Of a stretch of 64,000 nucleotides of DNA, positions 1 to 64,000 are shown piece by piece; the stretch's first letter is position 1, and every line of letters begins with the position of its first letter. A program made the position numbers and the translations under genes. Source of the stretch: Planctomycetia bacterium (GTDB lineage: Bacteria; Planctomycetota; Planctomycetia; Gemmatales; HRBIN36); NCBI GenBank assembly GCA_016795155.1, contig JAEUIE010000023.1:1-64000 (forward strand), written 5' to 3'. The notes beneath the pieces were generated by a model that was not told the DNA's origin, made no database searches, and worked only from the letters and a program-made list of their open reading frames with translations.

Positions 1-1367
1 GCCAGTGGCACCAGTATGGCTGCTACGGAATGTGCCAGGATTAGTGCCAGCGCCACGCCGGCAGCACCCTGGCCGGGAACCAGAAACCAGGCAGACAGTA
101 ATGCTACCACAATCCATGCCATGTGAATGAACATGATGACTCGCGGCCTGAGAATCGTCAGTTGATTGACCGCGGGCTGTGAAATCATGTGAATCAGTGC
201 CACCACCAGAAGGTAACTGGCAGGATAAACACCTTCCACAAAGTCCTTTCCGAAGAAGAAAGGCAGCAGCCAGGGAAGCAGTATCAACCCGACACAGGTG
301 ACAGGAATCATGTAGATCGCGGACAGCCAGGTATTGATCAGGACAACGCGGTTAACTCCGCCATACGGTTCGCCTCGCAAGCGTGTCATCAAACTGATGG
401 TTGCCTGGTTCAAGAGGCTCGGAAGAACACCTGTGATGTTTCGGATGGAACTGGCAGCGTTGTAGTAGCCAACTTCACGGAACCCAAAAAAGGGATAAAC
501 CGAAAGTGCATAGTTCGCCATCCACACCACACCCTGCTGAAGTGCAAATCCCAGGGGCAGCAGTGAGGTTGCCATCAACTCTTCACGCGAGGCATAGCGA
601 ACGAGCAGTGCCATCATGGCAATCATCACCAAGTTGACCGCGGTACTGGTGCCCAGTTGTAACAGGCCAAAGCGTAACATTGGTTTCACCGGCACATCAC
701 TGGCGATGCGGGAAAACAGATTGACGTTAAAATGATGGTGCAACAACCAGAGAATCACAGTACACGCGCTGAGTGCCGACACAGCATGAGCGAATACCAT
801 CCAGCCCGGCCCCTCCATGGCAGCCCAGGGCATGAGCAACAACATGGTAATTCCGAAAATGGATGAAAGCATCACCAGGCCGCGGTAGTATGAAAGCCCC
901 AGCATCAGGCCGCGTGCTGCATCAAGCATGACAAACATCGGTGCTGTGAAGACCGTTACCAGCAGCACACGAAAAAACAGAGGCTTGTTGTAAAACCAGT
1001 GAGCCAGCGGCCACACACAGATCAGCATTAACAACGAGGCAATCAGTGCTAACTGCACTGATAAATGAATAATGCGCAGGACAAACGCCTGATTTTGCGG
1101 ATGCCCGACGGGATACTCTGCCGCAAACCGGGTAGCTACCATGCCAATACCAAGACTGGCCTGGCTAGCAAGAAAACCAGCAGTCTGCAGGGCCAGCCCG
1201 TATGCACCATAATTCTCTGCACCGGCAATGCGTGCAGAGAGAACATTTGCCAGAAACAGAAATCCGCGCTCCAGCAGCGTGGCAATGGCAATCAGGCTCG
1301 CGCCATGCAGCAGAAACGAGCGAATCGCCAGTCGTGCGGGAGTAGTGCGGTAAGAGTCAGGCAACAC
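1..1367 (-). CDS. Wzx/MATE-like polysaccharide flippase, 3' end outside window
   Basis: The frame is open from a GTG at 1367 to base 1, so at least 455 residues are present and the C-terminus is missing. An in-frame stop (TAA) lies just upstream. GTG 1367 or TTG 1364, both behind GAAAGG, are the only sensible starts. The translation is strongly hydrophobic with many membrane helices; examples are ATLLERGFLFLANVLSARI near the start and GVALALILAHSVAAILVPL at the window edge. The early pattern of GAENYGAYGLALQTAGFLA and a charged loop is typical of oligosaccharide flippases, which move lipid-linked sugar units across the inner membrane. It lies 41 bp after the glycosyltransferase on the same strand, so all three genes probably serve one surface-polysaccharide pathway. 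The family call is good; the substrate is unknown. Confidence 0.8.
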   Translation of the reverse strand, partial: MLPDSYRTTPARLAIRSFLLHGASLIAIATLLERGFLFLANVLSARIAGAENYGAYGLALQTAGFLASQASLGIGMVATRFAAEYPVGHPQNQAFVLRIIHLSVQLALIASLLMLICVWPLAHWFYNKPLFFRVLLVTVFTAPMFVMLDAARGLMLGLSYYRGLVMLSSIFGITMLLLMPWAAMEGPGWMVFAHAVSALSACTVILWLLHHHFNVNLFSRIASDVPVKPMLRFGLLQLGTSTAVNLVMIAMMALLVRYASREELMATSLLPLGFALQQGVVWMANYALSVYPFFGFREVGYYNAASSIRNITGVLPSLLNQATISLMTRLRGEPYGGVNRVVLINTWLSAIYMIPVTCVGLILLPWLLPFFFGKDFVEGVYPASYLLVVALIHMISQPAVNQLTILRPRVIMFIHMAWIVVALLSAWFLVPGQGAAGVALALILAHSVAAILVPL

Positions 1368-1408
1368 ATACCTTTCAATGGCATTTCTTTACGGATTCAT
1401 GATATGCA

Positions 1409-2551
1409 TCAACATAGCAATGTACGCCAGTGCTGTACGGTTTCATCCCAGGAGGCCTGCATGCGATGCTTCCAGGCTGCTTCACGCAACGACGCATAAA
1501 AAGCATGATCATCAATTAGTTGCACAATCCATCTGGCAATGGTTTCTGCATCGTCATTCGGTGCAAACGCCTTGCCTGCATCGGCAAACATATGTTCCGG
1601 CGAACCGCCTACTGCAGTACCCATCACGATGAGGCCGAGGGCATGATACTCACGCAGCACCATGCCACCCGCTTCGGCCCGGGAAAGCAGGCAACCAACA
1701 TCTGCTGACGCTACCAGGTCAAAGAAGCGTTGAGCCTCCTTGCTCTTGTCGAGGAATCCCACCCAGTTGACATTCGGAACATCCTGCAGATCGGCAGGCA
1801 GTGTAGAACGCTGGCAACCCATCACCGTCAGTTCATACGCTTTGCCTTGGGTATGCACCTGCTTGAGCGCTTCCAGCAGACGATCCAGCCCTTTGCGATC
1901 CCAGTACTTTCCAACAAAGATCAGCTTGAGTGGATCGTGGGGATGTCGCATCCGGCATGTTGCGGTGGAGTACCACTGCAGATAGGTAGTGCGATCCAGA
2001 TTGGCTCCCGGAATTATCGCATGCACCTTTTCCGGAGATATGCCGTAATCTTGAATGATGCTTTGTGCCGCCCAGCGGCTGTGCCCCACAATGAGTTCAG
2101 CAGCCTGGTAACCAGCGCGTTCCCGTTCAATAGCTTCGCGGGCGATGGCTGAACCGATGTAACTGCCTACCTGGTAAAACTCAAAAAGTTGTTTGAGTGT
2201 CATATCGACATAAAAGAACTTTCGGTATCGTTTATCGCTAACCATCGAAGGCGGGTATAACTGAAAGCAATTGATGGTACGGGCATCTCGCAGGCGATGT
2301 ATTTCGTGCTGCCAGAGATTTTCAAGAAATGAACTGGAATACTGATAGCCGCCTACACCACGGCCTGTCATGCCACGCCAACTGTTCCACAGAATACGCC
2401 GGACTTTCCACGCTGTACCACTGGCAGTCAGTCGCAATCCATCATCGAGAAATCCGAGTGCCTGCCCGGCTTGCAGAAAGTGATAGGGAATGCCACTCCA
2501 GGTAATGGGATCATGCACATCACCCACTGCAGCCAGATACGTCTTGGTCAT
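1409..2551 (-). CDS. Glycosyltransferase family 4 (GT-B fold)
   Basis: A 380-residue protein starting MTKTYLAAVGDVHDP. The start is set by the ATGA overlap with asnB: ATG 2551-2549 overlaps the asnB stop TGA 2550-2548; a frame extension upstream of it inside asnB is unlikely to be used. The C-terminal half carries the GT-B nucleotide-sugar domain: LKLIFVGKYWDRKGLDRLLEAL, then VNWVGFLDK, and the donor-site segment LLSRAEAGGMVLREYHALGL with the conserved Glu pair region. The N-terminal half is the variable acceptor domain. Known for the family: transfer of a sugar from a nucleotide sugar to a growing glycan at the cytoplasmic face of the membrane. The tight coupling to asnB and the following flippase gene suggest exopolysaccharide assembly. 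Donor and acceptor cannot be read from sequence. Confidence 0.86.
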   Translation of the reverse strand: MTKTYLAAVGDVHDPITWSGIPYHFLQAGQALGFLDDGLRLTASGTAWKVRRILWNSWRGMTGRGVGGYQYSSSFLENLWQHEIHRLRDARTINCFQLYPPSMVSDKRYRKFFYVDMTLKQLFEFYQVGSYIGSAIAREAIERERAGYQAAELIVGHSRWAAQSIIQDYGISPEKVHAIIPGANLDRTTYLQWYSTATCRMRHPHDPLKLIFVGKYWDRKGLDRLLEALKQVHTQGKAYELTVMGCQRSTLPADLQDVPNVNWVGFLDKSKEAQRFFDLVASADVGCLLSRAEAGGMVLREYHALGLIVMGTAVGGSPEHMFADAGKAFAPNDDAETIARWIVQLIDDHAFYASLREAAWKHRMQASWDETVQHWRTLLC

Positions 2552-4425
2552 GATGCAACTCGCATCATGGCTAACTGGCCACAGACTGCCAAAGCCCATG
2601 GCCGCGACCAGTGAACGGTTCCCGCCTGGATTCCTGTATCGAGTATTTCCGGCACACGCTTTTCAATCCAGCCGTGCGTTGCCAGATGCTGCATGCCTTC
2701 CATGACCATGCTGCGCAGTTCTTGCTTCACCCATGCTTCCATAGGGAAGGTGAAACCCTGCTTGGGCCTGTCGTAAACGGACGTTGGCAAAGGCTGCTTC
2801 AACGTTTCATAAAGCAGCCGCTTGTTCTGCATCAACTCAGGCGTATGTCCCAGCTTTGGCCATAATGTCTGGCACAAGACATGATCGACCAGGGGCACAC
2901 GCACTTCAAGAGCATGTGCCATCGACATGACATCAATATCGCGAAGTAGTTGTGTGCACAGGTATTGTCTTGATTCCAGACGTGAAACCGAGGCATGAAC
3001 AGTCTCTGAGGCAATGGCTCTGAACTGCATCGATTCCAACTCATGCACCTGTTCCTGGATCCTCGCTTGTCGATCTAAAACCGCAGGCCCCAGAATGGCC
3101 TGGATTTCGTGAGGCATGAACAGACCGCGAATGGAACGGTAACATTCAGTGGCATCTGCAACATGCTTGCACAAGTGTTTCCATTTTGCCCGGCGATGAG
3201 GTTTCTGAAACAACTCTAGCAAGGGGCCTACCCAGCGAAGAATCTGTTTTCGACTCTGCATGGCGGGCAACCAGCGAAACGATGGGTAACCGCCAAAATA
3301 TTCGTCACCACCAGTGCCTGACAGAACAACTTTGAGTCCAGACTCTGCGACTACCTTGGAAACATAGTAGCTGTTGAATGCATCAAGCGTTGGCTGATCG
3401 TAGTGAGCAAAAATGGTTGGCCAGTCGTTCAAAAATTGCGATGAAGTAACCTTGCAGACATGATGCTCGGTTTCAAACTGCTTTGCCACTTCCTGGGCTA
3501 TGGTTTCTTCAGAAAACGTACTCTCAGCAAAAGTGATGGTGTAGGTCTGTACCTTGCTGCCTGTCACCTGTCTGACGGCAGATACCAGACTGCTTGAATC
3601 AATGCCTCCGCTGAGAAAAACACCGACAGGTACATCTGATTCCAGATGCAGCTTGACACTTTCTTCTACCGCAGCGCCAACCTGCTGCCGAAACTGAGTG
3701 ATATCAACAGGCGTGGTTGACGGTGTATCTGCATACCAGGCTTTGGCATCTGCAAAAGAACCGGAGGTCGTCGATTTATCTTTGTGATAAGCCCGCCAGC
3801 AACCAGGCTGCAGCGATGTATAGCCTTGCAGCCAGGTATGAGGTGCTGCAATGGAACCCCAGAGCAGGTAATAGTAAAACCCTGCAGGATCTATCTTTGG
3901 TTTTGCATCAGCAGATGCCAAGGCAGCCAGCTCTGATCCGAACACTACGCTGTCGTTGTGTTCGTGATACACGAGCGGTTTGATACCGAAGCGGTCTCGT
4001 GCCAGCAGAAGCGACTGTTCCTGCTCATCCCAGAATGCCAGGGCAAACATGCCTCGCAACTGATGCAGTGCCTGGATGCCTTCATGAATTAACAGGTAGA
4101 GAAGAACCTCACCATCGCCAGTAGATCGAAAGACGACGCCACGGGCGATCAGCGATTCCCGCAAGGCACGAAAGTTGTAAATTTCCCCATTGAAGATGAG
4201 TGTGTAGCGGCCAGTGGCATCGTGCATCGGCTGATGGCCGGTCGGCTTCAAATCGAGAATGGCCAGCCTGCGATGCCCCAATCCCACACGACCCTGAGGC
4301 GAGACAAAACACCCCTGGCCATCGGGGCCACGGTACTTCATCCGGTCAATCATGGACTGTACCCTGTCGTTGATGACAGGCACCGGTTGAGCGGTCTGAC
4401 TGAAGTACCCGGCAATCCCACACAT
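2548..4425 (-). CDS. asnB: Asparagine synthase (glutamine-hydrolysing)
   Basis: A 625-residue protein. The start is placed at 4425 so that Cys2 of MCGIAGYFS is the N-terminal nucleophile of the class II glutaminase domain, as the mechanism requires; an upstream GTG at 4443 would bury it. Residues about 1-200 are the Ntn glutaminase (RGPDGQG, HRRLAILD, NGEIYN, GDGEV). The synthetase domain follows, with the PPi-loop signature VGVFLSGGIDSSSL and later SGTGGDEYFGGY. Known reaction: Asp + Gln + ATP to Asn + Glu + AMP + PPi. Paralogues in polysaccharide loci amidate sugars or other acids instead of aspartate, and the ATGA coupling to a glycosyltransferase plus a flippase favours such a role here. 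That last point is inference. Confidence 0.9.
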   Translation of the reverse strand: MCGIAGYFSQTAQPVPVINDRVQSMIDRMKYRGPDGQGCFVSPQGRVGLGHRRLAILDLKPTGHQPMHDATGRYTLIFNGEIYNFRALRESLIARGVVFRSTGDGEVLLYLLIHEGIQALHQLRGMFALAFWDEQEQSLLLARDRFGIKPLVYHEHNDSVVFGSELAALASADAKPKIDPAGFYYYLLWGSIAAPHTWLQGYTSLQPGCWRAYHKDKSTTSGSFADAKAWYADTPSTTPVDITQFRQQVGAAVEESVKLHLESDVPVGVFLSGGIDSSSLVSAVRQVTGSKVQTYTITFAESTFSEETIAQEVAKQFETEHHVCKVTSSQFLNDWPTIFAHYDQPTLDAFNSYYVSKVVAESGLKVVLSGTGGDEYFGGYPSFRWLPAMQSRKQILRWVGPLLELFQKPHRRAKWKHLCKHVADATECYRSIRGLFMPHEIQAILGPAVLDRQARIQEQVHELESMQFRAIASETVHASVSRLESRQYLCTQLLRDIDVMSMAHALEVRVPLVDHVLCQTLWPKLGHTPELMQNKRLLYETLKQPLPTSVYDRPKQGFTFPMEAWVKQELRSMVMEGMQHLATHGWIEKRVPEILDTGIQAGTVHWSRPWALAVCGQLAMMRVAS

Positions 4426-4504
4426 GCTATGACTCAAGAACACCAGCCTGAAACAGGTACAAACATTTGCACCCGTCGCAGGCTGTTATTGGAAATGGCG
4501 ATTC

Positions 4505-5377
4505 TTAGTTCGCTTTTACCTTGTTCATCGATTGCTGCTTGGAGATCAGGCTTTCAATCTGCTGCAGCTTGGTGCCGATGAACAGCACATTATGAATGGC
4601 CAGTTCTTCCTTGGCAGCGCCACCGGCCTTCATCGGGTCCATCATCAGATCACCGGAACCGAGTCCCAGAATCAAATGGCGGAACAGATCGTCGCGCAGT
4701 TTGGTAAAGGCCAGACCATCGGTATCAAACGTGCGCTCTCCACCGCCGAAAATGAACTTGTGGGTGATCTGTCCAGGAGTTACACGCCAGTAATGGGTGC
4801 GATCGTAGAAGAAAAACACGAATGCCCACATGATGAACAATGCTGTCGAGAAGAATACATAGTAGCCCAGGTTCATGTGGATACGGAGTTTACCCAGCGC
4901 AGACAGAATGCTATCCCACCATCCCAGTGCAGAGATGCTGACGATGATCAATGCCAGCGTCACAATCACCACGAGCGAACTTAATCCTCGCAGATGCACC
5001 GTGGTAATCAAAATGACCAGGATGCAGATGAAAGTGAACAGGATGCCATAGGTGGATGTTTCGGACATGCGTTCACGGAACTGGCCGTTCTCGCCAATCC
5101 CTGCATTTTCCTTGATCAGTCGGGCTGGCCCCTTCGAATCCTGAAGGACAATCGTGTGGGCTTTTTCATCGTACTGTGATTGTGCAGGAACAATGGCGGC
5201 TCGGGTATCGTCATACCAGGTCAAGAATGCGAACAGATAGCCAAAGACCCAGATGGGCCACCAGTAAAACAGCATCGTGTGTCCGTAGATGATGATTTCC
5301 TGCGGTGGTGTGCCTGCAGGTGGCGGTGGCGGCGGGGCTGGTTTCGGAGCGGCCGGTGGTGTCGGAACATTAGACAT
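4505..5377 (-). CDS. Pro-rich N-terminal membrane protein, unknown function
   Basis: A 290-residue protein behind a good ribosome site (GAGG, 7 nt before ATG 5377). It starts with a Pro/Ala-rich cytoplasmic-type tail (PPAAPKPAPPPPPPAG, residues 7-22). About four hydrophobic segments follow: around 34-52 (MLFYWWPIWVFGYLFAFL), 109-125 (GILFTFICILVILITTV), 132-150 and 172-190 (YYVFFSTALFIMWAFVFFF). The C-terminal third is soluble (WRVTPGQITHKFIFGGGERTFDTDG) and resembles a bacterial PH-like domain in layout. It ends with a short predicted coiled coil (LQQIESLISKQQSM). I do not recognise a named family. It lies 79 bp upstream of asnB on the same strand, so read-through is possible, but no functional link to the sugar genes is visible. 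Confidence 0.75.
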   Translation of the reverse strand: MSNVPTPPAAPKPAPPPPPPAGTPPQEIIIYGHTMLFYWWPIWVFGYLFAFLTWYDDTRAAIVPAQSQYDEKAHTIVLQDSKGPARLIKENAGIGENGQFRERMSETSTYGILFTFICILVILITTVHLRGLSSLVVIVTLALIIVSISALGWWDSILSALGKLRIHMNLGYYVFFSTALFIMWAFVFFFYDRTHYWRVTPGQITHKFIFGGGERTFDTDGLAFTKLRDDLFRHLILGLGSGDLMMDPMKAGGAAKEELAIHNVLFIGTKLQQIESLISKQQSMNKVKAN

Positions 5378-5491
5378 CGTTCAGCCTCATTTCATGAAGT
5401 GTTGACACCGAGTCGATACTCGAATACTCAGTGATTCGTCTACACGCTCAGGATATTAACTGGAAGAAAAATGAAGAGAAGCAGAATTTCA

Positions 5492-5517
5492 AGATTTCCA
5501 CGTAATTCAGGAAATCT
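5492..5517 (-). terminator. Weak hairpin downstream of purM
   Basis: Eight-base perfect arms AGATTTCC / GGAAATCT (5492-5499 and 5510-5517) around a 10-nt loop, directly downstream of the purM stop. There is no strong U-run on the minus strand, so it may only be a 3' stabilising or weak terminating structure. Confidence 0.35.
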
Positions 5518-5522
5518 CTGGA

Positions 5523-6563
5523 CTAAACAAATACTACCTCGGACGATCCTTCCACCACTTCTCCTACAAAATGAGTCATCACGCGGGAAGCCTCTAGGTG
5601 AGCTTTAACCGCCTTGGCAGCTTCAAGTGATGCAATGACAATGAATCCCAGGCCGCCATTGAAGACGCGATCCATTTCACTCTGCTCGACACTTCCCAGC
5701 TTCTGCAGCCAGGGCAGAATCGAAGGCATGGGCCAACTGCCTCGTCGCAGATTCACCTGACAGCCTGCAGGCAGAATGCGCGGAATGTTATCCACCAGAC
5801 CGCCACCAGTTATATGTGCCAGTCCGTGAATGGCTTCCTGTCCCTTAAAGTGCTTGATTAATTCCAGTATCGGCTTCACATAGATGCGGGTTGGTTCCAG
5901 AAGTGCAGCACCCACCGTGGTGCCCAGTTCACGCACCACCTGCTCGATATCGAGCTTGGCATGATCAAAAACGATCTTGCGAGCCAGGCTGTAACCATTG
6001 GAATGCAGGCCACTGCTGCTCAGACCCAGAACTTGGTCACCGGGTACGATTTTTTCTCCGGTGATGACTTCATCACGCTCTACTACGCCCACACAAAAAC
6101 CAGCCAGATCGTAATGGCCTGGTTCCATATCACCCGGGTGGATTGCGGTTTCGCCACCCACCAGCGAACAACCTGCCCGCAAACAGCCAGTGGTGATCCC
6201 TTGGACAATTTGCTTGAGCAAAACAGGATTGTCTTCGGGCATGCAGACGTAATCAAGAAACACCAGCGGCTCTGCACCGCAGCAGAGCGCATCATTGACA
6301 CTCATAGCCACCAGGTCGATGCCCACGGTGTCGTGCTTGTTCAGTTTGCGGGCTACATGAATCTTCGTGCCTACACCATCGGTACAGGTGACCAGCAGTG
6401 GCTGGCGATAACGGGATACATCCAGATCATACAGGCTTGCAAAGCTCCCAAACCCATCGAGCACGCGGGGTGAATGCGTTTGCCTGGCCAGCGGAGCAAT
6501 CGCGGAGATGCCCTCTTCATAGAGGTCAAGATTCAAACCGGCTGAACGATAAGTCAATGGCAT
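5523..6563 (-). CDS. purM: Phosphoribosylformylglycinamidine cyclo-ligase
   Basis: A 346-residue protein, the usual length for PurM. Visible family features are the opening MPLTYRSAGLNLDLYEEG, the ATP-binding segment VTCTDGVGTKIHVARKLNKHDTVG, the VAMSVNDALCCGAEPLVFLDY block, the flexible-loop region LVGGETAIHPGDM, and LGLSSSGLHSNGYSLAR, followed by HITGGGLVDNIPRILP in the second half. Known reaction: FGAM + ATP to AIR in step five of purine synthesis, in the cytosol. No other pur gene is in the window, which is common where purine genes are dispersed. No clear ribosome site precedes ATG 6563, but the N-terminus matches the family. Call is firm. Confidence 0.96.
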   Translation of the reverse strand: MPLTYRSAGLNLDLYEEGISAIAPLARQTHSPRVLDGFGSFASLYDLDVSRYRQPLLVTCTDGVGTKIHVARKLNKHDTVGIDLVAMSVNDALCCGAEPLVFLDYVCMPEDNPVLLKQIVQGITTGCLRAGCSLVGGETAIHPGDMEPGHYDLAGFCVGVVERDEVITGEKIVPGDQVLGLSSSGLHSNGYSLARKIVFDHAKLDIEQVVRELGTTVGAALLEPTRIYVKPILELIKHFKGQEAIHGLAHITGGGLVDNIPRILPAGCQVNLRRGSWPMPSILPWLQKLGSVEQSEMDRVFNGGLGFIVIASLEAAKAVKAHLEASRVMTHFVGEVVEGSSEVVFV

Positions 6564-6650
6564 AATGAAAATCTATGACTGATGAGCGGACAGGCCAACA
6601 GTATCCCTAAGAACTAAGTGCCCACTCAAAAAGGAAGCTTGAGGGTGGGT

Positions 6651-6684
6651 GCCACGGTTTGCGTGTACTCACGCTAACCGTGCC
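6651..6684. repeat. Dispersed inverted repeat between purM and the TIGR03067 gene
   Basis: Arms GCCACGGTTTGCGTG (6651-6665) and CACGCTAACCGTGCC (6670-6684) match at 13 of 15 positions around a TACT loop, preceded by GAGGGTGGGT. There is no T-run on either side, so it is not a standard terminator. Its form (G-rich lead-in plus an imperfect palindrome) suggests a dispersed genomic repeat, but only one copy is in this window. Confidence 0.55.
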
Positions 6685-6740
6685 AATTCACCACGAAGTC
6701 ATTTTTGCGGACTAACTTATCTACTGTGACATGTGAAAGG

Positions 6741-7163
6741 TTATTTCTTATTGAGCTTCCAAACGGTCAAAGATGTATTGCTGCCCGGCTTCGATTCAAA
6801 CGAGGTTGGCCGGGGCTGGCCTGGTTGGGCAACGCAGAGATATAGTTGACCGTCTTTGAATTCATAGATTCCCAGTGAAACTTTGTCCTTGGCTGGGCCA
6901 TCCAGCATGGTGGAGTCGATCTCCTTCGGTGATGCCTGCGGGTTCAGTTTGATCTTTGATTTCTGCAGTGCTTTATCAAAGAGAGATACGATTACCACGT
7001 CGTCCTTCACATCTCGGAACAGGGTTTCAGCAACATCATCAGGCTGACGCTGACCATTGCGGATATTCAGCGTGCAACCCCATTCGCCCTGCATGGCTGT
7101 CAAATCAGCCTGTTTGGGTTCATCAGCTACCGGCATCAACAGACCGATCAAGAGGCACCACAT
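6741..7163 (-). CDS. TIGR03067-type small conserved protein
   Basis: A 140-residue protein. ATG 7163 is chosen over an in-frame GTG at 7172 because AGGAG sits 8 nt upstream and the ltaE stop (7167-7165) ends one base before it. It begins MWCLLIGLLMPVADEPKQ, a short hydrophobic stretch that may be a signal sequence. Then comes the family pattern: DLTAMQGEWGCTL, RDVKDDVVIV, KIKLNPQASPKEIDSTMLDG and GIYEFKDGQLYLCVAQPG with PTSFESKPG near the end. Planctomycetes encode many paralogues of this lipocalin-like family, whose function is not established. It is the last gene of the nuoC-ltaE run. Confidence 0.82.
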   Translation of the reverse strand: MWCLLIGLLMPVADEPKQADLTAMQGEWGCTLNIRNGQRQPDDVAETLFRDVKDDVVIVSLFDKALQKSKIKLNPQASPKEIDSTMLDGPAKDKVSLGIYEFKDGQLYLCVAQPGQPRPTSFESKPGSNTSLTVWKLNKK

Positions 7164-7164
7164 G

Positions 7165-8202
7165 TTACTCACTCCTGTTAGAGAGAAGTTGTCGCATCAC
7201 CTGTCCCGTATGTTCAATCTGTTCGCGGGAGACATCCAGATGGGTTACCATCCGCAGCGTGTGACGGGCTGTAGGTAATGCTAGGACTCCATGTGCCTGG
7301 AGACGATGCTGAAGTTCCTCTGCAGTGCCCAGATTCTCATCAAGCTTTAAAAAGATGAGGTTGGTCTCCACACTGTCCTGGCCGAGTGAAATACCCTGAA
7401 TGGCTGTTGCCAGTTCAGCCAGTCTCTTGGCATGAATATGATCTTCTGCCAGTCGATCAATGTGGTGATCGAGAGCATAGATGGCAGCAGCAGCCAGCAC
7501 GCCGGCTTGCCGCATGCCGCCTCCGAACATCTTGCGGATGCGACGTGCCCGCTTGATGAACTCTTTCGGACCGACAAGGGCTGAACCCACTGGCGCTCCC
7601 AGTCCTTTGCTGAAACAGACGGAAACGGAATCTACCGAGTTGCACCAGGTCGCCAGCGAAATGCCAGTTGCTACCGAGGCATTCCATAGCCTGGCGCCAT
7701 CCAGATGCACTGCCAGCCCCTGCTGATGAGCCCAGCGGGCGACCCGCTCCATGGTTTCCAGTGGATAGATTTTCCCACCACCACGGTTGTGAGTATTTTC
7801 CAGACAGACCAGTCTGGTGCGTGGCGTGTAATCAGCATCCCCTTTGACCTGCCCGTCCATGTGATGCACATCAATGATGCCCTGCTGGCCTTCAAAGGTT
7901 CTGCACATCACGCCATTGAGGGCAGCGGGCGCTCCGGTTTCGTAATGAATGATGTGATTGTTGACATCACAAAAGAGTTCATCGCCCGGTTGTGTGTGGC
8001 AACGAATGCCAATCTGGTTCGACATGGTGCCCGATGGGACAAACAAGGCAGCTTCCTTGCCCAGCATGGAAGCTACCCGCTCCTCCAACTGGTTCACCGC
8101 CGGGTCTTCACCAAAGACATCATCGCCTACCCTGGCTGAAGCCATGGCTGCTCGCATGCCCTCGGTAGGCTGGGTGACAGTATCGGATCGAAGGTCAATC
8201 AT
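7165..8202 (-). CDS. ltaE: Low-specificity L-threonine aldolase
   Basis: A 345-residue PLP enzyme starting [17 protein letters not shown], the characteristic opening of the family. ATG 8202 overlaps the nuoC stop as ATGA; an in-frame TTG six bases upstream is less likely. Other visible features are [52 protein letters not shown] and the Schiff-base lysine segment [14 protein letters not shown]. The family cleaves L-threonine and L-allo-threonine to glycine and acetaldehyde. It is translationally coupled between nuoC and the TIGR03067 gene; these three share no obvious pathway. Confidence 0.94.
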
Positions 8203-8729
8203 CGGCAACGGATTCCCTGGTATTCCAAAGGATATTCATAATCTTTGCGAAGCGGGTGGCCTAACCAGTCATCAGCCATCAAGATGCGGGTTAAGTCAGG
8301 GTGGCCGGTAAAACGAACTCCGCCTAGATCGTAACATTCCCGTTCGTGCCAGTTGGCTGCAGGCCAGATGTGGGTAACCGTGGGTACATCAGGAAGCTGA
8401 TGAACGATGTTATCCTTCCAGCGGGGCAACAGAATCTTAACGACCAGCCTATGACGGTGTGAAAAGCTCATGAGGTGATAAACCACTTCCAGATGCGGCT
8501 CAAATCCAGCCTTGGCCACCTTGCCCGGATCGGTTTCGAGGAAATCCACCACGGTCATGCAGTTCAGCACATCGAAATGCAGACGCGGTTCATCATAAAG
8601 AAACCGGGCCAGGGCAGGCCAGTCTGCAGGTGAAACGATCAGGTATGGGTCGAGTGCAGTTGCGTGACGTGACAGCAGCGTGATGCCACTTTTTTCGTCA
8701 ATGATTTGTGTAATGTCGGGAAATGTCAT
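8199..8729 (-). CDS. nuoC: NADH-quinone oxidoreductase subunit C, away from other nuo genes
   Basis: A 176-residue protein of normal NuoC length. The C-terminal signature is complete: [30 protein letters not shown] and [20 protein letters not shown]. The N-terminal half has the [16 protein letters not shown] and [10 protein letters not shown] segments. NuoC is part of the peripheral arm of complex I and docks beside NuoD. No nuoA, B, D or later subunit gene lies in the window, so this copy sits apart. A strong hairpin ends only 3 nt before its ATG, and no free ribosome site is seen between hairpin and start, so expression control may be unusual. Confidence 0.94.
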
Positions 8730-8732
8730 GAA

Positions 8733-8761
8733 ACAAACCAGGAGCTTCTTTCCTGGTTTGT
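8733..8761 (-). terminator. Hairpin between FHA gene and nuoC
   Basis: Perfect 11-bp arms ACAAACCAGGA (8733-8743) and TCCTGGTTTGT (8751-8761) with a 7-nt loop. Read on the minus strand it is followed by TTC and then the nuoC ATG, so it can end the upstream FHA transcript. It occupies the place where the nuoC ribosome site would be; the only AGGA-type sequence lies within the stem. Confidence 0.6.
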
Positions 8762-8793
8762 CTTAGTGCGCTGGTATGTGCTTGTCCGAAAGA

Positions 8794-9507
8794 TCAATGA
8801 TCTGGATCGGTAATTGCCCGGCAATAACGTGCCAGGAGCAGTTCCGTCTGCAACAATTTCTGCCAGGTGGAAAAATCGAGGTGAACTTCGGTGCCATCTT
8901 CATTCATCTGAGCGGCGGGGATAACGGCACCTAGAGAACGATGCAGGAAGTCGAGTATTTCCGAAAGGCGGGCTGCTTGCGAGGGGCTTAGCTTCTGTGG
9001 CAGCGGTGGAAACTTGAATCGACCGATCTTGAGTGATTCATTCGAACTGACTTCAACATTATCATCAGCGATGGTGAAATCCGGTGAAACTTCATCGGTC
9101 TGATTGACTGATTTATTAATGAGGCTGTGCAGGTCGTCTGAGGAATCAAGCTTTTCAGAAAAGGCAGCATGGTGAGCAGCCTGGGTCATCTGCGTTTCAC
9201 GTTCGGCAATTTCTTCCAGCGAACCGAACAAGAGGACTGATCTGCCTAGATGGACACAGTCTCCGACGCGAAGGCGATGAACATGAATAAGCTGGCCGTT
9301 GACGCGTGTACCGTTCGTACTTTCAAGATCGGTCAGGATCATGTCGCCTTGATCAAATTGGATTTTGGCATGAAAGCGACTGATACGTTCGTCATTGAGC
9401 CGGACACTGTTGCCTTCTTCTCGGCCAACCGTGATGGGGGTGGCAAGATCTTTAAACTGCAAACCTTTATCCACGCCATCAATGACTTGGAAGGTAAGTG
9501 TAGCCAT
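8794..9507 (-). CDS. FHA-domain protein
   Basis: A 237-residue cytosolic protein. The forkhead-associated domain fills residues about 1-95: FQVIDGVDKGLQF, ITVGREEGNSVRLNDERISRFHAKI and LTDLESTNGTRVNG. It contains the phosphothreonine-binding Gly-Arg, Ser-Arg-x-His and Asn-Gly-Thr motifs. The middle is acidic and low in complexity. The C-terminal part (FPPLPQKLSPSQAARLSEILDFLHRSLGAV and later) is helical and unrecognised. FHA proteins read Thr-phosphorylated partners, so this could be a reader for kinases such as the one at 16438-19146; that link is inference. GAGAGAAAC precedes the ATG. A hairpin follows the gene. Confidence 0.9.
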   Translation of the reverse strand: MATLTFQVIDGVDKGLQFKDLATPITVGREEGNSVRLNDERISRFHAKIQFDQGDMILTDLESTNGTRVNGQLIHVHRLRVGDCVHLGRSVLLFGSLEEIAERETQMTQAAHHAAFSEKLDSSDDLHSLINKSVNQTDEVSPDFTIADDNVEVSSNESLKIGRFKFPPLPQKLSPSQAARLSEILDFLHRSLGAVIPAAQMNEDGTEVHLDFSTWQKLLQTELLLARYCRAITDPDH

Positions 9508-9696
9508 GTTTCTCTCGGCCCAGAAAAGACCGTGAAAGTTCTATTCCCAGTGGAACCATGATGAATTGCAGTCACGGTAAGTACAAAGGTCCCTGAGGAA
9601 CCATAGCACTGGCATGATTGCGCGTCAAAGCCCACAACTCCCTTTTAAGCGTTCCAGAGACCATTGTCAACAACCGAGTTGCAAGAATCTGCAGGG

Positions 9697-11883
9697 TTAT
9701 TTGCGTTTATCGGCTTTATTCTGTAAATCACGCCATAAGTCGCCTAGTTTACCGCGAACACCTGCTGCAGGTTTATTTTCGTTGTTCAGCATTTTTTCAC
9801 GCTTATCCTGCCACTGGGCAATTGCCTGATCCTTGGCCTTTTTCACAAAGCGACGTTCCACCATGCCCCACAGGCTCGAAACAATGAAATAGAGACACAA
9901 CCCTGCGGCGACCCAGTAAAAAGCCAGGCCCATCACCAGAGTCATGTAGTTCATCATTTTGATCTGCTGTTCCTGCTGCTCATCCATTGCAGGTGGAGCC
10001 ATCAGCTTCTGGTAGACATACATGACAATCACTGCAATGATCGGCAGGATATGCAGATATGGACCCAGATACAGGAAGCTGATGGGCAGATTGGTGGCGA
10101 AATTGTCACCCCAGCGCAGCAACATGTCGGGCATGGCCAGGTTGTCGATCCAGAGGAAACTCGACATTCTCAGGTGCATGCTTTCACGCAGTGCAAAATA
10201 GAGTCCAAGGAACACCGGCATCTGGAGCAATAGAATCCAACAGCCATTGCAGCCAGCCAGCGGACTCATCTTGTGCTTCTTGAAGAGTTCCATCTGTGCC
10301 ATCGCATATTGCTGACGATCATTGGCATACTTCTTCTTGAGTGCTTCCATTTCCGGGCGGATCACTTTCATTTGTTCCTGCATCTTGGCCTGGTTCTGGG
10401 CCTGCTTGCGGCTCAGCGGGAAGAGCAGCAGTCGTACAATCACGGTCATAAGAATAATGGCAATGCCATAGTTGCCTACGAATTTGTAAAGATTCTCCAG
10501 CAGACGATGCATGATATTCGTGCTGCCTACCAGCAGACCGGTGATGCCGGTAGCACGGAAAAATGATGTCCAGGTGACATCGGTAGCATCGGTCATTTGA
10601 TTGAGATGCAACTCTTCGCTGTATCGTTTGGTCAATCCAGGCCGTACGTCCTTTTCGTAATCGAGCAAGAGGGTTTTGGTGGGGCCTGCGTAGAGAAGAT
10701 ACTTGTGGGATTGAGGCTGACCCTTATCCAGAATCACCGGCGTGGAAATCAGCTTGGTAGTCATACGCCCCTGACGTTCCTTGTAGTACTCAGGAGCATC
10801 GGCATCAGGTCCCACGTATTCTGCCAGCACTTTATCGATGAGATAGGGTGTCGCTTCGCCGTCGGCATGATCAACCACAGCCAGGCTGGCAAAGAACTGA
10901 ATCATCACCCCGCCGAAGAGAAAAACTTTTCTGCTCTTGGGATCGTTAAGCGTGAAGCTGTTGGGTGTGCCATCTTTTTTGAGCTTTTCGACGCCTTCCA
11001 TGGTGCGGTACACGGTAGTCGGCTTGTCTGCATCTTGTGTGGCAAAGACATAGTTGCGGAAAGAAAACTGTTTCCAGCGTAACCCTTCCACCGGCAAGCC
11101 TTGTGGGCCGCTTAACTCATAGGTAAAGTTCACAGGCTTGGCTGGGTCGATGGCTGCAAACTGCAATTCCATTTCAACGTGGTAAGTATCCTTGGCCAGC
11201 GAGAAGTTTTTAGTGACTTTCAGGTTCTTCGCAGGGATATCAACTGAGTAACTGACTTTTTCCGAAGTTGCTCCGGGCAGTTGTTTCCAGGGCAATGCAG
11301 CCAACTCGGGGGATACCTGCTCCTGTTCGTTTAGCAAGGAAAACCGGTAGGAGAGCAACTCAAACTGACGGGAGGGTTGCAGTTTCAATCGATTGTGATC
11401 TTCATCATCCGTTACCAGCACCAGGCGAGGCCGTTTGCCTGAAGCATCGGCTTCAAGGCGTTGCCCCGTTTGCCGATCTGAGCCTTCATGTTCATTTAGC
11501 GTGATGTTACGAATAGCAGCGCCACGATCGGTAAACACTACTTTGATTTTCGTGGTGTCATCACCGAGCGTATGTTCCGTGGCACTGGGTAACTGTGCCA
11601 GTAACTGGTTGAGTTTTTCACGAGGGTTGGCGACCGGTTCTGGGGGCTTAACCGCTTCCTGTTCTTTGTTGGCTGCTACATTCTGCTTGTCATCCACTTT
11701 CTTTTCTGAAGGAGCAGTGTCTTTCTTGTCGGCTTTCTTTTCTACCTGCGTAGCCTGGGCCTTCTTGGCTTTGTCATCTCCTGCCAGGAACTTAGCCAGC
11801 ACCGAATAGCCAATGAGCACACCGGTCGTCAGGATGACGAACAGCCAGAACCGTGACCGTTGACTCAGATTATCAAGACCCAT
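9697..11883 (-). CDS. yidC: Membrane protein insertase YidC
   Basis: A 728-residue protein. The start is ATG 11883 (MGLDNLSQRSRFWLFV); the open frame runs 23 codons further, but those read through a terminator-like hairpin and look non-coding. Layout is that of Gram-negative YidC: N-terminal membrane helix (LFVILTTGVLIGYSVLA), a Lys/Glu-rich linker, a large periplasmic beta domain (about 90-470), then the conserved five-helix core from VGNYGIAIILMTVIVRLLLFPLSRKQ. The core includes MQEQMKVIRPEMEALKKKY, LAGCNGCWILLLQMPVFLGLYFALRE and MNYMTLVMGLAFYWVAAGLCLYF. It inserts and folds inner-membrane proteins with or without SecYEG. The C-terminus is basic. Call is firm. Confidence 0.96.
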   Translation of the reverse strand: MGLDNLSQRSRFWLFVILTTGVLIGYSVLAKFLAGDDKAKKAQATQVEKKADKKDTAPSEKKVDDKQNVAANKEQEAVKPPEPVANPREKLNQLLAQLPSATEHTLGDDTTKIKVVFTDRGAAIRNITLNEHEGSDRQTGQRLEADASGKRPRLVLVTDDEDHNRLKLQPSRQFELLSYRFSLLNEQEQVSPELAALPWKQLPGATSEKVSYSVDIPAKNLKVTKNFSLAKDTYHVEMELQFAAIDPAKPVNFTYELSGPQGLPVEGLRWKQFSFRNYVFATQDADKPTTVYRTMEGVEKLKKDGTPNSFTLNDPKSRKVFLFGGVMIQFFASLAVVDHADGEATPYLIDKVLAEYVGPDADAPEYYKERQGRMTTKLISTPVILDKGQPQSHKYLLYAGPTKTLLLDYEKDVRPGLTKRYSEELHLNQMTDATDVTWTSFFRATGITGLLVGSTNIMHRLLENLYKFVGNYGIAIILMTVIVRLLLFPLSRKQAQNQAKMQEQMKVIRPEMEALKKKYANDRQQYAMAQMELFKKHKMSPLAGCNGCWILLLQMPVFLGLYFALRESMHLRMSSFLWIDNLAMPDMLLRWGDNFATNLPISFLYLGPYLHILPIIAVIVMYVYQKLMAPPAMDEQQEQQIKMMNYMTLVMGLAFYWVAAGLCLYFIVSSLWGMVERRFVKKAKDQAIAQWQDKREKMLNNENKPAAGVRGKLGDLWRDLQNKADKRK

Positions 11884-11911
11884 GGAGAGTTCGCTCACAA
11901 ATGACAGACAG

Positions 11912-11939
11912 AAAACCCCGCAGAAGTAATTCTGCGGGG
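11912..11939 (-). terminator. Terminator-like hairpin in the yidC leader
   Basis: Perfect 10-bp arms CCCCGCAGAA (11916-11925) and TTCTGCGGGG (11930-11939) with a GTAA loop. On the minus strand the stem is followed by TTTTC, about 30 nt before the yidC ATG. There is no minus-strand gene upstream for it to end, because the next gene (12085) is divergent. It is therefore a candidate attenuator or the end of a short leader RNA. Confidence 0.6.
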
Positions 11940-12084
11940 GGTAACAGACCATTTACATCTTATAGAGGAGTGGGGATAGGCTCAATTGTTACTTTTTCCC
12001 CTGTGCTTATTAAGTTTCGTATTTGTATTTCGAGCTGATTCTTAAGATAATCGCACCTTTGAACCATCACCCAGGCTGTATACC

Positions 12085-13839
12085 ATGCGTACGTGTATCA
12101 TCCTTGTCTCTGTTTGCGCTGCCTCAATAACTCTCGCCCAACCGCCGCAAGGCAAACCCTACCAGATTGACCCCGTCATTGAGAAAGCCACCATCAGCCC
12201 GATGGCTCCCTACATCGAATGGTACCAGGCTGATCGAGGCAACCTGAATCGCTTCTACAACATCACCCTGTCACCCAATCGCCAAGCTCAGTTCCGGGCA
12301 CTTTACCGTCAATGGCTTGAACTGCTCACCCGATTGCCTTTCGATACCTATCCGCAGGAAGCCAAGGTCGATTACCTGCTTCTGAAGAACTACCTGACTC
12401 GAGAGCAGCGGCAACTCGAAATTCGCATCAAGGAGCAGGCCGAGTACATGCCGCTGATTCAGTTCGCTCCCAAGATCATTGCCCTCGAAGAAGCACGCAA
12501 ACGGATGGAAAAGATCGATCCAGCGAAAACGGCGGAATTGCTCAATGGCCTCAAAAAAGAAATTGATGAACAACGTACCGCCCTCAGCCATCGTACCAAG
12601 CCAACGAAGTTCATTGCCAACCGGGCCAGCATTGTCACTTCCGCACTGCAGAACCATATTCGCCAGTGGCATAACTTCCATCAGGGTTACGACCCACTCT
12701 ATTCCTGGTGGTGCGAAGCACCATATAAGAACGTGGACGAAGCCCTGGGCAGCTATGCCCGATACCTGCGTGAATCGGTCGCAGGCATCCGGGGCGGCGA
12801 TGAAATCGTTGGCGACCCGATCGGCAAAGAGATGCTTCTCAACGAACTCGAATACGAAATGATTCCCTATTCCCCTGAGCAGCTTGTAACGATTGCCAAC
12901 GAAGAGTTCGCCTGGTGCGAAGCGGAGATGAAGAAGGCCAGCCAGGAACTCGGCTTCGGCGATGACTGGAAGAAAGCGCTGGAAAAAGTCAAAACGCTGC
13001 ACGAGGAACCAGGCAAGCAACCCATGATGATCCGCGACCTGGCGTGGGAAGCAATCGACTACGTTTCGAAAAACGATCTCGTCACGGTGCCTGAACTCTG
13101 CAAGAACACCTGGCGGATGGAAATGATGTCACCCGAACGGCAACTCGTCAGCCCGTTCTTTCTAGGCGGCGAAGTCATTCAGGTGTCGTTTCCCACGAAC
13201 AGCATGCAGCATGAACAGAAACTGATGAGCATGCGAGGCAACAATCGCTACTTCAGTCGAGCCACCGTGCATCATGAACTCATCCCTGGGCACCATCTGC
13301 AAGGCTTCATGACGGCACGCTATCGCCAGCACCGCCAGCTTTTCAACACACCTTTCTGGGTTGAAGGCTGGGCACTCTACTGGGAAATGTACCTCTATGC
13401 CAACAACTTCGCCAGGACGCCGGAAGAAAAGATTGGCATGCTTTTCTGGCGTATGCACCGCTGTGCAAGAATCATCTTCTCGCTCAGCTTCCACCTCGGC
13501 ACCATGACGCCGAAAGAGTGCATCGACTTTCTCGTTGATCGCGTTGGCCACGAACGGGATAATGCCACCGCAGAGGTACGAAGAAGCTTTGCCGGCATGT
13601 ACGGCCCACTCTACCAGGCTGCCTACATGCTGGGCGGCTTGCAGGTTCGGGAAATGAAAAAAGAACTGGTAGACAGCGGGAAGATGAAGATCAAGGATTT
13701 TCACGATCAGATTTTGCAGCAGAACAGCATCCCCATGGAACTGGTCCGAGCCGCCATATCGAACACTCCGCTGACCAGAGACCTCAAGCCGGGCTGGAAG
13801 TTTTATGGGGAGGTGAAAGCAACAGAAGAAAAGAAGTAA
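12085..13839 (+). CDS. Exported DUF885-family protein (metallopeptidase-like)
   Basis: A 584-residue protein with a signal peptide (MRTCIILVSVCAASITLAQ, cleavage probably after LAQ). The body is mostly helical, and the zinc-site motif of the family is present: HHELIPGHHLQGF near residue 396, an HExxPGHH pattern. WVEGWALYWEMYLY follows about 35 residues on and supplies the downstream Glu. Relatives are annotated DUF885 and resemble M32/thermolysin-like helical peptidases; substrates are mostly unknown. It is transcribed divergently from yidC and appears to be a single-gene unit. The start fits the signal peptide. I see no terminator in the 130 bp that follow. Confidence 0.88.
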   Translation: MRTCIILVSVCAASITLAQPPQGKPYQIDPVIEKATISPMAPYIEWYQADRGNLNRFYNITLSPNRQAQFRALYRQWLELLTRLPFDTYPQEAKVDYLLLKNYLTREQRQLEIRIKEQAEYMPLIQFAPKIIALEEARKRMEKIDPAKTAELLNGLKKEIDEQRTALSHRTKPTKFIANRASIVTSALQNHIRQWHNFHQGYDPLYSWWCEAPYKNVDEALGSYARYLRESVAGIRGGDEIVGDPIGKEMLLNELEYEMIPYSPEQLVTIANEEFAWCEAEMKKASQELGFGDDWKKALEKVKTLHEEPGKQPMMIRDLAWEAIDYVSKNDLVTVPELCKNTWRMEMMSPERQLVSPFFLGGEVIQVSFPTNSMQHEQKLMSMRGNNRYFSRATVHHELIPGHHLQGFMTARYRQHRQLFNTPFWVEGWALYWEMYLYANNFARTPEEKIGMLFWRMHRCARIIFSLSFHLGTMTPKECIDFLVDRVGHERDNATAEVRRSFAGMYGPLYQAAYMLGGLQVREMKKELVDSGKMKIKDFHDQILQQNSIPMELVRAAISNTPLTRDLKPGWKFYGEVKATEEKK

Positions 13840-13930
13840 CCCAAAGAGCCGCGAACGAAGTGAGCGGAGTATGATTTTCGGAGCCAAGGGTATAAGCGAC
13901 CTTTGAGGTATTATTCCTGGGGCAGAAATA

Positions 13931-13956
13931 TGCTATACTAATGTATAAGTATAGCA
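13931..13956. promoter_or_regulatory. Operator-like palindrome before the two-gene cassette
   Basis: Perfect 8-bp inverted repeat TGCTATAC / GTATAGCA (13931-13938, 13949-13956) with an AT-rich 10-bp centre. It ends 5 bp before the AAGGAG ribosome site of the next gene. The centre includes TATAAG-like sequence, so it may overlap a -10 box, which would suit a repressor site. It could equally be a 5' UTR hairpin. Confidence 0.5.
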
Positions 13957-13973
13957 GAACCAAGGAGTTAGAA

Positions 13974-14765
13974 ATGCGACTTATTTTCGGCCTAGTGCTG
14001 ATCCATGTCGCTGCACTTGTAGCGCTCGCTTGGGTCGGATGGAAATACAGTGACTATCTACATTCAGTTTTTCAGCACTATCAAGGCGCATGGTCTGTCG
14101 TTTCTGCAATAGGTTCGTTCTATTTAGCTGCATGGGTTTACGCCTACAAAGCGAGTCCGCGAGTTTACTTGTTCATTCAAAAACTAAAAATGCCCTTGAT
14201 GAATCGAATTACATACTGGCAGCCCCACTTTTGCTTTGTTACTGCACAGCACGAACCGGTTCTGTTCAACATTGAGGAGATCGTTGAGGAGTTAAGAAAA
14301 TCGATTGGCGAACCAATAACGGTTTCCGACCAATCGTTGACTTCGGTACGTTTAACGATTGATTCGCGTGTAGTCATGCGGCTCTCAGTAGACAAAGAAA
14401 ATATCTATGCTAACTTCCCAGTCAAACTGACTGTACCTTCAAGCAAGTTCGATTCGGAATCGCAATGGTTGCAAAAACTCCAAGAATCAATTTGTAGAGT
14501 TACATCAGCAAAATCTGTGAGTTTATCAATTATTGTCTCATTTGAGAAAAACGAGAAGAACCCTTACTATGGCCTTTTCGTTCGTCAACTTCCTGAAAAA
14601 TTCTTAAAGACCTTCCAGGCTACGTTTGTGCTTTCAGAGAAATCTACCTGCAGAATTGAAGCTGGTGTTGATAGTGTTAATGTTGAGGGGAAAAGTGCAG
14701 CTGAAGTCTTTGATGCTCTGCGTCAGGTAATATCGCTATCAGCATACCCGGTGGCCGTTAAATGA
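13974..14765 (+). CDS. Membrane-anchored protein, first gene of AT-rich cassette, unknown
   Basis: A 263-residue protein. ATG 13974 is chosen because AAGGAG lies 7 nt upstream; an in-frame ATG 33 bases earlier falls inside the palindrome. Two membrane helices occupy residues about 3-22 (LIFGLVLIHVAALVALAWVG) and 38-55 (WSVVSAIGSFYLAAWVYA). A soluble domain of about 200 residues then faces the cytoplasm if both helices cross. It has mixed alpha/beta character (VRLTIDSRVVMRLSVDKENI, KSVSLSIIVSFEKN) and no catalytic motif that I recognise. Base composition is clearly more AT-rich than the flanking genes, which suggests transfer. Its stop overlaps the next ATG (ATGA), so the two proteins are made together. 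No function is assigned. Confidence 0.72.
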   Translation: MRLIFGLVLIHVAALVALAWVGWKYSDYLHSVFQHYQGAWSVVSAIGSFYLAAWVYAYKASPRVYLFIQKLKMPLMNRITYWQPHFCFVTAQHEPVLFNIEEIVEELRKSIGEPITVSDQSLTSVRLTIDSRVVMRLSVDKENIYANFPVKLTVPSSKFDSESQWLQKLQESICRVTSAKSVSLSIIVSFEKNEKNPYYGLFVRQLPEKFLKTFQATFVLSEKSTCRIEAGVDSVNVEGKSAAEVFDALRQVISLSAYPVAVK

Positions 14766-15523
14766 AGACATACCAACTTTTTCAGATAGAAGATTTTCCA
14801 GAGATCGCCCTTGGGAAACCGAACACTCGAAAAATTCAAGTTGACATGTTTGGAGACAAGCAAGAAATCGAAACCACACTTTACATGCAAAACCCTGAGT
14901 TTTCCAAAGGTATTCAACAGCTGAGGATCACCAGCCAAGTAAAGCACAATGCTCATGGCATTTTCAGGACAGTAATTGAATCAAGGGCGGAGACACTTGA
15001 GTTCCTCGAGTATCTTGAGCCTGTGGACTTCTTGTCATACTACGTTCCAAAAAAGAAATTGCTTGTTATGCAGGCTCCGAAACTCACTTGTCGAGGAGTG
15101 GTTAAGAACCTGAAGGAAACCAAGGGGACAAAGATTGCTGAACTGAAAGTCAGTTTCGACAAAATAATGACTCTACAGGATGAGTATGCAGGTGCGTACT
15201 TTCGCGAGTTGACATCCAGGGTGAAAGCTGCGGGATTGCATGGAGATCAGATTCAGGATGATCAACTTTTCAAGAATTTCTTGAAGATTGGCAAGCTCTC
15301 TTGCGTGATAATCCCATGGAAAATCGGGAGCCTAGATACGAAGGTAATGATAACTGCAGTCGGGGGCGTTGTTCTTACTCAGGAATTTGGCAGCCTACAG
15401 AAAGAACTTGAGCTGGTGCTTGATGTGCATAAACAACTGCTCGTAAAAATTGTGAAACCGGTGTCCAAGAAAAAATTTGACCAGAACATAGGCGTTGATT
15501 TAGAGACAATGTTTGATGACTAA
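14762..15523 (+). CDS. Soluble partner of the AT-rich cassette, unknown
   Basis: A 253-residue protein translationally coupled (ATGA, 14762-14765) to the membrane protein before it. It has no signal peptide or membrane helix. The sequence is rich in Lys, Glu and beta-branched residues: MKTYQLFQIEDFPEIALG at the start, FLEYLEPVDFLSYYVPKKK near the middle, and a basic/acidic tail (KKKFDQNIGVDLETMFDD). No motif for nuclease, nucleotide binding or DNA binding is apparent. Coupled expression and shared AT-rich composition suggest a membrane-anchored two-component unit, but the job is unknown. It is convergent with the nucleotidyltransferase gene, which ends at the very next base (15524). Confidence 0.7.
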   Translation: MKTYQLFQIEDFPEIALGKPNTRKIQVDMFGDKQEIETTLYMQNPEFSKGIQQLRITSQVKHNAHGIFRTVIESRAETLEFLEYLEPVDFLSYYVPKKKLLVMQAPKLTCRGVVKNLKETKGTKIAELKVSFDKIMTLQDEYAGAYFRELTSRVKAAGLHGDQIQDDQLFKNFLKIGKLSCVIIPWKIGSLDTKVMITAVGGVVLTQEFGSLQKELELVLDVHKQLLVKIVKPVSKKKFDQNIGVDLETMFDD

Positions 15524-16072
15524 CTAGGTTAAAACCGCCTCCAACCGTTTCCTCACGCCCAGCTCCGCCGCCCACTTCTCCAGATACGTTCGATCCAGCG
15601 TACCCTGAGTAAACAATACATCGCCGATATCCGCACGGTCGCGGTCACGGTTGGCGATGAGCTTCAGCAAAATCAAATCCTCCGGAGTGACCAGCCACAC
15701 GGTGCAGCCATTAACCTGTTCCCGCCGTTTTCGTTGCATCACACTGTTTTGAAAAGACGACTCGGCCAGGAAGAAATCCAGATCAATTCCATGCCCTTCC
15801 AGGTAGACCCGGCATTTGACCAGCGGCATCTCTGCGACCTTGTCCACCCATCCCTTGCGATAGCTGTCTGGAACGGTGTATCCTTTGGATTCCAGCAAAT
15901 CGTACAGCCGAGGTAATTCGCTTCGTGGAAGTGACAGAGTGAAATCAAGATCGTAAGTAGCTCGCGGAATGCCATACACTCTTACCGCGATACCACCCAT
16001 CACTACGTATGAAATCTTTTCCGCTTCGAGCAGTTGGGTAAGTTCATCCAGGCAATCAAGGAGGTTTTTCAT
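15524..16072 (-). CDS. Nucleotidyltransferase of toxin-antitoxin type (MNT/AbiEii-like)
   Basis: A 182-residue protein. The N-terminal nucleotidyltransferase core reads YVVMGGIAVRVYGIPRATYDLDFTLSL: a Gly-Gly motif followed by DLDF, the spacing of the polymerase-beta-like fold with two metal-binding acidic residues. A further GHGIDLDFFLAE supplies a third. The C-terminal half (VTPEDLILLKLIANRDRDRADIGDVL) is the PED-L-LK-ARDRxKD-like segment seen in AbiEii-type and MNT-type proteins. Such proteins act as toxins or as NMP-transferring antitoxins. ATGA coupling to the 99-residue protein upstream supports a two-gene toxin-antitoxin-like operon. Which partner is toxic cannot be told from sequence. 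Confidence 0.82.
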   Translation of the reverse strand: MKNLLDCLDELTQLLEAEKISYVVMGGIAVRVYGIPRATYDLDFTLSLPRSELPRLYDLLESKGYTVPDSYRKGWVDKVAEMPLVKCRVYLEGHGIDLDFFLAESSFQNSVMQRKRREQVNGCTVWLVTPEDLILLKLIANRDRDRADIGDVLFTQGTLDRTYLEKWAAELGVRKRLEAVLT

Positions 16073-16368
16073 GTGCCTTCCCCCCTCTCCCCCTCGGAGT
16101 TAGGCACCGGGGGGGAGGAAGTTTCACTCGATGCCGCAGGCATCCGAGTCCGTGCAATTGCTTCCAGTATATTGCGATTGCGGGCATCATTTTCTGCATT
16201 GATCCGTTCAATTCGCCTGGCGACTACTTCCTTCGGCCCCTGCAACAGCGCACGCCAGTTCTCACGAATGAGCTGACAACTGATCGCTGCCCGCTCTGCG
16301 TTCGTCATCGCCTTATATCGTTGCAATGTCTCTTCATGTGTCACTTGCTGCACTCCACCGGCAACCAC
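16069..16368 (-). CDS. Small helical partner of the nucleotidyltransferase
   Basis: A 99-residue protein ending in an ATGA overlap with the nucleotidyltransferase start. The core, ETLQRYKAMTNAERAAISCQ then ENWRALLQGPKEVVARRIERINAENDARNRNILEAI, is helical and recurs, as I recall, as a partner of nucleotidyltransferases in planctomycetes. The last 20 or so residues (SSETSSPPVPNSEGERGEGT) differ in character. They are encoded by a CCCCTCTCCCCC-type repeat, so the reading frame has probably been extended through a repeat insertion. It is likely the first gene of a toxin-antitoxin-like operon. No catalytic motif is visible. Confidence 0.7.
   Translation of the reverse strand: MVAGGVQQVTHEETLQRYKAMTNAERAAISCQLIRENWRALLQGPKEVVARRIERINAENDARNRNILEAIARTRMPAASSETSSPPVPNSEGERGEGT
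16076..16122. repeat. C/T-rich palindromic repeat at the TA-like gene junction
   Basis: CCTTCCCCCCTCTCCCCCTC, a 12-nt spacer, then GGGGGGGAGGAAG forms an imperfect palindrome. It lies inside the 3' end of the small partner gene and begins 4 bp from the start codon of the nucleotidyltransferase. It resembles, in degenerate form, the cleaner elements at 46713-46758 and 52898-52943. Confidence 0.5.
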
Positions 16369-16437
16369 TCACGACTATCCACCAATCATTATCTTACACT
16401 CCACCAAATGCTTGAAATCAGAATCCAGTTTCACGGG

Positions 16438-19146
16438 TTACTTCTTCTCCGCCTCCTTCTTCAGCATGTTCAGCAGTACCCGATAATCATCGCGGCCCTG
16501 CAGGACTTTGAACTTCTCGTCGGTTTCCAGTTGTTTGAAGTTCTTCCAACCGGCGTTGGCGGCTTTCTGCAGATATTCCATGGCATGATCAGCTTCACTT
16601 TGACTGGCTTTCTTGTCAGCTTCTTTCCTAAGTGATGCCATGGAGGCCCAGGCTCCTGCCAGGTCGATGAGATACTCGACGCTGGTCAGTTGAAGTTTCT
16701 CCCACTCCGCCAGGACAGTCTTGCAGGCAGCAAGGTCACGCCGTGCATGCAGGCAGCGAAAGTGAAATGCCTGTATCGCATGGATCAGTTCTGCATCAAC
16801 TTTACTGGCATCGACCCGCTCCATGAAGGTCTTGATCCAGGGCAGCGCTTCCTGACTGCGGTTCAGGTCGAACAGGCGAGCAACGATATAGGAAATGCAT
16901 CTCAATGTATCAGCATGTTTTTTGCCAAAACGCTTTTCATGCAAGGGCAAGGACGCCTGCAGGATCGCTAGAGCGTCAGCAAATCGGCCCAGGGAAGTGT
17001 AACAGTTCGATAATTGAACGGTGGTATAGAGCGTTTCCAGATGATCCTGCCCGAGTTTATCCTGCTGCTGCTTGAAAATGAATTCATACAGTTCGCAAGC
17101 CTCTTCGTGCCGATGCATCCGGCCGAGGCATTCGGCCAGACTGTCCATCGTATTCAGTGTCTGAGGATGGGAATCACCCAGGTATTTCTTTTGTAGTTCA
17201 ATGCCTTCATGGAGTAAAGCCAGAGCTTCTGACTGCCTGTCAACCTGGAAATAGTTGACGCCGAGATTATTCATGCACAACATGGTAAAAGCGTTGCCCA
17301 GTCCACGATGGACACGTGCCAGCTTCAGCACTTCTTCTCGCAAGGCGAGCGCTTCCGGCTTGCGATCGAACTTATCGAAACTACCCGCCAGGTTGTTCAT
17401 GGCCATCTGGGTGGTATGATGCGCTTGCCCGAGGTGCTCTTGAGCGAGTTGATAGGCCAGTTCGCGTGCCTTCAGTGCTTCTTGATGTTGTCCCAGTGTC
17501 GCGTGCATGTTGGCAAGTGCCATCAACGATAAGAGAGTATCGTTGTGTTGTGGACCTAGATGCTTCATACGCAGTTCGTAACAACGCTTGTATTGCTCGG
17601 CGGCAATTTCCACTTCTCCCAGATAATCAAAAGACTTGCCTATGGTCATGCGGATCCTGGCTTCGACTACCGGTTGGGTAACGAAATCGTCAGAGATGGA
17701 CTTGAGTGCGGTTTCCAGCGCTTCCCTCAACATCACATCGCGACCTAACCCCATCTCCAGACCTTTGGGACGGGCGGCCGATAAGATCTTGTTTTCGACA
17801 AACTCGAGCACTGCACGGATCTCAGCTTCTTTGTCTTGTGCTTTCTGGCGTTGTTCTGACTCAGCCACTTTGGCTTGATATTCCTGTTTGGCACTTTGTA
17901 GAGCTTCTTCTTCCTTGGCGTGGGCGCGGAAGAGGCCCCAGGTTGTACCAATCATGCCTGCCAGCAACACTGCAACCAATGCAGAGCCAGCAATCAGGAC
18001 CATTCTTCTCTGCCGTCGCTGTTCTTCTGCATGCATCGTCGCTTTGGTGCGTTCCATTTCTGCCTGTCTGGCTCGCTGCTCGGCAGCAGCTCGAAGTTGA
18101 GCAACCTCACTGGCGACGGCTTCGCCGTGGGAGGGTCGATCCTCCGGCTTACCGGCAAGACAGCGCTTGGCCAATGCAATGAGATCAGGTTCAGCGCCAC
18201 AAGCATCTAAACGGGCATAGCTATCGCTCAGCATTCCCATGGCCGAAAGCAGGCGGACTGATTCGGGATGATCTCCAACAAATGGCGGCTTACCGGTCAG
18301 CATGCAACAGAGAATCGCCCCCAATCCAAAGACATCGGAACGTGCATCCAGAAGGTGAGCAGCACCGATCGCCTGTTCAGGAGACATGTAGGCGGGAGTT
18401 CCCAGCACGCTGCCAGCGGTCGTGAGTTGCGAGCTGGGTGTGCTGACGATGGAGTGCGATTCGTACTGAATGGTGAAATCAGTTTCGAGGGGTTGGTCAA
18501 CGGAAGGAGTTGAAGTGGAATCGACATTCTGGTTCAGGACTTTCGCCAGCCCCCAATCCATCACCTGAATTTCACCGAAGGCGCCCACCATGATGTTTTG
18601 TGGTTTCAGATCGCGGTGAATGACATGATGGGCATGGGCATAACCGATAGCCTGGCAGATCGCTTCAAAGATACTGAGATAATTGGCAGGACGGGTGTGT
18701 GGCACGGTAATGTCATGCTCGTGGCAGCCTGGCTTTTTCTTCCAGATCAGATCGCTGAGTGTGTATCCCTTGATGAGTTTCATCACGAGATAGCGTCTGC
18801 CATCAGGCATGATGCCCGTTTGATGTATGGCTGGAATGCCCGGATGCTGCAACTGCCCGGTTATGCGGGCTTCTTCCATGAACCGTAATACCTGGAGAGA
18901 ATCTTCTTCGTACTTCGGCAGCAAAATCTTGATCGCGATATCACGGTCGAAGGACAGATCGCGAGCGCGATAGACAATGCCCATCCCGCCGCGGCCTAAT
19001 TCTTCGAGGATTTCAAACCCGGGTGGTGCGTGGATGGCACGGTCAACGGGCTGACTGCCTGTGCCAGCATTCAGCTCATGCCCATGATCCGGCAACGTTT
19101 TATCACTGACGTGATCAGGCTCAAGCTGATGACTGGACGGGTTCAT
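16438..19146 (-). CDS. Ser/Thr protein kinase with membrane helix and TPR sensor domain
   Basis: A 902-residue protein. The kinase domain spans residues about 44-345: Gly loop GRGGMGIVYRARD (51-63), Lys73 in AIKIL, Glu in the EEARITGQL helix, catalytic HRDLKPQN (Asp179), and metal-binding DWG at 197-199 in place of DFG. It also has GTPAYMSPEQA and the RSDVFGLGAILC block. A basic linker and one membrane helix (about 382-404, MVLIAGSALVAVLLAGMIGTTWG) follow. The extracytoplasmic part starts with a coiled coil and holds about ten TPR-like repeats (LLSLMALANMHATLGQHQEA, NNLGVNYFQVDRQSEALALL and others). It probably senses a protein or peptide outside and signals inside by Thr phosphorylation. DWG is usual in planctomycete kinases. 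A 41-residue lipoprotein gene lies 42 bp upstream. Confidence 0.93.
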   Translation of the reverse strand: MNPSSHQLEPDHVSDKTLPDHGHELNAGTGSQPVDRAIHAPPGFEILEELGRGGMGIVYRARDLSFDRDIAIKILLPKYEEDSLQVLRFMEEARITGQLQHPGIPAIHQTGIMPDGRRYLVMKLIKGYTLSDLIWKKKPGCHEHDITVPHTRPANYLSIFEAICQAIGYAHAHHVIHRDLKPQNIMVGAFGEIQVMDWGLAKVLNQNVDSTSTPSVDQPLETDFTIQYESHSIVSTPSSQLTTAGSVLGTPAYMSPEQAIGAAHLLDARSDVFGLGAILCCMLTGKPPFVGDHPESVRLLSAMGMLSDSYARLDACGAEPDLIALAKRCLAGKPEDRPSHGEAVASEVAQLRAAAEQRARQAEMERTKATMHAEEQRRQRRMVLIAGSALVAVLLAGMIGTTWGLFRAHAKEEEALQSAKQEYQAKVAESEQRQKAQDKEAEIRAVLEFVENKILSAARPKGLEMGLGRDVMLREALETALKSISDDFVTQPVVEARIRMTIGKSFDYLGEVEIAAEQYKRCYELRMKHLGPQHNDTLLSLMALANMHATLGQHQEALKARELAYQLAQEHLGQAHHTTQMAMNNLAGSFDKFDRKPEALALREEVLKLARVHRGLGNAFTMLCMNNLGVNYFQVDRQSEALALLHEGIELQKKYLGDSHPQTLNTMDSLAECLGRMHRHEEACELYEFIFKQQQDKLGQDHLETLYTTVQLSNCYTSLGRFADALAILQASLPLHEKRFGKKHADTLRCISYIVARLFDLNRSQEALPWIKTFMERVDASKVDAELIHAIQAFHFRCLHARRDLAACKTVLAEWEKLQLTSVEYLIDLAGAWASMASLRKEADKKASQSEADHAMEYLQKAANAGWKNFKQLETDEKFKVLQGRDDYRVLLNMLKKEAEKK

Positions 19147-19188
19147 GAAACGAACCTGGTAACAGAATTAGTCGATTGCCCCGAGGAC

Positions 19189-19314
19189 TCAGGAAGCACG
19201 AGTCGGCTGAGTTCCCTGGGGAAAAGTGGGTTTCGTTCCCTGTGGTTTCTTTTCACTGCAACCCACAGCAATAAGACTCAACAGCAGCATTCCTACAAGT
19301 GTTAGTTTTCGCAT
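19189..19314 (-). CDS. 41-residue predicted lipoprotein
   Basis: A very short gene: ATG 19314 to TGA 19191-19189, with AAGGAA 7 nt upstream. The product begins MRKLTLVGMLLLSLIAVGCS, a compact signal peptide ending in lipobox AVGC, so Cys19 is the likely lipidated residue. The mature part of 23 residues is basic and Pro/Gln/Thr-rich (EKKPQGTKPTFPQGTQPTRA). It is the first gene of a probable two-gene unit with the TPR kinase. Short lipoproteins of this form are often missed; the ribosome site, basic N-terminus and lipobox together make this one credible. Function unknown. Confidence 0.7.
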   Translation of the reverse strand: MRKLTLVGMLLLSLIAVGCSEKKPQGTKPTFPQGTQPTRAS

Positions 19315-19396
19315 GGTGGAGTTCCTTTTTGTAACTGTCAACTGCTGGTACTAAGTTTCCCTCATTCCTGGCTGGTGTCAACGATATTCGTGCCGA

Positions 19397-21211
19397 TCAT
19401 GAGTTACCCCGCTTGAGTTCCAGTTCCTGCCAGCGGTGATACAGCCTGTCTACCTCCTGCTGGGCTGCCTCCATAGCATGGCAGGCTTCTGTTAACGCTA
19501 GATGCCCCGCAGTGGAAGCTGCTTCTACTGCAGCATGGCACTCGGTCAGTTTCGCCTCCGCAGCAGCTATCGCCTCCTCCATCTGGTTCCATTCCTGCTG
19601 TTCCTTGAAGCTTAATTTCTTGGGCTTTGATTCGGTCACGGTGCGTTTTGCCGGAGCAGCAGCAACAGTTTCTTTCTTCTGTTTCTCTGTTTGAGCCTTG
19701 TCGTAACTGGTGATCCATTGGCCGACATTCGCATAGGAACCGGCATTGCCATCGCCATCGAGGCCAATGACCTCGGTGCATAGCCGATCCATCAGGTCGC
19801 GATCATGGCTGACCAGCACCACCGCCCCGGGGAATTCCGACAGGCTTTCTTCGAGCACTTCCAGCGCAGGTATATCCAGATCATTCGTCGGCTCATCGAG
19901 CAGCAGCACATCGGCTGGTTGCAGCATCAACTGGGCAATCCGCACCCGCGCCTGCTCCCCACCTGAAAGCGCTCCCACGCTGATTTCGAGCCTGTCAGAT
20001 TGAAACAGAAACCGGTTCGCCCACGAAACCACGTGAATAGGCCGATCACGATAGATGACAATATCGTTGCCGCCACCCAGTGCTTGCTTCAGACTCTGGT
20101 CGGTTTGCAGAGCCGACCGACCCTGCTCGAACATGACGGTTCGGAGTTTGTCCGCCCGTTGAATCGTTCCGGCATCTGGCGTGATCAGACCAGCTAATAC
20201 TTTAAGCAACGTACTTTTGCCGCTGCCGTTGGCTCCCAGCAGGCCAAGTTTGGTTCCTGGGCTTAAGAGCAAATCAACATTCTGAAACAGTTGCTTGCCG
20301 CCGAGCGCATGAGTAAGCCCGCTGGCTGCCAGCAGTTTGCGAGTCTGTCGGCCGGTGTCAGCAAAGTCGATCCCAGCAGAACCAGCCTGGGCTGTGCGAT
20401 ACTTCAGCTCTGCCAGTTCCTCCCGCCGGGCGTAGGCATCTTCGATGCGTGAAGATGCCTTGCGGGTTCGTGCAGCAGCTTTGCGGCCCAGCCATTCCGT
20501 TTCCCGCCTTACCTGATTGGCAACCGATTCCTGCTGTCTGGCTTGTGTCTCCAGGAATTCATCGCGTCTATCAACGAACTCGTCATAACCTGCTGCGAAA
20601 CGAAAAGCTCCACCAGGGTATACGCGGTTGATCTCGATGATCTCATCAGCCACTGCCCGCAGAAATGCACGATCATGGCTGGCTGCCAGGTAGCCAAACG
20701 GAGCATCGCGAAGAAGCCGTTCAAGCCAGACAATGCTGCTGAGGTCAAGATGATTCGTTGGCTCATCCAGTAGAAGAAAATCAGGTTTCTTGACCAGTTG
20801 GCAGGCGAGCGACAATCGTTTCCGCCATCCGCCGGAAAGCGTGGAAGCCTGCACGCTGGTATCGGTGAAGCCTGTCTGTGTCAGTGTGATCGCAGCCTGG
20901 GTTTCCTTTTCGTAATCTTCGCTAGGTTCATCTGATAGTGCAGCGACAACGACTTCCAGAACAGTCTTTCCTGCAGGGAAAACATCATCCTGAGCCAGGT
21001 AGCCAAGCCGTGTCCCTCGTTTGAGGGAACGAGTCCCTTCGTCGTGAGGCTCACTTCCCAGCAATACCTTGAGCAGCGTTGATTTTCCGGAACCATTGGG
21101 GCCAATGAGACCCAGACGTGCGCCTTCATGCAGATCAACCGAAAGATCACTGAAGAGTGGCCGCGGGCCGAATCCCTTGCTGATTTTCTGAGCAGAAAGT
21201 AGCAGACTCAT
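19397..21211 (-). CDS. ABC-F family ATPase (Uup-like)
   Basis: A 604-residue soluble protein with two complete ABC cassettes and no membrane domain. Cassette 1 has GPNGSGKSTLLK, signature LSGGWRKRLSLAC and Walker B FLLLDEPTNHLD. Cassette 2 has GANGSGKSTLLK, LSGGEQARVRIAQ and VLLLDEPTNDLD. Between them is the long helical linker with many Arg and Glu residues (ETEWLGRKAAARTRKASSR). After cassette 2 a coiled-coil tail of about 80 residues (EEAIAAAEAKLTECHAAVEAA) is typical of Uup. ABC-F proteins act at the ribosome or on nucleic acids; Uup is linked to transposon precise excision and ribosome function in Escherichia coli. The family is certain; the subfamily is likely. Confidence 0.92.
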   Translation of the reverse strand: MSLLLSAQKISKGFGPRPLFSDLSVDLHEGARLGLIGPNGSGKSTLLKVLLGSEPHDEGTRSLKRGTRLGYLAQDDVFPAGKTVLEVVVAALSDEPSEDYEKETQAAITLTQTGFTDTSVQASTLSGGWRKRLSLACQLVKKPDFLLLDEPTNHLDLSSIVWLERLLRDAPFGYLAASHDRAFLRAVADEIIEINRVYPGGAFRFAAGYDEFVDRRDEFLETQARQQESVANQVRRETEWLGRKAAARTRKASSRIEDAYARREELAELKYRTAQAGSAGIDFADTGRQTRKLLAASGLTHALGGKQLFQNVDLLLSPGTKLGLLGANGSGKSTLLKVLAGLITPDAGTIQRADKLRTVMFEQGRSALQTDQSLKQALGGGNDIVIYRDRPIHVVSWANRFLFQSDRLEISVGALSGGEQARVRIAQLMLQPADVLLLDEPTNDLDIPALEVLEESLSEFPGAVVLVSHDRDLMDRLCTEVIGLDGDGNAGSYANVGQWITSYDKAQTEKQKKETVAAAPAKRTVTESKPKKLSFKEQQEWNQMEEAIAAAEAKLTECHAAVEAASTAGHLALTEACHAMEAAQQEVDRLYHRWQELELKRGNS

Positions 21212-21330
21212 ATCGAACCAGTGAAGTTACGTGACGAACCTTAATGATATGAGGCAAATAGTGGACTTTCCAAAGCCTGACAGGTTGCGTGTATCAACGC
21301 AACCTGTCGCGTGAGATTTCGAATGCCTGA

Positions 21331-22278
21331 CTACTTAACCGGTGCAACCACCTGTAATTCGTTCTGCACTTCATACACGCCTGGTTCCAATTGCACCATG
21401 GCAGCTGCCAGTTGCCTGGAGTAATCGCTGGTCACTTGGCCACGCAGGATGGCCGTTTCGCCACGTTTCAAAACTTGAAGATTCTGTGCACCCTGCATGC
21501 CGGGTGAACTGGTGAGCCGTTGTGTAAAATCACCGCCGATAGCAACAGCATTGCCGCCAGTTGGAGCAGCGGGTGCAGCCTTGCCTTCGTAATTCACCTG
21601 ATAGCCAATGGAGGCTTGCTGGGTTTGATTCATCTGGTTGTTGCCACCGAGGAAAGCGCTGTTGTTTCCGAGGAAACCAGTTCCCCCCATCATGCCCATA
21701 CCCATGCGGTTGCCGCCCATCATATTCTGCATGCCACCCATGCCCATGCGGTTGCCACCCAGGCCACCACCACCAAAGCCGCCGCCCAGTGTTCCTGCAC
21801 CCAAACCACCACCGCCGAGGCCGCCTCCGCCTAATCCTGTACCGCCTCGTAGTCCGGTGTTGCCACCCAGGCCAGTGTTGGCGCCAAGCCCTGTGCCGGT
21901 TCGTCCCGTAGTACCCATACCACCGCCAGTAAGGCCTCCGCCGCCAGTACCTGCGAAACCAGAGCCAGTACCAGCGAAGCCCATACCTGTTCCAGTGGTC
22001 GATCCGGTTCCAGAACCAGAAGGTCGATAGGCTGCAAATGGATCAGGGTTGGTGTTGGCAATGGTAGCAGCGTTACCGAAGACACTCTCGAAATTTACAT
22101 TAACGTTACTGCCCAGCAATGTGGTGTTCGCCTGGCCAACGATGCCGTTACCAGAGGTGTTTCCAGTCCCCTGGCCCATGCTGCCTGATCCCATGCCTGC
22201 CTGGTTGTTGCCCTGAGCCAGAATACCTGCAGGCAGGACCAACATAGCTGCACTGATAAATAAATGTTTTCGCAACAT
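21331..22278 (-). CDS. Exported Gly-rich protein with C-terminal BON-like domain
   Basis: A 315-residue protein. The start is ATG 22278 (MLRKHLFISAAMLVLPAGILAQ), with GGGGAAAG just upstream and a clear signal peptide; an in-frame ATG nine codons earlier is less likely. Residues about 80-220 are a low-complexity Gly/Met/Thr/Leu repeat region (GLGANTGLGGNTGLRGGTG, GGNRMGMGGMQNMMGG). The last 70 residues (QNLQVLKRGETAILRGQVTS, then QLAAAMVQLEPGVYEVQNEL) fit a single BON domain: helix, strand, then a GVYEVQNEL end. BON domains bind membranes or envelope partners. The Gly-rich region may be a flexible spacer or polymerising segment. Strong reverse-strand frames here are artefacts of the repeats. 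Confidence 0.8.
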   Translation of the reverse strand: MLRKHLFISAAMLVLPAGILAQGNNQAGMGSGSMGQGTGNTSGNGIVGQANTTLLGSNVNVNFESVFGNAATIANTNPDPFAAYRPSGSGTGSTTGTGMGFAGTGSGFAGTGGGGLTGGGMGTTGRTGTGLGANTGLGGNTGLRGGTGLGGGGLGGGGLGAGTLGGGFGGGGLGGNRMGMGGMQNMMGGNRMGMGMMGGTGFLGNNSAFLGGNNQMNQTQQASIGYQVNYEGKAAPAAPTGGNAVAIGGDFTQRLTSSPGMQGAQNLQVLKRGETAILRGQVTSDYSRQLAAAMVQLEPGVYEVQNELQVVAPVK

Positions 22279-22551
22279 GACTTTCCCCAGAATCCGGCAC
22301 TTCATTATTTATAGTCGCCGTTTCTTGACGAAAAAACAAGTGAATCCCTATCTGTTCAGCTATTTCTCATTGAATATGAGCAAGAAATGGTAATCTCATT
22401 TTACCAATGTTTCCTTGCTCGGCTTGTTTCCCTGTTTTTACGCCAAATTACTCGCTGTGGGTCTTTCACACTGACTCTTTGAATTGCAAAAGTAGTCGCA
22501 ACCCGGTGAAGATCAACGTAGAATACCCACGTTCGTTCCGAGGGTATCTTC

Positions 22552-25500
22552 ATGCAGGCAACCAGATGGTGTATGGCAGTTGCATGCGTTGTGCTGAGTC
22601 TGTCTGCCTACAGTCAGCCACCATCTGATACCGATGCGGTACTGCAGCAGGAAAAGAACGACGTACAGCAAAGCCCTGCTGCCAAGTTCTTTCCTGCTGG
22701 TTTGTTTGAGAAAGTCGAAGCACTGCAGGTAAAACTGAAAGAGACCAGAGATAATCATCAGTTACAGTTGTTACAGCAGCAGGCACGCTGGCTACTTCCT
22801 GAGCCGCAAATATCTCTGCCTGCCCATGTTTCCCGCATCATGGGTACCTTGAAATTCAAACACGATACTTATCCTGTTGCTGTCCTTTTTGCGCCCGATG
22901 GCAAATCACTCTACACCAGCAGCAGCGATGGCACGGTTCGACAATGGAATTTGCAAAATGGCCGTACACTGAAAACGTGGGAGATCGGCAAACCGGTGGG
23001 ACCGATGGCCTTATCGAACAACGGCCAATACCTGGCTGTTGGAGAAGGATACCGTCAGACTCCCAATATGGATGCCTCTTCACTGAATGCTCAGGAAGAG
23101 TATGCCATTCATGTCATTGATCTTTCCACAGGAAAAGTGAAGTGGAAATCGCAAGGCATCCAGGTAGCCATTCTATGCCTCGCATTCAGCTCAGATGATA
23201 AGCTGCTCACTGCTGGAACTCTGCAGGGGAAATCAGACCCCATTCAAGTCTGGAATGTTGCCAGCGGCAAGCTCGAAAAGACTTTCAAATCGTTGCACGC
23301 CATCTTGAATACGGCCTGGTCCAGGGATGGAAGCAAGCTGTTCGTTACGACTTCAGACCGTTCGTTTGGTACCTACGATACCAGCACTGGCATGCAGATG
23401 CAGTCCATCCGTGAAAAGGGCATGATCTACAGCATGGCACTGAGCCCGGATGAAAAAACGCTGGCCATTGCCGGCGACACGGTTGATGAAAGCAATGCAC
23501 TCTGCATCAAGCTGTATGACACCTCTGACTGGAAAGTGACTTCCACCCTGGCAGGAAATGCCAACAGCATTATCAGTCTGGCATTTCAGGCGAATGGGCA
23601 GAACCTGGTCAGTTCCAGTGCCAAGCCTGAAGCAACCATCAAAGTCTGGAACCTCGCACAGAAAACAGCAACCAGTCAATACCTTGGGCATCTGAATGAT
23701 GTGACCTCCGTTGCAATCAGCCCAGCAGATAAATCCATCGCTTCTGCCAGCCTCGATGGCAGCATGCGACTATGGTTTCCCACGCAGGTGAAACCGCCCG
23801 AAACCATCTTCGCGGGAAAAGCTCCGGTCTGGTCAGTAGCCTGTGCAGCCAAATTGCTGCTCACTACCAGCGCTGATCATCATGCCGTGGTGCTGGATTC
23901 AGAGACCGGTAAGGAGATTTCACGTTATCGAGAACACGAAGCGCCGGTAACCGCTGGGTGCATTCGCCAAGACGGTCAACTGGTGGCAACTGGCGGCGCT
24001 GACAAAACCATCAGGCTGTGGGAACCCGCCACAGGAAAAACAGTAACCATGTTGTCAGGCCACAACGGCGTCATCACCACGCTGGTATTCAGTAACGATG
24101 GTAAACGGCTCTTTTCCGCCAGTGCCGACAAAACGGTCCGAGCTTGGAACCTGGAGAGCAAGCAGCAGATTTTCAGCAAGGAACAGCATCGCAGTGTCGT
24201 TACCTCGCTGGCGCTGAATGCTGATGGTTCGTTACTCGCTTCAGGTGGTGCAGACAACATCATCCGCATCTGGCGGGCACACGATGGCAGCGAACTGCGC
24301 TCCCTGATCGGACACACCGCAGCGATCACCGGCCTGGCATTCAGCCCCGGTGGCACACTGCTCGCCAGTGTTGGCGCCGATGGACTCACCAAAATCTGGG
24401 AACCTGCCACCAGGAACGATGCTCTGCGTACTCTTGCAGGGCACGTCGGGCAGTTGATGGCAGTCGCATTCAGCCCTGACTTGCAATACCTGGCCACGGC
24501 TGGTGCTGATGAAACCATCCGCATCTGGAACCTGATGTCGTTCACGGAATCACGAGCACTCAAGGGCCATACCAGTTGGGTCTCCAGCCTCACCTTCTCT
24601 CCTGATGGCGATTCACTTTTCAGTGCCTCGGTCGATGGCACGGTACGTCGATGGAGAGAATCCAAGGCATTTGAACCAGTACGCTATGGCCATGAACAGG
24701 CCATTCGTTTCATGTCGATCAGTCCCAATGGCGATCGACTCATTTCAGCCAGCGATGATGGCAGATTGATTCTCTGGGACACCGCTACCGGCAACGAACT
24801 GGCTCAATGGAAGGGCCATGCCTCACCTGTTCAGCAACTGGCTTTCTCGCTGGATGGCAAACGGTTTATCTCGATGGATAAGGACTTGTCTCTCAAACTA
24901 TGGAACCTGGCATCCTTGCAGGAAGTGCAGTCGTTGAGTTTGAAGCTGGATGGAATCACTCGCGCTGCATTTCTGAATGCAGATCAAGGAGTTGCCATCG
25001 CCAGTGGTGCTTCAACGATAGGCATGTGGACCCTGGAGAACGGCACATTCAAACCGGAACCACAGACAACTTTTACAGGACACGAAAGACACTGCAATGC
25101 AGTAGGCTTTGCCAGGGAAAAAGTGGCGCTGGGTGGCATGGATGGCAATGTTAAACTCTGGAATTTGAAAGACTTCAAGCAGGGATCGGATGATAGCCTG
25201 CGCTGTTATCCCGTGGCAGTTCACGAGTTGGCACTCAGTGCCGATGGCAAACAGATGTTTACCACCAGTCAGGAAAATGAATTTAAACTCTGGAACCTGG
25301 AAAACAAACAGTTGATTCATTCCTGGGTTGGCCGATCAGCGAAATTGACAGCATTGGCATTACATCCAGGTGGAAACCGGATCATCACCAGTTTTGACAA
25401 CGGTGAGGTTGTCTTCTGGGATGGCGTTACCGGTAAGGAATTGCGTGCCTGGAAATTCAAAGGCCTGATTACCGATCTTCAACTGTTGACCAAGGCACCA

Positions 25501-25557
25501 CATGCCTATGCAGCCACTGCGAACGGCGTGATCTATCAACTGGACCTTCCTCAATAA
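22552..25557 (+). CDS. Exported WD40-repeat beta-propeller protein
   Basis: A 1001-residue protein with signal peptide MQATRWCMAVACVVLSLSAYSQ, behind GAGGG spaced 7 nt from ATG. After a helical N-terminal stretch (about 25-95), WD40 repeats run to the end. There are roughly 18 blades, each of the form AFSPDGxxLxSASxDGTVRxWN: VAVLFAPDGKSLYTSSSDGT, SVAISPADKSIASASLDGSM, TLVFSNDGKRLFSASADKT, GLAFSPGGTLLASVGADGL. That is enough for two to three propellers. The role is a protein-binding scaffold, probably periplasmic. It is followed after 6 bp by rsmA, so the two genes are co-transcribed, though no functional link is evident. Confidence 0.93.
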   Translation: MQATRWCMAVACVVLSLSAYSQPPSDTDAVLQQEKNDVQQSPAAKFFPAGLFEKVEALQVKLKETRDNHQLQLLQQQARWLLPEPQISLPAHVSRIMGTLKFKHDTYPVAVLFAPDGKSLYTSSSDGTVRQWNLQNGRTLKTWEIGKPVGPMALSNNGQYLAVGEGYRQTPNMDASSLNAQEEYAIHVIDLSTGKVKWKSQGIQVAILCLAFSSDDKLLTAGTLQGKSDPIQVWNVASGKLEKTFKSLHAILNTAWSRDGSKLFVTTSDRSFGTYDTSTGMQMQSIREKGMIYSMALSPDEKTLAIAGDTVDESNALCIKLYDTSDWKVTSTLAGNANSIISLAFQANGQNLVSSSAKPEATIKVWNLAQKTATSQYLGHLNDVTSVAISPADKSIASASLDGSMRLWFPTQVKPPETIFAGKAPVWSVACAAKLLLTTSADHHAVVLDSETGKEISRYREHEAPVTAGCIRQDGQLVATGGADKTIRLWEPATGKTVTMLSGHNGVITTLVFSNDGKRLFSASADKTVRAWNLESKQQIFSKEQHRSVVTSLALNADGSLLASGGADNIIRIWRAHDGSELRSLIGHTAAITGLAFSPGGTLLASVGADGLTKIWEPATRNDALRTLAGHVGQLMAVAFSPDLQYLATAGADETIRIWNLMSFTESRALKGHTSWVSSLTFSPDGDSLFSASVDGTVRRWRESKAFEPVRYGHEQAIRFMSISPNGDRLISASDDGRLILWDTATGNELAQWKGHASPVQQLAFSLDGKRFISMDKDLSLKLWNLASLQEVQSLSLKLDGITRAAFLNADQGVAIASGASTIGMWTLENGTFKPEPQTTFTGHERHCNAVGFAREKVALGGMDGNVKLWNLKDFKQGSDDSLRCYPVAVHELALSADGKQMFTTSQENEFKLWNLENKQLIHSWVGRSAKLTALALHPGGNRIITSFDNGEVVFWDGVTGKELRAWKFKGLITDLQLLTKAPHAYAATANGVIYQLDLPQ

Positions 25558-25563
25558 TCTTTC

Positions 25564-26544
25564 ATGGACAATAACATTTCAAATACCATGACCAAAGACA
25601 ACACGGCTTCACTGACGCAAGATCCGTCGCTGCCTTCACCCAGGCAAACGCTGTCCTATCTGCATCAGGTATTTCAGACACGCGGGCTGGAACCCAAAAG
25701 CAAGCTGGGACAATGCTTTCTCGTTGATCTGAACTTGATGGATTTGTTGGTGCGTTCAGCGGAACTCAGCTCGCAGGACCTGGCACTGGAAATTGGCTGT
25801 GGCACTGGCAGCCTGACCATGAAGTTGGCAGAGGCCGCGGGCGCTGTCGTGGGAATTGAAATCGATAAAGGCTTCTTTCAGTTGGCCCATGACCTGACCA
25901 GGGCCTGGAACAATGTGGATGTTCTGCATGGCGATGTCCTCAAGAGCAAACATATTCTGAATCCCGACTGGCTGCAGGTCGTCAGGGACAAAGCCAAACT
26001 GCCCGGCATTCAACAGATTAAACTCACCGCTAATCTGCCATACGTGGTGGCTACGCCAGTTGTCATCAATCTGCTGCTACTCGATGATCTGCCCATCGAA
26101 CGTATGGTCGTCATGGTACAACTGGAGATGGCCGAACGTCTGGTGGCAAAACCATCCACGAAGGATTACAACGCCAATTCCATTTTTGTGCAGAGTTTGT
26201 GCGATGTGGAAATGGTTCGCAAGATCGGCCCGAAAGCGTTCTTCCCACCGCCCAAGGTTGATTCGTCCATCATCCGCATCTGGCCCCGTCCTGAAAAACG
26301 GCAGCAGATTATTGATAGCCTGGGCAGCGTTACCAGGCTGCACCGCTTCCTGCACGGCCTGTATCTGCATCGCCGCAAAAACCTACGGGGCGCTTTGTAT
26401 CCTCTGTATCGAGAACAATTGGATAAGCCGGGGCTGGATCAGCGAATAGCAGGTGCCGGCTTTGATGTGCAAGGCAGGGCGGAAGCACTTACGGTTGAGG
26501 AGCATCTGCGGCTTTGCCAGGCTCTGCCTGATCTGAGCGTTTAA
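25564..26544 (+). CDS. rsmA: 16S rRNA dimethyladenosine transferase
   Basis: A 326-residue protein. SAM-binding motif I is LALEIGCGTGSLTMKLAEAA, with VVGIEIDKGF (motif II), HGDVLK (motif III) and the catalytic NLPYVVATPV (motif IV, N6-adenine type). FFPPPKVDSSIIRI near residue 230 is the family C-terminal signature. Known role: dimethylation of A1518 and A1519 in the 16S 3' hairpin during 30S maturation. The N-terminus is about 30 residues longer than usual before SKLGQCFLVDLN; ATG 25564, or ATG 25588 eight codons on, are both possible. The 3' end overlaps the convergent MFS gene by 56 bp. The assignment is firm. Confidence 0.93.
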   Translation: MDNNISNTMTKDNTASLTQDPSLPSPRQTLSYLHQVFQTRGLEPKSKLGQCFLVDLNLMDLLVRSAELSSQDLALEIGCGTGSLTMKLAEAAGAVVGIEIDKGFFQLAHDLTRAWNNVDVLHGDVLKSKHILNPDWLQVVRDKAKLPGIQQIKLTANLPYVVATPVVINLLLLDDLPIERMVVMVQLEMAERLVAKPSTKDYNANSIFVQSLCDVEMVRKIGPKAFFPPPKVDSSIIRIWPRPEKRQQIIDSLGSVTRLHRFLHGLYLHRRKNLRGALYPLYREQLDKPGLDQRIAGAGFDVQGRAEALTVEEHLRLCQALPDLSV

Positions 26545-27673
26545 CCGAGAACTCCGACATCATCGCCAGCACACCCAGTATCGGCCCGGGTAACCAGAGC
26601 CAGCCTATCCAGAATTGCATCGGTTCCAGGCTCAATGCAGTTAGCTGAATACCAAATACGGTGACGCTGAAACCGATGGCATTCTGCAAGGCGAGTGCAC
26701 TTCCCGTAGCTTCCGGCAGGCAAGCTTTCGCCGAGAGTGCCGAGAACTGCGGTGAATCTGCCGGGGCACTCAATCCCCACACAACCAGAAACAGAATCAC
26801 CAGCCATATAGGCATCCAGGGTAGAAGCGGACACAACAAGCACATGCAGCCAGAAATGGTCAGTGCAATGATTGCCACCAGCGCGCTGCCAATCCTTCGA
26901 CTCCACCAACCTCCCAACACGTTGCCTGCTGCCCCCACGGCAATAATCGAGAAAATCCACCACGATTGCTGTTGACGATTATCAGTAACGAGCCGAACCA
27001 GAAACGGAACCGTTGACCAGAATGCATATAGTTCCCACATATGCCCGAAGTAGCCAAATGCCGACGCTCGATAAGCTGGTAGGCGAAAACAGTTCCATGC
27101 TATACGCAGATTGATTTTCCGGCCTGGTGGCCTGGCTGCTGGTCCATCACCGAGCCAGAGCATGAGAAATGCTGCCAGCACAGCAAAGAACGAAGCACCA
27201 ACGGTAATCCACTGCCAGGGTATCTGTTCGCCCAAGGCTCGAAGCAGAAAGGGCAGCGATGTGCCGAGCGATACCGAACCCACCAGCCAGCCCAGTGCTT
27301 CACCGGTTCGATCAGGCATCCAGGTGATGACAAGTTTCATCCCCAAAGGATAGATACCAGCCAGTGCAACACCGGTCAGAAATCGCCAGAACATGGCATC
27401 GATCCACCCGCCGCTGGCATACGCAAAACCGAAATTCGCCAGCGAGCCGAGGAGACATCCTGCAGAAAATACCCGACTGGCAGGGAATGCATCAGCCAGG
27501 CCGGTCAGCGATAAACCGAGCGTACCGAGTATGAAACCAATCTGAACAACCGCCAACAGGCTGCCTTGAGAGAAAGAGTTGAGTGACCAGAGCTGTGTAA
27601 CTTCCGGCAGGGAAGCTGTGCCACAAAACCAGAGAGACGTTCCGAGCGATTCCGCCAGGACGATGCAGGGCAA
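26489..27673 (-). CDS. Major facilitator superfamily transporter
   Basis: A 394-residue membrane protein with about twelve hydrophobic segments in two halves. Examples are LLAVVQIGFILGTLGLSLTG, WRFLTGVALAGIYPLGMKLV (the helix-4 type RFLTGVxxAG motif) and WITVGASFFAVLAAFLMLWL. The start is uncertain: TTG 27673 is used here, but the frame stays open for about a dozen codons further with no ATG, and the family resemblance seems to begin upstream of it (TLALPCIVLAESLGTSLWF). A rare start codon is therefore possible. The substrate cannot be predicted. It runs convergent to rsmA with a 56-bp coding overlap. Confidence 0.85.
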   Translation of the reverse strand: MPCIVLAESLGTSLWFCGTASLPEVTQLWSLNSFSQGSLLAVVQIGFILGTLGLSLTGLADAFPASRVFSAGCLLGSLANFGFAYASGGWIDAMFWRFLTGVALAGIYPLGMKLVITWMPDRTGEALGWLVGSVSLGTSLPFLLRALGEQIPWQWITVGASFFAVLAAFLMLWLGDGPAARPPGRKINLRIAWNCFRLPAYRASAFGYFGHMWELYAFWSTVPFLVRLVTDNRQQQSWWIFSIIAVGAAGNVLGGWWSRRIGSALVAIIALTISGCMCLLCPLLPWMPIWLVILFLVVWGLSAPADSPQFSALSAKACLPEATGSALALQNAIGFSVTVFGIQLTALSLEPMQFWIGWLWLPGPILGVLAMMSEFSVKRSDQAEPGKAADAPQP

Positions 27674-27710
27674 AGCCAGTGTTGCTTTGGAAAGGTTAAT
27701 TCCATTATCT

Positions 27711-27745
27711 CAAAAACACGAAACGTCTCAGGCGATGAGATGTTT
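27711..27745 (-). terminator. Rho-independent terminator after the thioredoxin-like gene
   Basis: Arms AAACGTCTCA (27721-27730) and TGAGATGTTT (27736-27745) pair with one wobble or mismatch around GGCGA. On the minus strand the stem is followed by CGTGTTTTTG. It lies about 26 bp after the stop of the gene at 27772-29559 and before the MFS gene. Confidence 0.65.
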
Positions 27746-27771
27746 CAGTTTAACGTGATCTTTTCAAAACA

Positions 27772-29559
27772 CTATTTGGCAGCCACTTTCCCCGTGACAT
27801 CGATCTGACAGGCTTGCACGATTTCCCCTGTCTCTTGATTCTGCACCAGGGCAATCACTTTCAGATTCTTCATGTCCAGCGGGCGATTCGTCGAGGGGAA
27901 GGGACGAGTTTTGCCAAACTCATCCAGGTAATTGTTCAGCTCGCTGCGCAGCTTGCTAATATCTGCACTTACCTGATGTTTGAAGTTTTTATCCTTGATA
28001 GAAACTCCCTCGATGCCACCGGGCATGGCACGCACCACTTGATGATGGAATCGCAGTCGGTTGCTGCCGACGTACTTTACTGTTTCTTCCACGATAATGG
28101 TTTTCAACTTTAATTGATCAGCAACTTCTACGCCGTACACATCAAGATGAATATCGATCTTGTCTCCATCTCGGCTCGCAGTGCCGTTCACTTTGACCTG
28201 GCTGCTTTTTTCCAGAATGGGATCGATGATCTCTTTATACTGCTCAAATTTGGCTTGCGCCCGATCCATGCCACCACCGCTGCCAGCTCCCGGCTTGCCG
28301 TTGAATAACGTGCTGGGAGTGCCCCGCATATCGTTCGGGAACAGCTTGCGGTAATAGTTAAAACGGGCAACAGTATCAGGATTGGTCATTGGATCAGGGC
28401 CGGGGATGTGCATGTGGTACTGAATCAGAACCAGGTCTTTGTGATCGTATGCTTTTTCGAGCGCATCAAAAGCGACATCAGCAGCCACGCAGGGTGGGCA
28501 CTGGGCGCCGGTGAACAATTCAAGAACTGCCACCTGATTGGCGCTTGTGTTCTTGCGGCCTGCAAATGCAACCGGTTTGAACGGAGGCACCGTCGCCAGA
28601 TATTCCTTATCCATGTCGGCGTCCATCTTGGCGAGTTTCGCCTCAATGACTTTAGCCTCGGAAGTATTCTTGTTGGCTACCAGTGCCTGCAGGTAAGCGG
28701 TAACCACCGGGTGCTGCCTGGATGCTGACCAGCTTGCAGGCATCGATTGATATGCCGATTGAATAACTTTCAGGGCAAGCGCTTCCAATCCTTTTTCCCG
28801 AAGCAGCGTAGTGCCCGTGCGCGACAAAACGTAATTCGTGTAAGGCAAGCCGTAAGGCTTGGCGTGTTTTTCGATGATGCCGATGAGCTTTTCTGCCTCG
28901 GCTCTGCTGACCTTGGCTTTTTGAGCCATCCCCAGCAATGCACTGGCTGAATCAAGGGCGGCCAGTTGATCAGAGTGCTTTTCAATCACTTCCCGGTAGA
29001 GGTCAGCAACTTTTTCATCAGCTTCCTTTTGGGCTGCAGGCAACTGATCCTGAATCTTCTTCCGTTTCTCAGCATCCTTTTCATTCTGTGCCTGGATGCG
29101 AAGTGTCATGGGACGGTTATTCAGAGAGACTGCTTTGCCATATGCTTCAGGCGATTTGACTCGCACGATAGCATCAGAAGGTTGTGCAAATTCGGTTTGA
29201 TCCGTCGGCGCCAGCTTGGCACGATATGCAATGGTATCAGTCGCCATGCTGCCCAGAATGCTTTTCTCAGACCCTGCACTATGTGAAGTAAAGGTCATCC
29301 CATTGGAAAGGGTGAGAACGATTTCCTGACCATTGGCTTTATAGCTCGTCAGCTTAACCGTGCTGCGCGGCGGAACAGCCAGCACGCTGGCGGTTTGCGT
29401 CCCGTCTTTGGTTTCCACTTTGAGTAATGCCTGAGTCGTTTCCGCCGATGGACTACCAATGAGAGCCAGGCGGTAGTTGCCATCGGGAATGGTTCCCTGA
29501 GCATGGATGCCCTGGCTGAAAGCAAGAAGAAGTGTCAGCAACACCAGTTTTTTCAACAT
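27772..29559 (-). CDS. Exported protein with thioredoxin-like CxxC domain
   Basis: A 595-residue protein with signal peptide MLKKLVLLTLLLAFSQGIHAQ. Residues about 25-130 form a beta-rich domain (NYRLALIGSPSAETTQALLK). A helical, Lys/Glu-rich region follows (about 155-300). The thioredoxin-like domain starts at VAVLELFTGAQCPPCVAAD, a CPPC redox motif near residue 355. It continues through LVLIQYHMHIPGPDPMTNPD and MRGTPSTLFNG, where GTPS provides the cis-Pro element. The C-terminal 130 residues are another beta domain. The CPPC plus TGAQCPPC context resembles DUF1223/thioredoxin hybrids. It probably works in periplasmic thiol chemistry, but the partner is unknown. GAGAG precedes the ATG and a terminator follows. 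Confidence 0.85.
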   Translation of the reverse strand: MLKKLVLLTLLLAFSQGIHAQGTIPDGNYRLALIGSPSAETTQALLKVETKDGTQTASVLAVPPRSTVKLTSYKANGQEIVLTLSNGMTFTSHSAGSEKSILGSMATDTIAYRAKLAPTDQTEFAQPSDAIVRVKSPEAYGKAVSLNNRPMTLRIQAQNEKDAEKRKKIQDQLPAAQKEADEKVADLYREVIEKHSDQLAALDSASALLGMAQKAKVSRAEAEKLIGIIEKHAKPYGLPYTNYVLSRTGTTLLREKGLEALALKVIQSAYQSMPASWSASRQHPVVTAYLQALVANKNTSEAKVIEAKLAKMDADMDKEYLATVPPFKPVAFAGRKNTSANQVAVLELFTGAQCPPCVAADVAFDALEKAYDHKDLVLIQYHMHIPGPDPMTNPDTVARFNYYRKLFPNDMRGTPSTLFNGKPGAGSGGGMDRAQAKFEQYKEIIDPILEKSSQVKVNGTASRDGDKIDIHLDVYGVEVADQLKLKTIIVEETVKYVGSNRLRFHHQVVRAMPGGIEGVSIKDKNFKHQVSADISKLRSELNNYLDEFGKTRPFPSTNRPLDMKNLKVIALVQNQETGEIVQACQIDVTGKVAAK

Positions 29560-29730
29560 GGTTTAATCTCTCGCGGATTAAGTCTTTACATTACAAAATT
29601 ACTAAAGATTGATGCAAAGTTAAGCAAATACCGAAAATAAACAGGTGGCTTGCTGGTTCATCTGGAATAATTGATGTTTGACGAGTATGATTCAAACAGA
29701 TTGGCCATGGTACTGAACGTGTATCAGAAG

Positions 29731-30132
29731 ATGAAAGCCATATTCTGTCTACTCTGCTGCATGATTATTCTCATGCCACAGGGGTGGTGTTGCTGGCTTG
29801 TACCATTGCAATGTTGTAGTAACGATGCTGTCCCTTCCTGTTGCCATACTGTTTCACAGGCTACTGAATCGTGTTGCGATGCCTGTGCTGAATCGCAAAA
29901 TGCACAGGATGGTGATGATCATTCAGGTTCAATACCTGAGACCTGCAGTAAGTGTCTCCACGACACGATTCGACCAGTTTTTGAAAATTCGACTGACTGG
30001 TTCGTTGTACCTGTTGCCATTCTTCCTGTGGAACTATCCACGGGATTGCCTTGCAGTCTGCTGTTTGTCTCTCACGATGTGCATACCGTCAGCCCACCTT
30101 TGCATGTGCACCTCTGCGTCTGGCGTTGTTAA
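29731..30132 (+). CDS. Small Cys-rich exported or membrane protein
   Basis: A 133-residue protein if read from ATG 29731 (MKAIFCLLCCMIILMPQGW). In-frame ATGs at 29707, 29674 and 29671 also exist, and no clear ribosome site decides between them. The N-terminus is a signal or anchor segment containing Cys pairs. The mature part carries CC pairs and single Cys (LQCCSN, PSCCHT, ESCCDACAES, ETCSKCLHD), an acidic His-containing loop, a second hydrophobic stretch (FVVPVAILPVELS), and a conserved-looking end HLCVWRC. The Cys spacing suggests metal or haem handling, in line with the Cys-rich gene 108 bp downstream. I do not recognise a named family. Confidence 0.6.
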   Translation: MKAIFCLLCCMIILMPQGWCCWLVPLQCCSNDAVPSCCHTVSQATESCCDACAESQNAQDGDDHSGSIPETCSKCLHDTIRPVFENSTDWFVVPVAILPVELSTGLPCSLLFVSHDVHTVSPPLHVHLCVWRC

Positions 30133-30183
30133 GCCGGTTGATGATCGGTCGTAACTGAAGCGATATAGCTTTAAGACTGTAGT

Positions 30184-30213
30184 TTGCTTCGTCTATTGTT
30201 CATTCTTTGATAA
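30184..30213 (+). promoter_or_regulatory. Possible sigma-70-type promoter of the 29-Cys gene
   Basis: TTGCTT (30184-30189), an 18-bp spacer, then TGATAA (30208-30213), 27 bp before the ATG at 30241. Match to the -35/-10 consensus is moderate and no activator site is seen. Confidence 0.4.
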
Positions 30214-30240
30214 CAACACCAAACCAGAACGGAGAGAATC

Positions 30241-30615
30241 ATGAAAACGAAACTGGCTCTGTTGGCCCTTTTGGTCGCAACATTATCCCTGGGTCTGTTT
30301 GCCAACCAGGCAACCGCCAGCAAGTCTGCTGATAGCTGCTGTGCCTGCTGCGAAAAAGGTTGTTATTGCTGCGATACAGGTGCCTGTACCTGTGCAGAAT
30401 GTGCCTGCGTGTGCGGCTGCTGTGGCGTGGATGGCTGTTGTCAGGCCAGCACTCCTGCAGTCAAAGTAGAAGCAAAATGCTGTGACTGCTGCGAAGCAGG
30501 CAGCACCTGTTGCGTTACCGGTGCCTGCAACTGCTGCAGTCAGCCAGTCAAAAAGACTGCTTGCTGCGATTCGGAAACAGCCGGTAAGCCTGTCAAGCAA
30601 AAGTGCTGCAAGTAA
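30241..30615 (+). CDS. Exported metallothionein-like protein with 29 cysteines
   Basis: A 124-residue protein with ribosome site GGAGAG and signal peptide MKTKLALLALLVATLSLGLFANQATA. The mature chain of about 98 residues contains 29 Cys, mostly as CC pairs: SCCACCEKGCYCCDTGACTC, then CGCCGVDGCC, KCCDCCEAGSTCCVTGACNC, ACCDSE and a final KCCK. Two halves look like an internal duplication (CC-x-CC followed by GxCC-T-GAC). Metallothioneins are cytosolic; this one is predicted to be exported, so metal sequestration in the periplasm or envelope, or a disulfide-rich structural role, are the leading options. A good terminator follows at 30642. Confidence 0.75.
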   Translation: MKTKLALLALLVATLSLGLFANQATASKSADSCCACCEKGCYCCDTGACTCAECACVCGCCGVDGCCQASTPAVKVEAKCCDCCEAGSTCCVTGACNCCSQPVKKTACCDSETAGKPVKQKCCK

Positions 30616-30641
30616 TTCTTGCCTGACATAAGTTCAAACGG

Positions 30642-30675
30642 ATGCCGTGCAGTATTCTGCTGCCCGGCATTTTTT
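30642..30675 (+). terminator. Rho-independent terminator after the 29-Cys gene
   Basis: ATGCCG and GCAG pair with CTGC and CGGCAT around a short loop, with one mismatch, followed by TTTTTT. It starts 26 bp after the stop codon at 30615. Confidence 0.8.
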
Positions 30676-31027
30676 GTGATTACATTGAAAACCAGTAAAC
30701 GTAATCGCGATGCAAAATCGTTACAGCTTATCAATCTGGGTAGTGAAGAATGCGTGTTGGATCAAACTTCAATGAAAAGTGATGGAAACAGTAAATTCAT
30801 TGAGAATTTGTAACGGAACCTACACCTTTGGGTAACAGTCGGAAAAGTCCAGCAGGACAGCCAGCTTGAGGAAAAGTGACAAGGTTTTCCAATCTGGTTC
30901 TTTGGAAAAGTAAACGGCAACGCGCATGATTGCCATGAACACGTTGGAGGTTCCGCCAGGCTGATGTCAAGCCAGGGCCCGGGTCCCCCAGTCCGACGAT
31001 TTTGTCTCCACAAAGGAGTGCCGAGAG
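30676..31027. other. Gene-free stretch before the Cys-rich repeat protein
   Basis: About 350 bp with no credible coding frame. It ends with AAAGGAG a few bases before ATG 31028 and presumably contains that gene's promoter and leader. I could not identify a convincing -35/-10 pair or palindrome. Confidence 0.5.
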
Positions 31028-31969
31028 ATGCGCCTCAAGTTTCTAGCCTCTGCCGTTGCAGCGTTAGCCGCTGTGTTCGGCGCCCACACCACAGCCACGG
31101 CTGGTGGTGGTTGCGGTGGCTGTGGCGCTTCTGCCGTCGTGGCTTGTGCCCCGGCTGCAGACGCCTGTACGCCCCGCGTACGTTACAAAACCGAATGGCA
31201 GACCGTGACCGAACAACGGACACGCACCTGCTACAAGACAGTTCAGGAAACTGTCATGAAGGAAGTTCGTGAAGTGGTCTGCAAGCCAGTTCATGAGACC
31301 AAAGTGGTGGAATGCAAACGCATCGTTTGCGAACCAGTTTGGGAAGAAAAAGAAGTCAAAGTCTGCACCGGCGACTGGGTCACCGAGCAGCGCAAAGAAG
31401 CTGATCGCACGGTTTGCCGCAAAGTTCGCGTCGAACGCTGCGATAATGGCTGTGGCCACGCCAACCATGGCAATGGCTGCGGCTGCGACAATGCCTGCAA
31501 CGATCCCTGCGCCAGCAACAAGTGCGGGCTCGGCGGCTGGCTCAAACGCCTTCGTCCTGAGTATGCCTATGTGCAGGAAACCTGCCCAGGCAAGACTTAC
31601 GAAGTGAAGGTCTGGAAGCCACGCGAAGAAGTCAAGAAGGTCAAGGTCTGCAAGATGGTTCAGAAGGAAGTGGTCGAAAAGAAGAACGTCACCACGTGCC
31701 GCTATGAACGCCAGGAAGTTGTCAAACAGGTTCCTGTCACCGTCTGCAAAAAGGTCCCTTACTGCGAAACCTACAACGTGTGCAAACGCGTTCGCGTCAA
31801 GGTTCCTGTTTGCGATGACGGCTGCCGATCACACAGCCTCTTCGGCGGACTCTTCAGCAAGAGCTGCAAGAACGACTGTGCACCAGCCTGCAACAACTGC
31901 GGTAGCCACGCTCCTGCACACCTGACTCCTGCTGCTCCCGCTGCCGCTCCCATGCCTGCAGCCAAGTAA
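31028..31969 (+). CDS. Cys-rich exported repeat protein, planctomycete wall-protein-like
   Basis: A 313-residue protein with signal peptide MRLKFLASAVAALAAVFGAHTTATA. The mature chain has two tracts of short repeats: VREVVCKPVHETKVVECKRI, VCEPVWEEKEVKVC and later VKVWKPREEVKKVKVCKMVQ, VTTCRYERQEVVKQVPVTVC. Each is a stretch of V/K/E residues with regularly spaced Cys. Between them is a Cys/Asn/His-rich linker (NGCGHANHGNGCGCDNACND). The tail is Cys-rich, then Ala/Pro-rich. The alternating V-x-V-C pattern resembles the YTV-type repeats of planctomycete cell-wall proteins, so a disulfide-linked envelope role is likely. That is inference. A bidirectional terminator follows the gene. Confidence 0.82.
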   Translation: MRLKFLASAVAALAAVFGAHTTATAGGGCGGCGASAVVACAPAADACTPRVRYKTEWQTVTEQRTRTCYKTVQETVMKEVREVVCKPVHETKVVECKRIVCEPVWEEKEVKVCTGDWVTEQRKEADRTVCRKVRVERCDNGCGHANHGNGCGCDNACNDPCASNKCGLGGWLKRLRPEYAYVQETCPGKTYEVKVWKPREEVKKVKVCKMVQKEVVEKKNVTTCRYERQEVVKQVPVTVCKKVPYCETYNVCKRVRVKVPVCDDGCRSHSLFGGLFSKSCKNDCAPACNNCGSHAPAHLTPAAPAAAPMPAAK

Positions 31970-31990
31970 GCAGATTTAATTGAAAAATAG

Positions 31991-32027
31991 AAAGCCCACT
32001 CCTGGTGAGTGGGCTTTTTCTTTTTTT
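31991..32027. terminator. Shared terminator between convergent genes
   Basis: Perfect 11-bp arms AAAGCCCACTC (31991-32001) and GAGTGGGCTTT (32007-32017), then TTCTTTTTTTT on the plus strand. It ends the Cys-rich gene; the A-rich 5' side lets it also act weakly for the minus-strand ThuA gene, whose stop is at 32027. Confidence 0.88.
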
Positions 32028-32992
32028 TAACTGCGTAACACCGAAGCTTCCGGCGTTGCTTTGGAAATATTCGCCGATACATCCGCATCGAATCGCCCCA
32101 GTGTCCAGTTGAGGCCGCTCATGAGAATGGTTTTGAAGGTGTCATTCGTCCAGACATCTTCGCGATGCCCCATCGAAGTGTAGAACACGCGGCCTTTATC
32201 ATGCATCCTCGCCCAGGTAGCCGGGTGCAGCGGCCTGATGTGGAACGCATTGCCACCTTCCACCCGCTTGGGGTTCTTGTCACGCTTCCACATGGCATTC
32301 GCCTCGCTACTGTCCTGGGCAAGGATGACATGCAGATTTGGGGCAAAATTCTTGAGCGAGTACCACTCTTCGTGCAAGTTGAAATCGTCCATCCCCTTGA
32401 CCGCGGGGAAGGAACTGCACACCTTCATTTTTGCCTTGAACTGTTCGCCGTGAACGATGAACTCTCCGCCAATCATCTGAATATATGGATCACGTTCTGA
32501 ATCAGGCTGGTTCTTCTGTTGGTCACCTTTGCTGTGGAACGTATCGGTCGCACAATGGCTGCCGATAAACCCCTTTCCCTTGGCAATGGCATCGAGAAGG
32601 GCCTGCTTGCCCTCTTTAGGCATAGCTACAGAACCATCCACTGCCTTCTCTTTGGTTAAATCGCCGGTTGTGTAAAAGAAGAATGCATCGTACTTGGCGA
32701 TTTCTTCCGGTATGAACACTCGACCATCCTTGGTGCAGGTCACATCAATGTTGTTCTCTTTACCCCACTGGGTCAGCAGAAATTCAGCGTGAGACAGTTT
32801 CCCCTTCTCGCCGAGGAACTTCTTGCCATCCGGCTTGTTGCGATTGACGACATCATGCTGGAAGCCTTGTGATCGGGTGAAAACCAGAAGCTTCTTGTTC
32901 TCACTCGTTTTGGCACTCGCTGCCTGCATCAGAAAGGATGAGCCGACGGCAGCCAGAGTGCTATTCAGAAAATGGCGACGATCCACAGACAT
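32027..32992 (-). CDS. Tat-exported ThuA-domain protein
   Basis: A 321-residue protein. MSVDRRHFLNSTLAAVGSSF is a twin-arginine signal, so export is in folded form. The ThuA-like domain follows: KKLLVFTRSQGFQHDVVN, KYDAFFFYTTGDLTKEK, GKGFIGSHCATDTFHS, IQMIGGEFIVHGEQFKAK, and near the end RVFYTSMGHREDVWTNDTFK. ThuA proteins have a class-I amidotransferase-like fold with the nucleophile region changed; the name comes from trehalose utilisation in rhizobia. Planctomycetes have many, often in polysaccharide degradation. GAGG lies 8 nt before the ATG. It is divergent from the C26/esterase/ATP-grasp operon, with a 200-bp gap. Confidence 0.9.
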   Translation of the reverse strand: MSVDRRHFLNSTLAAVGSSFLMQAASAKTSENKKLLVFTRSQGFQHDVVNRNKPDGKKFLGEKGKLSHAEFLLTQWGKENNIDVTCTKDGRVFIPEEIAKYDAFFFYTTGDLTKEKAVDGSVAMPKEGKQALLDAIAKGKGFIGSHCATDTFHSKGDQQKNQPDSERDPYIQMIGGEFIVHGEQFKAKMKVCSSFPAVKGMDDFNLHEEWYSLKNFAPNLHVILAQDSSEANAMWKRDKNPKRVEGGNAFHIRPLHPATWARMHDKGRVFYTSMGHREDVWTNDTFKTILMSGLNWTLGRFDADVSANISKATPEASVLRS

Positions 32993-33192
32993 GGTGATTT
33001 CCTCAGCAAGGCAGGGCAGGGTGAATGCGACGAATCGCGGTGTATGATGTTGTCACTGTAAATAGAACCAGCCTCTGAAGCAAGCAGTTTGTTGGGGCAG
33101 GCCACTTCATTTCTGCAGTAAACTGGTCTCGATTCATTGGCTTATGTAAGGTAACCTGTCAGTAGGTGTTTGAAACTATGGAGAGTGTCTGC

Positions 33193-33990
33193 ATGTCTCG
33201 ACCTGTGATTGGCATACCCATGCAAACTCTTGATCCGATTCCGGGTCAGACGCCGCTTTGCTGGATCATGGGGCAGACCTATGTTCGTGTGCTGACAGAG
33301 CAGGGTGCTGTACCTTGGCTGATTCCGCCTCTGGTCGGTGATGTGGATACCCTGCGAGCTATTTACGAACATTTGAATGGCATCTTCCTGACGGGCGGCG
33401 TGGATGTCGACCCCAGCAATTACGATGAATCGAAGGATGTCCTCTGCGGCAAGACTGACAAGTCACGCGACTGGGCCGAGATGCAACTCGTCCGGTGGGC
33501 TTTGGAAGACAAGAAACCGGTTCTCGGTGTCTGCAGAGGTGCACAACTGCTTAACGTGGCTTTGGGTGGCACGCTTTATCAGGATGTAGGCAAGTTCTAC
33601 GAGCAGTCAATCAAGCACGATTACTTCCCCACGCCTGAACGCTGGACCCGCGATATGTATGCCCACATGGTTAACATCGAACCGGGCACCCGCCTCGCCG
33701 CTATTGTCAAATCTGACAGGATTCAGGTCAACAGCATGCATCACCAGGGTATCAAGAAACTGGCTGAGCCATTGCGGGCAAACTCCTGGGCTCCTGATGG
33801 CCTGATCGAAGGTGTGGAAGGCCGAAACGGACAGTTCCTCGTCGGCGTGCAATGGCATCCGGAAGAACTGACTCGCCGCGACATGGCCATGCACCAGTTA
33901 TTCCAGGCATTCATTGATGAAGTGCAACAGTTCCAACCTGTTACAGCCACTACAACCCCACAGTGGTCGTTCATGAAGGTGAATGGTTAG
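33193..33990 (+). CDS. Peptidase C26 / gamma-glutamyl hydrolase-like amidotransferase
   Basis: A 265-residue protein. ATG 33193 is preferred because GGAGAG lies 7 nt upstream and MSRPVIGIPMQ is the usual N-terminus. The class-I glutamine amidotransferase triad is complete: nucleophile in PVLGVCRGAQLLNVALGGTL, His and Glu in LVGVQWHPEELTRR. LNGIFLTGGVDVDPSNY is the second marker of the C26 group, which includes the gamma-glutamyl-GABA hydrolase PuuD. The family hydrolyses gamma-glutamyl amide bonds. It is the first of three same-strand genes, with an esterase and an ATP-grasp ligase after it, so its real substrate may be a product of that pathway rather than a polyamine intermediate. Confidence 0.88.
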   Translation: MSRPVIGIPMQTLDPIPGQTPLCWIMGQTYVRVLTEQGAVPWLIPPLVGDVDTLRAIYEHLNGIFLTGGVDVDPSNYDESKDVLCGKTDKSRDWAEMQLVRWALEDKKPVLGVCRGAQLLNVALGGTLYQDVGKFYEQSIKHDYFPTPERWTRDMYAHMVNIEPGTRLAAIVKSDRIQVNSMHHQGIKKLAEPLRANSWAPDGLIEGVEGRNGQFLVGVQWHPEELTRRDMAMHQLFQAFIDEVQQFQPVTATTTPQWSFMKVNG

Positions 33991-34075
33991 GTAAATTGTT
34001 CTGGCAGTTTCGCCACGACTTTTACATATTGATGATTACTGAAAGTCATCATCAATCATTGTATTCGGCCTTACC

Positions 34076-34795
34076 ATGCATCGTGAGCGACACAAGTGGT
34101 TCAGTCCCCGACTTCACCGTGATATGGAACTCGAAATCTGGGGGCATGCAGGTGCCCGTGTTCTGGTTTTCCCCACTTCCCAAGGTCGTTATTTCGAATT
34201 CTCCGACCGTGGCATGATCAATGTCATGGCAGATTCCATTCACCGTGGCTGGGTGCAGGTGTACTGTGTCGATTCAGTCGATGCCGAAAGCTGGTATGCC
34301 TACCACAAGCATCCTCACGACCGTTTCCGCCGACATGCTGAATACGATGCCTATCTCGTCAATGAAGTGCTGCCGCTCAGTCAGCAGAAAAACAACAATC
34401 CATTTCTGATCACCCTGGGTGCCAGCTTTGGTGGCTACCATGCACTCAACTTCGGCCTGAAACACCCTAATCTGGTCAGCCGCATTCTCTGCATGAGCGG
34501 CTTGTGCGACATCAGCAGCTTTAGCGATGGCCATTCCAGCGATGATCTCTACTTCAACAACCCCATGCAGTTCATTGCCAATGAACATGATGGCTACCGG
34601 CTTGCTGCCCTGCGTAAGCAGGACATCATCCTGGCCGTAGGCAAGGATGATCGACTATGTGATAGTAACCGACGCATGTCCAATCTGCTCTGGAGCCGAG
34701 GTATCGGCAACGCTCTCAGGCTTTGGGACGGCTGGTCACACGATTGGCCTTACTGGGAGAAAATGATTAGATTGTACCTGTCAGGGCATGATTAA
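34076..34795 (+). CDS. Esterase-family alpha/beta hydrolase
   Basis: A 239-residue cytosolic protein. The nucleophile elbow is LGASFGGYHALNFGLKHP (GxSxGG). An N-terminal WGHAGARVLVFPTSQGRYFEF contains the oxyanion region, and the Asp and His come late: VGKDDRLCDSNRR and GWSHDWPYW. It is assigned to the esterase-D/antigen-85-like group by these elements and by length. No signal peptide is seen, so it acts inside the cell. The gap to the C26 gene is 85 bp and to the ATP-grasp gene 29 bp. Its likely role is release or transfer of an acyl or peptidyl group in the same pathway as its neighbours; the substrate is not predictable. Confidence 0.86.
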   Translation: MHRERHKWFSPRLHRDMELEIWGHAGARVLVFPTSQGRYFEFSDRGMINVMADSIHRGWVQVYCVDSVDAESWYAYHKHPHDRFRRHAEYDAYLVNEVLPLSQQKNNNPFLITLGASFGGYHALNFGLKHPNLVSRILCMSGLCDISSFSDGHSSDDLYFNNPMQFIANEHDGYRLAALRKQDIILAVGKDDRLCDSNRRMSNLLWSRGIGNALRLWDGWSHDWPYWEKMIRLYLSGHD

Positions 34796-34824
34796 GATCA
34801 GTTCTCAGCACTCAGGACTTAAAT

Positions 34825-35751
34825 ATGAGCAACGCTCTGAAAATTGGCCTCATCGTCGGTCGTGAATGGTCATTTCCCCCTAAGTTCATCGAAGAAGTCA
34901 ACAAACGCGATCAGGGCGTGGTGGCTGAATATGCCAAGCTGGGCGGCACCCGCATGAACGAACCTTGCCCTTATGCTGTGCTGATCGACCGCATCTCCCA
35001 CGAAGTGCCCTATTACCGCAGCTATCTCAAAAATGCGGTGCTGCAGGGTTCTACCGTGGTCAACAATCCCTTCATGTGGACTTCCGATGACAAGTATTTT
35101 GGTTCTTCATTTGCTACCAAGTTGGGGGTAGCTCATCCCAAGACCGTGGTTCTCCCCAACAAGGATTACATCCCCGGTATCGTTCACAATGAAAGCCTGC
35201 GAAATCTGACTTACCCGCTCGATTGGAAAGGCATCGTCGATTACATCGGCATGCCTTGCGTTCTCAAAGACGCACACGGCGGCGGCTGGAAGAATGTCAA
35301 TGTCTGCCACTCCATGGAAGAACTGCTGAAAGCCTATAACGAATCAGGCCTGCTCACCATGATCGTTCAGGAATTCATCGAGTGGGATTACTTTGTCCGG
35401 TGCATCTGCCTGGGACAGGAAGTCATTCAGCCTATCAAGTATGATCCCAAGGAACGGAAGTATCACAAAGACCTGGAATACCCGACGCCAGCACTTCGGC
35501 AGCGTATTATTGCCGATTCGCTGAAACTGGTGAAAGGGCTGGGGTACGACATGAATTCCATTGAATTCGCTGTCAAGAACGATGTGCCTTACGCCATCGA
35601 TTTCATGAACCCTGCACCTGATATGGATATCTACTCGCTGACACCCTACTACTTCGACTGGGTGGTGCAGGCCATGGCCGACATGGCCATCAAGCTGGCA
35701 AAGAACCCCCGCCCGCAGATCAGAGAAATGCGCTGGAACCAGCTCTTTTGA
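34825..35751 (+). CDS. ATP-grasp domain ligase
   Basis: A 308-residue protein behind AGGA spaced 7 nt from ATG. The pre-ATP-grasp domain covers about residues 1-110 (LKIGLIVGREWSFPPKF, LIDRISHEVPYYRSYL). The ATP-grasp fold follows, with the nucleotide lysine in GMPCVLKDAHGGGWKNV, the adenine-contact Glu in LTMIVQEFIEWDYFVRC, and the metal-binding end NSIEFAVKNDVPYAIDFMNP (Glu, Asp and Asn). Members join a carboxylate, via an acyl phosphate, to an amine or thiol. This one is in the RimK/peptide-ligase-like branch by feel, not proof. With a hydrolase and an esterase in one operon, it probably makes a small amide-linked metabolite. Confidence 0.86.
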   Translation: MSNALKIGLIVGREWSFPPKFIEEVNKRDQGVVAEYAKLGGTRMNEPCPYAVLIDRISHEVPYYRSYLKNAVLQGSTVVNNPFMWTSDDKYFGSSFATKLGVAHPKTVVLPNKDYIPGIVHNESLRNLTYPLDWKGIVDYIGMPCVLKDAHGGGWKNVNVCHSMEELLKAYNESGLLTMIVQEFIEWDYFVRCICLGQEVIQPIKYDPKERKYHKDLEYPTPALRQRIIADSLKLVKGLGYDMNSIEFAVKNDVPYAIDFMNPAPDMDIYSLTPYYFDWVVQAMADMAIKLAKNPRPQIREMRWNQLF

Positions 35752-35761
35752 AAAATTGTGG

Positions 35762-35780
35762 GACACGATTCCATCGTGTC
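35762..35780. repeat. Short perfect palindrome after the ATP-grasp gene
   Basis: GACACGAT (35762-35769), TCC, ATCGTGTC (35773-35780), preceded by GTGG. There is no T-run, so it is not a standard terminator, but it lies just after the operon and in front of the convergent small gene's stop. It may be a repeat of the dispersed hairpin class. Confidence 0.5.
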
Positions 35781-35806
35781 ATGAACTTACTAGCTGTTAC
35801 GATGAG

Positions 35807-36061
35807 TCATATCGCCTCAATCACCGTCCGATGATCCACCGCGATGCTGCTGAGTTCCTTATTGTCCTTCATGAAATGAACCGTGGCAACCGTCACAATA
35901 TCGTCTGAACTGCGCTCGGTAGCCAGGCCGGTAACCAGGAACTGGACATCGCGAACGGTGCCTTCCACCGTATGAGGCCAACTGGTATTCCCCACCTTGA
36001 CCGTCTGGGTGATCTTCACCCGCTGACCTGGCTTCAAATCCTGGTAATTGACCGTTTGCAT
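35807..36061 (-). CDS. Small conserved-looking beta protein, unknown
   Basis: An 84-residue protein. ATG 36061 (MQTVNYQDLKPGQRVKIT) has AGGA about 6 nt upstream; an in-frame start six codons earlier is less likely. The sequence is beta-strand rich: VKITQTVKVGNTSWPHTVEG, VRDVQFLVTGLATERSSDDI, VTVATVHFMKDN. It looks like a small SH3- or OB-like barrel (LKPGQRVKI and TVEGTVRDVQ). No signal peptide. A second possible short frame lies directly upstream on the same strand (36104-36259). Function unknown. Confidence 0.68.
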   Translation of the reverse strand: MQTVNYQDLKPGQRVKITQTVKVGNTSWPHTVEGTVRDVQFLVTGLATERSSDDIVTVATVHFMKDNKELSSIAVDHRTVIEAI

Positions 36062-36103
36062 AGCTGTTCCTGTCCTCACCCGTAGTGTCTACACTCTTTA
36101 GCT

Positions 36104-36259
36104 TTAGGATGGAAACCATGCCCTGGCAATGCTGGTTTCTCCGGCAGTGCCCCTACAAGTGACATAATAGTCCCACTCAGTCCACCAGAGTACCCGACCT
36201 TCCTGTTCTACCTGATTGACACGGGCTGTGAAACGGTCATACTGAATGTTGTAGCTCAC
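36104..36259 (-). CDS. Possible 51-residue protein or gene remnant
   Basis: An open frame from GTG 36259 to TAA 36106-36104 encodes VSYNIQYDRFTARVNQVEQE then GRVLWWTEWDYYVTCRGTAG and ETSIARAWFPS. The amino-acid mix (paired Trp, Tyr, regular charge) looks protein-like rather than random. The frame stays open only about nine codons further upstream (PIPAHHGHHA), with no ATG and no ribosome site. It may be a small gene with a GTG start or the 3' piece of a decayed gene. Low confidence. Confidence 0.3.
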   Translation of the reverse strand: MSYNIQYDRFTARVNQVEQEGRVLWWTEWDYYVTCRGTAGETSIARAWFPS

Positions 36260-36364
36260 GGCATGGTGTCCGTGATGAGCAGGTATGGGTTACCCTTGAG
36301 CAGGCACCTTTTCTCTACATGGTGCCGGGTATAATCCTCTAATGCTCTCTGGAGGTTCACCGGT

Positions 36365-38047
36365 ATGGCACGGAAATCATCGCGTTCTAGTGCAGATCAG
36401 CCACAATCGAACACCGTGCTGATTGTGTTCCTCGTCTTTTCCATCCTGCTCAACCTGGCCCTGGGTGTCTTCCTCTACCTGGCCCAGGACAAGATTGAAC
36501 AGGCGAACAAGACTGTAAACGATGCAAAAAATACCCAGACGGGCATGGAGAATCAGCGCAAAGTGGCAACAGATTATGCCATGCCTTTGCTGCGTGCCCT
36601 GATTGGTGATACCACCGTAACTGCGGATGAATTGGCCCGGTTGAAGCAGGAAGCCCTGACAACCGAATTCGCCAAGCTGCCTCAGGAAGCTACTTCATGG
36701 TATGGCGGCAAGGTCTGGCGTGAACTGGTGGGTGGTGGACAGAATAACAATGGCCTCATCGGGCCATTCTCCGACACTACCGGCAAGCCTGCCATCTCCC
36801 TGATCGACAAGGTTCGTCAATTGCAGACACAGTTAAACAGCGCCACCGAAAAGCTGAAAACCACCGAAGCCAACCTGGCGAAAGTGAATGGCGAATTCAA
36901 CACCTACAAAGGACAGTGGAACGATATCATCTTTGCCCAGCGCCTGAAAGAAAATCAGGACGCCATGCAGAAGGACACGGAAAACAAACTGAAACTCAAG
37001 GATGAAGTAATCGCGGAAAGCAACAGAAAAGCACAAGATACGGTCAATGATATGACCAAGCTGACTGACGATCTGAAAAAGAATTTTGACGCTCAACTGG
37101 TTCAGAACAAACAGACCTTTGACACGGAATTGAAAAAGGAATCCGATAACTATCGGGAACAAATTGCCAAGTTCGAACAGGATAAGATCACGAGCCTGAA
37201 TGTGCCCAAGGCCCGCATTGTTGAATACGAACCAGGTACCGATCTGGCTCTCATCGATCTGGGGTCTGCTGTCAAGCTCCCTCTGGGCCTGACTTTCTCA
37301 GTACATGGTCGCGATCCCAATGATACCTCAGGCGCTGCCAGCCCACGCAAGAAGGCTGAAGTGGTAGTCATTCGAGTGTTGGGCGAACAACTCGCTCAGG
37401 TACGCATCACCCGCATGGCAAGACCTGATACCGATCGAATTCCACTGCCCAGCCCCGATTTGAGCCAGGACGAAGAACGCCGATACTGGGATAAGTACTT
37501 CACCAGCAATCCACGTGATTTCATCCGTTCCAACAAGCCGCTTTACAAGGGTGATTACCTGTTCAACGTCGTCTGGGATCCCACCAAGCGAACCCGCGTG
37601 GCCCTGATTGGAGAATTTGATCTGGATGGCGATGGTACCGATGACATTCAATCCCTGATCAGTCTGCTCAATGCTCAGGGCGCCGATGTCGTTACCTACC
37701 TCGATAAAACCAATGGCTACAAGCCAAAACGAAAACTGGATTTCAATACTGATCTGGTCGTGATTGGCGACATCCCCTTGATCAAGGCACAAGGTGGAGA
37801 CAAGGGCCTGGTGGTTAATCGCAGCAATAATCTCGTTCGCGAAGGCATTGCAGTCCAGAAAGATGCCATCGAAAAGGGCATCCGAATCGTTCAGTTACCG
37901 AAGTTCCTGAGCGAAATGGGAATCAATCCACCCCAGGCACTGTTGCACAAGACCGCCAGTCTGCCTACCGAAGTCAAGCAGCCTGCACAGAACAACGCTC
38001 CACCAGCAGATAATGCACCACCGGTCGATAACAAACCCGGCCAGTAA
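36365..38047 (+). CDS. Membrane-anchored coiled-coil protein, unknown
   Basis: A 560-residue protein with an ideal ribosome site GGAGG 9 nt before ATG. The N-terminus is basic, then one membrane helix covers residues about 18-42 (VLIVFLVFSILLNLALGVFLYLA). A long coiled coil spans about 45-280 (VRQLQTQLNSATEKLKTTEA, ENKLKLKDEVIAESNRKAQD). The C-terminal domain starts with IVEYEPGTDLALIDLGSAVK. It contains FDLDGDGTDDIQSLISLLNA, where the DxDGDG stretch could bind calcium or be a structural turn, and ends Pro/Asn-rich. Topology suggests inner-membrane anchoring with the coiled coil outside. I know of no functional name. A strong terminator follows. Confidence 0.78.
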   Translation: MARKSSRSSADQPQSNTVLIVFLVFSILLNLALGVFLYLAQDKIEQANKTVNDAKNTQTGMENQRKVATDYAMPLLRALIGDTTVTADELARLKQEALTTEFAKLPQEATSWYGGKVWRELVGGGQNNNGLIGPFSDTTGKPAISLIDKVRQLQTQLNSATEKLKTTEANLAKVNGEFNTYKGQWNDIIFAQRLKENQDAMQKDTENKLKLKDEVIAESNRKAQDTVNDMTKLTDDLKKNFDAQLVQNKQTFDTELKKESDNYREQIAKFEQDKITSLNVPKARIVEYEPGTDLALIDLGSAVKLPLGLTFSVHGRDPNDTSGAASPRKKAEVVVIRVLGEQLAQVRITRMARPDTDRIPLPSPDLSQDEERRYWDKYFTSNPRDFIRSNKPLYKGDYLFNVVWDPTKRTRVALIGEFDLDGDGTDDIQSLISLLNAQGADVVTYLDKTNGYKPKRKLDFNTDLVVIGDIPLIKAQGGDKGLVVNRSNNLVREGIAVQKDAIEKGIRIVQLPKFLSEMGINPPQALLHKTASLPTEVKQPAQNNAPPADNAPPVDNKPGQ

Positions 38048-38070
38048 GCTGGTTGCTGAATGAATCAACC

Positions 38071-38108
38071 AAACAGCCTTGCGAGTCGCAAGGCTGTTTT
38101 TATTTTTT
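38071..38108. terminator. Strong terminator shared by convergent genes
   Basis: Arms AAACAGCCTTGCGA (38071-38084) and TCGCAAGGCTGTTT (38086-38099), then TTATTTTTTT on the plus strand. The minus-strand HhH gene ends at 38100 inside it, so it probably serves both directions. Confidence 0.88.
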
Positions 38109-38798
38109 TGCCTTGCTGGCAGCTAACTTGGAAGCAGTCTGCTTCTTCAATACTGCAGATGGGCACACATCGTGAACGGTGCAGGCAGGGCACTTGGGGT
38201 GAATCTCAAAACAGTATTCCAGCGCAATCTGTGACAGTGCTTCAGTTACGGCAATACCCTTCGTCTTGGGAATAGCATTTTCCAGCATCGACTGGGCTGA
38301 TTCCACATCGGCCAGGTCTTCTGCCAGGCCAAGCCGCTTCAGGCAGCGGAGCATGTCGGCATCCACCGGCATCGCATGACCATCCATGCTGTGACGCAGT
38401 ACATATGCCACCATGAAGGGCGATGAGCCTCGATATCGTTCCAGCATCTTTTGAGCCTGCTTCAGACCCTTCTTTTGCAGCGATTCCAAATCGAACGAGT
38501 ACGTAGTTTCGAACACTTCCTGCAGAATGGAAATGATGCGGTCAGCACGATCCATACTGTCGGGCAAGGCGCGGATGGCCCGAGCCACTTCACGGGCCGA
38601 GCTGACACGAATTTCATTCAGATCGAAGAACGATTCGCCCAGCTTCTTGAATGCCTGGTCTGCTTCTTCCCGCGTGGCCCCTTCGCGCAGAATGGCATAG
38701 ATCATGCGATGGAGCACATCCATGGCAACAGGTTCTTCTACTTTCTTGATCAATGTGCTCAGCTTGGCAAGCTGTTTCTGTTTATTGGCGGAAGACAT
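38100..38798 (-). CDS. Endonuclease III-like HhH protein lacking the catalytic lysine
   Basis: A 232-residue protein with start ATG 38798 behind AAGGAG. Helical core and helix-hairpin-helix region are recognisable, and the C-terminus has the canonical 4Fe-4S spacing C-x6-C-x2-C-x5-C (CFEIHPKCPACTVHDVC). In endonuclease III the HhH reads GVGRKTA with the nucleophilic Lys. Here the aligned segment is RGSSPFMVAYVL with Phe at that place. The Asp is kept in PVDADMLRC. The protein may therefore be a monofunctional glycosylase or a non-catalytic DNA-binding relative. It is the third gene of YlxP-rbfA-HhH, 6 bp after rbfA. Confidence 0.85.
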   Translation of the reverse strand: MSSANKQKQLAKLSTLIKKVEEPVAMDVLHRMIYAILREGATREEADQAFKKLGESFFDLNEIRVSSAREVARAIRALPDSMDRADRIISILQEVFETTYSFDLESLQKKGLKQAQKMLERYRGSSPFMVAYVLRHSMDGHAMPVDADMLRCLKRLGLAEDLADVESAQSMLENAIPKTKGIAVTEALSQIALEYCFEIHPKCPACTVHDVCPSAVLKKQTASKLAASKAKK

Positions 38799-38804
38799 GC
38801 TGCA

Positions 38805-39233
38805 TCACTCCTTGATCGAAACAGGCTCTTCACCTGTTGCAGTAGAATCGGTTCCATCCTCGTTTGCATCAGGTGAAATACTTTCGCCTGATTTCCTGTT
38901 CTCATTCTGTAACAGCCTGCTGACTGCCTGGCTGTTGATCAGTCCCTTGTCCAGATGAAAACTGAGTGCTGGAGTATAACGCAGTTTCAATCGGTCTGCC
39001 AGATGTCGCTGGATAAAACCAGCTGAATGGTTCAACCCCTGGAGACACTGATCAACGTCTGATTCGCTACCCAGTACGGAAACATAAATCTTTCCGGTCT
39101 GCAGGTCGCTGGGCACTTCCACGCGCGTCACGGTCACTCCACGAATTCGTGGGTCTTGCATCTTGAACAGGATCGTTTCAGCGGCCACTTCGCGGATTAC
39201 TTCCGCAATTCGGGCCGGTCGGTAGCTTTTCAT
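38805..39233 (-). CDS. rbfA: Ribosome-binding factor A
   Basis: A 142-residue protein. The RbfA core occupies the first 110 residues: RPARIAEVIREVAAETILFK, MQDPRIRGVTVTRVEVPSDL, AKIYV-like GKIYVSVLG, LNHSAGFIQRHLADRLKLRY and TPALSFHLDKGL. It is a KH-fold protein that binds the 30S subunit during cold-sensitive 16S maturation. The acidic C-terminal tail (SISPDANEDGTDSTATGEEP) is longer than in Escherichia coli. Neighbours fit the common ylxP-rbfA arrangement of the nusA-infB region, although infB itself is not in the window. Confidence 0.94.
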   Translation of the reverse strand: MKSYRPARIAEVIREVAAETILFKMQDPRIRGVTVTRVEVPSDLQTGKIYVSVLGSESDVDQCLQGLNHSAGFIQRHLADRLKLRYTPALSFHLDKGLINSQAVSRLLQNENRKSGESISPDANEDGTDSTATGEEPVSIKE

Positions 39234-39245
39234 GTTCTGTTAGTA

Positions 39246-39524
39246 TTAAGCCTCTAACTCGAATTTGGCTAGCTCTGCTACCGGATGTGATCGCAATGCA
39301 TCGACAATCTTCTGCAAGGCCCCCTGTAAATGGCTCGCTTCGTTACTGACCATGGCAATGCCCAGTACAGCCTGCTGGCGATCATCCATCAAGTCGACTT
39401 CCGCAACGGAAATGTTGAAAGACTGCTGCAGGCGATCCTTGATGCTGCTAACCACCTGCCTTTTATCCTTCAGAGATCGGCTTTGCCGTAGAATCAGATA
39501 GACTTTCAGCGTGCCTACGTACAT
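39246..39524 (-). CDS. ylxP: DUF503 / YlxP family protein
   Basis: A 92-residue protein of family length. ATG 39524 (MYVGTLKVYLILRQSRSLKD) is preferred to a GTG three codons upstream. Conserved segments are LKVYLILRQSRSLKDKRQVV, SSIKDRLQQSFNISVAEVD and QAVLGIAMVSNEASHLQGAL. The family lies beside rbfA in many bacteria and is thought to help ribosome maturation or translation initiation; its biochemical action is unsettled. The gap to rbfA is 12 bp. Confidence 0.9.
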   Translation of the reverse strand: MYVGTLKVYLILRQSRSLKDKRQVVSSIKDRLQQSFNISVAEVDLMDDRQQAVLGIAMVSNEASHLQGALQKIVDALRSHPVAELAKFELEA

Positions 39525-39578
39525 GATGTTCACATCCCGTTTGCGGATATCCTGTTATCATCATAGGCAAGAATAAGT

Positions 39579-40163
39579 ATGAAATGGTTTAGCACAGCAT
39601 TGATTCAAGTCAGAATTACCGTACTGGGGCTGGCAGGCGGGCTGATCGTTCTGATGGGGATGTGCATGTTCATGCTGCACCAGGTCAAGCCGGGCGGCTT
39701 CATTGCTGGCAACGCGCCGCAATGGGGAAATGTGCTGCTGCTCACTGCTCTCTTCTGTGGCATCAGCATTTTGCTGTTTCTCACGTCGCTGGGACTTCCT
39801 CAGTGGATTACTGCATCTAACTTGTCTCGCTGGGCCAGGCAGGCGGAACCGCTTCCGATGGATGTCACCGGACTCGATCAGTCAAACACTGACTGGCTCG
39901 AACAGGCTCCGGAAACTTCCCTGAAGTCCCTGGTGCAGATTTTTCAGACAGGAAAGATTGTCCCAACTGCATTATGCGAAGCTGGTGGCATGCTATGCGC
40001 TTTAGCCTACTTGCTCGAAGCTCATCCGCTTTCCATTGTCATGGTCTTCATCAGCATCTGCCTGATGCTCTACCGCTTCCCATCACAAACCGAATTGAAC
40101 GGTTGGCTGCTGCAGCAATTTGAAAAGTTGCAGAAGGGACATTGGGCCACTTCGTCAGAATAA
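39579..40163 (+). CDS. Membrane protein with four predicted helices, unknown
   Basis: A 194-residue protein. Hydrophobic segments lie at about 12-34 (ITVLGLAGGLIVLMGMCMFML), 50-70 (VLLLTALFCGISILLFLTSL), 129-145 (LCEAGGMLCALAYLL) and 149-166 (LSIVMVFISICLMLYRF). A soluble loop of about 55 residues sits between helices 2 and 3, and a short tail follows helix 4. No family is recognised. It is divergent from ylxP and ends one base before the convergent SNF2 gene stop. Confidence 0.7.
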   Translation: MKWFSTALIQVRITVLGLAGGLIVLMGMCMFMLHQVKPGGFIAGNAPQWGNVLLLTALFCGISILLFLTSLGLPQWITASNLSRWARQAEPLPMDVTGLDQSNTDWLEQAPETSLKSLVQIFQTGKIVPTALCEAGGMLCALAYLLEAHPLSIVMVFISICLMLYRFPSQTELNGWLLQQFEKLQKGHWATSSE

Positions 40164-42011
40164 TCACGCAGCCACCTTGCGTGCCGGCGGCTTCAAACTA
40201 AACAGCCCGAAAATCTCCGATTCATTCAGCCCTAAACTGGTAGGCGGGCCATTCTGGGCAATGATCTCTTCGAACAACCGCCGCTTGTGCTCAAGCACTT
40301 CGCAGATTCTGCATTCAATTGTCTGCTCGGTGACGAATCGTTTGACAAACACGGTGCTTTTCTGACCAATTCGATGCGCCCGGTTGATGGCCTGGTCTTC
40401 CACTGCCGGGTTCCACCAGCGATCAAAAAGGAAAACATAATTGGAGAACTGCAGATTCAGCCCCACGCTGCCGGTGCCATAACTCATGAGAATAACATGT
40501 TTGCGAGGGTCATGCTTGAATGCATCGAGTACGCCTTGTCTTTCTTTGTGAGGCACTTTGCCATGGTAGAGCAGGGGTCCGAATTCCTTCAAGTGCTGGG
40601 CCAGCATTTCCAACGGCTCCACCCACTGTGAAAAAACAATGGCCTTGCGGCCAGAATCAGCTACTTCTTCCATGTCGGAAAGTAGTTGGTCCAGCTTGGT
40701 GCTTTGGCCGGTGCGTGGATCAAAGTTGCAAATCTGTTTCAATCTCATGACAAGTTCGAAGACATGCTGAACCGTGATGGTTTCGCCCAGATCATTCAGG
40801 TGAACAATGCCTTCTTTTTCCGCCAGTTCATAGGCTTCTTTCTGGGCTGGCGTCAGTTCAAGGTACACATCCTGAATCAGTTTGGGAGGCATGTCTTTCA
40901 TGACATCCTCTTTCACTCGTCGCAGGATGCCATCGCGTGTCATGTGTGCCAGTTCCCTCGCAGGCGTATCGTGCGGTATGTTATTCGGATGCACGAACGA
41001 CCAGATGTTGATCAGATCTGCAGGTCGATTTTCAATCGGTGTGCCAGTTAAAGCCCAACTGCGAGAACGCTTCAACGATTTGGTCACCTCCGCAGTCTTG
41101 TTCCCTTCGTTCTTGATGCGTTGTGCTTCATCGAGAATCACCAGGTCAAATTCGACCTCGGGATCTAATGCGAAATCGACGTCCCGCGTCAGCAGTTCGT
41201 AATTCACCAGCTTGACCGGCGTCTTGGATGCCGTCCAGGCCACCTTGCGGGTAATCGCATCGCCACCTATTACTTCCACCGGAACATCGGGTGCCCAGAG
41301 CTTCAGTTCATTAAGCCAGTTGGGTACCAGTGGCTTGGGGCACACAATCAGGACACGGTGCACTTCCTGAGCATGCAGCAATAGACGAAGCGTGACTATC
41401 GCCTGCATCGTTTTGCCCAGACCCATTTCATCCGCGAGTAAGGCGCCGTGTCGAGGCATCAGGAAGGCAATACCCTCCATCTGGTAAGGAAATGGTTTGA
41501 AAGGCAGCTCAATCCTCTTGCCCGCAAACAGGTTTTCCAGCGGAGGCTGTAGCAGCGTCAGCAATCGTTCTTTCAGCAGTACCAACTCAGCGGGAGGCTT
41601 CTGGCGTGTCGCAGGCTTGGCAGGTGGAGTCAGTATCTTTTCCAGATGCTCTTCTGGCGAGATACTGATGCGTTCCGATTGCTGGCTTTCTCTCGTAACA
41701 ACATTCGGCTTGCCTGTTTCAGGAAACTTCCAGGTTTCCACCTGTACGTGAAGTTGCAGCTTTTGCGTTCCGGGCAACGGGCGAATGATAGGCGTCTGCA
41801 GTTTCACTTCCGCTGGTCTGATGCGGGGTTCAAGTTTCGAGACGATGGGAACTTCGAATACGCTGCAATTCAGGAATAATTCAATGTCCTTGACCTGAGG
41901 TGGAACAAATCGTTCAGCAGTGTGCGTCGATTGAACCAGCAGGTTACGATCAGGCCTGGCATCAGCCTGACTGCTGAGGCGGACCGGTCGAAAAAGTGGA
42001 AACTCATCCAT
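40164..42011 (-). CDS. SNF2-family DEAD/DEAH-like helicase
   Basis: A 615-residue protein starting MDEFPLFRPVRLSSQAD (ATG 42011; a GTG at 42035 is possible but touches the upstream stop). The first 170 residues are a variable N-terminal region. The SNF2 ATPase follows: motif I LLADEMGLGKTMQAIVTLRL, motif Ia VLIVCPKPLVPNWLNEL, motif II LVILDEAQRIKN (DEAQ), motif III SWALTGTPIENR. The second lobe has AIVFSQWVEPLEML, ILMSYGTGSVGLNLQFSNYV and HRIGQKSTVFVKRFVTEQTI. Such proteins translocate on DNA or remodel protein-DNA or RNA polymerase complexes. It is coupled to the 173-residue gene just upstream. Confidence 0.93.
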   Translation of the reverse strand: MDEFPLFRPVRLSSQADARPDRNLLVQSTHTAERFVPPQVKDIELFLNCSVFEVPIVSKLEPRIRPAEVKLQTPIIRPLPGTQKLQLHVQVETWKFPETGKPNVVTRESQQSERISISPEEHLEKILTPPAKPATRQKPPAELVLLKERLLTLLQPPLENLFAGKRIELPFKPFPYQMEGIAFLMPRHGALLADEMGLGKTMQAIVTLRLLLHAQEVHRVLIVCPKPLVPNWLNELKLWAPDVPVEVIGGDAITRKVAWTASKTPVKLVNYELLTRDVDFALDPEVEFDLVILDEAQRIKNEGNKTAEVTKSLKRSRSWALTGTPIENRPADLINIWSFVHPNNIPHDTPARELAHMTRDGILRRVKEDVMKDMPPKLIQDVYLELTPAQKEAYELAEKEGIVHLNDLGETITVQHVFELVMRLKQICNFDPRTGQSTKLDQLLSDMEEVADSGRKAIVFSQWVEPLEMLAQHLKEFGPLLYHGKVPHKERQGVLDAFKHDPRKHVILMSYGTGSVGLNLQFSNYVFLFDRWWNPAVEDQAINRAHRIGQKSTVFVKRFVTEQTIECRICEVLEHKRRLFEEIIAQNGPPTSLGLNESEIFGLFSLKPPARKVAA

Positions 42012-42034
42012 GAGATATCCAGCGCACGAGAACA

Positions 42035-42556
42035 CTACGCTGCCTTGTACTGGTTCATCTTGCGGGCTTCGGCAATCGCTTCACGTACACGTGCAAAGGG
42101 TTCCGACAGATCGCTGACAGCAGATTGCTGCAGCAGATCTTTAATGGGCTCTATATCACTCTGATATTTCTTCAGGATCGTTAGTGACTGTGTCCTGGTA
42201 CTTGAAACAGAAATCAGTTCATCTGCCCGTTCACTTTGCACCTGGCCGCCATTCAGCCACACTACGGGAAGTGATAGATGTTGCCTGAGATCGAGTGCAG
42301 CGTCGTTGTCGGTGAGAATCAGGCTGACAGCGGTGTTTGCCTTTTCTACGAGCACTTTGCCTAGCAGGTCGCTGCAGATATAAGGTCGCAGTGTGGAACC
42401 GTAGAGCAGTTGTTGCACTTTGTTGGGAGTGACGCTGGTAGTCAGGCGGAATTCCAGCGGCCTTCCCCACGCATTGGTGACCAGGTAACCACCGAAGTAG
42501 CCTGAGGCATCCTGCTGTATCGTGAGAAAACCCAGGTGTGGTGCAGGTTGTTCCAA
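42035..42556 (-). CDS. Small protein coupled to the SNF2 helicase, unknown
   Basis: A 173-residue protein. GGGGAGGA lies 6 nt before TTG 42556, so that start (LEQPAPHLGFLTIQQDASGY) is favoured; ATG 42577 and TTG 42583 are alternatives that would place the ribosome site inside the gene. The first 100 residues look like a compact alpha/beta domain (GGYLVTNAWGRPLEFRLTTS, AVSLILTDNDAALDLRQHL), and the rest is helical and charged. No known motif is recognised. It ends about 24 bp before the helicase ATG. Co-expression suggests it modulates or recruits the helicase. Confidence 0.7.
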   Translation of the reverse strand: MEQPAPHLGFLTIQQDASGYFGGYLVTNAWGRPLEFRLTTSVTPNKVQQLLYGSTLRPYICSDLLGKVLVEKANTAVSLILTDNDAALDLRQHLSLPVVWLNGGQVQSERADELISVSSTRTQSLTILKKYQSDIEPIKDLLQQSAVSDLSEPFARVREAIAEARKMNQYKAA

Positions 42557-43021
42557 GCCGTGTCCTCCCCGGGACATCGCCAAAGATTATTCTGTGCCTC
42601 ATTCTGCCGAATGGGCTGATAGGGGATATCTCGGCAACCAGATGCATTTCCTTGAAACTCAGAACTTGATTGAAGTTCGGGAAAAACACACCATGTCGAT
42701 GGGATCGTTAGAGAATGCATAGCTCAACATGGTATTTTTCTACTCGGCGAGTGACTTGAGTGAATTAAGATAAAGTGGCCAATTAACTTGTTCAGTCTCT
42801 GCGTAGATTTCACATAACCGTTGCAACTATCATGAATTACATGAGCTGGCTAAAGTAAGGAATATGCTCAAATCTCTGCTTTAGATGGTCGAAAGATCGC
42901 AGAAAACCCCTTTGCCTTCCCTCTCACTTTCCCAATAATGCCAGTAGGAACTTAACAGCACCAAACTGGCATCCTGCCCACCCACCTATTGCAGCGTTGT
43001 CAGCATCTGATTGAGGATATT
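42557..43021. other. Gene-free stretch between divergent operons
   Basis: About 465 bp separating the helicase operon (minus) from the citrate synthase gene (plus). It is AT-richer than its flanks with only very short frames. It must hold the two promoters, but I could not pick convincing boxes. GAGGATATT just before 43022 is the citrate synthase ribosome site. Confidence 0.5.
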
Positions 43022-44179
43022 ATGGCGAGCGAGGCACCCACTGCAGTTATTGCCCCGGGGTTGGACAATATTCCCGTGGCAGAGTCTGCCGTCAGTTACA
43101 TCGATGGCAAACGTGCCAGGCTGGAATACCGTGGCATTGCTGCAGAAACGCTGGCCAAGGAAAGCTGCTTTGAAGAAACCACCTTCCTGCTGCTCAATGG
43201 CAAACTGCCCACGCAGAAGGAACTGGTTGATTTCGATAATGATCTGCGTACGCGTCGCAAGCTTAAAACCAAAATTCTCGATCTAATGTCCTGCCTGCCT
43301 GAAAAAGGCAACACGATGGGAATCCTGCAGGGCATGGTCGCCTTGCAGAGTTCCTACTATGCCACCAAACCGGTGACGGCTGATCCCAAAGACAACTGGG
43401 ATGCGGTGCTGCGCATCATCGCCAGCATGCCCACGATCATTGCCGCTTACCATCGCATTCGCAATGGCGATAAGCCACTCGATCCTCGTGATGACCTCGA
43501 TCATGCTGGCAACTTTTACTGGATGCTGTTCGAACGCATACCCACGCCTGCAGTCCGCAAAGTGCTCGATGCCTGCTTTATTCTGCATGCTGAGCACACC
43601 ATGAATGCTTCTACGTTCTCAGCCCGCGTGGTCGGTTCAACGTTGGCTGATCCCTATGCAGTCATCAGCGCTGCCATCGGCACACTTTCCGGCCCATTAC
43701 ATGGCGGTGCCAACGAGGAAGTATTGCCGGTACTGGAAGAAATTGGCGAACCTTCCAACGCTCGTGCCTGGCTCGAAAAAGCTGTTGCCACCAAGCGCAA
43801 GATCATGGGCTTTGGCCATCGCGTGTACAAGGTGAAAGACCCTCGCGCTACCGTTTTGCAGGAATTGGCGGAACACGTTTTCGTCGAATCAGGCAAGCCG
43901 AAGATGTACGAAACGGCCGTTGAAATGGAACGAGCCGCAGTCAGTATCCTCGGTCCGAAAGGCATTTTCCCCAATGTCGATTTCTATTCTGGCATTGTCT
44001 ACAAAGCCCTGGGCATTCCGGTCGATCTTTTTACACCCATCTTCGCACTGGCACGTTCCGCAGGCTGGCTCTCCCACTGGTGCGAGCAGATCAGCAAGAA
44101 CCGCATCTACCGGCCTGAACAGGTCTTCGTCGGCATCGAAGACGCTGAATATATTCCGTTAGAACAAAGGGCCTCGTAG
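43022..44179 (+). CDS. gltA: Citrate synthase
   Basis: A 385-residue protein. ATG 43022 (MASEAPTAVIAPGLDNIPVA) has GAGG upstream. Catalytic features are HAEHTMNASTFSARVVGSTL (first His region), SGPLHGGANEEVLPVLEE, KIMGFGHRVYKVKDPRA (second catalytic His) and FPNVDFYSGIVYKALGIP (catalytic Asp). The length and the VAESAVSYIDGKRARLEYRG opening fit the shorter dimeric type rather than the allosteric Escherichia coli hexamer. Methylcitrate synthases share this architecture, so propionyl-CoA use cannot be excluded. It condenses oxaloacetate and acetyl-CoA at the entry to the TCA cycle. Confidence 0.94.
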   Translation: MASEAPTAVIAPGLDNIPVAESAVSYIDGKRARLEYRGIAAETLAKESCFEETTFLLLNGKLPTQKELVDFDNDLRTRRKLKTKILDLMSCLPEKGNTMGILQGMVALQSSYYATKPVTADPKDNWDAVLRIIASMPTIIAAYHRIRNGDKPLDPRDDLDHAGNFYWMLFERIPTPAVRKVLDACFILHAEHTMNASTFSARVVGSTLADPYAVISAAIGTLSGPLHGGANEEVLPVLEEIGEPSNARAWLEKAVATKRKIMGFGHRVYKVKDPRATVLQELAEHVFVESGKPKMYETAVEMERAAVSILGPKGIFPNVDFYSGIVYKALGIPVDLFTPIFALARSAGWLSHWCEQISKNRIYRPEQVFVGIEDAEYIPLEQRAS

Positions 44180-44180
44180 C

Positions 44181-44371
44181 TCTTAGCCCCAAAGGGGCGT
44201 AATAAGATAGCCCAGGGCAACGCCCTGGGACATGATCTCAAGCCCTGAAGGGGCGAGATAACTTTGGTCGAGGCCATTGCTATCCCGCCCCTTTGGGGCT
44301 TAGATCAATTTCCTGATACCAAACCCAGGGCGTTGCCCTGGGCTAAACTATCCCGCCCCTTTGGGGCTTCA
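44181..44371. repeat. Nested palindromic repeat cluster in the serS leader
   Basis: Two units alternate. Unit A is AGCCCCAAAGGGGCG and variants, at 44185-44199, 44240-44260 (CCTGAAGGGG form), and inverted at 44281-44302 and 44348-44370. Unit B is TAGCCCAGGGCAACGCCCTG and its extension (44208-44230), and inverted at 44322-44345. Each unit is itself a palindrome. The cluster ends 14 bp before the serS ATG, so the leader RNA would be highly structured. Its form suggests dispersed repeats rather than a T-box, since no T-box features are seen. Confidence 0.8.
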
Positions 44372-44384
44372 TACCGAGCCACCC

Positions 44385-45668
44385 ATGCTTGATGCACAAT
44401 TTGTTGCTGACAACCTGGAACTGATCCGACAGAACTGCGTCAATCGCAATGTCAAAGCCGATCTGGATCGCATTCCCACTCTGGTTGCCGACCGTAAAAA
44501 CCTGGTCAAGGAAGTGCAGGCGATCCAGGCGAAACAGAACGAACTAGCCAAAAGTACAGGTAAAGAAAAAGATCCAGCCAAGCGGCAGGCACTGATTGAT
44601 GAAGGCCGTGGCTTACGTACCCAGGTGGGTGATCTGGAGGCAAAACAGAAGACCATTGATGAAGAACTGCGTGTAGTGCTTCGCACGATTCCGAACCTGA
44701 CACATCCTGATGCACCCGTGGGCATTGATTCATCAGCAAACAAAGTCATTAAGACTTGGGGAACACCTACGAAGTTCGATTTCAAACCACTCGATCATGT
44801 CGCACTCTGCGAAAAGCTCGATCTGTGCGATTTCGAGGCTGGTTCACAGGTTGCCGGGCCGAAGTTCTACTTTCTGAAGAATGAAGCGGCACTGATGGAA
44901 GTGGCCCTCATTCAGTTTGCCATGAGCACGTTGTCCAAGGCTGGGTACATTCCCATTATCACGCCCGACATGGCGAAGGTTGATGTGCTGGAAGGTATCG
45001 GCTTCATTCCACGTGGACCCGAAACACAAATCTACTCGGTGGAAAACACCGACTTGTGCATGGTTGCTACCGCTGAGATTACCCTCGGCGGCATGTGCAT
45101 GAATCAGATACTCGATGAATCCAAACTGCCAACAAAATATGTGGGTTTGTCTCACTGCTTCCGAACGGAAGCTGGTGCACCAGGCCGCGATACCCGTGGC
45201 ATGTACCGCGTGCATCAGTTCACCAAGGTGGAAATGTTCGCCTACAGCACGCCAGAACAATCGGAAGCGGTGCATCAGGAAATTCTGCAGCAGGAAGAAG
45301 CCATCTTCCAGGCACTGGGCATTCCTTACCAGGTGATTGATACCTGCACTGGCGATCTGGGTGGGCCAGCTTATCGCAAATACGATCTGGAAGCCTGGAT
45401 GCCCGGCCGAGGCACCGCAGGCGAGTATGGTGAAGTCACCAGCACGAGTAACTGCACCGAGTTCCAGGCACGCCGGCTCAACATCCGCACCAAAGCGCCG
45501 GGCGGTAAAGGCACCCGCTTTGCCCATACACTCAACGGCACCGCAGTTGCAGTCACACGGGCTATCATTGCTATTCTGGAAAATAATCAACAGGCTGATG
45601 GAAGTGTTGTCATACCTGAAGTGCTCAGGCCATTTATCGGGAAGGATAAGATTGTGGCACGTGGCTAA
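44385..45668 (+). CDS. serS: Seryl-tRNA synthetase
   Basis: A 427-residue class II synthetase. ATG 44385 gives MLDAQFVADNLELIRQNC, the normal N-terminus; an upstream in-frame GTG-type start would lie in the repeat. The N-terminal helical arm (residues about 30-105, RKNLVKEVQAIQAKQNELAK) binds the long variable arm of tRNA-Ser. The catalytic domain has motif 2 in SHCFRTEAGAPGRDTRGMYR with VHQFTKVEMF, and motif 3 near the end (FAHTLNGTAVAVTRAIIAIL, then ENNQQADGSVVIPEVL). It charges Ser onto tRNA-Ser, one of which (UGA) lies at 54101. No clear ribosome site precedes the start because the repeat cluster occupies the leader. Confidence 0.95.
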   Translation: MLDAQFVADNLELIRQNCVNRNVKADLDRIPTLVADRKNLVKEVQAIQAKQNELAKSTGKEKDPAKRQALIDEGRGLRTQVGDLEAKQKTIDEELRVVLRTIPNLTHPDAPVGIDSSANKVIKTWGTPTKFDFKPLDHVALCEKLDLCDFEAGSQVAGPKFYFLKNEAALMEVALIQFAMSTLSKAGYIPIITPDMAKVDVLEGIGFIPRGPETQIYSVENTDLCMVATAEITLGGMCMNQILDESKLPTKYVGLSHCFRTEAGAPGRDTRGMYRVHQFTKVEMFAYSTPEQSEAVHQEILQQEEAIFQALGIPYQVIDTCTGDLGGPAYRKYDLEAWMPGRGTAGEYGEVTSTSNCTEFQARRLNIRTKAPGGKGTRFAHTLNGTAVAVTRAIIAILENNQQADGSVVIPEVLRPFIGKDKIVARG

Positions 45669-45730
45669 GATTGACACTGCGAAGAACTTGGGGATAAGGT
45701 AAAATACGCTTACCACTGGAGAAATGTGCC

Positions 45731-45961
45731 ATGGTTGCTATCATGCGTGGCATCGTTAAAGACGGGAAAGTGATACCGGAACGTCCGCTTCCCGAGGGGG
45801 AGACTGTTGAGATCGGACTCCTTCGTGAATCCGGCGTGTTTACCAAAGAAGAGTAAGAAGAGTTTGATCTCTGGTCTGCAAATAGCGGCGATGCACTGAT
45901 TGCGATGGAAGCGATGCTCGACAAAAAATGGTTAACTGCAAAAAACCGAGACAGAAGCTAG
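45731..45961 (+). pseudogene. Antitoxin-like gene with internal stop
   Basis: ATG 45731 behind GGAG encodes MVAIMRGIVKDGKVIPERPL then PEGETVEIGLLRESGVFTKEE, and stops at TAA 45854-45856. The same frame continues without another stop to TAG 45961 as EEFDLWSANSGDALIAMEAM and a short basic end. The two parts together match the design of planctomycete VapB/DUF-type antitoxins (RGxVxxGxVxPxxPLxEGxxVEI, then EEFDxW), so an ancestral codon such as CAA has probably become TAA. No toxin gene follows. It could also be a truncated but functional 41-residue product. Confidence 0.6.
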
Positions 45962-45970
45962 TGCAAAGTT

Positions 45971-46378
45971 ATGATTTATGCGGTCCTAGGAACTAGATTG
46001 ATTACAACCCTGATAGCATGGAGTGTCTACTTTAAGTCATTTTATGTTGAGACCAAGTACGGATTTAGTATTGAAGTTATTCCTTACTTTGTTGTTGGCT
46101 ATCTGGTGTGGTTTCTGATCTGCTCAATTTACCTTATCATCGTCGCTAAAAAGACTGCCAACATCATGGCTGTCAATTTGATTGCATTAGTGCCAATCAT
46201 TGGCATTACCGTTGCTTTCATATTATTTGCAGACGCGTGTTATTCTCTTGGGAGCACTGGCCTGTCGCCTTCACTAACAGCTTCAACTCGTACACCCATT
46301 TTCTTGATAGCTCTTGCATTAATTGACTATGTACTTATTAGCGAATGCAAAAACACAATCAGTGAAAGTCAAAAGTGA
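45971..46378 (+). CDS. Small membrane protein with four helices, unknown
   Basis: A 135-residue protein of very hydrophobic composition, starting MIYAVLGTRLITTLIAWSVY. Predicted helices lie at about 4-21, 36-58 (VIPYFVVGYLVWFLICSIYL), 65-89 (IMAVNLIALVPIIGITVAFIL) and 105-122. It is AT-rich compared with serS and dxr. No family is recognised. It lies 9 bp after the broken antitoxin-like frame. It may be a transferred piece or an orphan. Confidence 0.6.
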   Translation: MIYAVLGTRLITTLIAWSVYFKSFYVETKYGFSIEVIPYFVVGYLVWFLICSIYLIIVAKKTANIMAVNLIALVPIIGITVAFILFADACYSLGSTGLSPSLTASTRTPIFLIALALIDYVLISECKNTISESQK

Positions 46379-46489
46379 TAACTGTCGGGTTATGCTTGCT
46401 GACACGAAACCAAACATTTTATGAGGGTAAACTAATTCAGTTCCACGTAACTCCATCCCATCTCCCGCCCTAGTCATTACACTATCCCA

Positions 46490-47686
46490 ATGACTTTGAC
46501 CTCTCCCCCATCCACCGCTCCTCGCCGCATCGCGCTCCTCGGTGCCACCGGCTCCATCGGCACCAGTGCTCTCGATGTGATCCAGGCGCTTCCCCACAAA
46601 CTCCAAGCCTTCGGCATCTCCGTACATCGCTCTGTTGATCAACTCGATCATCTCATCAAACTGCATCAACCAAGGCTTGTTGCTGTGAGTGGCGATGTTG
46701 TTGCACACTCCGGCCCTCACCCCCATCCCCTCTCCCTGAGTACAGGGAGAGGGGGGCCTGAAATTCTCACTGGCCCCACCGCCATCGAAACACTCGCCCG
46801 GCATCCCGATGTGGATATGGTGCTCTGCGCCATTGTTGGAGCAGCTGGCCTGCGAGGCAGTTGGGCAGCACTGGAAGCAGGTAAACCGCTCGCCCTGGCT
46901 AACAAGGAAACCCTGGTTGTTGCTGGTCCGCTGGTTACACAGCTAGCTGAACGCAAGAAAACGCTCCTGCTGCCTGTCGACAGTGAACACTCTGCAATCT
47001 TTCAGATCATCCAGGAACGGGGCATTCACGATGTTGAACGTATCGTTCTGACAGCCAGCGGCGGGCCGTTTCGAGGCAAATCGCGAAACCAGCTTGCCAA
47101 TGTCACCAGGGATGAAGCGTTGAATCACCCCACCTGGAAAATGGGGCCGAAGATCACCATCGATTCCGCAACGCTGATGAACAAGGCACTCGAAATCATC
47201 GAAGCACGCTGGCTCTTTGGTTTGCAGCCTGAACAGATTCAGGTCATCATTCATCCCGAATCGATCGTCCATTCCTTTGTTGAATTTCGCGATGGTTCGG
47301 TGATCGCCCAGTTGTCACCACCCGATATGAAGTTACCGATCCAATATGCATTGCTTTACCCTGAGCGTGTTCCCGGCCCGGCCAAGAGGCTCGACTGGAA
47401 TACCCTGAAATCACTGACTTTTGAGCAGCCCGACCATGATACGTTTGGAGCATTACTATTGGGATATGAAGTGGCACAACGAGGCGGCACAGCAGGTGCT
47501 GCCCTCAATGCCGCCAACGAGGCAGCAGTGGCCCGATTCCTGGCTGGCAACCTCGACTTTCTTGACATTACTCCAGCTTGTTCTGAGATCGTTGCGGCCC
47601 ATCCCTTCCAAGCACAGCCTACCCTCGATACCTTAATGGAAGTGGATAGCTGGGCACGCACGGAGATTGAGCATTGGCGAACGTAA
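46490..47686 (+). CDS. dxr: 1-deoxy-D-xylulose 5-phosphate reductoisomerase
   Basis: A 398-residue enzyme. NADPH-binding GATGSIG (18-24) opens it; ALANKETLVVAG, PVDSEHSAIFQII, SGGPFRGKSRNQL, HPTWKMGPKITIDSATLMNK and ALEIIEARWLFGL are all present and intact. It converts DXP to MEP in isoprenoid synthesis. Residues about 75-90 (GPHPHPLSLSTGRGGP) do not look like Dxr; they are encoded by a perfect 12-bp palindromic repeat inserted in frame between VSGDVVAHS and EILTGPTAIE. The insertion lies in the NADPH-domain surface region before the DVDMVLCAIVGAAG strand, so activity is probably kept. It overlaps rseP by 13 bp, the classic dxr-rseP order. Confidence 0.94.
   Translation: MTLTSPPSTAPRRIALLGATGSIGTSALDVIQALPHKLQAFGISVHRSVDQLDHLIKLHQPRLVAVSGDVVAHSGPHPHPLSLSTGRGGPEILTGPTAIETLARHPDVDMVLCAIVGAAGLRGSWAALEAGKPLALANKETLVVAGPLVTQLAERKKTLLLPVDSEHSAIFQIIQERGIHDVERIVLTASGGPFRGKSRNQLANVTRDEALNHPTWKMGPKITIDSATLMNKALEIIEARWLFGLQPEQIQVIIHPESIVHSFVEFRDGSVIAQLSPPDMKLPIQYALLYPERVPGPAKRLDWNTLKSLTFEQPDHDTFGALLLGYEVAQRGGTAGAALNAANEAAVARFLAGNLDFLDITPACSEIVAAHPFQAQPTLDTLMEVDSWARTEIEHWRT
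46713..46758. repeat. Palindromic repeat inserted in frame in dxr
   Basis: Perfect 12-bp arms CCCCTCTCCCTG (46727-46738) and CAGGGAGAGGGG (46743-46754) with an AGTA loop, preceded by GGCCCTCACCCCCAT. Read on the other strand it matches the element at 52898-52943, including the GGGGGTGAGGG flank. It adds about 16 codons without breaking the frame. Confidence 0.88.
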
Positions 47687-49788
47687 CCACGGATGCACCG
47701 GTCAAAAAATCAGGATTACCTCTCACCGAACTGCTGGTCGCCATTGCTATAGGAGCTGCCATCTATTTTGGCGTGCTTCGCGGAAAGAGTTTTGACGACG
47801 CCCTGCGTGCACTGCTCAGCATCGGCATGGCTATCGTCGGCATCGGCCTGTTGATCTTCATCCATGAACTGGGACACTTCCTCGCCGCCAAGTGGTGTGG
47901 CGTGAAAGTCGAAGCCTTTGCAGTGGGCATCGGGCCATTGATCCCCGGCCTCAGTTTCAAGCGAGGCGATACCCATTACGGCTTGGCCTGGTTCCCCATC
48001 GGCGGCTACGTGAAGATGCTCGGCCAGGTAGACGATCCCAATGATCAAAGCCAGGATGCGAAGGAAGTTGCAGACAGCCCACATTCCTACAAGAACAAAA
48101 CCGTCGGGCAACGTATGCTGATCATCTCTGCCGGCGTCATCATGAATGTCATTCTTGGCTTTCTGCTTTTCATTATCGTTTACTTCTTCGGCAAGCAGGA
48201 AGTAGTAGGCAAGATTGGCACGGTGTCTCCCGGCTCTCCCGCAGAACGAGCTGGATTGCAGGCAGGTTCCGAATTACTGCAAGTCCAGAATATCCAACAA
48301 CCCTGGTACAACGATCTAAATATGTCGTCGGCACTTTCGAATCCGGGAGTGACCGAAGTCCCTGTGAAGTTCCGTACCCGCGATGGCAAGGAACATGAAG
48401 CAGTGCTCGTGCCTCGTAAGGGGAAATACGATCAACGGCCTACCATCGGCGTTACCCAGCCACCAGGCCGCAAAATACATCGTGCTGCGGATGTTGCTGC
48501 ACGTCCCTGGCATCCGGCAGGCAAGTCAGGTTTCCTCCCCAAGGATGAAATAGTTTCTATCAAGCCGAAAAATCAGAACGAGTTCATTCCCGTCGATAAT
48601 GGCCTGGATATCGAACTCATCGAAAGCCAGCACCGCAAACAGCCTTTGATCTACCGTGTCAAGCGTGCAGGCAGCAAACCCGAAGGCGAACAGGTCGATC
48701 TGGAAGTTCCGACAGGCCATTTCCGCACTCTCGGCATTCGCATGACCATGGGGCCTATTGTCTCGCTGGCAGCAACGCGCCCGGTAGTGGCCCAAGTGCT
48801 TAAAGAAGGAGACATCATTGTCTCGCTCAATGGCGATGCCAATGTTGATCCGCTGAAGCTGCCTGACCTTGTCGAGGAGATTGCTGCATCAGGCAAGCCG
48901 TGCGTGCTACAGATCAAGCGGGGAGAAAAAACCTTTGATCTCAACATCACCCCCGACATGGTCAAAGGTCGAGCAACCTGGGCAGAATCAACACCCTCCA
49001 ATGATGCCCCCATGCCATTCCCCGCACTGGGTATCAGCTACCAGGTGAAGCCTGTGGTTGCTGGCATCGAACCTGGTTCGCCCGCTGACAAAGCCGGGAT
49101 CAAAGTGGGCGACACCATCAAGAAAATGGCCTACAAGAGCGTGCAGCCCGATTTCGAGGATGCACTCGATTTTACCGAACGCTACGCTTGGCCGTTTGCC
49201 ATTTCGTGGATGCAGGATCTCCCCGAGAATACGCTCTACACCATCACTGCAACCGATAGTGAAGGCAAAGAGAAGGTCTTTGCTGATCTGAAACCCGTAG
49301 AAGACACCACCTGGTACCTCTACACCCGTGGTCTGCGTCTAGAACCGGAAACCAGGTTGCGTGTTGCAGAAAACATCTGGGATGCAGTCGTCATCGGAGC
49401 CAGGGAATCCTACCGCTTCGTCGGCATGATTTATCTCAATTTGTACAGCCTCATCCGAGGCAACATTTCCGTCAAACTGCTCAACGGCCCACTGGGGCTG
49501 GCCGAAATGACCTACCGCGTTGCCAACATCGGCCTGATCGACTTGCTTCATCTTCTTGCCATCATCAGCATCAACCTGGCAGTGGTCAACTTCCTGCCCA
49601 TCCCGGTACTCGATGGCGGGCACATGGTGCTTTTGCTGGCTGAGAAAATTCGAGGCAAGCCGCTGAACGAAACCTGGGTGATGGTGGTAACCTACATCGG
49701 GCTGGCCATCGTGTTGTTACTGATGGTCTCAACCGTCTTCCTCGACATTACCAAGTACGAATGGTTCCAGAAGCTTTTTAACTGGTGA
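47674..49788 (+). CDS. rseP: Site-2 protease RseP family
   Basis: A 704-residue inner-membrane zinc protease, longer than the usual 450. The start is TTG 47674, overlapping the dxr end by 13 bp. The N-terminal helix holds IFIHELGHFLAAKWCGVKV (HELGH, residues 64-68). The C-terminal helix holds NFLPIPVLDGGHMVLLLAE, whose LDG supplies the third zinc ligand. Between them are about three PDZ-type segments (SPGSPAERAGLQAGSELLQV, VAQVLKEGDIIVSLNGDANV, IEPGSPADKAGIKVGDTIKK), more than the two of Escherichia coli RseP. The family cuts membrane-buried anti-sigma factors and signal-peptide remnants. Confidence 0.94.
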   Translation: MANVTTDAPVKKSGLPLTELLVAIAIGAAIYFGVLRGKSFDDALRALLSIGMAIVGIGLLIFIHELGHFLAAKWCGVKVEAFAVGIGPLIPGLSFKRGDTHYGLAWFPIGGYVKMLGQVDDPNDQSQDAKEVADSPHSYKNKTVGQRMLIISAGVIMNVILGFLLFIIVYFFGKQEVVGKIGTVSPGSPAERAGLQAGSELLQVQNIQQPWYNDLNMSSALSNPGVTEVPVKFRTRDGKEHEAVLVPRKGKYDQRPTIGVTQPPGRKIHRAADVAARPWHPAGKSGFLPKDEIVSIKPKNQNEFIPVDNGLDIELIESQHRKQPLIYRVKRAGSKPEGEQVDLEVPTGHFRTLGIRMTMGPIVSLAATRPVVAQVLKEGDIIVSLNGDANVDPLKLPDLVEEIAASGKPCVLQIKRGEKTFDLNITPDMVKGRATWAESTPSNDAPMPFPALGISYQVKPVVAGIEPGSPADKAGIKVGDTIKKMAYKSVQPDFEDALDFTERYAWPFAISWMQDLPENTLYTITATDSEGKEKVFADLKPVEDTTWYLYTRGLRLEPETRLRVAENIWDAVVIGARESYRFVGMIYLNLYSLIRGNISVKLLNGPLGLAEMTYRVANIGLIDLLHLLAIISINLAVVNFLPIPVLDGGHMVLLLAEKIRGKPLNETWVMVVTYIGLAIVLLLMVSTVFLDITKYEWFQKLFNW

Positions 49789-49796
49789 GATGAATC

Positions 49797-50876
49797 ATGA
49801 AATCAGTCAATCTCGTATGTCTCATCTGTCTCTTCTGCCCGATTGGGTTGCTGGCACAGGACAATAAACCGATCCGATGGAAACAACTGGTGCAAGCCGG
49901 TGCGCAGGCGTTGCCTGATGTTCTCCATGAACTGGAAACTTCCGATGCCACCAGCGCCAACTGGCTGCGCACCGCTGCCGATGCCATCATCGAAAAGGAA
50001 CTGGCAGCAGGCCGCACGCTGGATCTGACCGCATTGGAAACTTTTCTGAAAGATACTTCTCACAAGCCACGCAGCCGACGCATGGTGTATGAATGGATTA
50101 TTCGAGTGAATCCCGATTCCCGGCAGAAGCTGCTGGCTGGATTCCTAAACGATCCCAGCATGGAGCTTCGCCGCGATGCAGTGGCTGAAGCTCTGGCTCA
50201 GCTTCCCAAAGAGGGGGACAGAAAAGCAGGTCTGCGAAAAATATTAAACAGTGCCCGCGACCGTGATCAGGTCGATGCCATCGCCAAGGAACTGAAAACG
50301 CTGGGCGATGAGGTTGATCTCGCTGCCCACTTCGGGTTTGTTCGCGACTGGATGGTTCTTTCCACATTCGACAACACCGGCGAGAAAGGTTTCGCTGCTG
50401 TCTATGAGCCGGAAAAGAAGTTGGATTGGAAATCACTGCCCACAGGTAAAGATAACAAGCCCGCTGCCTGGAAGCGGGTCACCAGTGCCGATCCTTATGG
50501 CAAGATCAATCTGGCCAAGGATGTAGGCAAGCACAAGGCAGCCGTGGCTTATGCGGTAGCCATCGTGAAAGCTGACAAACCAGCACCGGTCGAACTGCGA
50601 GCCAACAGCCCCAATGCGGTTAAAGTCTGGCTGAACGGCAAGGAACTCATCGCCCATGAAGAATACCATCATGGCGACTCGATGGATCAGTACATAGGCA
50701 AAGGTGCCCTGCAGGCTGGGGAGAACATTATCCTCGTCAAGATTTGTCAGAACGATCAAAAGGAAGTCTGGGCACAAAGCTGGGAATTTGCCCTGCGTGT
50801 TTGCGATGCTACCGGTTCCGCCTTCAAGGTGGAACTCGTACCTGCACCTGTTCAGACCGCCAGCGTGGAGAAATAA
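49797..50876 (+). CDS. Exported protein with helical repeat and beta-sandwich, unknown
   Basis: A 359-residue protein with signal peptide MKSVNLVCLICLFCPIGLLAQ. Residues about 30-180 are helical repeats (WLRTAADAIIEKELAAGRTL, DPSMELRRDAVAEALAQLP) that look HEAT-like. Residues about 185-340 form a beta-sandwich: VRDWMVLSTFDNTGEKGFAA, AVAYAVAIVKADKPAPVELR, VKVWLNGKELIAHEEYHHGD, GALQAGENIILVKICQND. This pattern is seen in galactose-binding-like modules of planctomycete exported proteins. It is 3 bp ahead of the PQQ-propeller gene, so the pair is co-translated or nearly so. The role is unknown, perhaps scaffolding or sugar binding in the periplasm. Confidence 0.78.
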   Translation: MKSVNLVCLICLFCPIGLLAQDNKPIRWKQLVQAGAQALPDVLHELETSDATSANWLRTAADAIIEKELAAGRTLDLTALETFLKDTSHKPRSRRMVYEWIIRVNPDSRQKLLAGFLNDPSMELRRDAVAEALAQLPKEGDRKAGLRKILNSARDRDQVDAIAKELKTLGDEVDLAAHFGFVRDWMVLSTFDNTGEKGFAAVYEPEKKLDWKSLPTGKDNKPAAWKRVTSADPYGKINLAKDVGKHKAAVAYAVAIVKADKPAPVELRANSPNAVKVWLNGKELIAHEEYHHGDSMDQYIGKGALQAGENIILVKICQNDQKEVWAQSWEFALRVCDATGSAFKVELVPAPVQTASVEK

Positions 50877-50879
50877 CCG

Positions 50880-52088
50880 ATGCGTAACATGGCAATTCTT
50901 AGCGTGTTTATTTTCAGTAGCGCCTTGCTGGCGAGCGATTGGCCCGGCTATCGTGGCAACGGTACCGCTGCGGGCAAAAGCAATGCTCCACTGACCTGGA
51001 GCAAAACAGAGAACCTGCTCTGGTCTGCACCATTACCCGGCAAAGGCCCCGCCAGCCCCATCGCTATCGGCAACACCGTTTTCATCACCGCCAGTTCCGG
51101 ATTCAAGAACGACCGGCTGCATGTCATGGCGTATGAAGGAACAACAGGCAAGAAACTCTGGGAACGACAACTCTGGGCTACAGGTCGCACTGAATGCCAT
51201 CCCAAATCTTCGATGGCTGCTCCCACGCCAACCGCTGATAAAGAGCGTGTCTATGCACTCTTTGCAACGGCTGATCTCGCCTGTTTCGATCATCAGGGTA
51301 ACATGCTCTGGTATCGGCCACTCACACAGGAATACCCCAGCATCTCAAATCAGGTAGGCATGGCATCATCGCTATTGCTAGCCGACCAGACTCTCATCAT
51401 TCCCATGCAGAACACTGGTGAAGCGTCGTTCTACCTCGCGGTCGATACTGCGACAGGAAATGATAAATGGAAGATCAAGCTCAACAAGGAAGTAGCTTGG
51501 AGCACACCATGCCTGATGAAGCAGAATAATCGACAACTGTTGGTCTATCAGGATGATGTGGGGTTGCATGCAGTAGATGCTTCAACAGGCCAGCCTGCCT
51601 GGAATTTCACGACGTTCAAAACCAATGGTATCGTCGGGCCATCCGTGCTGGATAACGACAAGATCGTCGTGGCAGGCGATGAATTTGCAGTGCTCAAGCC
51701 GGGCGCTGATGACACCACACCGAGCATCGTCTGGAAAACCAACAAGGTTCGCCTGGGTTATTGCACGCCGCTGCAACTCGACGGCAAAATGATTACGCTC
51801 ACCAACAACGGCGTGATCAGTTGCATCAAAACTACCGATGGCACCGTGCTCTGGCAGCAACGGGTGAAAGGCAGTTTCGCCGCCAGTCCGGTTCTGGTGC
51901 AAGATAAAGTCTTGGTAGTCAACGAAGAAGGCACGTCATTCATTCTTGAAGTCGGCGAAAAGGAAGGCAAGATTCTCCACACCAATGCCCTCGGTGCCGA
52001 GAACATGCTGGGTACTCCAGCCGTAGCGAACGATAAACTCTACTTCCGCTCCGATGCCATGCTCTACTGCGTAGGCAAGAAACCATAA
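50880..52088 (+). CDS. Exported PQQ-like beta-propeller protein
   Basis: A 402-residue protein with signal peptide MRNMAILSVFIFSSALLAS. The mature protein begins WPGYRGNGTAAGKSNAPLTW, typical of planctomycete PQQ-repeat proteins. Propeller blades are visible as AIGNTVFITASSGFKNDRLH, VLDNDKIVVAGDEFAVLKPG, LDGKMITLTNNGVISCIKTT and VLVQDKVLVVNEEGTSFILE, each followed by a DxxTGxxxW turn. BamB-like proteins and PQQ dehydrogenases share the fold, but no cofactor-binding residues can be confirmed. Its gene follows the exported HEAT/beta-sandwich gene by 3 bp. Confidence 0.88.
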   Translation: MRNMAILSVFIFSSALLASDWPGYRGNGTAAGKSNAPLTWSKTENLLWSAPLPGKGPASPIAIGNTVFITASSGFKNDRLHVMAYEGTTGKKLWERQLWATGRTECHPKSSMAAPTPTADKERVYALFATADLACFDHQGNMLWYRPLTQEYPSISNQVGMASSLLLADQTLIIPMQNTGEASFYLAVDTATGNDKWKIKLNKEVAWSTPCLMKQNNRQLLVYQDDVGLHAVDASTGQPAWNFTTFKTNGIVGPSVLDNDKIVVAGDEFAVLKPGADDTTPSIVWKTNKVRLGYCTPLQLDGKMITLTNNGVISCIKTTDGTVLWQQRVKGSFAASPVLVQDKVLVVNEEGTSFILEVGEKEGKILHTNALGAENMLGTPAVANDKLYFRSDAMLYCVGKKP

Positions 52089-52108
52089 TAAAAAAGTTGA
52101 TAGCTGTG

Positions 52109-52142
52109 GCAGGGTCATGCATGTACTCATGCATGACCCTGC
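52109..52142. repeat. Perfect inverted repeat after the PQQ-propeller gene
   Basis: Arms GCAGGGTCATGCATG (52109-52123) and CATGCATGACCCTGC (52128-52142) pair perfectly around a TACT loop. There is no T-run, so it is probably not an ordinary terminator. Confidence 0.75.
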
Positions 52143-52168
52143 AAGATTACCGAGTTGTTGCACATCCA

Positions 52169-52200
52169 GCAGGGTCATTCGGAGTACCGGATAACCCTGC
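52169..52200. repeat. Related imperfect inverted repeat
   Basis: Arms GCAGGGTCATTCGG (52169-52182) and CCGGATAACCCTGC (52187-52200) match at 12 of 14 positions. The outer GCAGGGT is identical to the previous repeat 27 bp upstream, so the two look like diverged copies of one element. Together they separate two convergent genes. Confidence 0.7.
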
Positions 52201-52212
52201 CACACTCACGTC

Positions 52213-52758
52213 TTACTTCCGCGCCTTCAATCGATCCATCACCGACTTGCGGCTCGAATCGAACGCAAACGTCTCCAGCACGCGGTGAAGATTCTCCTTG
52301 TCGATCAGATGATCGTAAAGCAGCACCGCTGCCCGGATGCGGTCATTGTCAAAGCTGAACTGCTTCAACAGCACGATGGCTTGATCGCTGGTGACATAGG
52401 CACTCAGCAGATGATCCTCAAGAAATCCGATCTTATCCTTATCAAACGCCTTGCTGCGGAAGTTCGTTAAAAAACGATTGAAGCTCTCGTTAGACATGGC
52501 AGTCGGGCGGTTGTTGAAATTCCCTTGGGCTTGCATGAGTTGTTTCAGTTGCAGTTCGATACGTGTCAAGAGAAGATCTACCTTGTCGCGATTGGCAGAG
52601 CCAGGCGTCCTCTTCAGCAACTCCCTCGCTTCCGCCAGGTCTTTGAGCATGCCTGCAACGGGTGAATTCGCATCTTCCCGATTATTGCGTTCGGTGGCAA
52701 ACTGCGCCTGCAGCGATGGTACACAGTAGAGTGCGATGAGTACAACAATGCGGTACAT
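52213..52758 (-). CDS. Exported DUF4476-type protein
   Basis: A 181-residue protein with signal peptide MYRIVVLIALYCVPSLQAQ. The C-terminal 95 residues fit DUF4476: FNRFLTNFRSKAFDKDKIGF, LLSAYVTSDQAIVLLKQFSF, NDRIRAAVLLYDHLIDKENL and VLETFAFDSSRKSVMDRLK, an alternating helix-and-FxFD pattern. The region between is helical (ELLKRTPGSANRDKVDLLLT). The DUF has no known function and is common in Bacteroidetes and planctomycete exported proteins. Confidence 0.82.
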   Translation of the reverse strand: MYRIVVLIALYCVPSLQAQFATERNNREDANSPVAGMLKDLAEARELLKRTPGSANRDKVDLLLTRIELQLKQLMQAQGNFNNRPTAMSNESFNRFLTNFRSKAFDKDKIGFLEDHLLSAYVTSDQAIVLLKQFSFDNDRIRAAVLLYDHLIDKENLHRVLETFAFDSSRKSVMDRLKARK

Positions 52759-52897
52759 GGTATCACCAGAGTAGTGGTTGTCTTAGTTACTTGCATTGAT
52801 CGTACACTTCCCAAACATGGCTGCAAGCTCGGTTTACTGTTTGATCCACCAGGCAATTCATGTAAAGTATGTTCACCTTTACGAGTGAACAACGCAT

Positions 52898-52943
52898 TCT
52901 CCCCTCTCCCTCCTGGGGAGAGGGGTTGGGGGTGAGGGGTTCT
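52898..52943. repeat. Palindromic repeat between genes, same family as in dxr
   Basis: CTCCCCTCTCCC (about 52900), TCCT loop, GGGGAGAGGGG, then TTGGGGGTGAGGGG. This is the stem-loop plus GGGGGTGAGGG flank also found, reversed, in dxr at 46713-46758. It lies 45 bp upstream of the DUF3500 gene start. Confidence 0.82.
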
Positions 52944-52987
52944 TGTTGTTAGGCACAATAAGTGGAAATGAGTGATAAGGAAATACC

Positions 52988-54034
52988 ATGACACCCCGCA
53001 AGTTTGCACCACGCTGGTTACTTTTGATTCTGCCACTGCTTACCATGGTGGCCATTGCCCAGGTCGGTTCCCAAGTAAAACCCCTGGCAGCAGTCATGAG
53101 CGATGCTGCCAACCACTGGCTGACGCTGCTCCATGACGAGGAAAAGAAAACCGCCTGCTATGCCTTTGATGATAAGGAACGCTTTGCCTGGTTCTTTGTC
53201 CCGCTGCAGGACAAGGACAAAAATCCAACCCGCAAAGGCCTCCGGCTCGAGAAGATGAACCAGGCCCAAAAAGATGCGGCAATTGATCTGGTTAAAACAG
53301 CACTCAGCGAAGCTGGCTTTCGCAAGGTGCAAACCATTATCTCCCTCGAAAGTCTGCTGGCGGAACAGGAAAAAGGCCGTGGCCCGGTACGCAATCCCGG
53401 CTGGTACTTCCTCACCATCTTCGGCACACCCAGCCTGACATCTGCCTGGGGCTGGAGAATCGATGGGCACCATCTGTCACTCAACATCACCATCGATAAC
53501 GGCCGGGTTGTCAGCGTCACGCCAGCCTTTTTCGGTTCCAATCCAGGTGAAGTAAAAACCGGCCCCCGCCAGGGCACCAGACCACTGGCTACTACGCTTG
53601 ATAATGCGATAGCTTTGGTAGCTTCACTGAGTGCCGATCAACAGAAACTGGCGAAGCAGAAAGACGCGTTCCCTGAAGTGCAGGGCGGTACGCTAGCTGC
53701 AAAAGTCACAAATCCCCCCGGCATTCGTTTCGGCGATCTGCAGCCGCCACAACAGGCAGCCATGCAGCAACTGCTCAATGCCTATTTGGAAAATTTCGCT
53801 GGAGAGTTGCAGGCCAGCGAACGGGCCCGGATGCAAATGGCTGGTCTCGACCAGATTCACTTCGCGTATTCAGGCACCATGGAACCCGGCACACCGGTTA
53901 CCTATCGACTGCAAGGCCCCAATCTACTCGTCGAATTCCTCAATGTGCAGGGCGATGCTGCGGGCAACAAGAACAACCACTATCACAGCAGTTGGCGGGC
54001 CTTGCCCTCCGATTTTGGCAAAGCAGCCAGGTAG
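52988..54034 (+). CDS. Exported DUF3500-family protein
   Basis: A 348-residue protein with signal peptide MTPRKFAPRWLLLILPLLTMVAIAQ. The N-terminal mature region (ANHWLTLLHDEEKKTACYAF and RFAWFFVPLQDKDKNPTRKG), the centre RNPGWYFLTIFGTPSLTSAW with GWRIDGHHLSLNITI, and the end NHYHSSWRALPSDFG match the DUF3500 pattern (GxRxxGHHLSxN and HxHSxWRxxxxDFG). The function of the family is unsettled; the conserved His residues suggest metal binding. ATG 52988 fits the signal peptide. A tRNA gene lies 66 bp downstream. Confidence 0.88.
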   Translation: MTPRKFAPRWLLLILPLLTMVAIAQVGSQVKPLAAVMSDAANHWLTLLHDEEKKTACYAFDDKERFAWFFVPLQDKDKNPTRKGLRLEKMNQAQKDAAIDLVKTALSEAGFRKVQTIISLESLLAEQEKGRGPVRNPGWYFLTIFGTPSLTSAWGWRIDGHHLSLNITIDNGRVVSVTPAFFGSNPGEVKTGPRQGTRPLATTLDNAIALVASLSADQQKLAKQKDAFPEVQGGTLAAKVTNPPGIRFGDLQPPQQAAMQQLLNAYLENFAGELQASERARMQMAGLDQIHFAYSGTMEPGTPVTYRLQGPNLLVEFLNVQGDAAGNKNNHYHSSWRALPSDFGKAAR

Positions 54035-54100
54035 CTGAACCAGACCGAAACTCAGACTGTCCTAATTCTCGGCTGACTCTTAGAATAGGCAAAGCAAACC

Positions 54101-54185
54101 GGAGGGGTGGCAGAGCGGTTGATTGCACCGGTCTTGAAAACCGGAGACGCGCGAGCGTTCATGGGTTCGAATCCCATCCCCTCCG
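54101..54185 (+). tRNA. tRNA-Ser (anticodon UGA)
   Basis: A class II tRNA of 85 nt. Acceptor arms GGAGGGG (54101-54107) and CCCCTCC (54178-54184) pair fully, with discriminator G at 54185. The D arm includes GGCAGAGCGGTTGATTGCA-like sequence. The anticodon stem CCGGT/ACCGG encloses CTTGAAA, placing anticodon TGA at 54135-54137, which reads UCN serine codons. A long variable arm (GCGCGAGCG region) and the T arm with GGTTCGAATCC follow. The CCA end is not encoded. The gene is single, between DUF3500 and FG-GAP genes. Confidence 0.96.
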
Positions 54186-54204
54186 CTCCATAATCACAGA
54201 TACC

Positions 54205-56178
54205 CTATTTTGCAGTATCGTTTCGCGGATTCCTCAGAAAATACATCCTGCCATCCTCTGCCCCACCCACGAAATCCGGGATGCCATCAGCATCGAAATC
54301 AACCACCGTCGGACTGACGTCGTGGCCTTCGATATTCTGTTTCGCCAGCGTTTGAGGCTTGCTGAACATCCACTTTCCATTCTTTTCTCCCAGGCCGCGA
54401 TACCAGTCGGCGTTCTTTGAATTAACCAATAAATCCATCACGCCGTCGCCATCCCAGTCGGCAACGCAGAGTTTTCTCCGGCCTGAGCCACCTGCAGGCT
54501 TGGCATTCAACCTTAGAGCCTGACCTGATTCATCCACCAGAATACGCTGCGGCTGCTGGAGCAGCAGTTGTTCCCCCATTTTCGTACGCGGGAAATAGGC
54601 CAGATACCCTTCGTGATCGAGCATGATCAGGTCATGGAGACCATCCCGATTCAAATCGTGTACCACAGGTGTCGTTCGCCACTGCGTCAGCAGCCCCTTA
54701 CCGGTCGGCTTGCGCCAGCCCCACTTCAGTGCAGGTTGTTCGGTTTTCCATTCGACTTCAATCGGAATCGGACCGGTAAACCGAGGCACATGCCGGTTGC
54801 CAACGTTCTTCAGCCAGCACACCTCGCCGAGAATGCTGTTCAGCACGATATCGGGCAAGCCATTCTGATCCCAGTCTGCCACGCTGAAAGTGGTGTAACC
54901 CCACTTCGCCTCAGCGGGGCCTTGAATGCTGCCGTTGGGTCCAGCCTTGATGCGAAAAGGCTTATCGCCGATCATAATCTTTTTCGGAGCGGCCCACTTG
55001 GGGTTGGCTACCCCTTTGCCACTCAGGTTCTCGAACCACTCAATGTAACCAGCGGTGTTACCACTGATCAGATCAATATCGCCATCTGCATCCCAGTCAA
55101 ATCCCACGGGTGTTGCCAGCGCTCCGCATTTCAGTGTGTCTGCTTCCTGCTGAAAATACCGGGGCTGGTTAAAAATGGGTGATCTATCGCGGTGATGCGT
55201 TCCGGTGTTTCCAATCAATGCTACCCGGCCATCTTCGTCGCCGACAATCAGATCGAGGAAGCCATCCTTGTTCCAGTCGAAAGCGACTGGAACAATCATC
55301 TGCAGATCCATTCTTAAGGGAGCACCCGACGCATCGAGCAAGTGAATGCCCGAACGATACTGGGGCTTCGTTCGTGTCCCCACATTCTCGAAGTAGGTGA
55401 AGCCATCAAGGAATTCGCCACAGAGTAAATCCAGGTCGCCATCGCCATCGAAATCGGCAAAGTTGGGTGACGGACAACCATATACACTGATGCGTTCACC
55501 TTCAGCGAGTACATGGAAAGGCGGAGCATACTTTGGGGCATCATCTGTGCCCAGATTGCGATGGATGAGCACAAAACCATGCAGCGGGCCGTTCACCCAT
55601 TCGCCCCGTTCATTCCAGGCATCGTCCCAGCCGTAGTAGCTCCAGTCTTCAATGCCAGTCACCAGGTCGAGCTTGCCATCGCCATCGTAATCAACGTAAC
55701 GCCATTGATTATGCCGCACCTTAGGCCCTTTGGTCTGCGGCCCCTCGGGCTTGTAGAAGTTGGCTGCAAGGGGCAAAGGCATCCGCTGATCCAGTCCGGT
55801 TTTATTGAAATCCTTGTATTCAAAGCCGGGGCTGAGCACACGCATTTTCCCATCCACATAACTGGGCATGACATAATACTTCGTGGCACTGAGGCGTTTG
55901 CCAGGCTTGAACACTGGCATCTTGTGAACGGTCGTATCGCCCTGCGTATTTTCAAACAGCCAGACACCATTGGAAGGTTTGTCGGGGCAGCTCACGATCA
56001 GGTCATAGTCGCCATCGCCATCCGCATCGCAGGGAATCGGCCAGGCCCACAGGCCAACACCAAGGTCTACCATCAGGCCAGGGTGGTTGTACTTCAGAGG
56101 CTGTAAATCCTGCCCAAAGCAGCTAACAAACGAAGCACTGCCGACGAGAATCAGAACAGCAATCCAGTTACGCATCAT
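54205..56178 (-). CDS. Exported FG-GAP/VCBS-repeat protein
   Basis: A 657-residue protein with signal MMRNWIAVLILVGSASFVSC; the Cys after FVS could be a weak lipobox, or cleavage could follow CFGQ. Repeated calcium-loop type units run through the chain: PCDADGDGDYDLIVSCPDKP, DYDGDGKLDLVTGIEDWSYY, DFDGDGDLDLLCGEFLDGFT, DWNKDGFLDLIVGDEDGRVA, DWDADGDIDLISGNTAGYIE, DWDGDGVMDLLVNSKNADWY, DFDADGIPDFVGGAEDGRMY. That is enough for one seven-blade propeller or more. Such proteins bind ligands or surface partners. No enzyme domain is seen. It ends 20 bp from the tRNA-Ser gene on the other strand. Confidence 0.9.
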   Translation of the reverse strand: MMRNWIAVLILVGSASFVSCFGQDLQPLKYNHPGLMVDLGVGLWAWPIPCDADGDGDYDLIVSCPDKPSNGVWLFENTQGDTTVHKMPVFKPGKRLSATKYYVMPSYVDGKMRVLSPGFEYKDFNKTGLDQRMPLPLAANFYKPEGPQTKGPKVRHNQWRYVDYDGDGKLDLVTGIEDWSYYGWDDAWNERGEWVNGPLHGFVLIHRNLGTDDAPKYAPPFHVLAEGERISVYGCPSPNFADFDGDGDLDLLCGEFLDGFTYFENVGTRTKPQYRSGIHLLDASGAPLRMDLQMIVPVAFDWNKDGFLDLIVGDEDGRVALIGNTGTHHRDRSPIFNQPRYFQQEADTLKCGALATPVGFDWDADGDIDLISGNTAGYIEWFENLSGKGVANPKWAAPKKIMIGDKPFRIKAGPNGSIQGPAEAKWGYTTFSVADWDQNGLPDIVLNSILGEVCWLKNVGNRHVPRFTGPIPIEVEWKTEQPALKWGWRKPTGKGLLTQWRTTPVVHDLNRDGLHDLIMLDHEGYLAYFPRTKMGEQLLLQQPQRILVDESGQALRLNAKPAGGSGRRKLCVADWDGDGVMDLLVNSKNADWYRGLGEKNGKWMFSKPQTLAKQNIEGHDVSPTVVDFDADGIPDFVGGAEDGRMYFLRNPRNDTAK

Positions 56179-56324
56179 GTCAACCCCATCAACGGAACAC
56201 TCATGATTCTACCATCTCTGAGGATACTCTCATTCTGTTCAAAATGCTTTACTCTCTACAAGACGATTGCCACACCTGCAAATAAGTTTAACACAGCAAG
56301 TCTCTTTCCCTTCAGGGTACCCCC

Positions 56325-57716
56325 ATGTTGATGCGAACCATTTCTGCGACATCACTGTTGCTTTTGACTTACTGCACCATCCAGGCGACCGATTGGCCAC
56401 AATGGCTGGGCCCCAAGCGAGATGGCGTTTGGCGCGATACCGGCCTACTCGAAAAGTTTCCGGAGAAAGGCCTCAACATCCGCTGGCGCAAACCGCTCGG
56501 CAAAGGTTATGCAGGCCCTGCCGTTGCTGATGGCAAAGTTTACGTGATGGACTGGAACCGCTCCAAGGATAAGGATGGCAACAATGTCCGTCCCACCAAG
56601 GAAGGCATTCCCGGTGCTGAAAGGCTTCTCTGCCTCGACGAAAAAACAGGCGAGATCATTTGGGAATATTCACACGCGGCACATTACAAGGTTTCCTACC
56701 CCAATGGCCCGCGCGTTACGCCGGTTATTGAAGACGGCAAAGTCTACTGCATCGGCGCCATGGGACACATGTTTTGCCTCGATATCAAAACAGGCAAAGC
56801 CCTGTGGACCAGGGAACTGATGAAGGAATTCGATACGCCTTCGCCCGTGTGGGGATTTTCAGCTCATCCACTTATCGTTGGCGACCTGATTTACACCCTG
56901 GTGGGCGGTAAGGATTCCGCTGTTGTCGCATTCGACAAGAACACCGGCAAAGAACGATGGAAAGCACTCAATTCGCAGGAAGTGGGCTATGCTCCACCGA
57001 TCCTGATGAACGTTGCAGGCACCAGCCATCTGATCATCTGGCTTTCCGAAACGGTGAACGGCCTCGATCCGCAAACCGGCAAAGTCCTCTGGACTCACAA
57101 ATATCCTGCTGATGGTAAAGTGGATCGCCCGGCTGTTTCCATCGTCATGCCTCGCCAGGTGGAAAATGACAAGCTCTTTGTCACTACCGTTTACCACGGC
57201 CCGCTGATGCTCAAGCTGCATCAGGACACCCCTGCCGCCAGTGTCGTCTGGCAGGTCGAAGGCAGCATGAACAAGCCACCATCCGGCTTATCCGCACTAA
57301 TGGCTACGCCGGTCTACCTCAAGGGGCATCTCTACGGTGTGGACATGCAGGGACATCTGATGTGTTGCGATGCAGTGGATGGCAAAGTCAAATGGCAGAC
57401 CTTCGATCCCATCATCGATGACCAGGCAAAGAAATCCAAACGCGCCATCAAGGAAATCGATTGTGGCAACGCCTTCCTGGTGCAACTGGGCGATGACAGC
57501 GATCAGTTCCTCCTCTTTAACGACACCGGCTTTGTCATCAAGGCCAAACTGACACCCGAAAAGTACGAAGAGCTGGGCCGGTTCAAGCTGATCGAACCCA
57601 CGCACGATGCACGAGGCAGGACTGTGGTCTGGTCGCATCCAGCCTGTGCCAACAAGCACATCATCGCCCGCAACGATAATGAGATCGTCAGTGCATCCAT
57701 GGAGAAGGCGAACTGA
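56325..57716 (+). CDS. Exported PQQ-like propeller protein (second copy)
   Basis: A 463-residue protein with signal peptide MLMRTISATSLLLLTYCTIQA and a mature N-terminus DWPQWLGPKRDGVWRDTGLL, the usual WPQWxGPxRDG opening of planctomycete PQQ-repeat proteins. Blades are seen as VADGKVYVMDWNRSKDKDGN, CLDEKTGEIIWEYSHAAHYK, CLDIKTGKALWTRELMKEFD, FDKNTGKERWKALNSQEVGY and LDPQTGKVLWTHKYPADGKV. The family is an outer-membrane or periplasmic propeller; no active site is assigned. The coding region ends 5 bp before the REP-RAYT unit. Confidence 0.88.
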   Translation: MLMRTISATSLLLLTYCTIQATDWPQWLGPKRDGVWRDTGLLEKFPEKGLNIRWRKPLGKGYAGPAVADGKVYVMDWNRSKDKDGNNVRPTKEGIPGAERLLCLDEKTGEIIWEYSHAAHYKVSYPNGPRVTPVIEDGKVYCIGAMGHMFCLDIKTGKALWTRELMKEFDTPSPVWGFSAHPLIVGDLIYTLVGGKDSAVVAFDKNTGKERWKALNSQEVGYAPPILMNVAGTSHLIIWLSETVNGLDPQTGKVLWTHKYPADGKVDRPAVSIVMPRQVENDKLFVTTVYHGPLMLKLHQDTPAASVVWQVEGSMNKPPSGLSALMATPVYLKGHLYGVDMQGHLMCCDAVDGKVKWQTFDPIIDDQAKKSKRAIKEIDCGNAFLVQLGDDSDQFLLFNDTGFVIKAKLTPEKYEELGRFKLIEPTHDARGRTVVWSHPACANKHIIARNDNEIVSASMEKAN

Positions 57717-57720
57717 TTTG

Positions 57721-57850
57721 GTAGTCCTCACTCTCCGAGTGAGGACGGCGGGGTTGAGCTTACTTTCCATAGACATGTAAATAATCGATGTCTCGGAAGC
57801 ATTAGAGATAACAAAATACAATGAGTCATCACTCGGAGAGTGATGACTAC
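57721..57850. repeat. Left REP pair (BIME-like) of the RAYT unit
   Basis: First REP: GTAG then GTCCTCACTC (57724-57733), TCC, GAGTGAGGAC (57737-57746). Second, inverted REP: GTCATCACTC (57825-57834), GGA, GAGTGATGAC (57838-57847), then TAC, so its reverse strand also starts GTAG. Between them is a spacer with a CGATGTCTCGGAAG core. The same module recurs in the same orientation at 58522-58652. Confidence 0.88.
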
Positions 57851-58513
57851 TATCTCTTTTCGTGAGTAGTGCAAAAACTCCCCAACTATGAGATTGGCAT
57901 AATGAGGATTGTCACGGAGATATTCGCGAAGAAAACGGAATTGTGATTCGGAACGAACTAAGTGATCAAACCCGTCTTGTTGCCAGAACCGGCCTGATCG
58001 GTGCAAAGACTGGTTAATCTGATTGGCAGTGAAACGTTTCCATGATTCGCATTGTGTAAGCATGGATTCGTTGTCTGGAAATGCAACCAGCAAGTGAACA
58101 TGATTTGGCATGATGATATAGTCAGTCAATAGATATCGTTGGCCGTCGAAATGGTGCAGGCTTTTGCTCACCATAGAGGCGAGTTGCGGATTTCGTAAAA
58201 CACATTCACCGTGGCATTTGTCTAATGCTGTCATCCATCGATTTTGAAATAGCCGCAGGAATTCACGCTGAAGGTCAATGGGCAATAGCCGGTGAGCATC
58301 CGGCTGACTGGCTTGATCGATTGGCAGATGATGTGCAATCAACCATTCTATTCTTTCGGATTGCCACGCCTTCACTATATGTTCGGGCATCGAATCATGA
58401 GTTCGCCAAGTGATGAAACTGACTGCCCCTTCCTGTTGCCAATGTGGAAGATGACGCTCAACAACGGTCGTATCATCCTTCGGCTCAAAGAAACGCAGTA
58501 GATCAGGAGTCAT
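57728..58513 (-). CDS. REP-associated tyrosine transposase (RAYT, Y1 family)
   Basis: A 261-residue protein starting MTPDLLRFFEPKDDTTVVER. The HUH motif is in YLLTDYIIMPNHVHLLVAFP (HVH). The family end segment is FWQQDGFDHLVRSESQFRFL and REYLRDNPHYANL. Upstream in-frame codons are just REP sequence, so ATG 58513 is used. The last 35 or so residues (VVITLRVMTHCILLSLMLPR and beyond) are read from the left REP pair, and the stop TGA lies in a REP stem. I cannot decide the catalytic tyrosine. RAYTs cut and join single-stranded DNA at REP sequences and are thought to spread them. The gene is flanked by two copies of the same REP module, which is the expected REPtron arrangement. Confidence 0.85.
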   Translation of the reverse strand: MTPDLLRFFEPKDDTTVVERHLPHWQQEGAVSFITWRTHDSMPEHIVKAWQSERIEWLIAHHLPIDQASQPDAHRLLPIDLQREFLRLFQNRWMTALDKCHGECVLRNPQLASMVSKSLHHFDGQRYLLTDYIIMPNHVHLLVAFPDNESMLTQCESWKRFTANQINQSLHRSGRFWQQDGFDHLVRSESQFRFLREYLRDNPHYANLIVGEFLHYSRKEIVVITLRVMTHCILLSLMLPRHRLFTCLWKVSSTPPSSLGE

Positions 58514-58521
58514 GATGGATA

Positions 58522-58652
58522 GTAGTTCTCTCTCGCCGAGTGAGGACGGCGGACTTGAGCCTCCCACACATCGCAACATAAACGATCGATGTCTCGGAAG
58601 AATTGGAGACTGGCGTCAGTCGCTGAGTCATCACTCGGAGAGTGATGACTAC
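58522..58652. repeat. Right REP pair (BIME-like) of the RAYT unit
   Basis: First REP: GTAG at 58522-58525, stem about 58525-58550 (TCTCTC / GAGTGAGGAC form, less perfect than the left copy). Second, inverted REP: GTCATCACTC (58627-58636), GGA, GAGTGATGAC (58640-58649), then TAC. The spacer shares CGATGTCTCGGAAG with the left copy. The two modules are direct repeats about 800 bp apart. Confidence 0.86.
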
Positions 58653-58661
58653 TATCCAGTT

Positions 58662-59252
58662 TTATTGCCACGTCTTCTTCGGAACACGCTGTACACTCAG
58701 TTCCGGTTTCTTTTCGTTCATGCGGTGGGCATCCTGAATCTGAATCTGCATGGGTGTGCCCATCAGTTTTGTTCCATCGTTACCCTGGTACTCCACCGTC
58801 ATGCGAACACTGCGCAGGGCATTGTTATAAGTGTTCCAAGGCAGCCAGAGTGAATAGCCCCAGCCCGACAGGTCCTTCCGCATCAGCATCGGCAGATGTT
58901 CAGGCAGAATGGTCCAGGTTTCCAATGGTTGAAGCTGGCCACCCTGCAGCGGCTTGTCTTCATACATGCGAACAATCAGTGTGCCATTGACGGCAATTGT
59001 TTCAGCAGGTTTGCCTGGCTTTTGCTGCTGGAAAATAACCCGGCCTGCAAACCCAGGTGAAGGCATGCCGCCCTGATGTGCCATCAGTTGAACATCAACC
59101 CCTTCCTGCCAAAATGCAATCAACTCGTTGGGCGTGCCACATGGAGCTTTCTTTTCTTCCCACAGGGACGTGAAATCCGTGTCAGAAAAAGTTTTGCAGC
59201 CAGCCAGCATGGCCAGCGTGAGGAGTACCAGTTTCCCCAACATCCTTGTCAT
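58662..59252 (-). CDS. Predicted lipoprotein, unknown
   Basis: A 196-residue protein. ATG 59252 (MTRMLGKLVLLTLAMLAGCK) has AAGGAT 7 nt upstream and gives a proper signal with lipobox LAGC. The mature part has a two-strand/one-helix feel: LIAFWQEGVDVQLMAHQGG, FAGRVIFQQQKPGKPAETIA, VNGTLIVRMYEDKPLQGGQL. It continues with LPMLMRKDLSGWGYSLWLPW and a final beta segment. No family is recognised. The gene follows the secretin by 25 bp on the same strand, so it may be an outer-membrane partner of that secretin, in the manner of a pilotin; that is inference. It ends 9 bp before the right REP pair. Confidence 0.78.
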   Translation of the reverse strand: MTRMLGKLVLLTLAMLAGCKTFSDTDFTSLWEEKKAPCGTPNELIAFWQEGVDVQLMAHQGGMPSPGFAGRVIFQQQKPGKPAETIAVNGTLIVRMYEDKPLQGGQLQPLETWTILPEHLPMLMRKDLSGWGYSLWLPWNTYNNALRSVRMTVEYQGNDGTKLMGTPMQIQIQDAHRMNEKKPELSVQRVPKKTWQ

Positions 59253-59277
59253 GGGAATGATCCTTAGGAAATGGAGA

Positions 59278-62200
59278 TCAGGGTTGTTGTCCGCCACTGG
59301 CAAAGCCGGTGTTGGAGGGAACAGGCTGCGACACCCGCTGCAGCGCTTCCTGCATCGGCACCACCACCTGCGATTGCTGGGTGGTGATCGGTGCATAGGT
59401 TACTGTCGTGCGATAATTGCCAATCTGCTGTGCCTGTGTGGGCTGGAAATTCTGAGCTGAAGCAGGTTGCATGCCCTGTTCCGCCATCTGCATCTGCATG
59501 GCCTGGCCATAGGTCATGGTTTGTCCAGGAGGCAACTGCTGGAATTTCGGTGGCGTTGCTCCAGGTGGTTGCATCCAACCTGGATTGATTCCCGGTGGAT
59601 TCGCGCCAGGTGGATTGCCTACGGGTGGATTCGCACTGGGCGGCGGAATAGTGTTCAAAGGTTGTGGAACCGGTTGAACTGTGCCTGGTGCTTTCAGCTT
59701 TTCGTCCACGCCTGGCTGTGCAGTACCCGGTGCAAAGTAATTCTGATCGAACGGATTGACAATAGCGGGTGCCAGCGAGTTCTCATTGCAGTTTTCCTTC
59801 AGGAATGAGGCTCCAGGCAATGCACCGTGAATGGATTGCACATCATCCAGCGACCACGACATCTTGCGGGCTTCTTCCATAAACACACGCTCAGCATCCA
59901 TCGGATTGCGAATGATGTGCGGTGTCAGGATGATCAGTAGTTCCGATTTCTGCTTGATGTGTGATCGATAGCGGAACAAGGCTCCGATGTAGGGCAGGTC
60001 GCCCAGCCAGGGAATGCCTCGCTGGATCTTTTCATCGCGTTTGCTGATTAAACCACCAATCACCACCGTTTTGCCGTCCATCGCATCAATCGTAGTGCTG
60101 GCAATGGTCTGATCCAGAATGGTTCCCTGCACGCCGTTACCCAGATCAACCGTGCTTGGTGAAATGGACGAAACTTGAGGTTCCACACGCATCACCACAC
60201 GGCCATCGGGGCTGATCTGAGGCAGTACCTTCAGAATGATACCTACCTGCTGCTGGTCGATATTGTTGGTAATGAGGCCGTTGGCATTGATGTTCACTCC
60301 CGTGATGATAGGCACCTGTTGGCCGACCGAGATCAAGGCCTGCTGATTATCACGTGTCACAATCTGTGGTCGACTCAGCACTTCAATGCGTCCCTGGGTA
60401 CGCAACGCCCGCACCAGCACATTGACACTGTCCGATGCTGCCGAGAAGACAAAACCACCAATACCGTTTCGTGAGGTACCCAAGCCGTAGTTGGTCAGAC
60501 CTCGCATACCCACCACGTCGGGATGAATATTCGATGCATTGTTCTGATTGACCGTAGAAACATTATTCCAGTTGAAACCAGGGTTGCCAATGGCCGGCTG
60601 TGTCGGGCTGGTGGTAACGGGCTGCGGATTGAACAGGCTACGCTGGAACAGCACTGGCGACTGCAAGCCCACTTCCACGCCGAACTCATCACTGTTATCC
60701 AGATCGACCTTGGCAATCAGCACCTGGATGGCCACCTGAGCAAGTTCGATATCCAGTTGATCGATCAGTCGCATCACTTCCGGGAAGAACCGTTGTGAAG
60801 CACCTACGATCAGCGAGTTGTTCGTGGCATCAGCGATCACTGTCACTTCACGATCCGACTGCATGAACGTTGTCAGATCGTTCAATTGAAGAATCGTGAT
60901 CTCATTGCGGTAGAAGCTGTTCAGATTCGTTGCGACGTTACCAGCCTGGTTGTTCTTCAGGCGAACGACCTGGAACTGGCGATCGCGAATGGCAGAACTG
61001 TCGAGATTGTTGAGCAGCACATCGATCAGGATCATGTCGCCTCGACCGGCTGCGACGATCAGCGAATTAGTACGAATATCGACCGAGAAACGTGGAATCA
61101 GTGGCTGCGGACCCTGACCCTGGGCTGCAGAGAAATTCATCAACTGCTGCTGCAGATTTCCAAGAGCGCCCTGCTGAAATCCACCTTGATTGCCAAAGCC
61201 CTGCTGGCCGGTTCGCTGCTGATTGCCCAGGAATACACCCTGGAGAGTCTGCATTGCCATGTTGGCATCGGTGTTCTTCAATCGGAACACTTTGACATCT
61301 GCAGTGATCGTTGGAGGCACATCCAGTTCATCAATCAGCTTTTCCAGCATGCTGATCGATTCAGGAGGTGCCGAGATCACCAGGCGGTTGGTGCGAACAT
61401 CAGCATAGATGCCTACATCATCAAGCAACCCGGTTTCAATGCGGGCCTGCCCCGGCTGGGTGAATGCCAGGCTGACGCCGCGGCGATCCTGTGTGGTGCC
61501 CTGTGCGCCAAATCGGTTGGCCTGGTTGCCAAACAAATTAGCAAGGCCGCCGCCAAAGATGTTCGGCTGTTGAAACCCCTGCTGCCCCTGTGTACCCTGC
61601 TGTTGGGTTGCAGTTCCCAATAATGCCTGGGAAAGAGCCTGCTGAAGCAAGGTAGCTAATGTCTGGGCATCAGCATTCTTGAGTTGCTTGATGCGCACTT
61701 CATTGATAACGCGTGTTTCCGCCTTGTCGAAGAACTCGACAAGATTCATGATCTCTTTCAGATCTTCCGGCCCGGCATGCACCAGCAGGGTATTCAGCTT
61801 CACATCCGGGAAGATGCGGATTTCATTCGGCTCCGCGCTGCCATACCGCTGGGCATAGAACTGCTGCAGCGTGGTGGCGATGGATTGTGCATTCGCCCGA
61901 CGCAAGTTGATAATCTTGGGTACGGATTTGGGATCATTGGGTTTGTCGATCAACTTAATGATCTTTTCAATCTCGGTCATCGCCGTCTTGGGCGCGCCGA
62001 TCAGAACCGAGTTCTGCCGGAGAATGCTCATGATGAGCATGCTGCCGGGCTGCAAGGGCTGAGCTGCTGCTCCAGCAGGTTGCTGTTGCTGCATTTGGCC
62101 CAAGCCGCCTTGTCCAAACTGGCCTTGTCCGAATCCTCCCTGGCCAAACCCTCCCTGGCCAAAACCACCCGGGCGTGCTCCACCAGCGCCACCACCTGCT

Positions 62201-64000
62201 GCAGGCCCTCCCATGGCACTGGTGCCGCTGATGATGCGTACGATGGGATTGTACCGTGCGAAGATCGTGGAAAGCTGGTTGGTCGCTGCAGTCGCATCGA
62301 GAAACTCGAGCGGGAACATCTTCAGTTCTGTTTCCGCGCTGGGTGAACTCGATGCTAACTGCTTGAGGATCTCTTCGATCTCAGCAATGTCTTCCTTGGC
62401 GCCGATGACGACCACCTGGCCATCAGGAAGCACTTCCACCACGACATCGCCACGTGGAGCAGCGAGCAGGTTTCTGTCTGGTTGAGGTTGTGCCGGAGGT
62501 TGATTACCTTGTCCCTGAGGCTGGGCTGCAAGGGCTTGTGCGCCCGTTTGTTGAATACTGTTGTTGTTTTGATTGTCTTGAGCGAAGGTCACTTTCGTCC
62601 GCGGGTCTTCCTTGACCCTATCTGCAAAAAAATCCGACCCTCCAGGCTGCACCTGGGAACTCGGTGCAAAAATGGGAGGCGGCTCCTCAGTACGGTTCAG
62701 ACGGCCTCCTCGACCTCCACCACCGCCACGATTCCCGCCACCACCACGATTGCCACCACCACCCATGCCACGGTTTCCACCGCCGCCACCACCCTGGTTA
62801 CCACCACCGCCAAATCCGCCCATGCCACCCATGCCACCGAAGCGTTGCATCATGGCATTACGCATGGCTTGGGCTGGATCCATCTGGCCCTGGCCACCTT
62901 GTGTATTGGTTCGGTTCTTACCCGTAATAGCATCGACTGCTCGCTGCAACATCTGTGGATCGGCTTTGCCAACGTTGATCACTTTCACCTGCCGATTGGC
63001 ATCGACCGCTTCCTTATCCAGATCCTGCAGCAGGTTTTTTACTTCGTCCCAGAGGATATCGGGGCAGTTCATCACCAGGCTGTTGTCCTTGGTGTTGGCT
63101 GCCACATAGAACTTGATGCTGCGTTCCGGCTCCTGCTGCCTCTGCTGCTGCATGAACGGATTAAATGGCATGCCGGGCTGCTGGCCACCGCCGGTGGGCC
63201 GCTGTTCCACATATTCCCGGTATATTTCCTTGAGCACATTCGCCATTTCCGTGGCATCGGCATTCACGAGCTTGACAATGCGTGGCTTGAGTTGCAACTT
63301 CTGATCGATGTTATCAATATCGAGTTCTGTCTCGATGAAACGCTTGATGGTCACGACAATCTGTCGTGGAGCTCGAACCAGAATCGAATTGGTTCGCTTG
63401 TCTGCAGCCAGGCGTACGGTTGGTCCCGTTATGGCATCCATCGGTCGGCCACCGCCACCGCCAAAAGGCATCATGGCGCCAAAGGGGTTAGCGTTCTGCT
63501 GGCGTTTGCCATTGATCAGTTCATCGAGCGTGTCGCGAACGGTCTGGGCATTGGAATTTTTCAGTGGAATGACTTCATAATATTCATCACCCGTTTTGGT
63601 CAGATAGGCAATAATCTGCTCTGCGAAATCAAGTGCTTCCGGATCGTCACTGCCGATCATAATGCCATCCGTGCGACTGAGCGTGGCAATAAAGATGGGT
63701 TTTTTCGGATTGCCCGGCTTGTTCTGAAGGACTACGGGTGGCTTGGCTTCATCCACCAGTTGCTCAATCTTAGCGGTGTTTTGAGGCTTCATCCCCTTGC
63801 GGGAATTTTCCAGTTCCTGGGCCAACACCGGTTCATAGGTGGAATAAACTGGATTGGATCGAAGCGATTCGAGCATGTAAATCAGGTTGGAGACGTACTG
63901 CGACGCGTTGCCCGACGTGAGTTTGACAGTCCGGATGGAATCTTCAGAGCTGGCCTGTGGCGTACCCTGTTTGCCGGGCTCCACGGGTGGAGTGGCTTTG
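59278..64000 (-). CDS. Giant secretin with many N-domains, 5' end outside window
   Basis: At least 1573 residues; a GTG at 63984 is possible but the frame stays open to the window edge, so the N-terminus is probably missing. Repeated secretin N-domains follow each other: YEVIPLKNSNAQTVRDTLDE, PRIVKLVNADATEMANVLKE, VKVINVGKADPQMLQRAVDA, ELKMFPLEFLDATAATNQLS, PKIINLRRANAQSIATTLQQ, VRIKQLKNADAQTLATLLQQ, VKVFRLKNTDANMAMQTLQG and FQVVRLKNNQAGNVATNLNS. Gly/Gln-rich spacers separate some (GGMGGMGGFGGGGNQGGGGG). The secretin channel domain near residues 1090-1420 ends DLPYIGALFRYRSHIKQKSE, then LLIILTPHIIRNP. A Pro/Gln-rich tail of 140 residues closes it. It forms an outer-membrane pore for type II or type IV pilus-like export. 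Confidence 0.93.
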   Translation of the reverse strand, partial: KATPPVEPGKQGTPQASSEDSIRTVKLTSGNASQYVSNLIYMLESLRSNPVYSTYEPVLAQELENSRKGMKPQNTAKIEQLVDEAKPPVVLQNKPGNPKKPIFIATLSRTDGIMIGSDDPEALDFAEQIIAYLTKTGDEYYEVIPLKNSNAQTVRDTLDELINGKRQQNANPFGAMMPFGGGGGRPMDAITGPTVRLAADKRTNSILVRAPRQIVVTIKRFIETELDIDNIDQKLQLKPRIVKLVNADATEMANVLKEIYREYVEQRPTGGGQQPGMPFNPFMQQQRQQEPERSIKFYVAANTKDNSLVMNCPDILWDEVKNLLQDLDKEAVDANRQVKVINVGKADPQMLQRAVDAITGKNRTNTQGGQGQMDPAQAMRNAMMQRFGGMGGMGGFGGGGNQGGGGGGNRGMGGGGNRGGGGNRGGGGGRGGRLNRTEEPPPIFAPSSQVQPGGSDFFADRVKEDPRTKVTFAQDNQNNNSIQQTGAQALAAQPQGQGNQPPAQPQPDRNLLAAPRGDVVVEVLPDGQVVVIGAKEDIAEIEEILKQLASSSPSAETELKMFPLEFLDATAATNQLSTIFARYNPIVRIISGTSAMGGPAAGGGAGGARPGGFGQGGFGQGGFGQGQFGQGGLGQMQQQQPAGAAAQPLQPGSMLIMSILRQNSVLIGAPKTAMTEIEKIIKLIDKPNDPKSVPKIINLRRANAQSIATTLQQFYAQRYGSAEPNEIRIFPDVKLNTLLVHAGPEDLKEIMNLVEFFDKAETRVINEVRIKQLKNADAQTLATLLQQALSQALLGTATQQQGTQGQQGFQQPNIFGGGLANLFGNQANRFGAQGTTQDRRGVSLAFTQPGQARIETGLLDDVGIYADVRTNRLVISAPPESISMLEKLIDELDVPPTITADVKVFRLKNTDANMAMQTLQGVFLGNQQRTGQQGFGNQGGFQQGALGNLQQQLMNFSAAQGQGPQPLIPRFSVDIRTNSLIVAAGRGDMILIDVLLNNLDSSAIRDRQFQVVRLKNNQAGNVATNLNSFYRNEITILQLNDLTTFMQSDREVTVIADATNNSLIVGASQRFFPEVMRLIDQLDIELAQVAIQVLIAKVDLDNSDEFGVEVGLQSPVLFQRSLFNPQPVTTSPTQPAIGNPGFNWNNVSTVNQNNASNIHPDVVGMRGLTNYGLGTSRNGIGGFVFSAASDSVNVLVRALRTQGRIEVLSRPQIVTRDNQQALISVGQQVPIITGVNINANGLITNNIDQQQVGIILKVLPQISPDGRVVMRVEPQVSSISPSTVDLGNGVQGTILDQTIASTTIDAMDGKTVVIGGLISKRDEKIQRGIPWLGDLPYIGALFRYRSHIKQKSELLIILTPHIIRNPMDAERVFMEEARKMSWSLDDVQSIHGALPGASFLKENCNENSLAPAIVNPFDQNYFAPGTAQPGVDEKLKAPGTVQPVPQPLNTIPPPSANPPVGNPPGANPPGINPGWMQPPGATPPKFQQLPPGQTMTYGQAMQMQMAEQGMQPASAQNFQPTQAQQIGNYRTTVTYAPITTQQSQVVVPMQEALQRVSQPVPSNTGFASGGQQP

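Follow-up and report, generated by a model that had tools for sequence, protein, structure and literature searches.

A probable REPtron in a Gemmatales genome, and relatives of its transposase read in frame inside host genes

The unit near the end of the window (the window being the whole 64,000-nucleotide stretch analyzed here) is an intact REPtron with a probability of roughly 87%, i.e., a stationary, single-copy RAYT gene that lies between REP pairs of its own family. Some relatives of this RAYT are located in frame inside host genes, an arrangement that is shown in the assembled sequences. These in-frame RAYTs, some of which are in essential genes, are a much stronger lead than the window unit.

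The RAYT gene and its flanking modules

Several properties of the predicted protein place it among the RAYTs (Table 1). The match to Pfam Y1_Tnp is just above the cut-off (25.4 bits versus 23), and a profile of eight homologues has E. coli TnpA-REP (PDB 4er8) as its sole sequence match in the PDB (E 3.5e-4). The AlphaFold model has a mean pLDDT of 83.5, and its best fold match is also 4er8 (E 2.5e-5), with IS608 and ISDra2 next; the match to 4er8 is modest (TM 0.35 by query length and 0.52 by target). The alignment to 4er8 matches the YxxxN motif as well as the residues that read GTAG (W-Q, D/E-H and R). Residues W94, Q95, E100, H101 and R104 of TnpA-REP read the GTAG foot, and D is known to replace this E in some RAYT subclasses (PMC6006769). 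Residues H138, H140, W177, D183, Y198 and N202 are invariant in an alignment of 30 homologues. The protein thus combines an HUH motif and a single catalytic tyrosine in a Y1 fold, as expected for a RAYT, and W177, Q178, D183, H184 and R187 are, by alignment, its predicted GTAG readers. The closest homologues are 42-58% identical and belong to the same order; one that is 57% identical is from another family. The same RAYT protein and hairpins are present at L063 (genome G010) and L091 (Fimbriiglobus), which suggests that the order is Gemmatales and that the window genome is from a family outside Gemmataceae.

Each of the four hairpins around the gene consists of GTA, a 10-bp stem and a 3-nt loop, and they form two outward-facing pairs, which places GTAG REP hairpins on both sides of the RAYT gene as in other REPtrons. 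The left and right modules are direct repeats (77% identity over 88 nt and 78% over 134 nt). The initial annotation had described two GTAG hairpin-pair modules in the same orientation that frame a Y1-type gene, and this description is confirmed, including the positions of the four REPs. The REP pattern (up to three mismatches) has five matches in the window, all at the module sites and with opposite-strand readings of the palindromes counted, and none in dinucleotide shuffles of the window. The two direct modules are probably the outcome of a REP pair having been captured or duplicated at each side of the gene, and they could allow deletion between them. A separate observation is that one REP is located 8 nt 5' of the RAYT start codon (58511-58547), where a clear Shine-Dalgarno sequence is absent; this could possibly serve translational control.

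The direct modules, the HUH-Y1 enzyme and the compact unit between two gene ends might also suggest an autonomous IS200/IS605-type insertion sequence that moves whole and has the REP modules as its ends. We consider this very improbable, as the unit is single-copy in the genome and the remaining REP sites match REPs only. Furthermore, the protein has the GTAG-reading residues of a RAYT, and REPtrons reportedly do not move as a whole (PMC6006769). Several copies of the unit or empty sites would be expected of an IS200/IS605 element; there is one copy, and a search via the flanking genes in six family-mates found no empty site because the neighboring genes are not syntenic in these genomes. The PQQ-type neighbor is a member of an extensive group of paralogues, and the gene on the other side is elsewhere or missing in the family-mates.

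Table 1. Features of the window unit, and host genes of related RAYTs that are nested in frame.
Feature	Position or loci	Strand	Remarks
RAYT (TnpA-REP) gene, 261 aa	57728..58513	(-)	ATG 58513-58511, TGA 57730-57728; Pfam Y1_Tnp, PDB 4er8
Conserved RAYT core, residues 1-221	57851..58513	(-)	pLDDT mostly >90
HUH motif PNHVH, residues 136-140	58094..58108	(-)	Invariant in 30 homologues except the middle V, which is nearly invariant
W177-Q178, D183-H184, R187	57953..57985	(-)	Aligned with GTAG-foot readers W94, Q95, E100, H101, R104 of E. coli TnpA-REP
Catalytic tyrosine Y198 (YLRDNP motif)	57920..57922	(-)	Invariant; aligned with 4er8
Module-encoded C-terminal tail, residues 222-261 (40 aa)	57731..57850	(-)	Unconserved, predicted disordered
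REP, left module, outer	57721-57746	(+)	RAYT stop codon within its stem
REP, left module, inner	57825-57850	(-)	RAYT frame reads through
REP, right module, inner	58522-58547	(+)	8 nt upstream of RAYT start codon
REP, right module, outer	58627-58652	(-)	
Left two-REP module	57721-57854	none	Direct repeat of 58522-58656, 78% identity
Right two-REP module	58522-58656	none	Direct repeat of left module
PQQ-type beta-propeller gene, neighbor	56325..57716	(+)	REPtron begins 4 bp past its stop
Neighbor gene without Pfam match	58662..59246	(-)	Stop 9 bp from right module
Leucyl-tRNA synthetase (LeuRS)	L155, L118 (1753-4911), L154; also L188, L190, L191		RAYT in editing-domain region, flanked by coding REP hairpins
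Carbamoyl-phosphate synthase large chain (CarB)	L166, L136, L168		Pfam
CCA/polyA polymerase	L146, L153, L161		Pfam
Exonuclease VII (XseA)	L162		Pfam
HsdR	L133, L165, L137		Pfam
Eco57I/MmeI methylases (N6 methylases)	L119, L122, L123, L131		L119, L122 by Pfam; L123, L131 by sequence
SNF2 helicase	L120		Pfam
ADH-MocA oxidoreductase	L132, L150		Pfam
Adenosine deaminase	L163, L115		Pfam
Radical SAM	L151		Pfam
Class I tRNA synthetase	L127		Pfam
DUF1156 protein, window's own order	L070		Pfam

The REP family and the module-coded tail

The genome (5.28 Mb in 68 contigs) has 30 matches to the REP pattern, three of which are opposite-strand readings, which leaves 27 distinct REPs, 23 of them outside the window; the reversed pattern, used as a control, has none. 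The hairpins are therefore not confined to the unit; confinement to it was the result that the initial annotation had named as speaking against its reading. Five outward pairs have starts 74-84 bp apart (C8:159774, C14:15016, C14:77794, C22:6729 and C32:59829, the last with one 27-nt member). Across the 10-pair stems of 19 distinct REPs, 96.8% of the cells are paired. Double-sided compensatory changes are seen in 23 cells, whereas shuffles have 8.7 and slid controls have 0-3. These results imply that the REP hairpin is either maintained by selection or copied in hairpin form. A further outward pair of the window family, with its REPs about 595 bp apart, is located at G000:C29:183035-183680 (L014:888-1533); it may represent a decayed REPtron or a pair separated by an insertion.

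The REP family tracks the presence of the RAYT, as expected for a REPtron. For example, six family-mate genomes are without a homologue of the window RAYT and have 0-2 REP matches, which is the control level, versus 30 here. Across the order, the number of matches is 1-434 (median 36) in the 12 genomes that have a strong RAYT homologue and mostly 0-8 in the 46 genomes without any homologue (Mann-Whitney p=5e-5, 58 genomes, kinship uncorrected); some of the strong homologues are accompanied by few REPs of the window sequence. The homologues at 42-58% identity are also framed by REPs, most of the detailed cases have hairpins on both sides, and several loci share a CTCCG loop in these hairpins. 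Among the 61 free-standing relatives with enough flanking sequence, a strict scan found REP-like hairpins on both sides in 28, on one side in six and on neither side in 27.

Apart from the modest fold match, two observations count against the REPtron reading. The 23 REPs outside the window have varied stems, which suggests low or past activity. The genome also has several other Y1 genes with hairpins of their own, and it is through proximity and co-distribution that this RAYT is assigned to the window REPs. The other Y1 transposase genes are L001 (C8:115331), L002 (C59:30505), L003 (C8:74864), L005 (C14:51955) and L007 (C32:35497), and each is located between its own inverted repeats, which are unlike the window REPs. 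Taken together, the protein family, the fold, the motifs, the flanking hairpins and the dispersed copies support a REPtron, as was originally proposed. By analogy with E. coli TnpA-REP, the RAYT, as an HUH, single-tyrosine DNA nuclease, would bind GTAG-footed hairpins as single strands and presumably cut and rejoin at them; the REP pairs, and not the RAYT gene, would be copied around the chromosome. The RAYT frame would continue through the left module simply because this module is so near to where the gene naturally ends.

The initial annotation had noted that REP sequence codes for the tail of the protein. The stop codon is indeed in the stem of the outer left REP, but the claim was too narrow in scope: both left REPs and the spacer between them, about 40 codons, are read as the tail, not one REP alone. 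It had also proposed that the C-termini of the RAYTs be aligned, and this alignment indicates that the REP-derived tail is real but unconserved among the homologues. Most of them end a few residues past position 217-218 or continue into differing sequence, and residues 227-261 of the window protein have pLDDT values below 50 and are predicted to be disordered. Therefore, the tail is probably a neutral by-product; neither the homologue comparison nor the structure prediction gave a sign of function for it. A REP follows the gene at 40 free-standing loci. The frame ends ahead of this REP at 22 of them, at the TAG within the GTAG head at 10 and inside the REP at one; at the other seven, which include the window unit, it continues past the first REP. 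This is most simply explained by REP pairs that settle immediately after the gene, with the frame then running into them.

Two other explanations of the tail would be surprising. One is that it has a function in the protein or acts as an autoregulator, e.g., by hairpin control at the stop codon or by binding of the RAYT to its own message. The stop codon in a stem, the REP just upstream of the start codon and the TAG stops at the 10 loci noted above would fit such a role; however, the tail is different or missing in every homologue, its pLDDT is low and read-through is limited to the seven loci. The other is that the unit is a decayed relic that lost its natural stop codon, so that the gene runs into the REPs without function. 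The absence of the tail from the homologues and the few REPs in the genome would agree with decay, but the long frame is intact, all of the catalytic residues are kept, the identity to the homologue from another family is 57% and both flanking REP pairs are well preserved. Both explanations are unlikely, and we favor an intact REPtron with a neutral tail.

RAYTs nested in host genes

A survey of 80 named relatives, together with a search of the order, identified about 26 relatives, mostly from Verrucomicrobiota, in which the open frame extends far past both ends of the RAYT. Host domains were recognized by Pfam on both sides of the nested RAYT, or on one side where the locus or the match ends (Table 1). 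Most of the nested loci are from metagenome-assembled genomes (MAGs), although the sites are shared by genomes that were assembled separately, and two of the loci (L123 and L151) are from records that are not labelled MAG. The genomes of L155, L118 and L154 each have a single gene above the LeuRS cut-off, namely the interrupted one (964-979 bits, with the parts summed). The nested RAYTs in the alignment have retained their catalytic residues.

The nested RAYTs differ from the free ones at their beginning. An ATG located 5-26 codons ahead of the LPHW motif is present in two of 24 nested RAYTs versus 49 of 59 free RAYTs (Fisher p=1.8e-10, although the loci are related and not independent). The linkers that join the RAYT to its host are themselves coding, and 22 of the 26 nested RAYTs have inverted repeats in them, mostly hairpins, beyond all 30 shuffles; direct repeats are present in 19 of the 26. 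For example, a two-REP module of about 120 bp is present as a direct repeat of two copies in the CarB gene of L136, which is the layout of the window unit. In another CarB gene (L166), a second in-frame stretch that resembles a REP pair (SNTGFQPV...GKMPELP) is present besides the RAYT, and it is possibly a landing-pad state.

The LeuRS site is the most informative. The RAYT is in frame in three related genomes, and 25 other relatives have a short loop without a RAYT at this site. We rejected the site as a precise empty site, as the RAYT-free loop has 54-65 aa (115 aa in one case) and about 10-15 loop residues also differ. In the three genomes, dN/dS (Nei-Gojobori) is 0.04-0.07 for the RAYT, 0.06-0.14 for the host and 0.16-0.69 for the linkers, and the two hairpins are identical in DNA. 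Deeper pairs from the same gene have the same ranking: the RAYTs of L132 and L150 have a dN of 0.12 and a dS of 1.45, which is near the values for the host parts, and their linkers are looser; in several other nested pairs from the same gene, dS is saturated. An AlphaFold model of the LeuRS-RAYT fusion, made from a three-row alignment only, has a mean pLDDT of 37.8 and was set aside.

It is likely, in our opinion, that a RAYT branch centered on Verrucomicrobiota, and reaching the order of the window genome, lives in frame inside host genes, including essential ones. The REP hairpins would serve as coding linkers, and the RAYT, which is without its own start codon, would be made only within the host protein; purifying selection would act on it and on the host gene jointly. 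The window unit would represent this architecture in free-standing form. A literature search, in which subscription journals were poorly covered, found no report of RAYTs nested in frame, and unexpectedly long proteins of the superfamily were previously discarded as gene fusions or annotation errors (PMC6006769).

The long-term keeping of a transposase that does not jump is an open question about RAYTs. RAYTs such as those in LeuRS and CarB, which have no start codon and, in the measurable cases, a dN/dS near 0.05, make this question testable. Either nesting in an essential gene averts loss of the RAYT, or the host protein has adopted the RAYT. Candidate reasons for keeping it would be protection from loss, a cost-free landing or a function for the host.

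Comparison with known systems

The initial annotation had considered a planctomycete unit with a coding overlap to be unusual, but both aspects were already described in a 2013 survey (PMC3733652). That survey reported GTAG REPs in Planctomycetes, where R. baltica has several such families as well as many Y1 genes, and REPtrons in most GTAG species. It also reported REPs that supply TAG stop codons, flanking repeats that extend into the 3' end of the transposase gene (the 3'ov class) and intragenic REPs. Because Planctomycete GTAG REPs, REPtrons, REP stops and 3' overlaps were thus known, the window unit by itself is an ordinary but complete REPtron. It extends REPtrons to another planctomycete lineage (Gemmatales) and is a clear case of a complete REP module that is read as protein.

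The window unit shares the HUH-Y1 domain and the GTAG-reading residues with the known REPtrons and RAYTs, including E. coli TnpA-REP, those of Pseudomonas and Stenotrophomonas and the GTAG families of Rhodopirellula baltica. Outward GTAG hairpin pairs around the gene and dispersed REPs of the same family are also common to both, and the overlap of a REP with the 3' end of the gene is as in the 3'ov class. The unit differs from them in the sequence of its stem and CTCCG loop, in the long N-terminal region ahead of the HUH core and in having directly repeated modules, one of which is read completely in frame. IS200/IS605 elements, such as IS608 and ISDra2, resemble it in the Y1 HUH fold and in having hairpin substrates; however, the window unit is not multi-copy and mobile, and in place of a single left end and a single right end it has GTAG REP pairs. 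Finally, palindromic repeats that are read as protein in frame, as they are here, are known as the Rickettsia palindromic elements and intragenic REPs of Rickettsia conorii and Opitutus terrae (PMC3733652). Those cases are hairpins alone, whereas the nested loci described here have a whole transposase domain between the hairpins.
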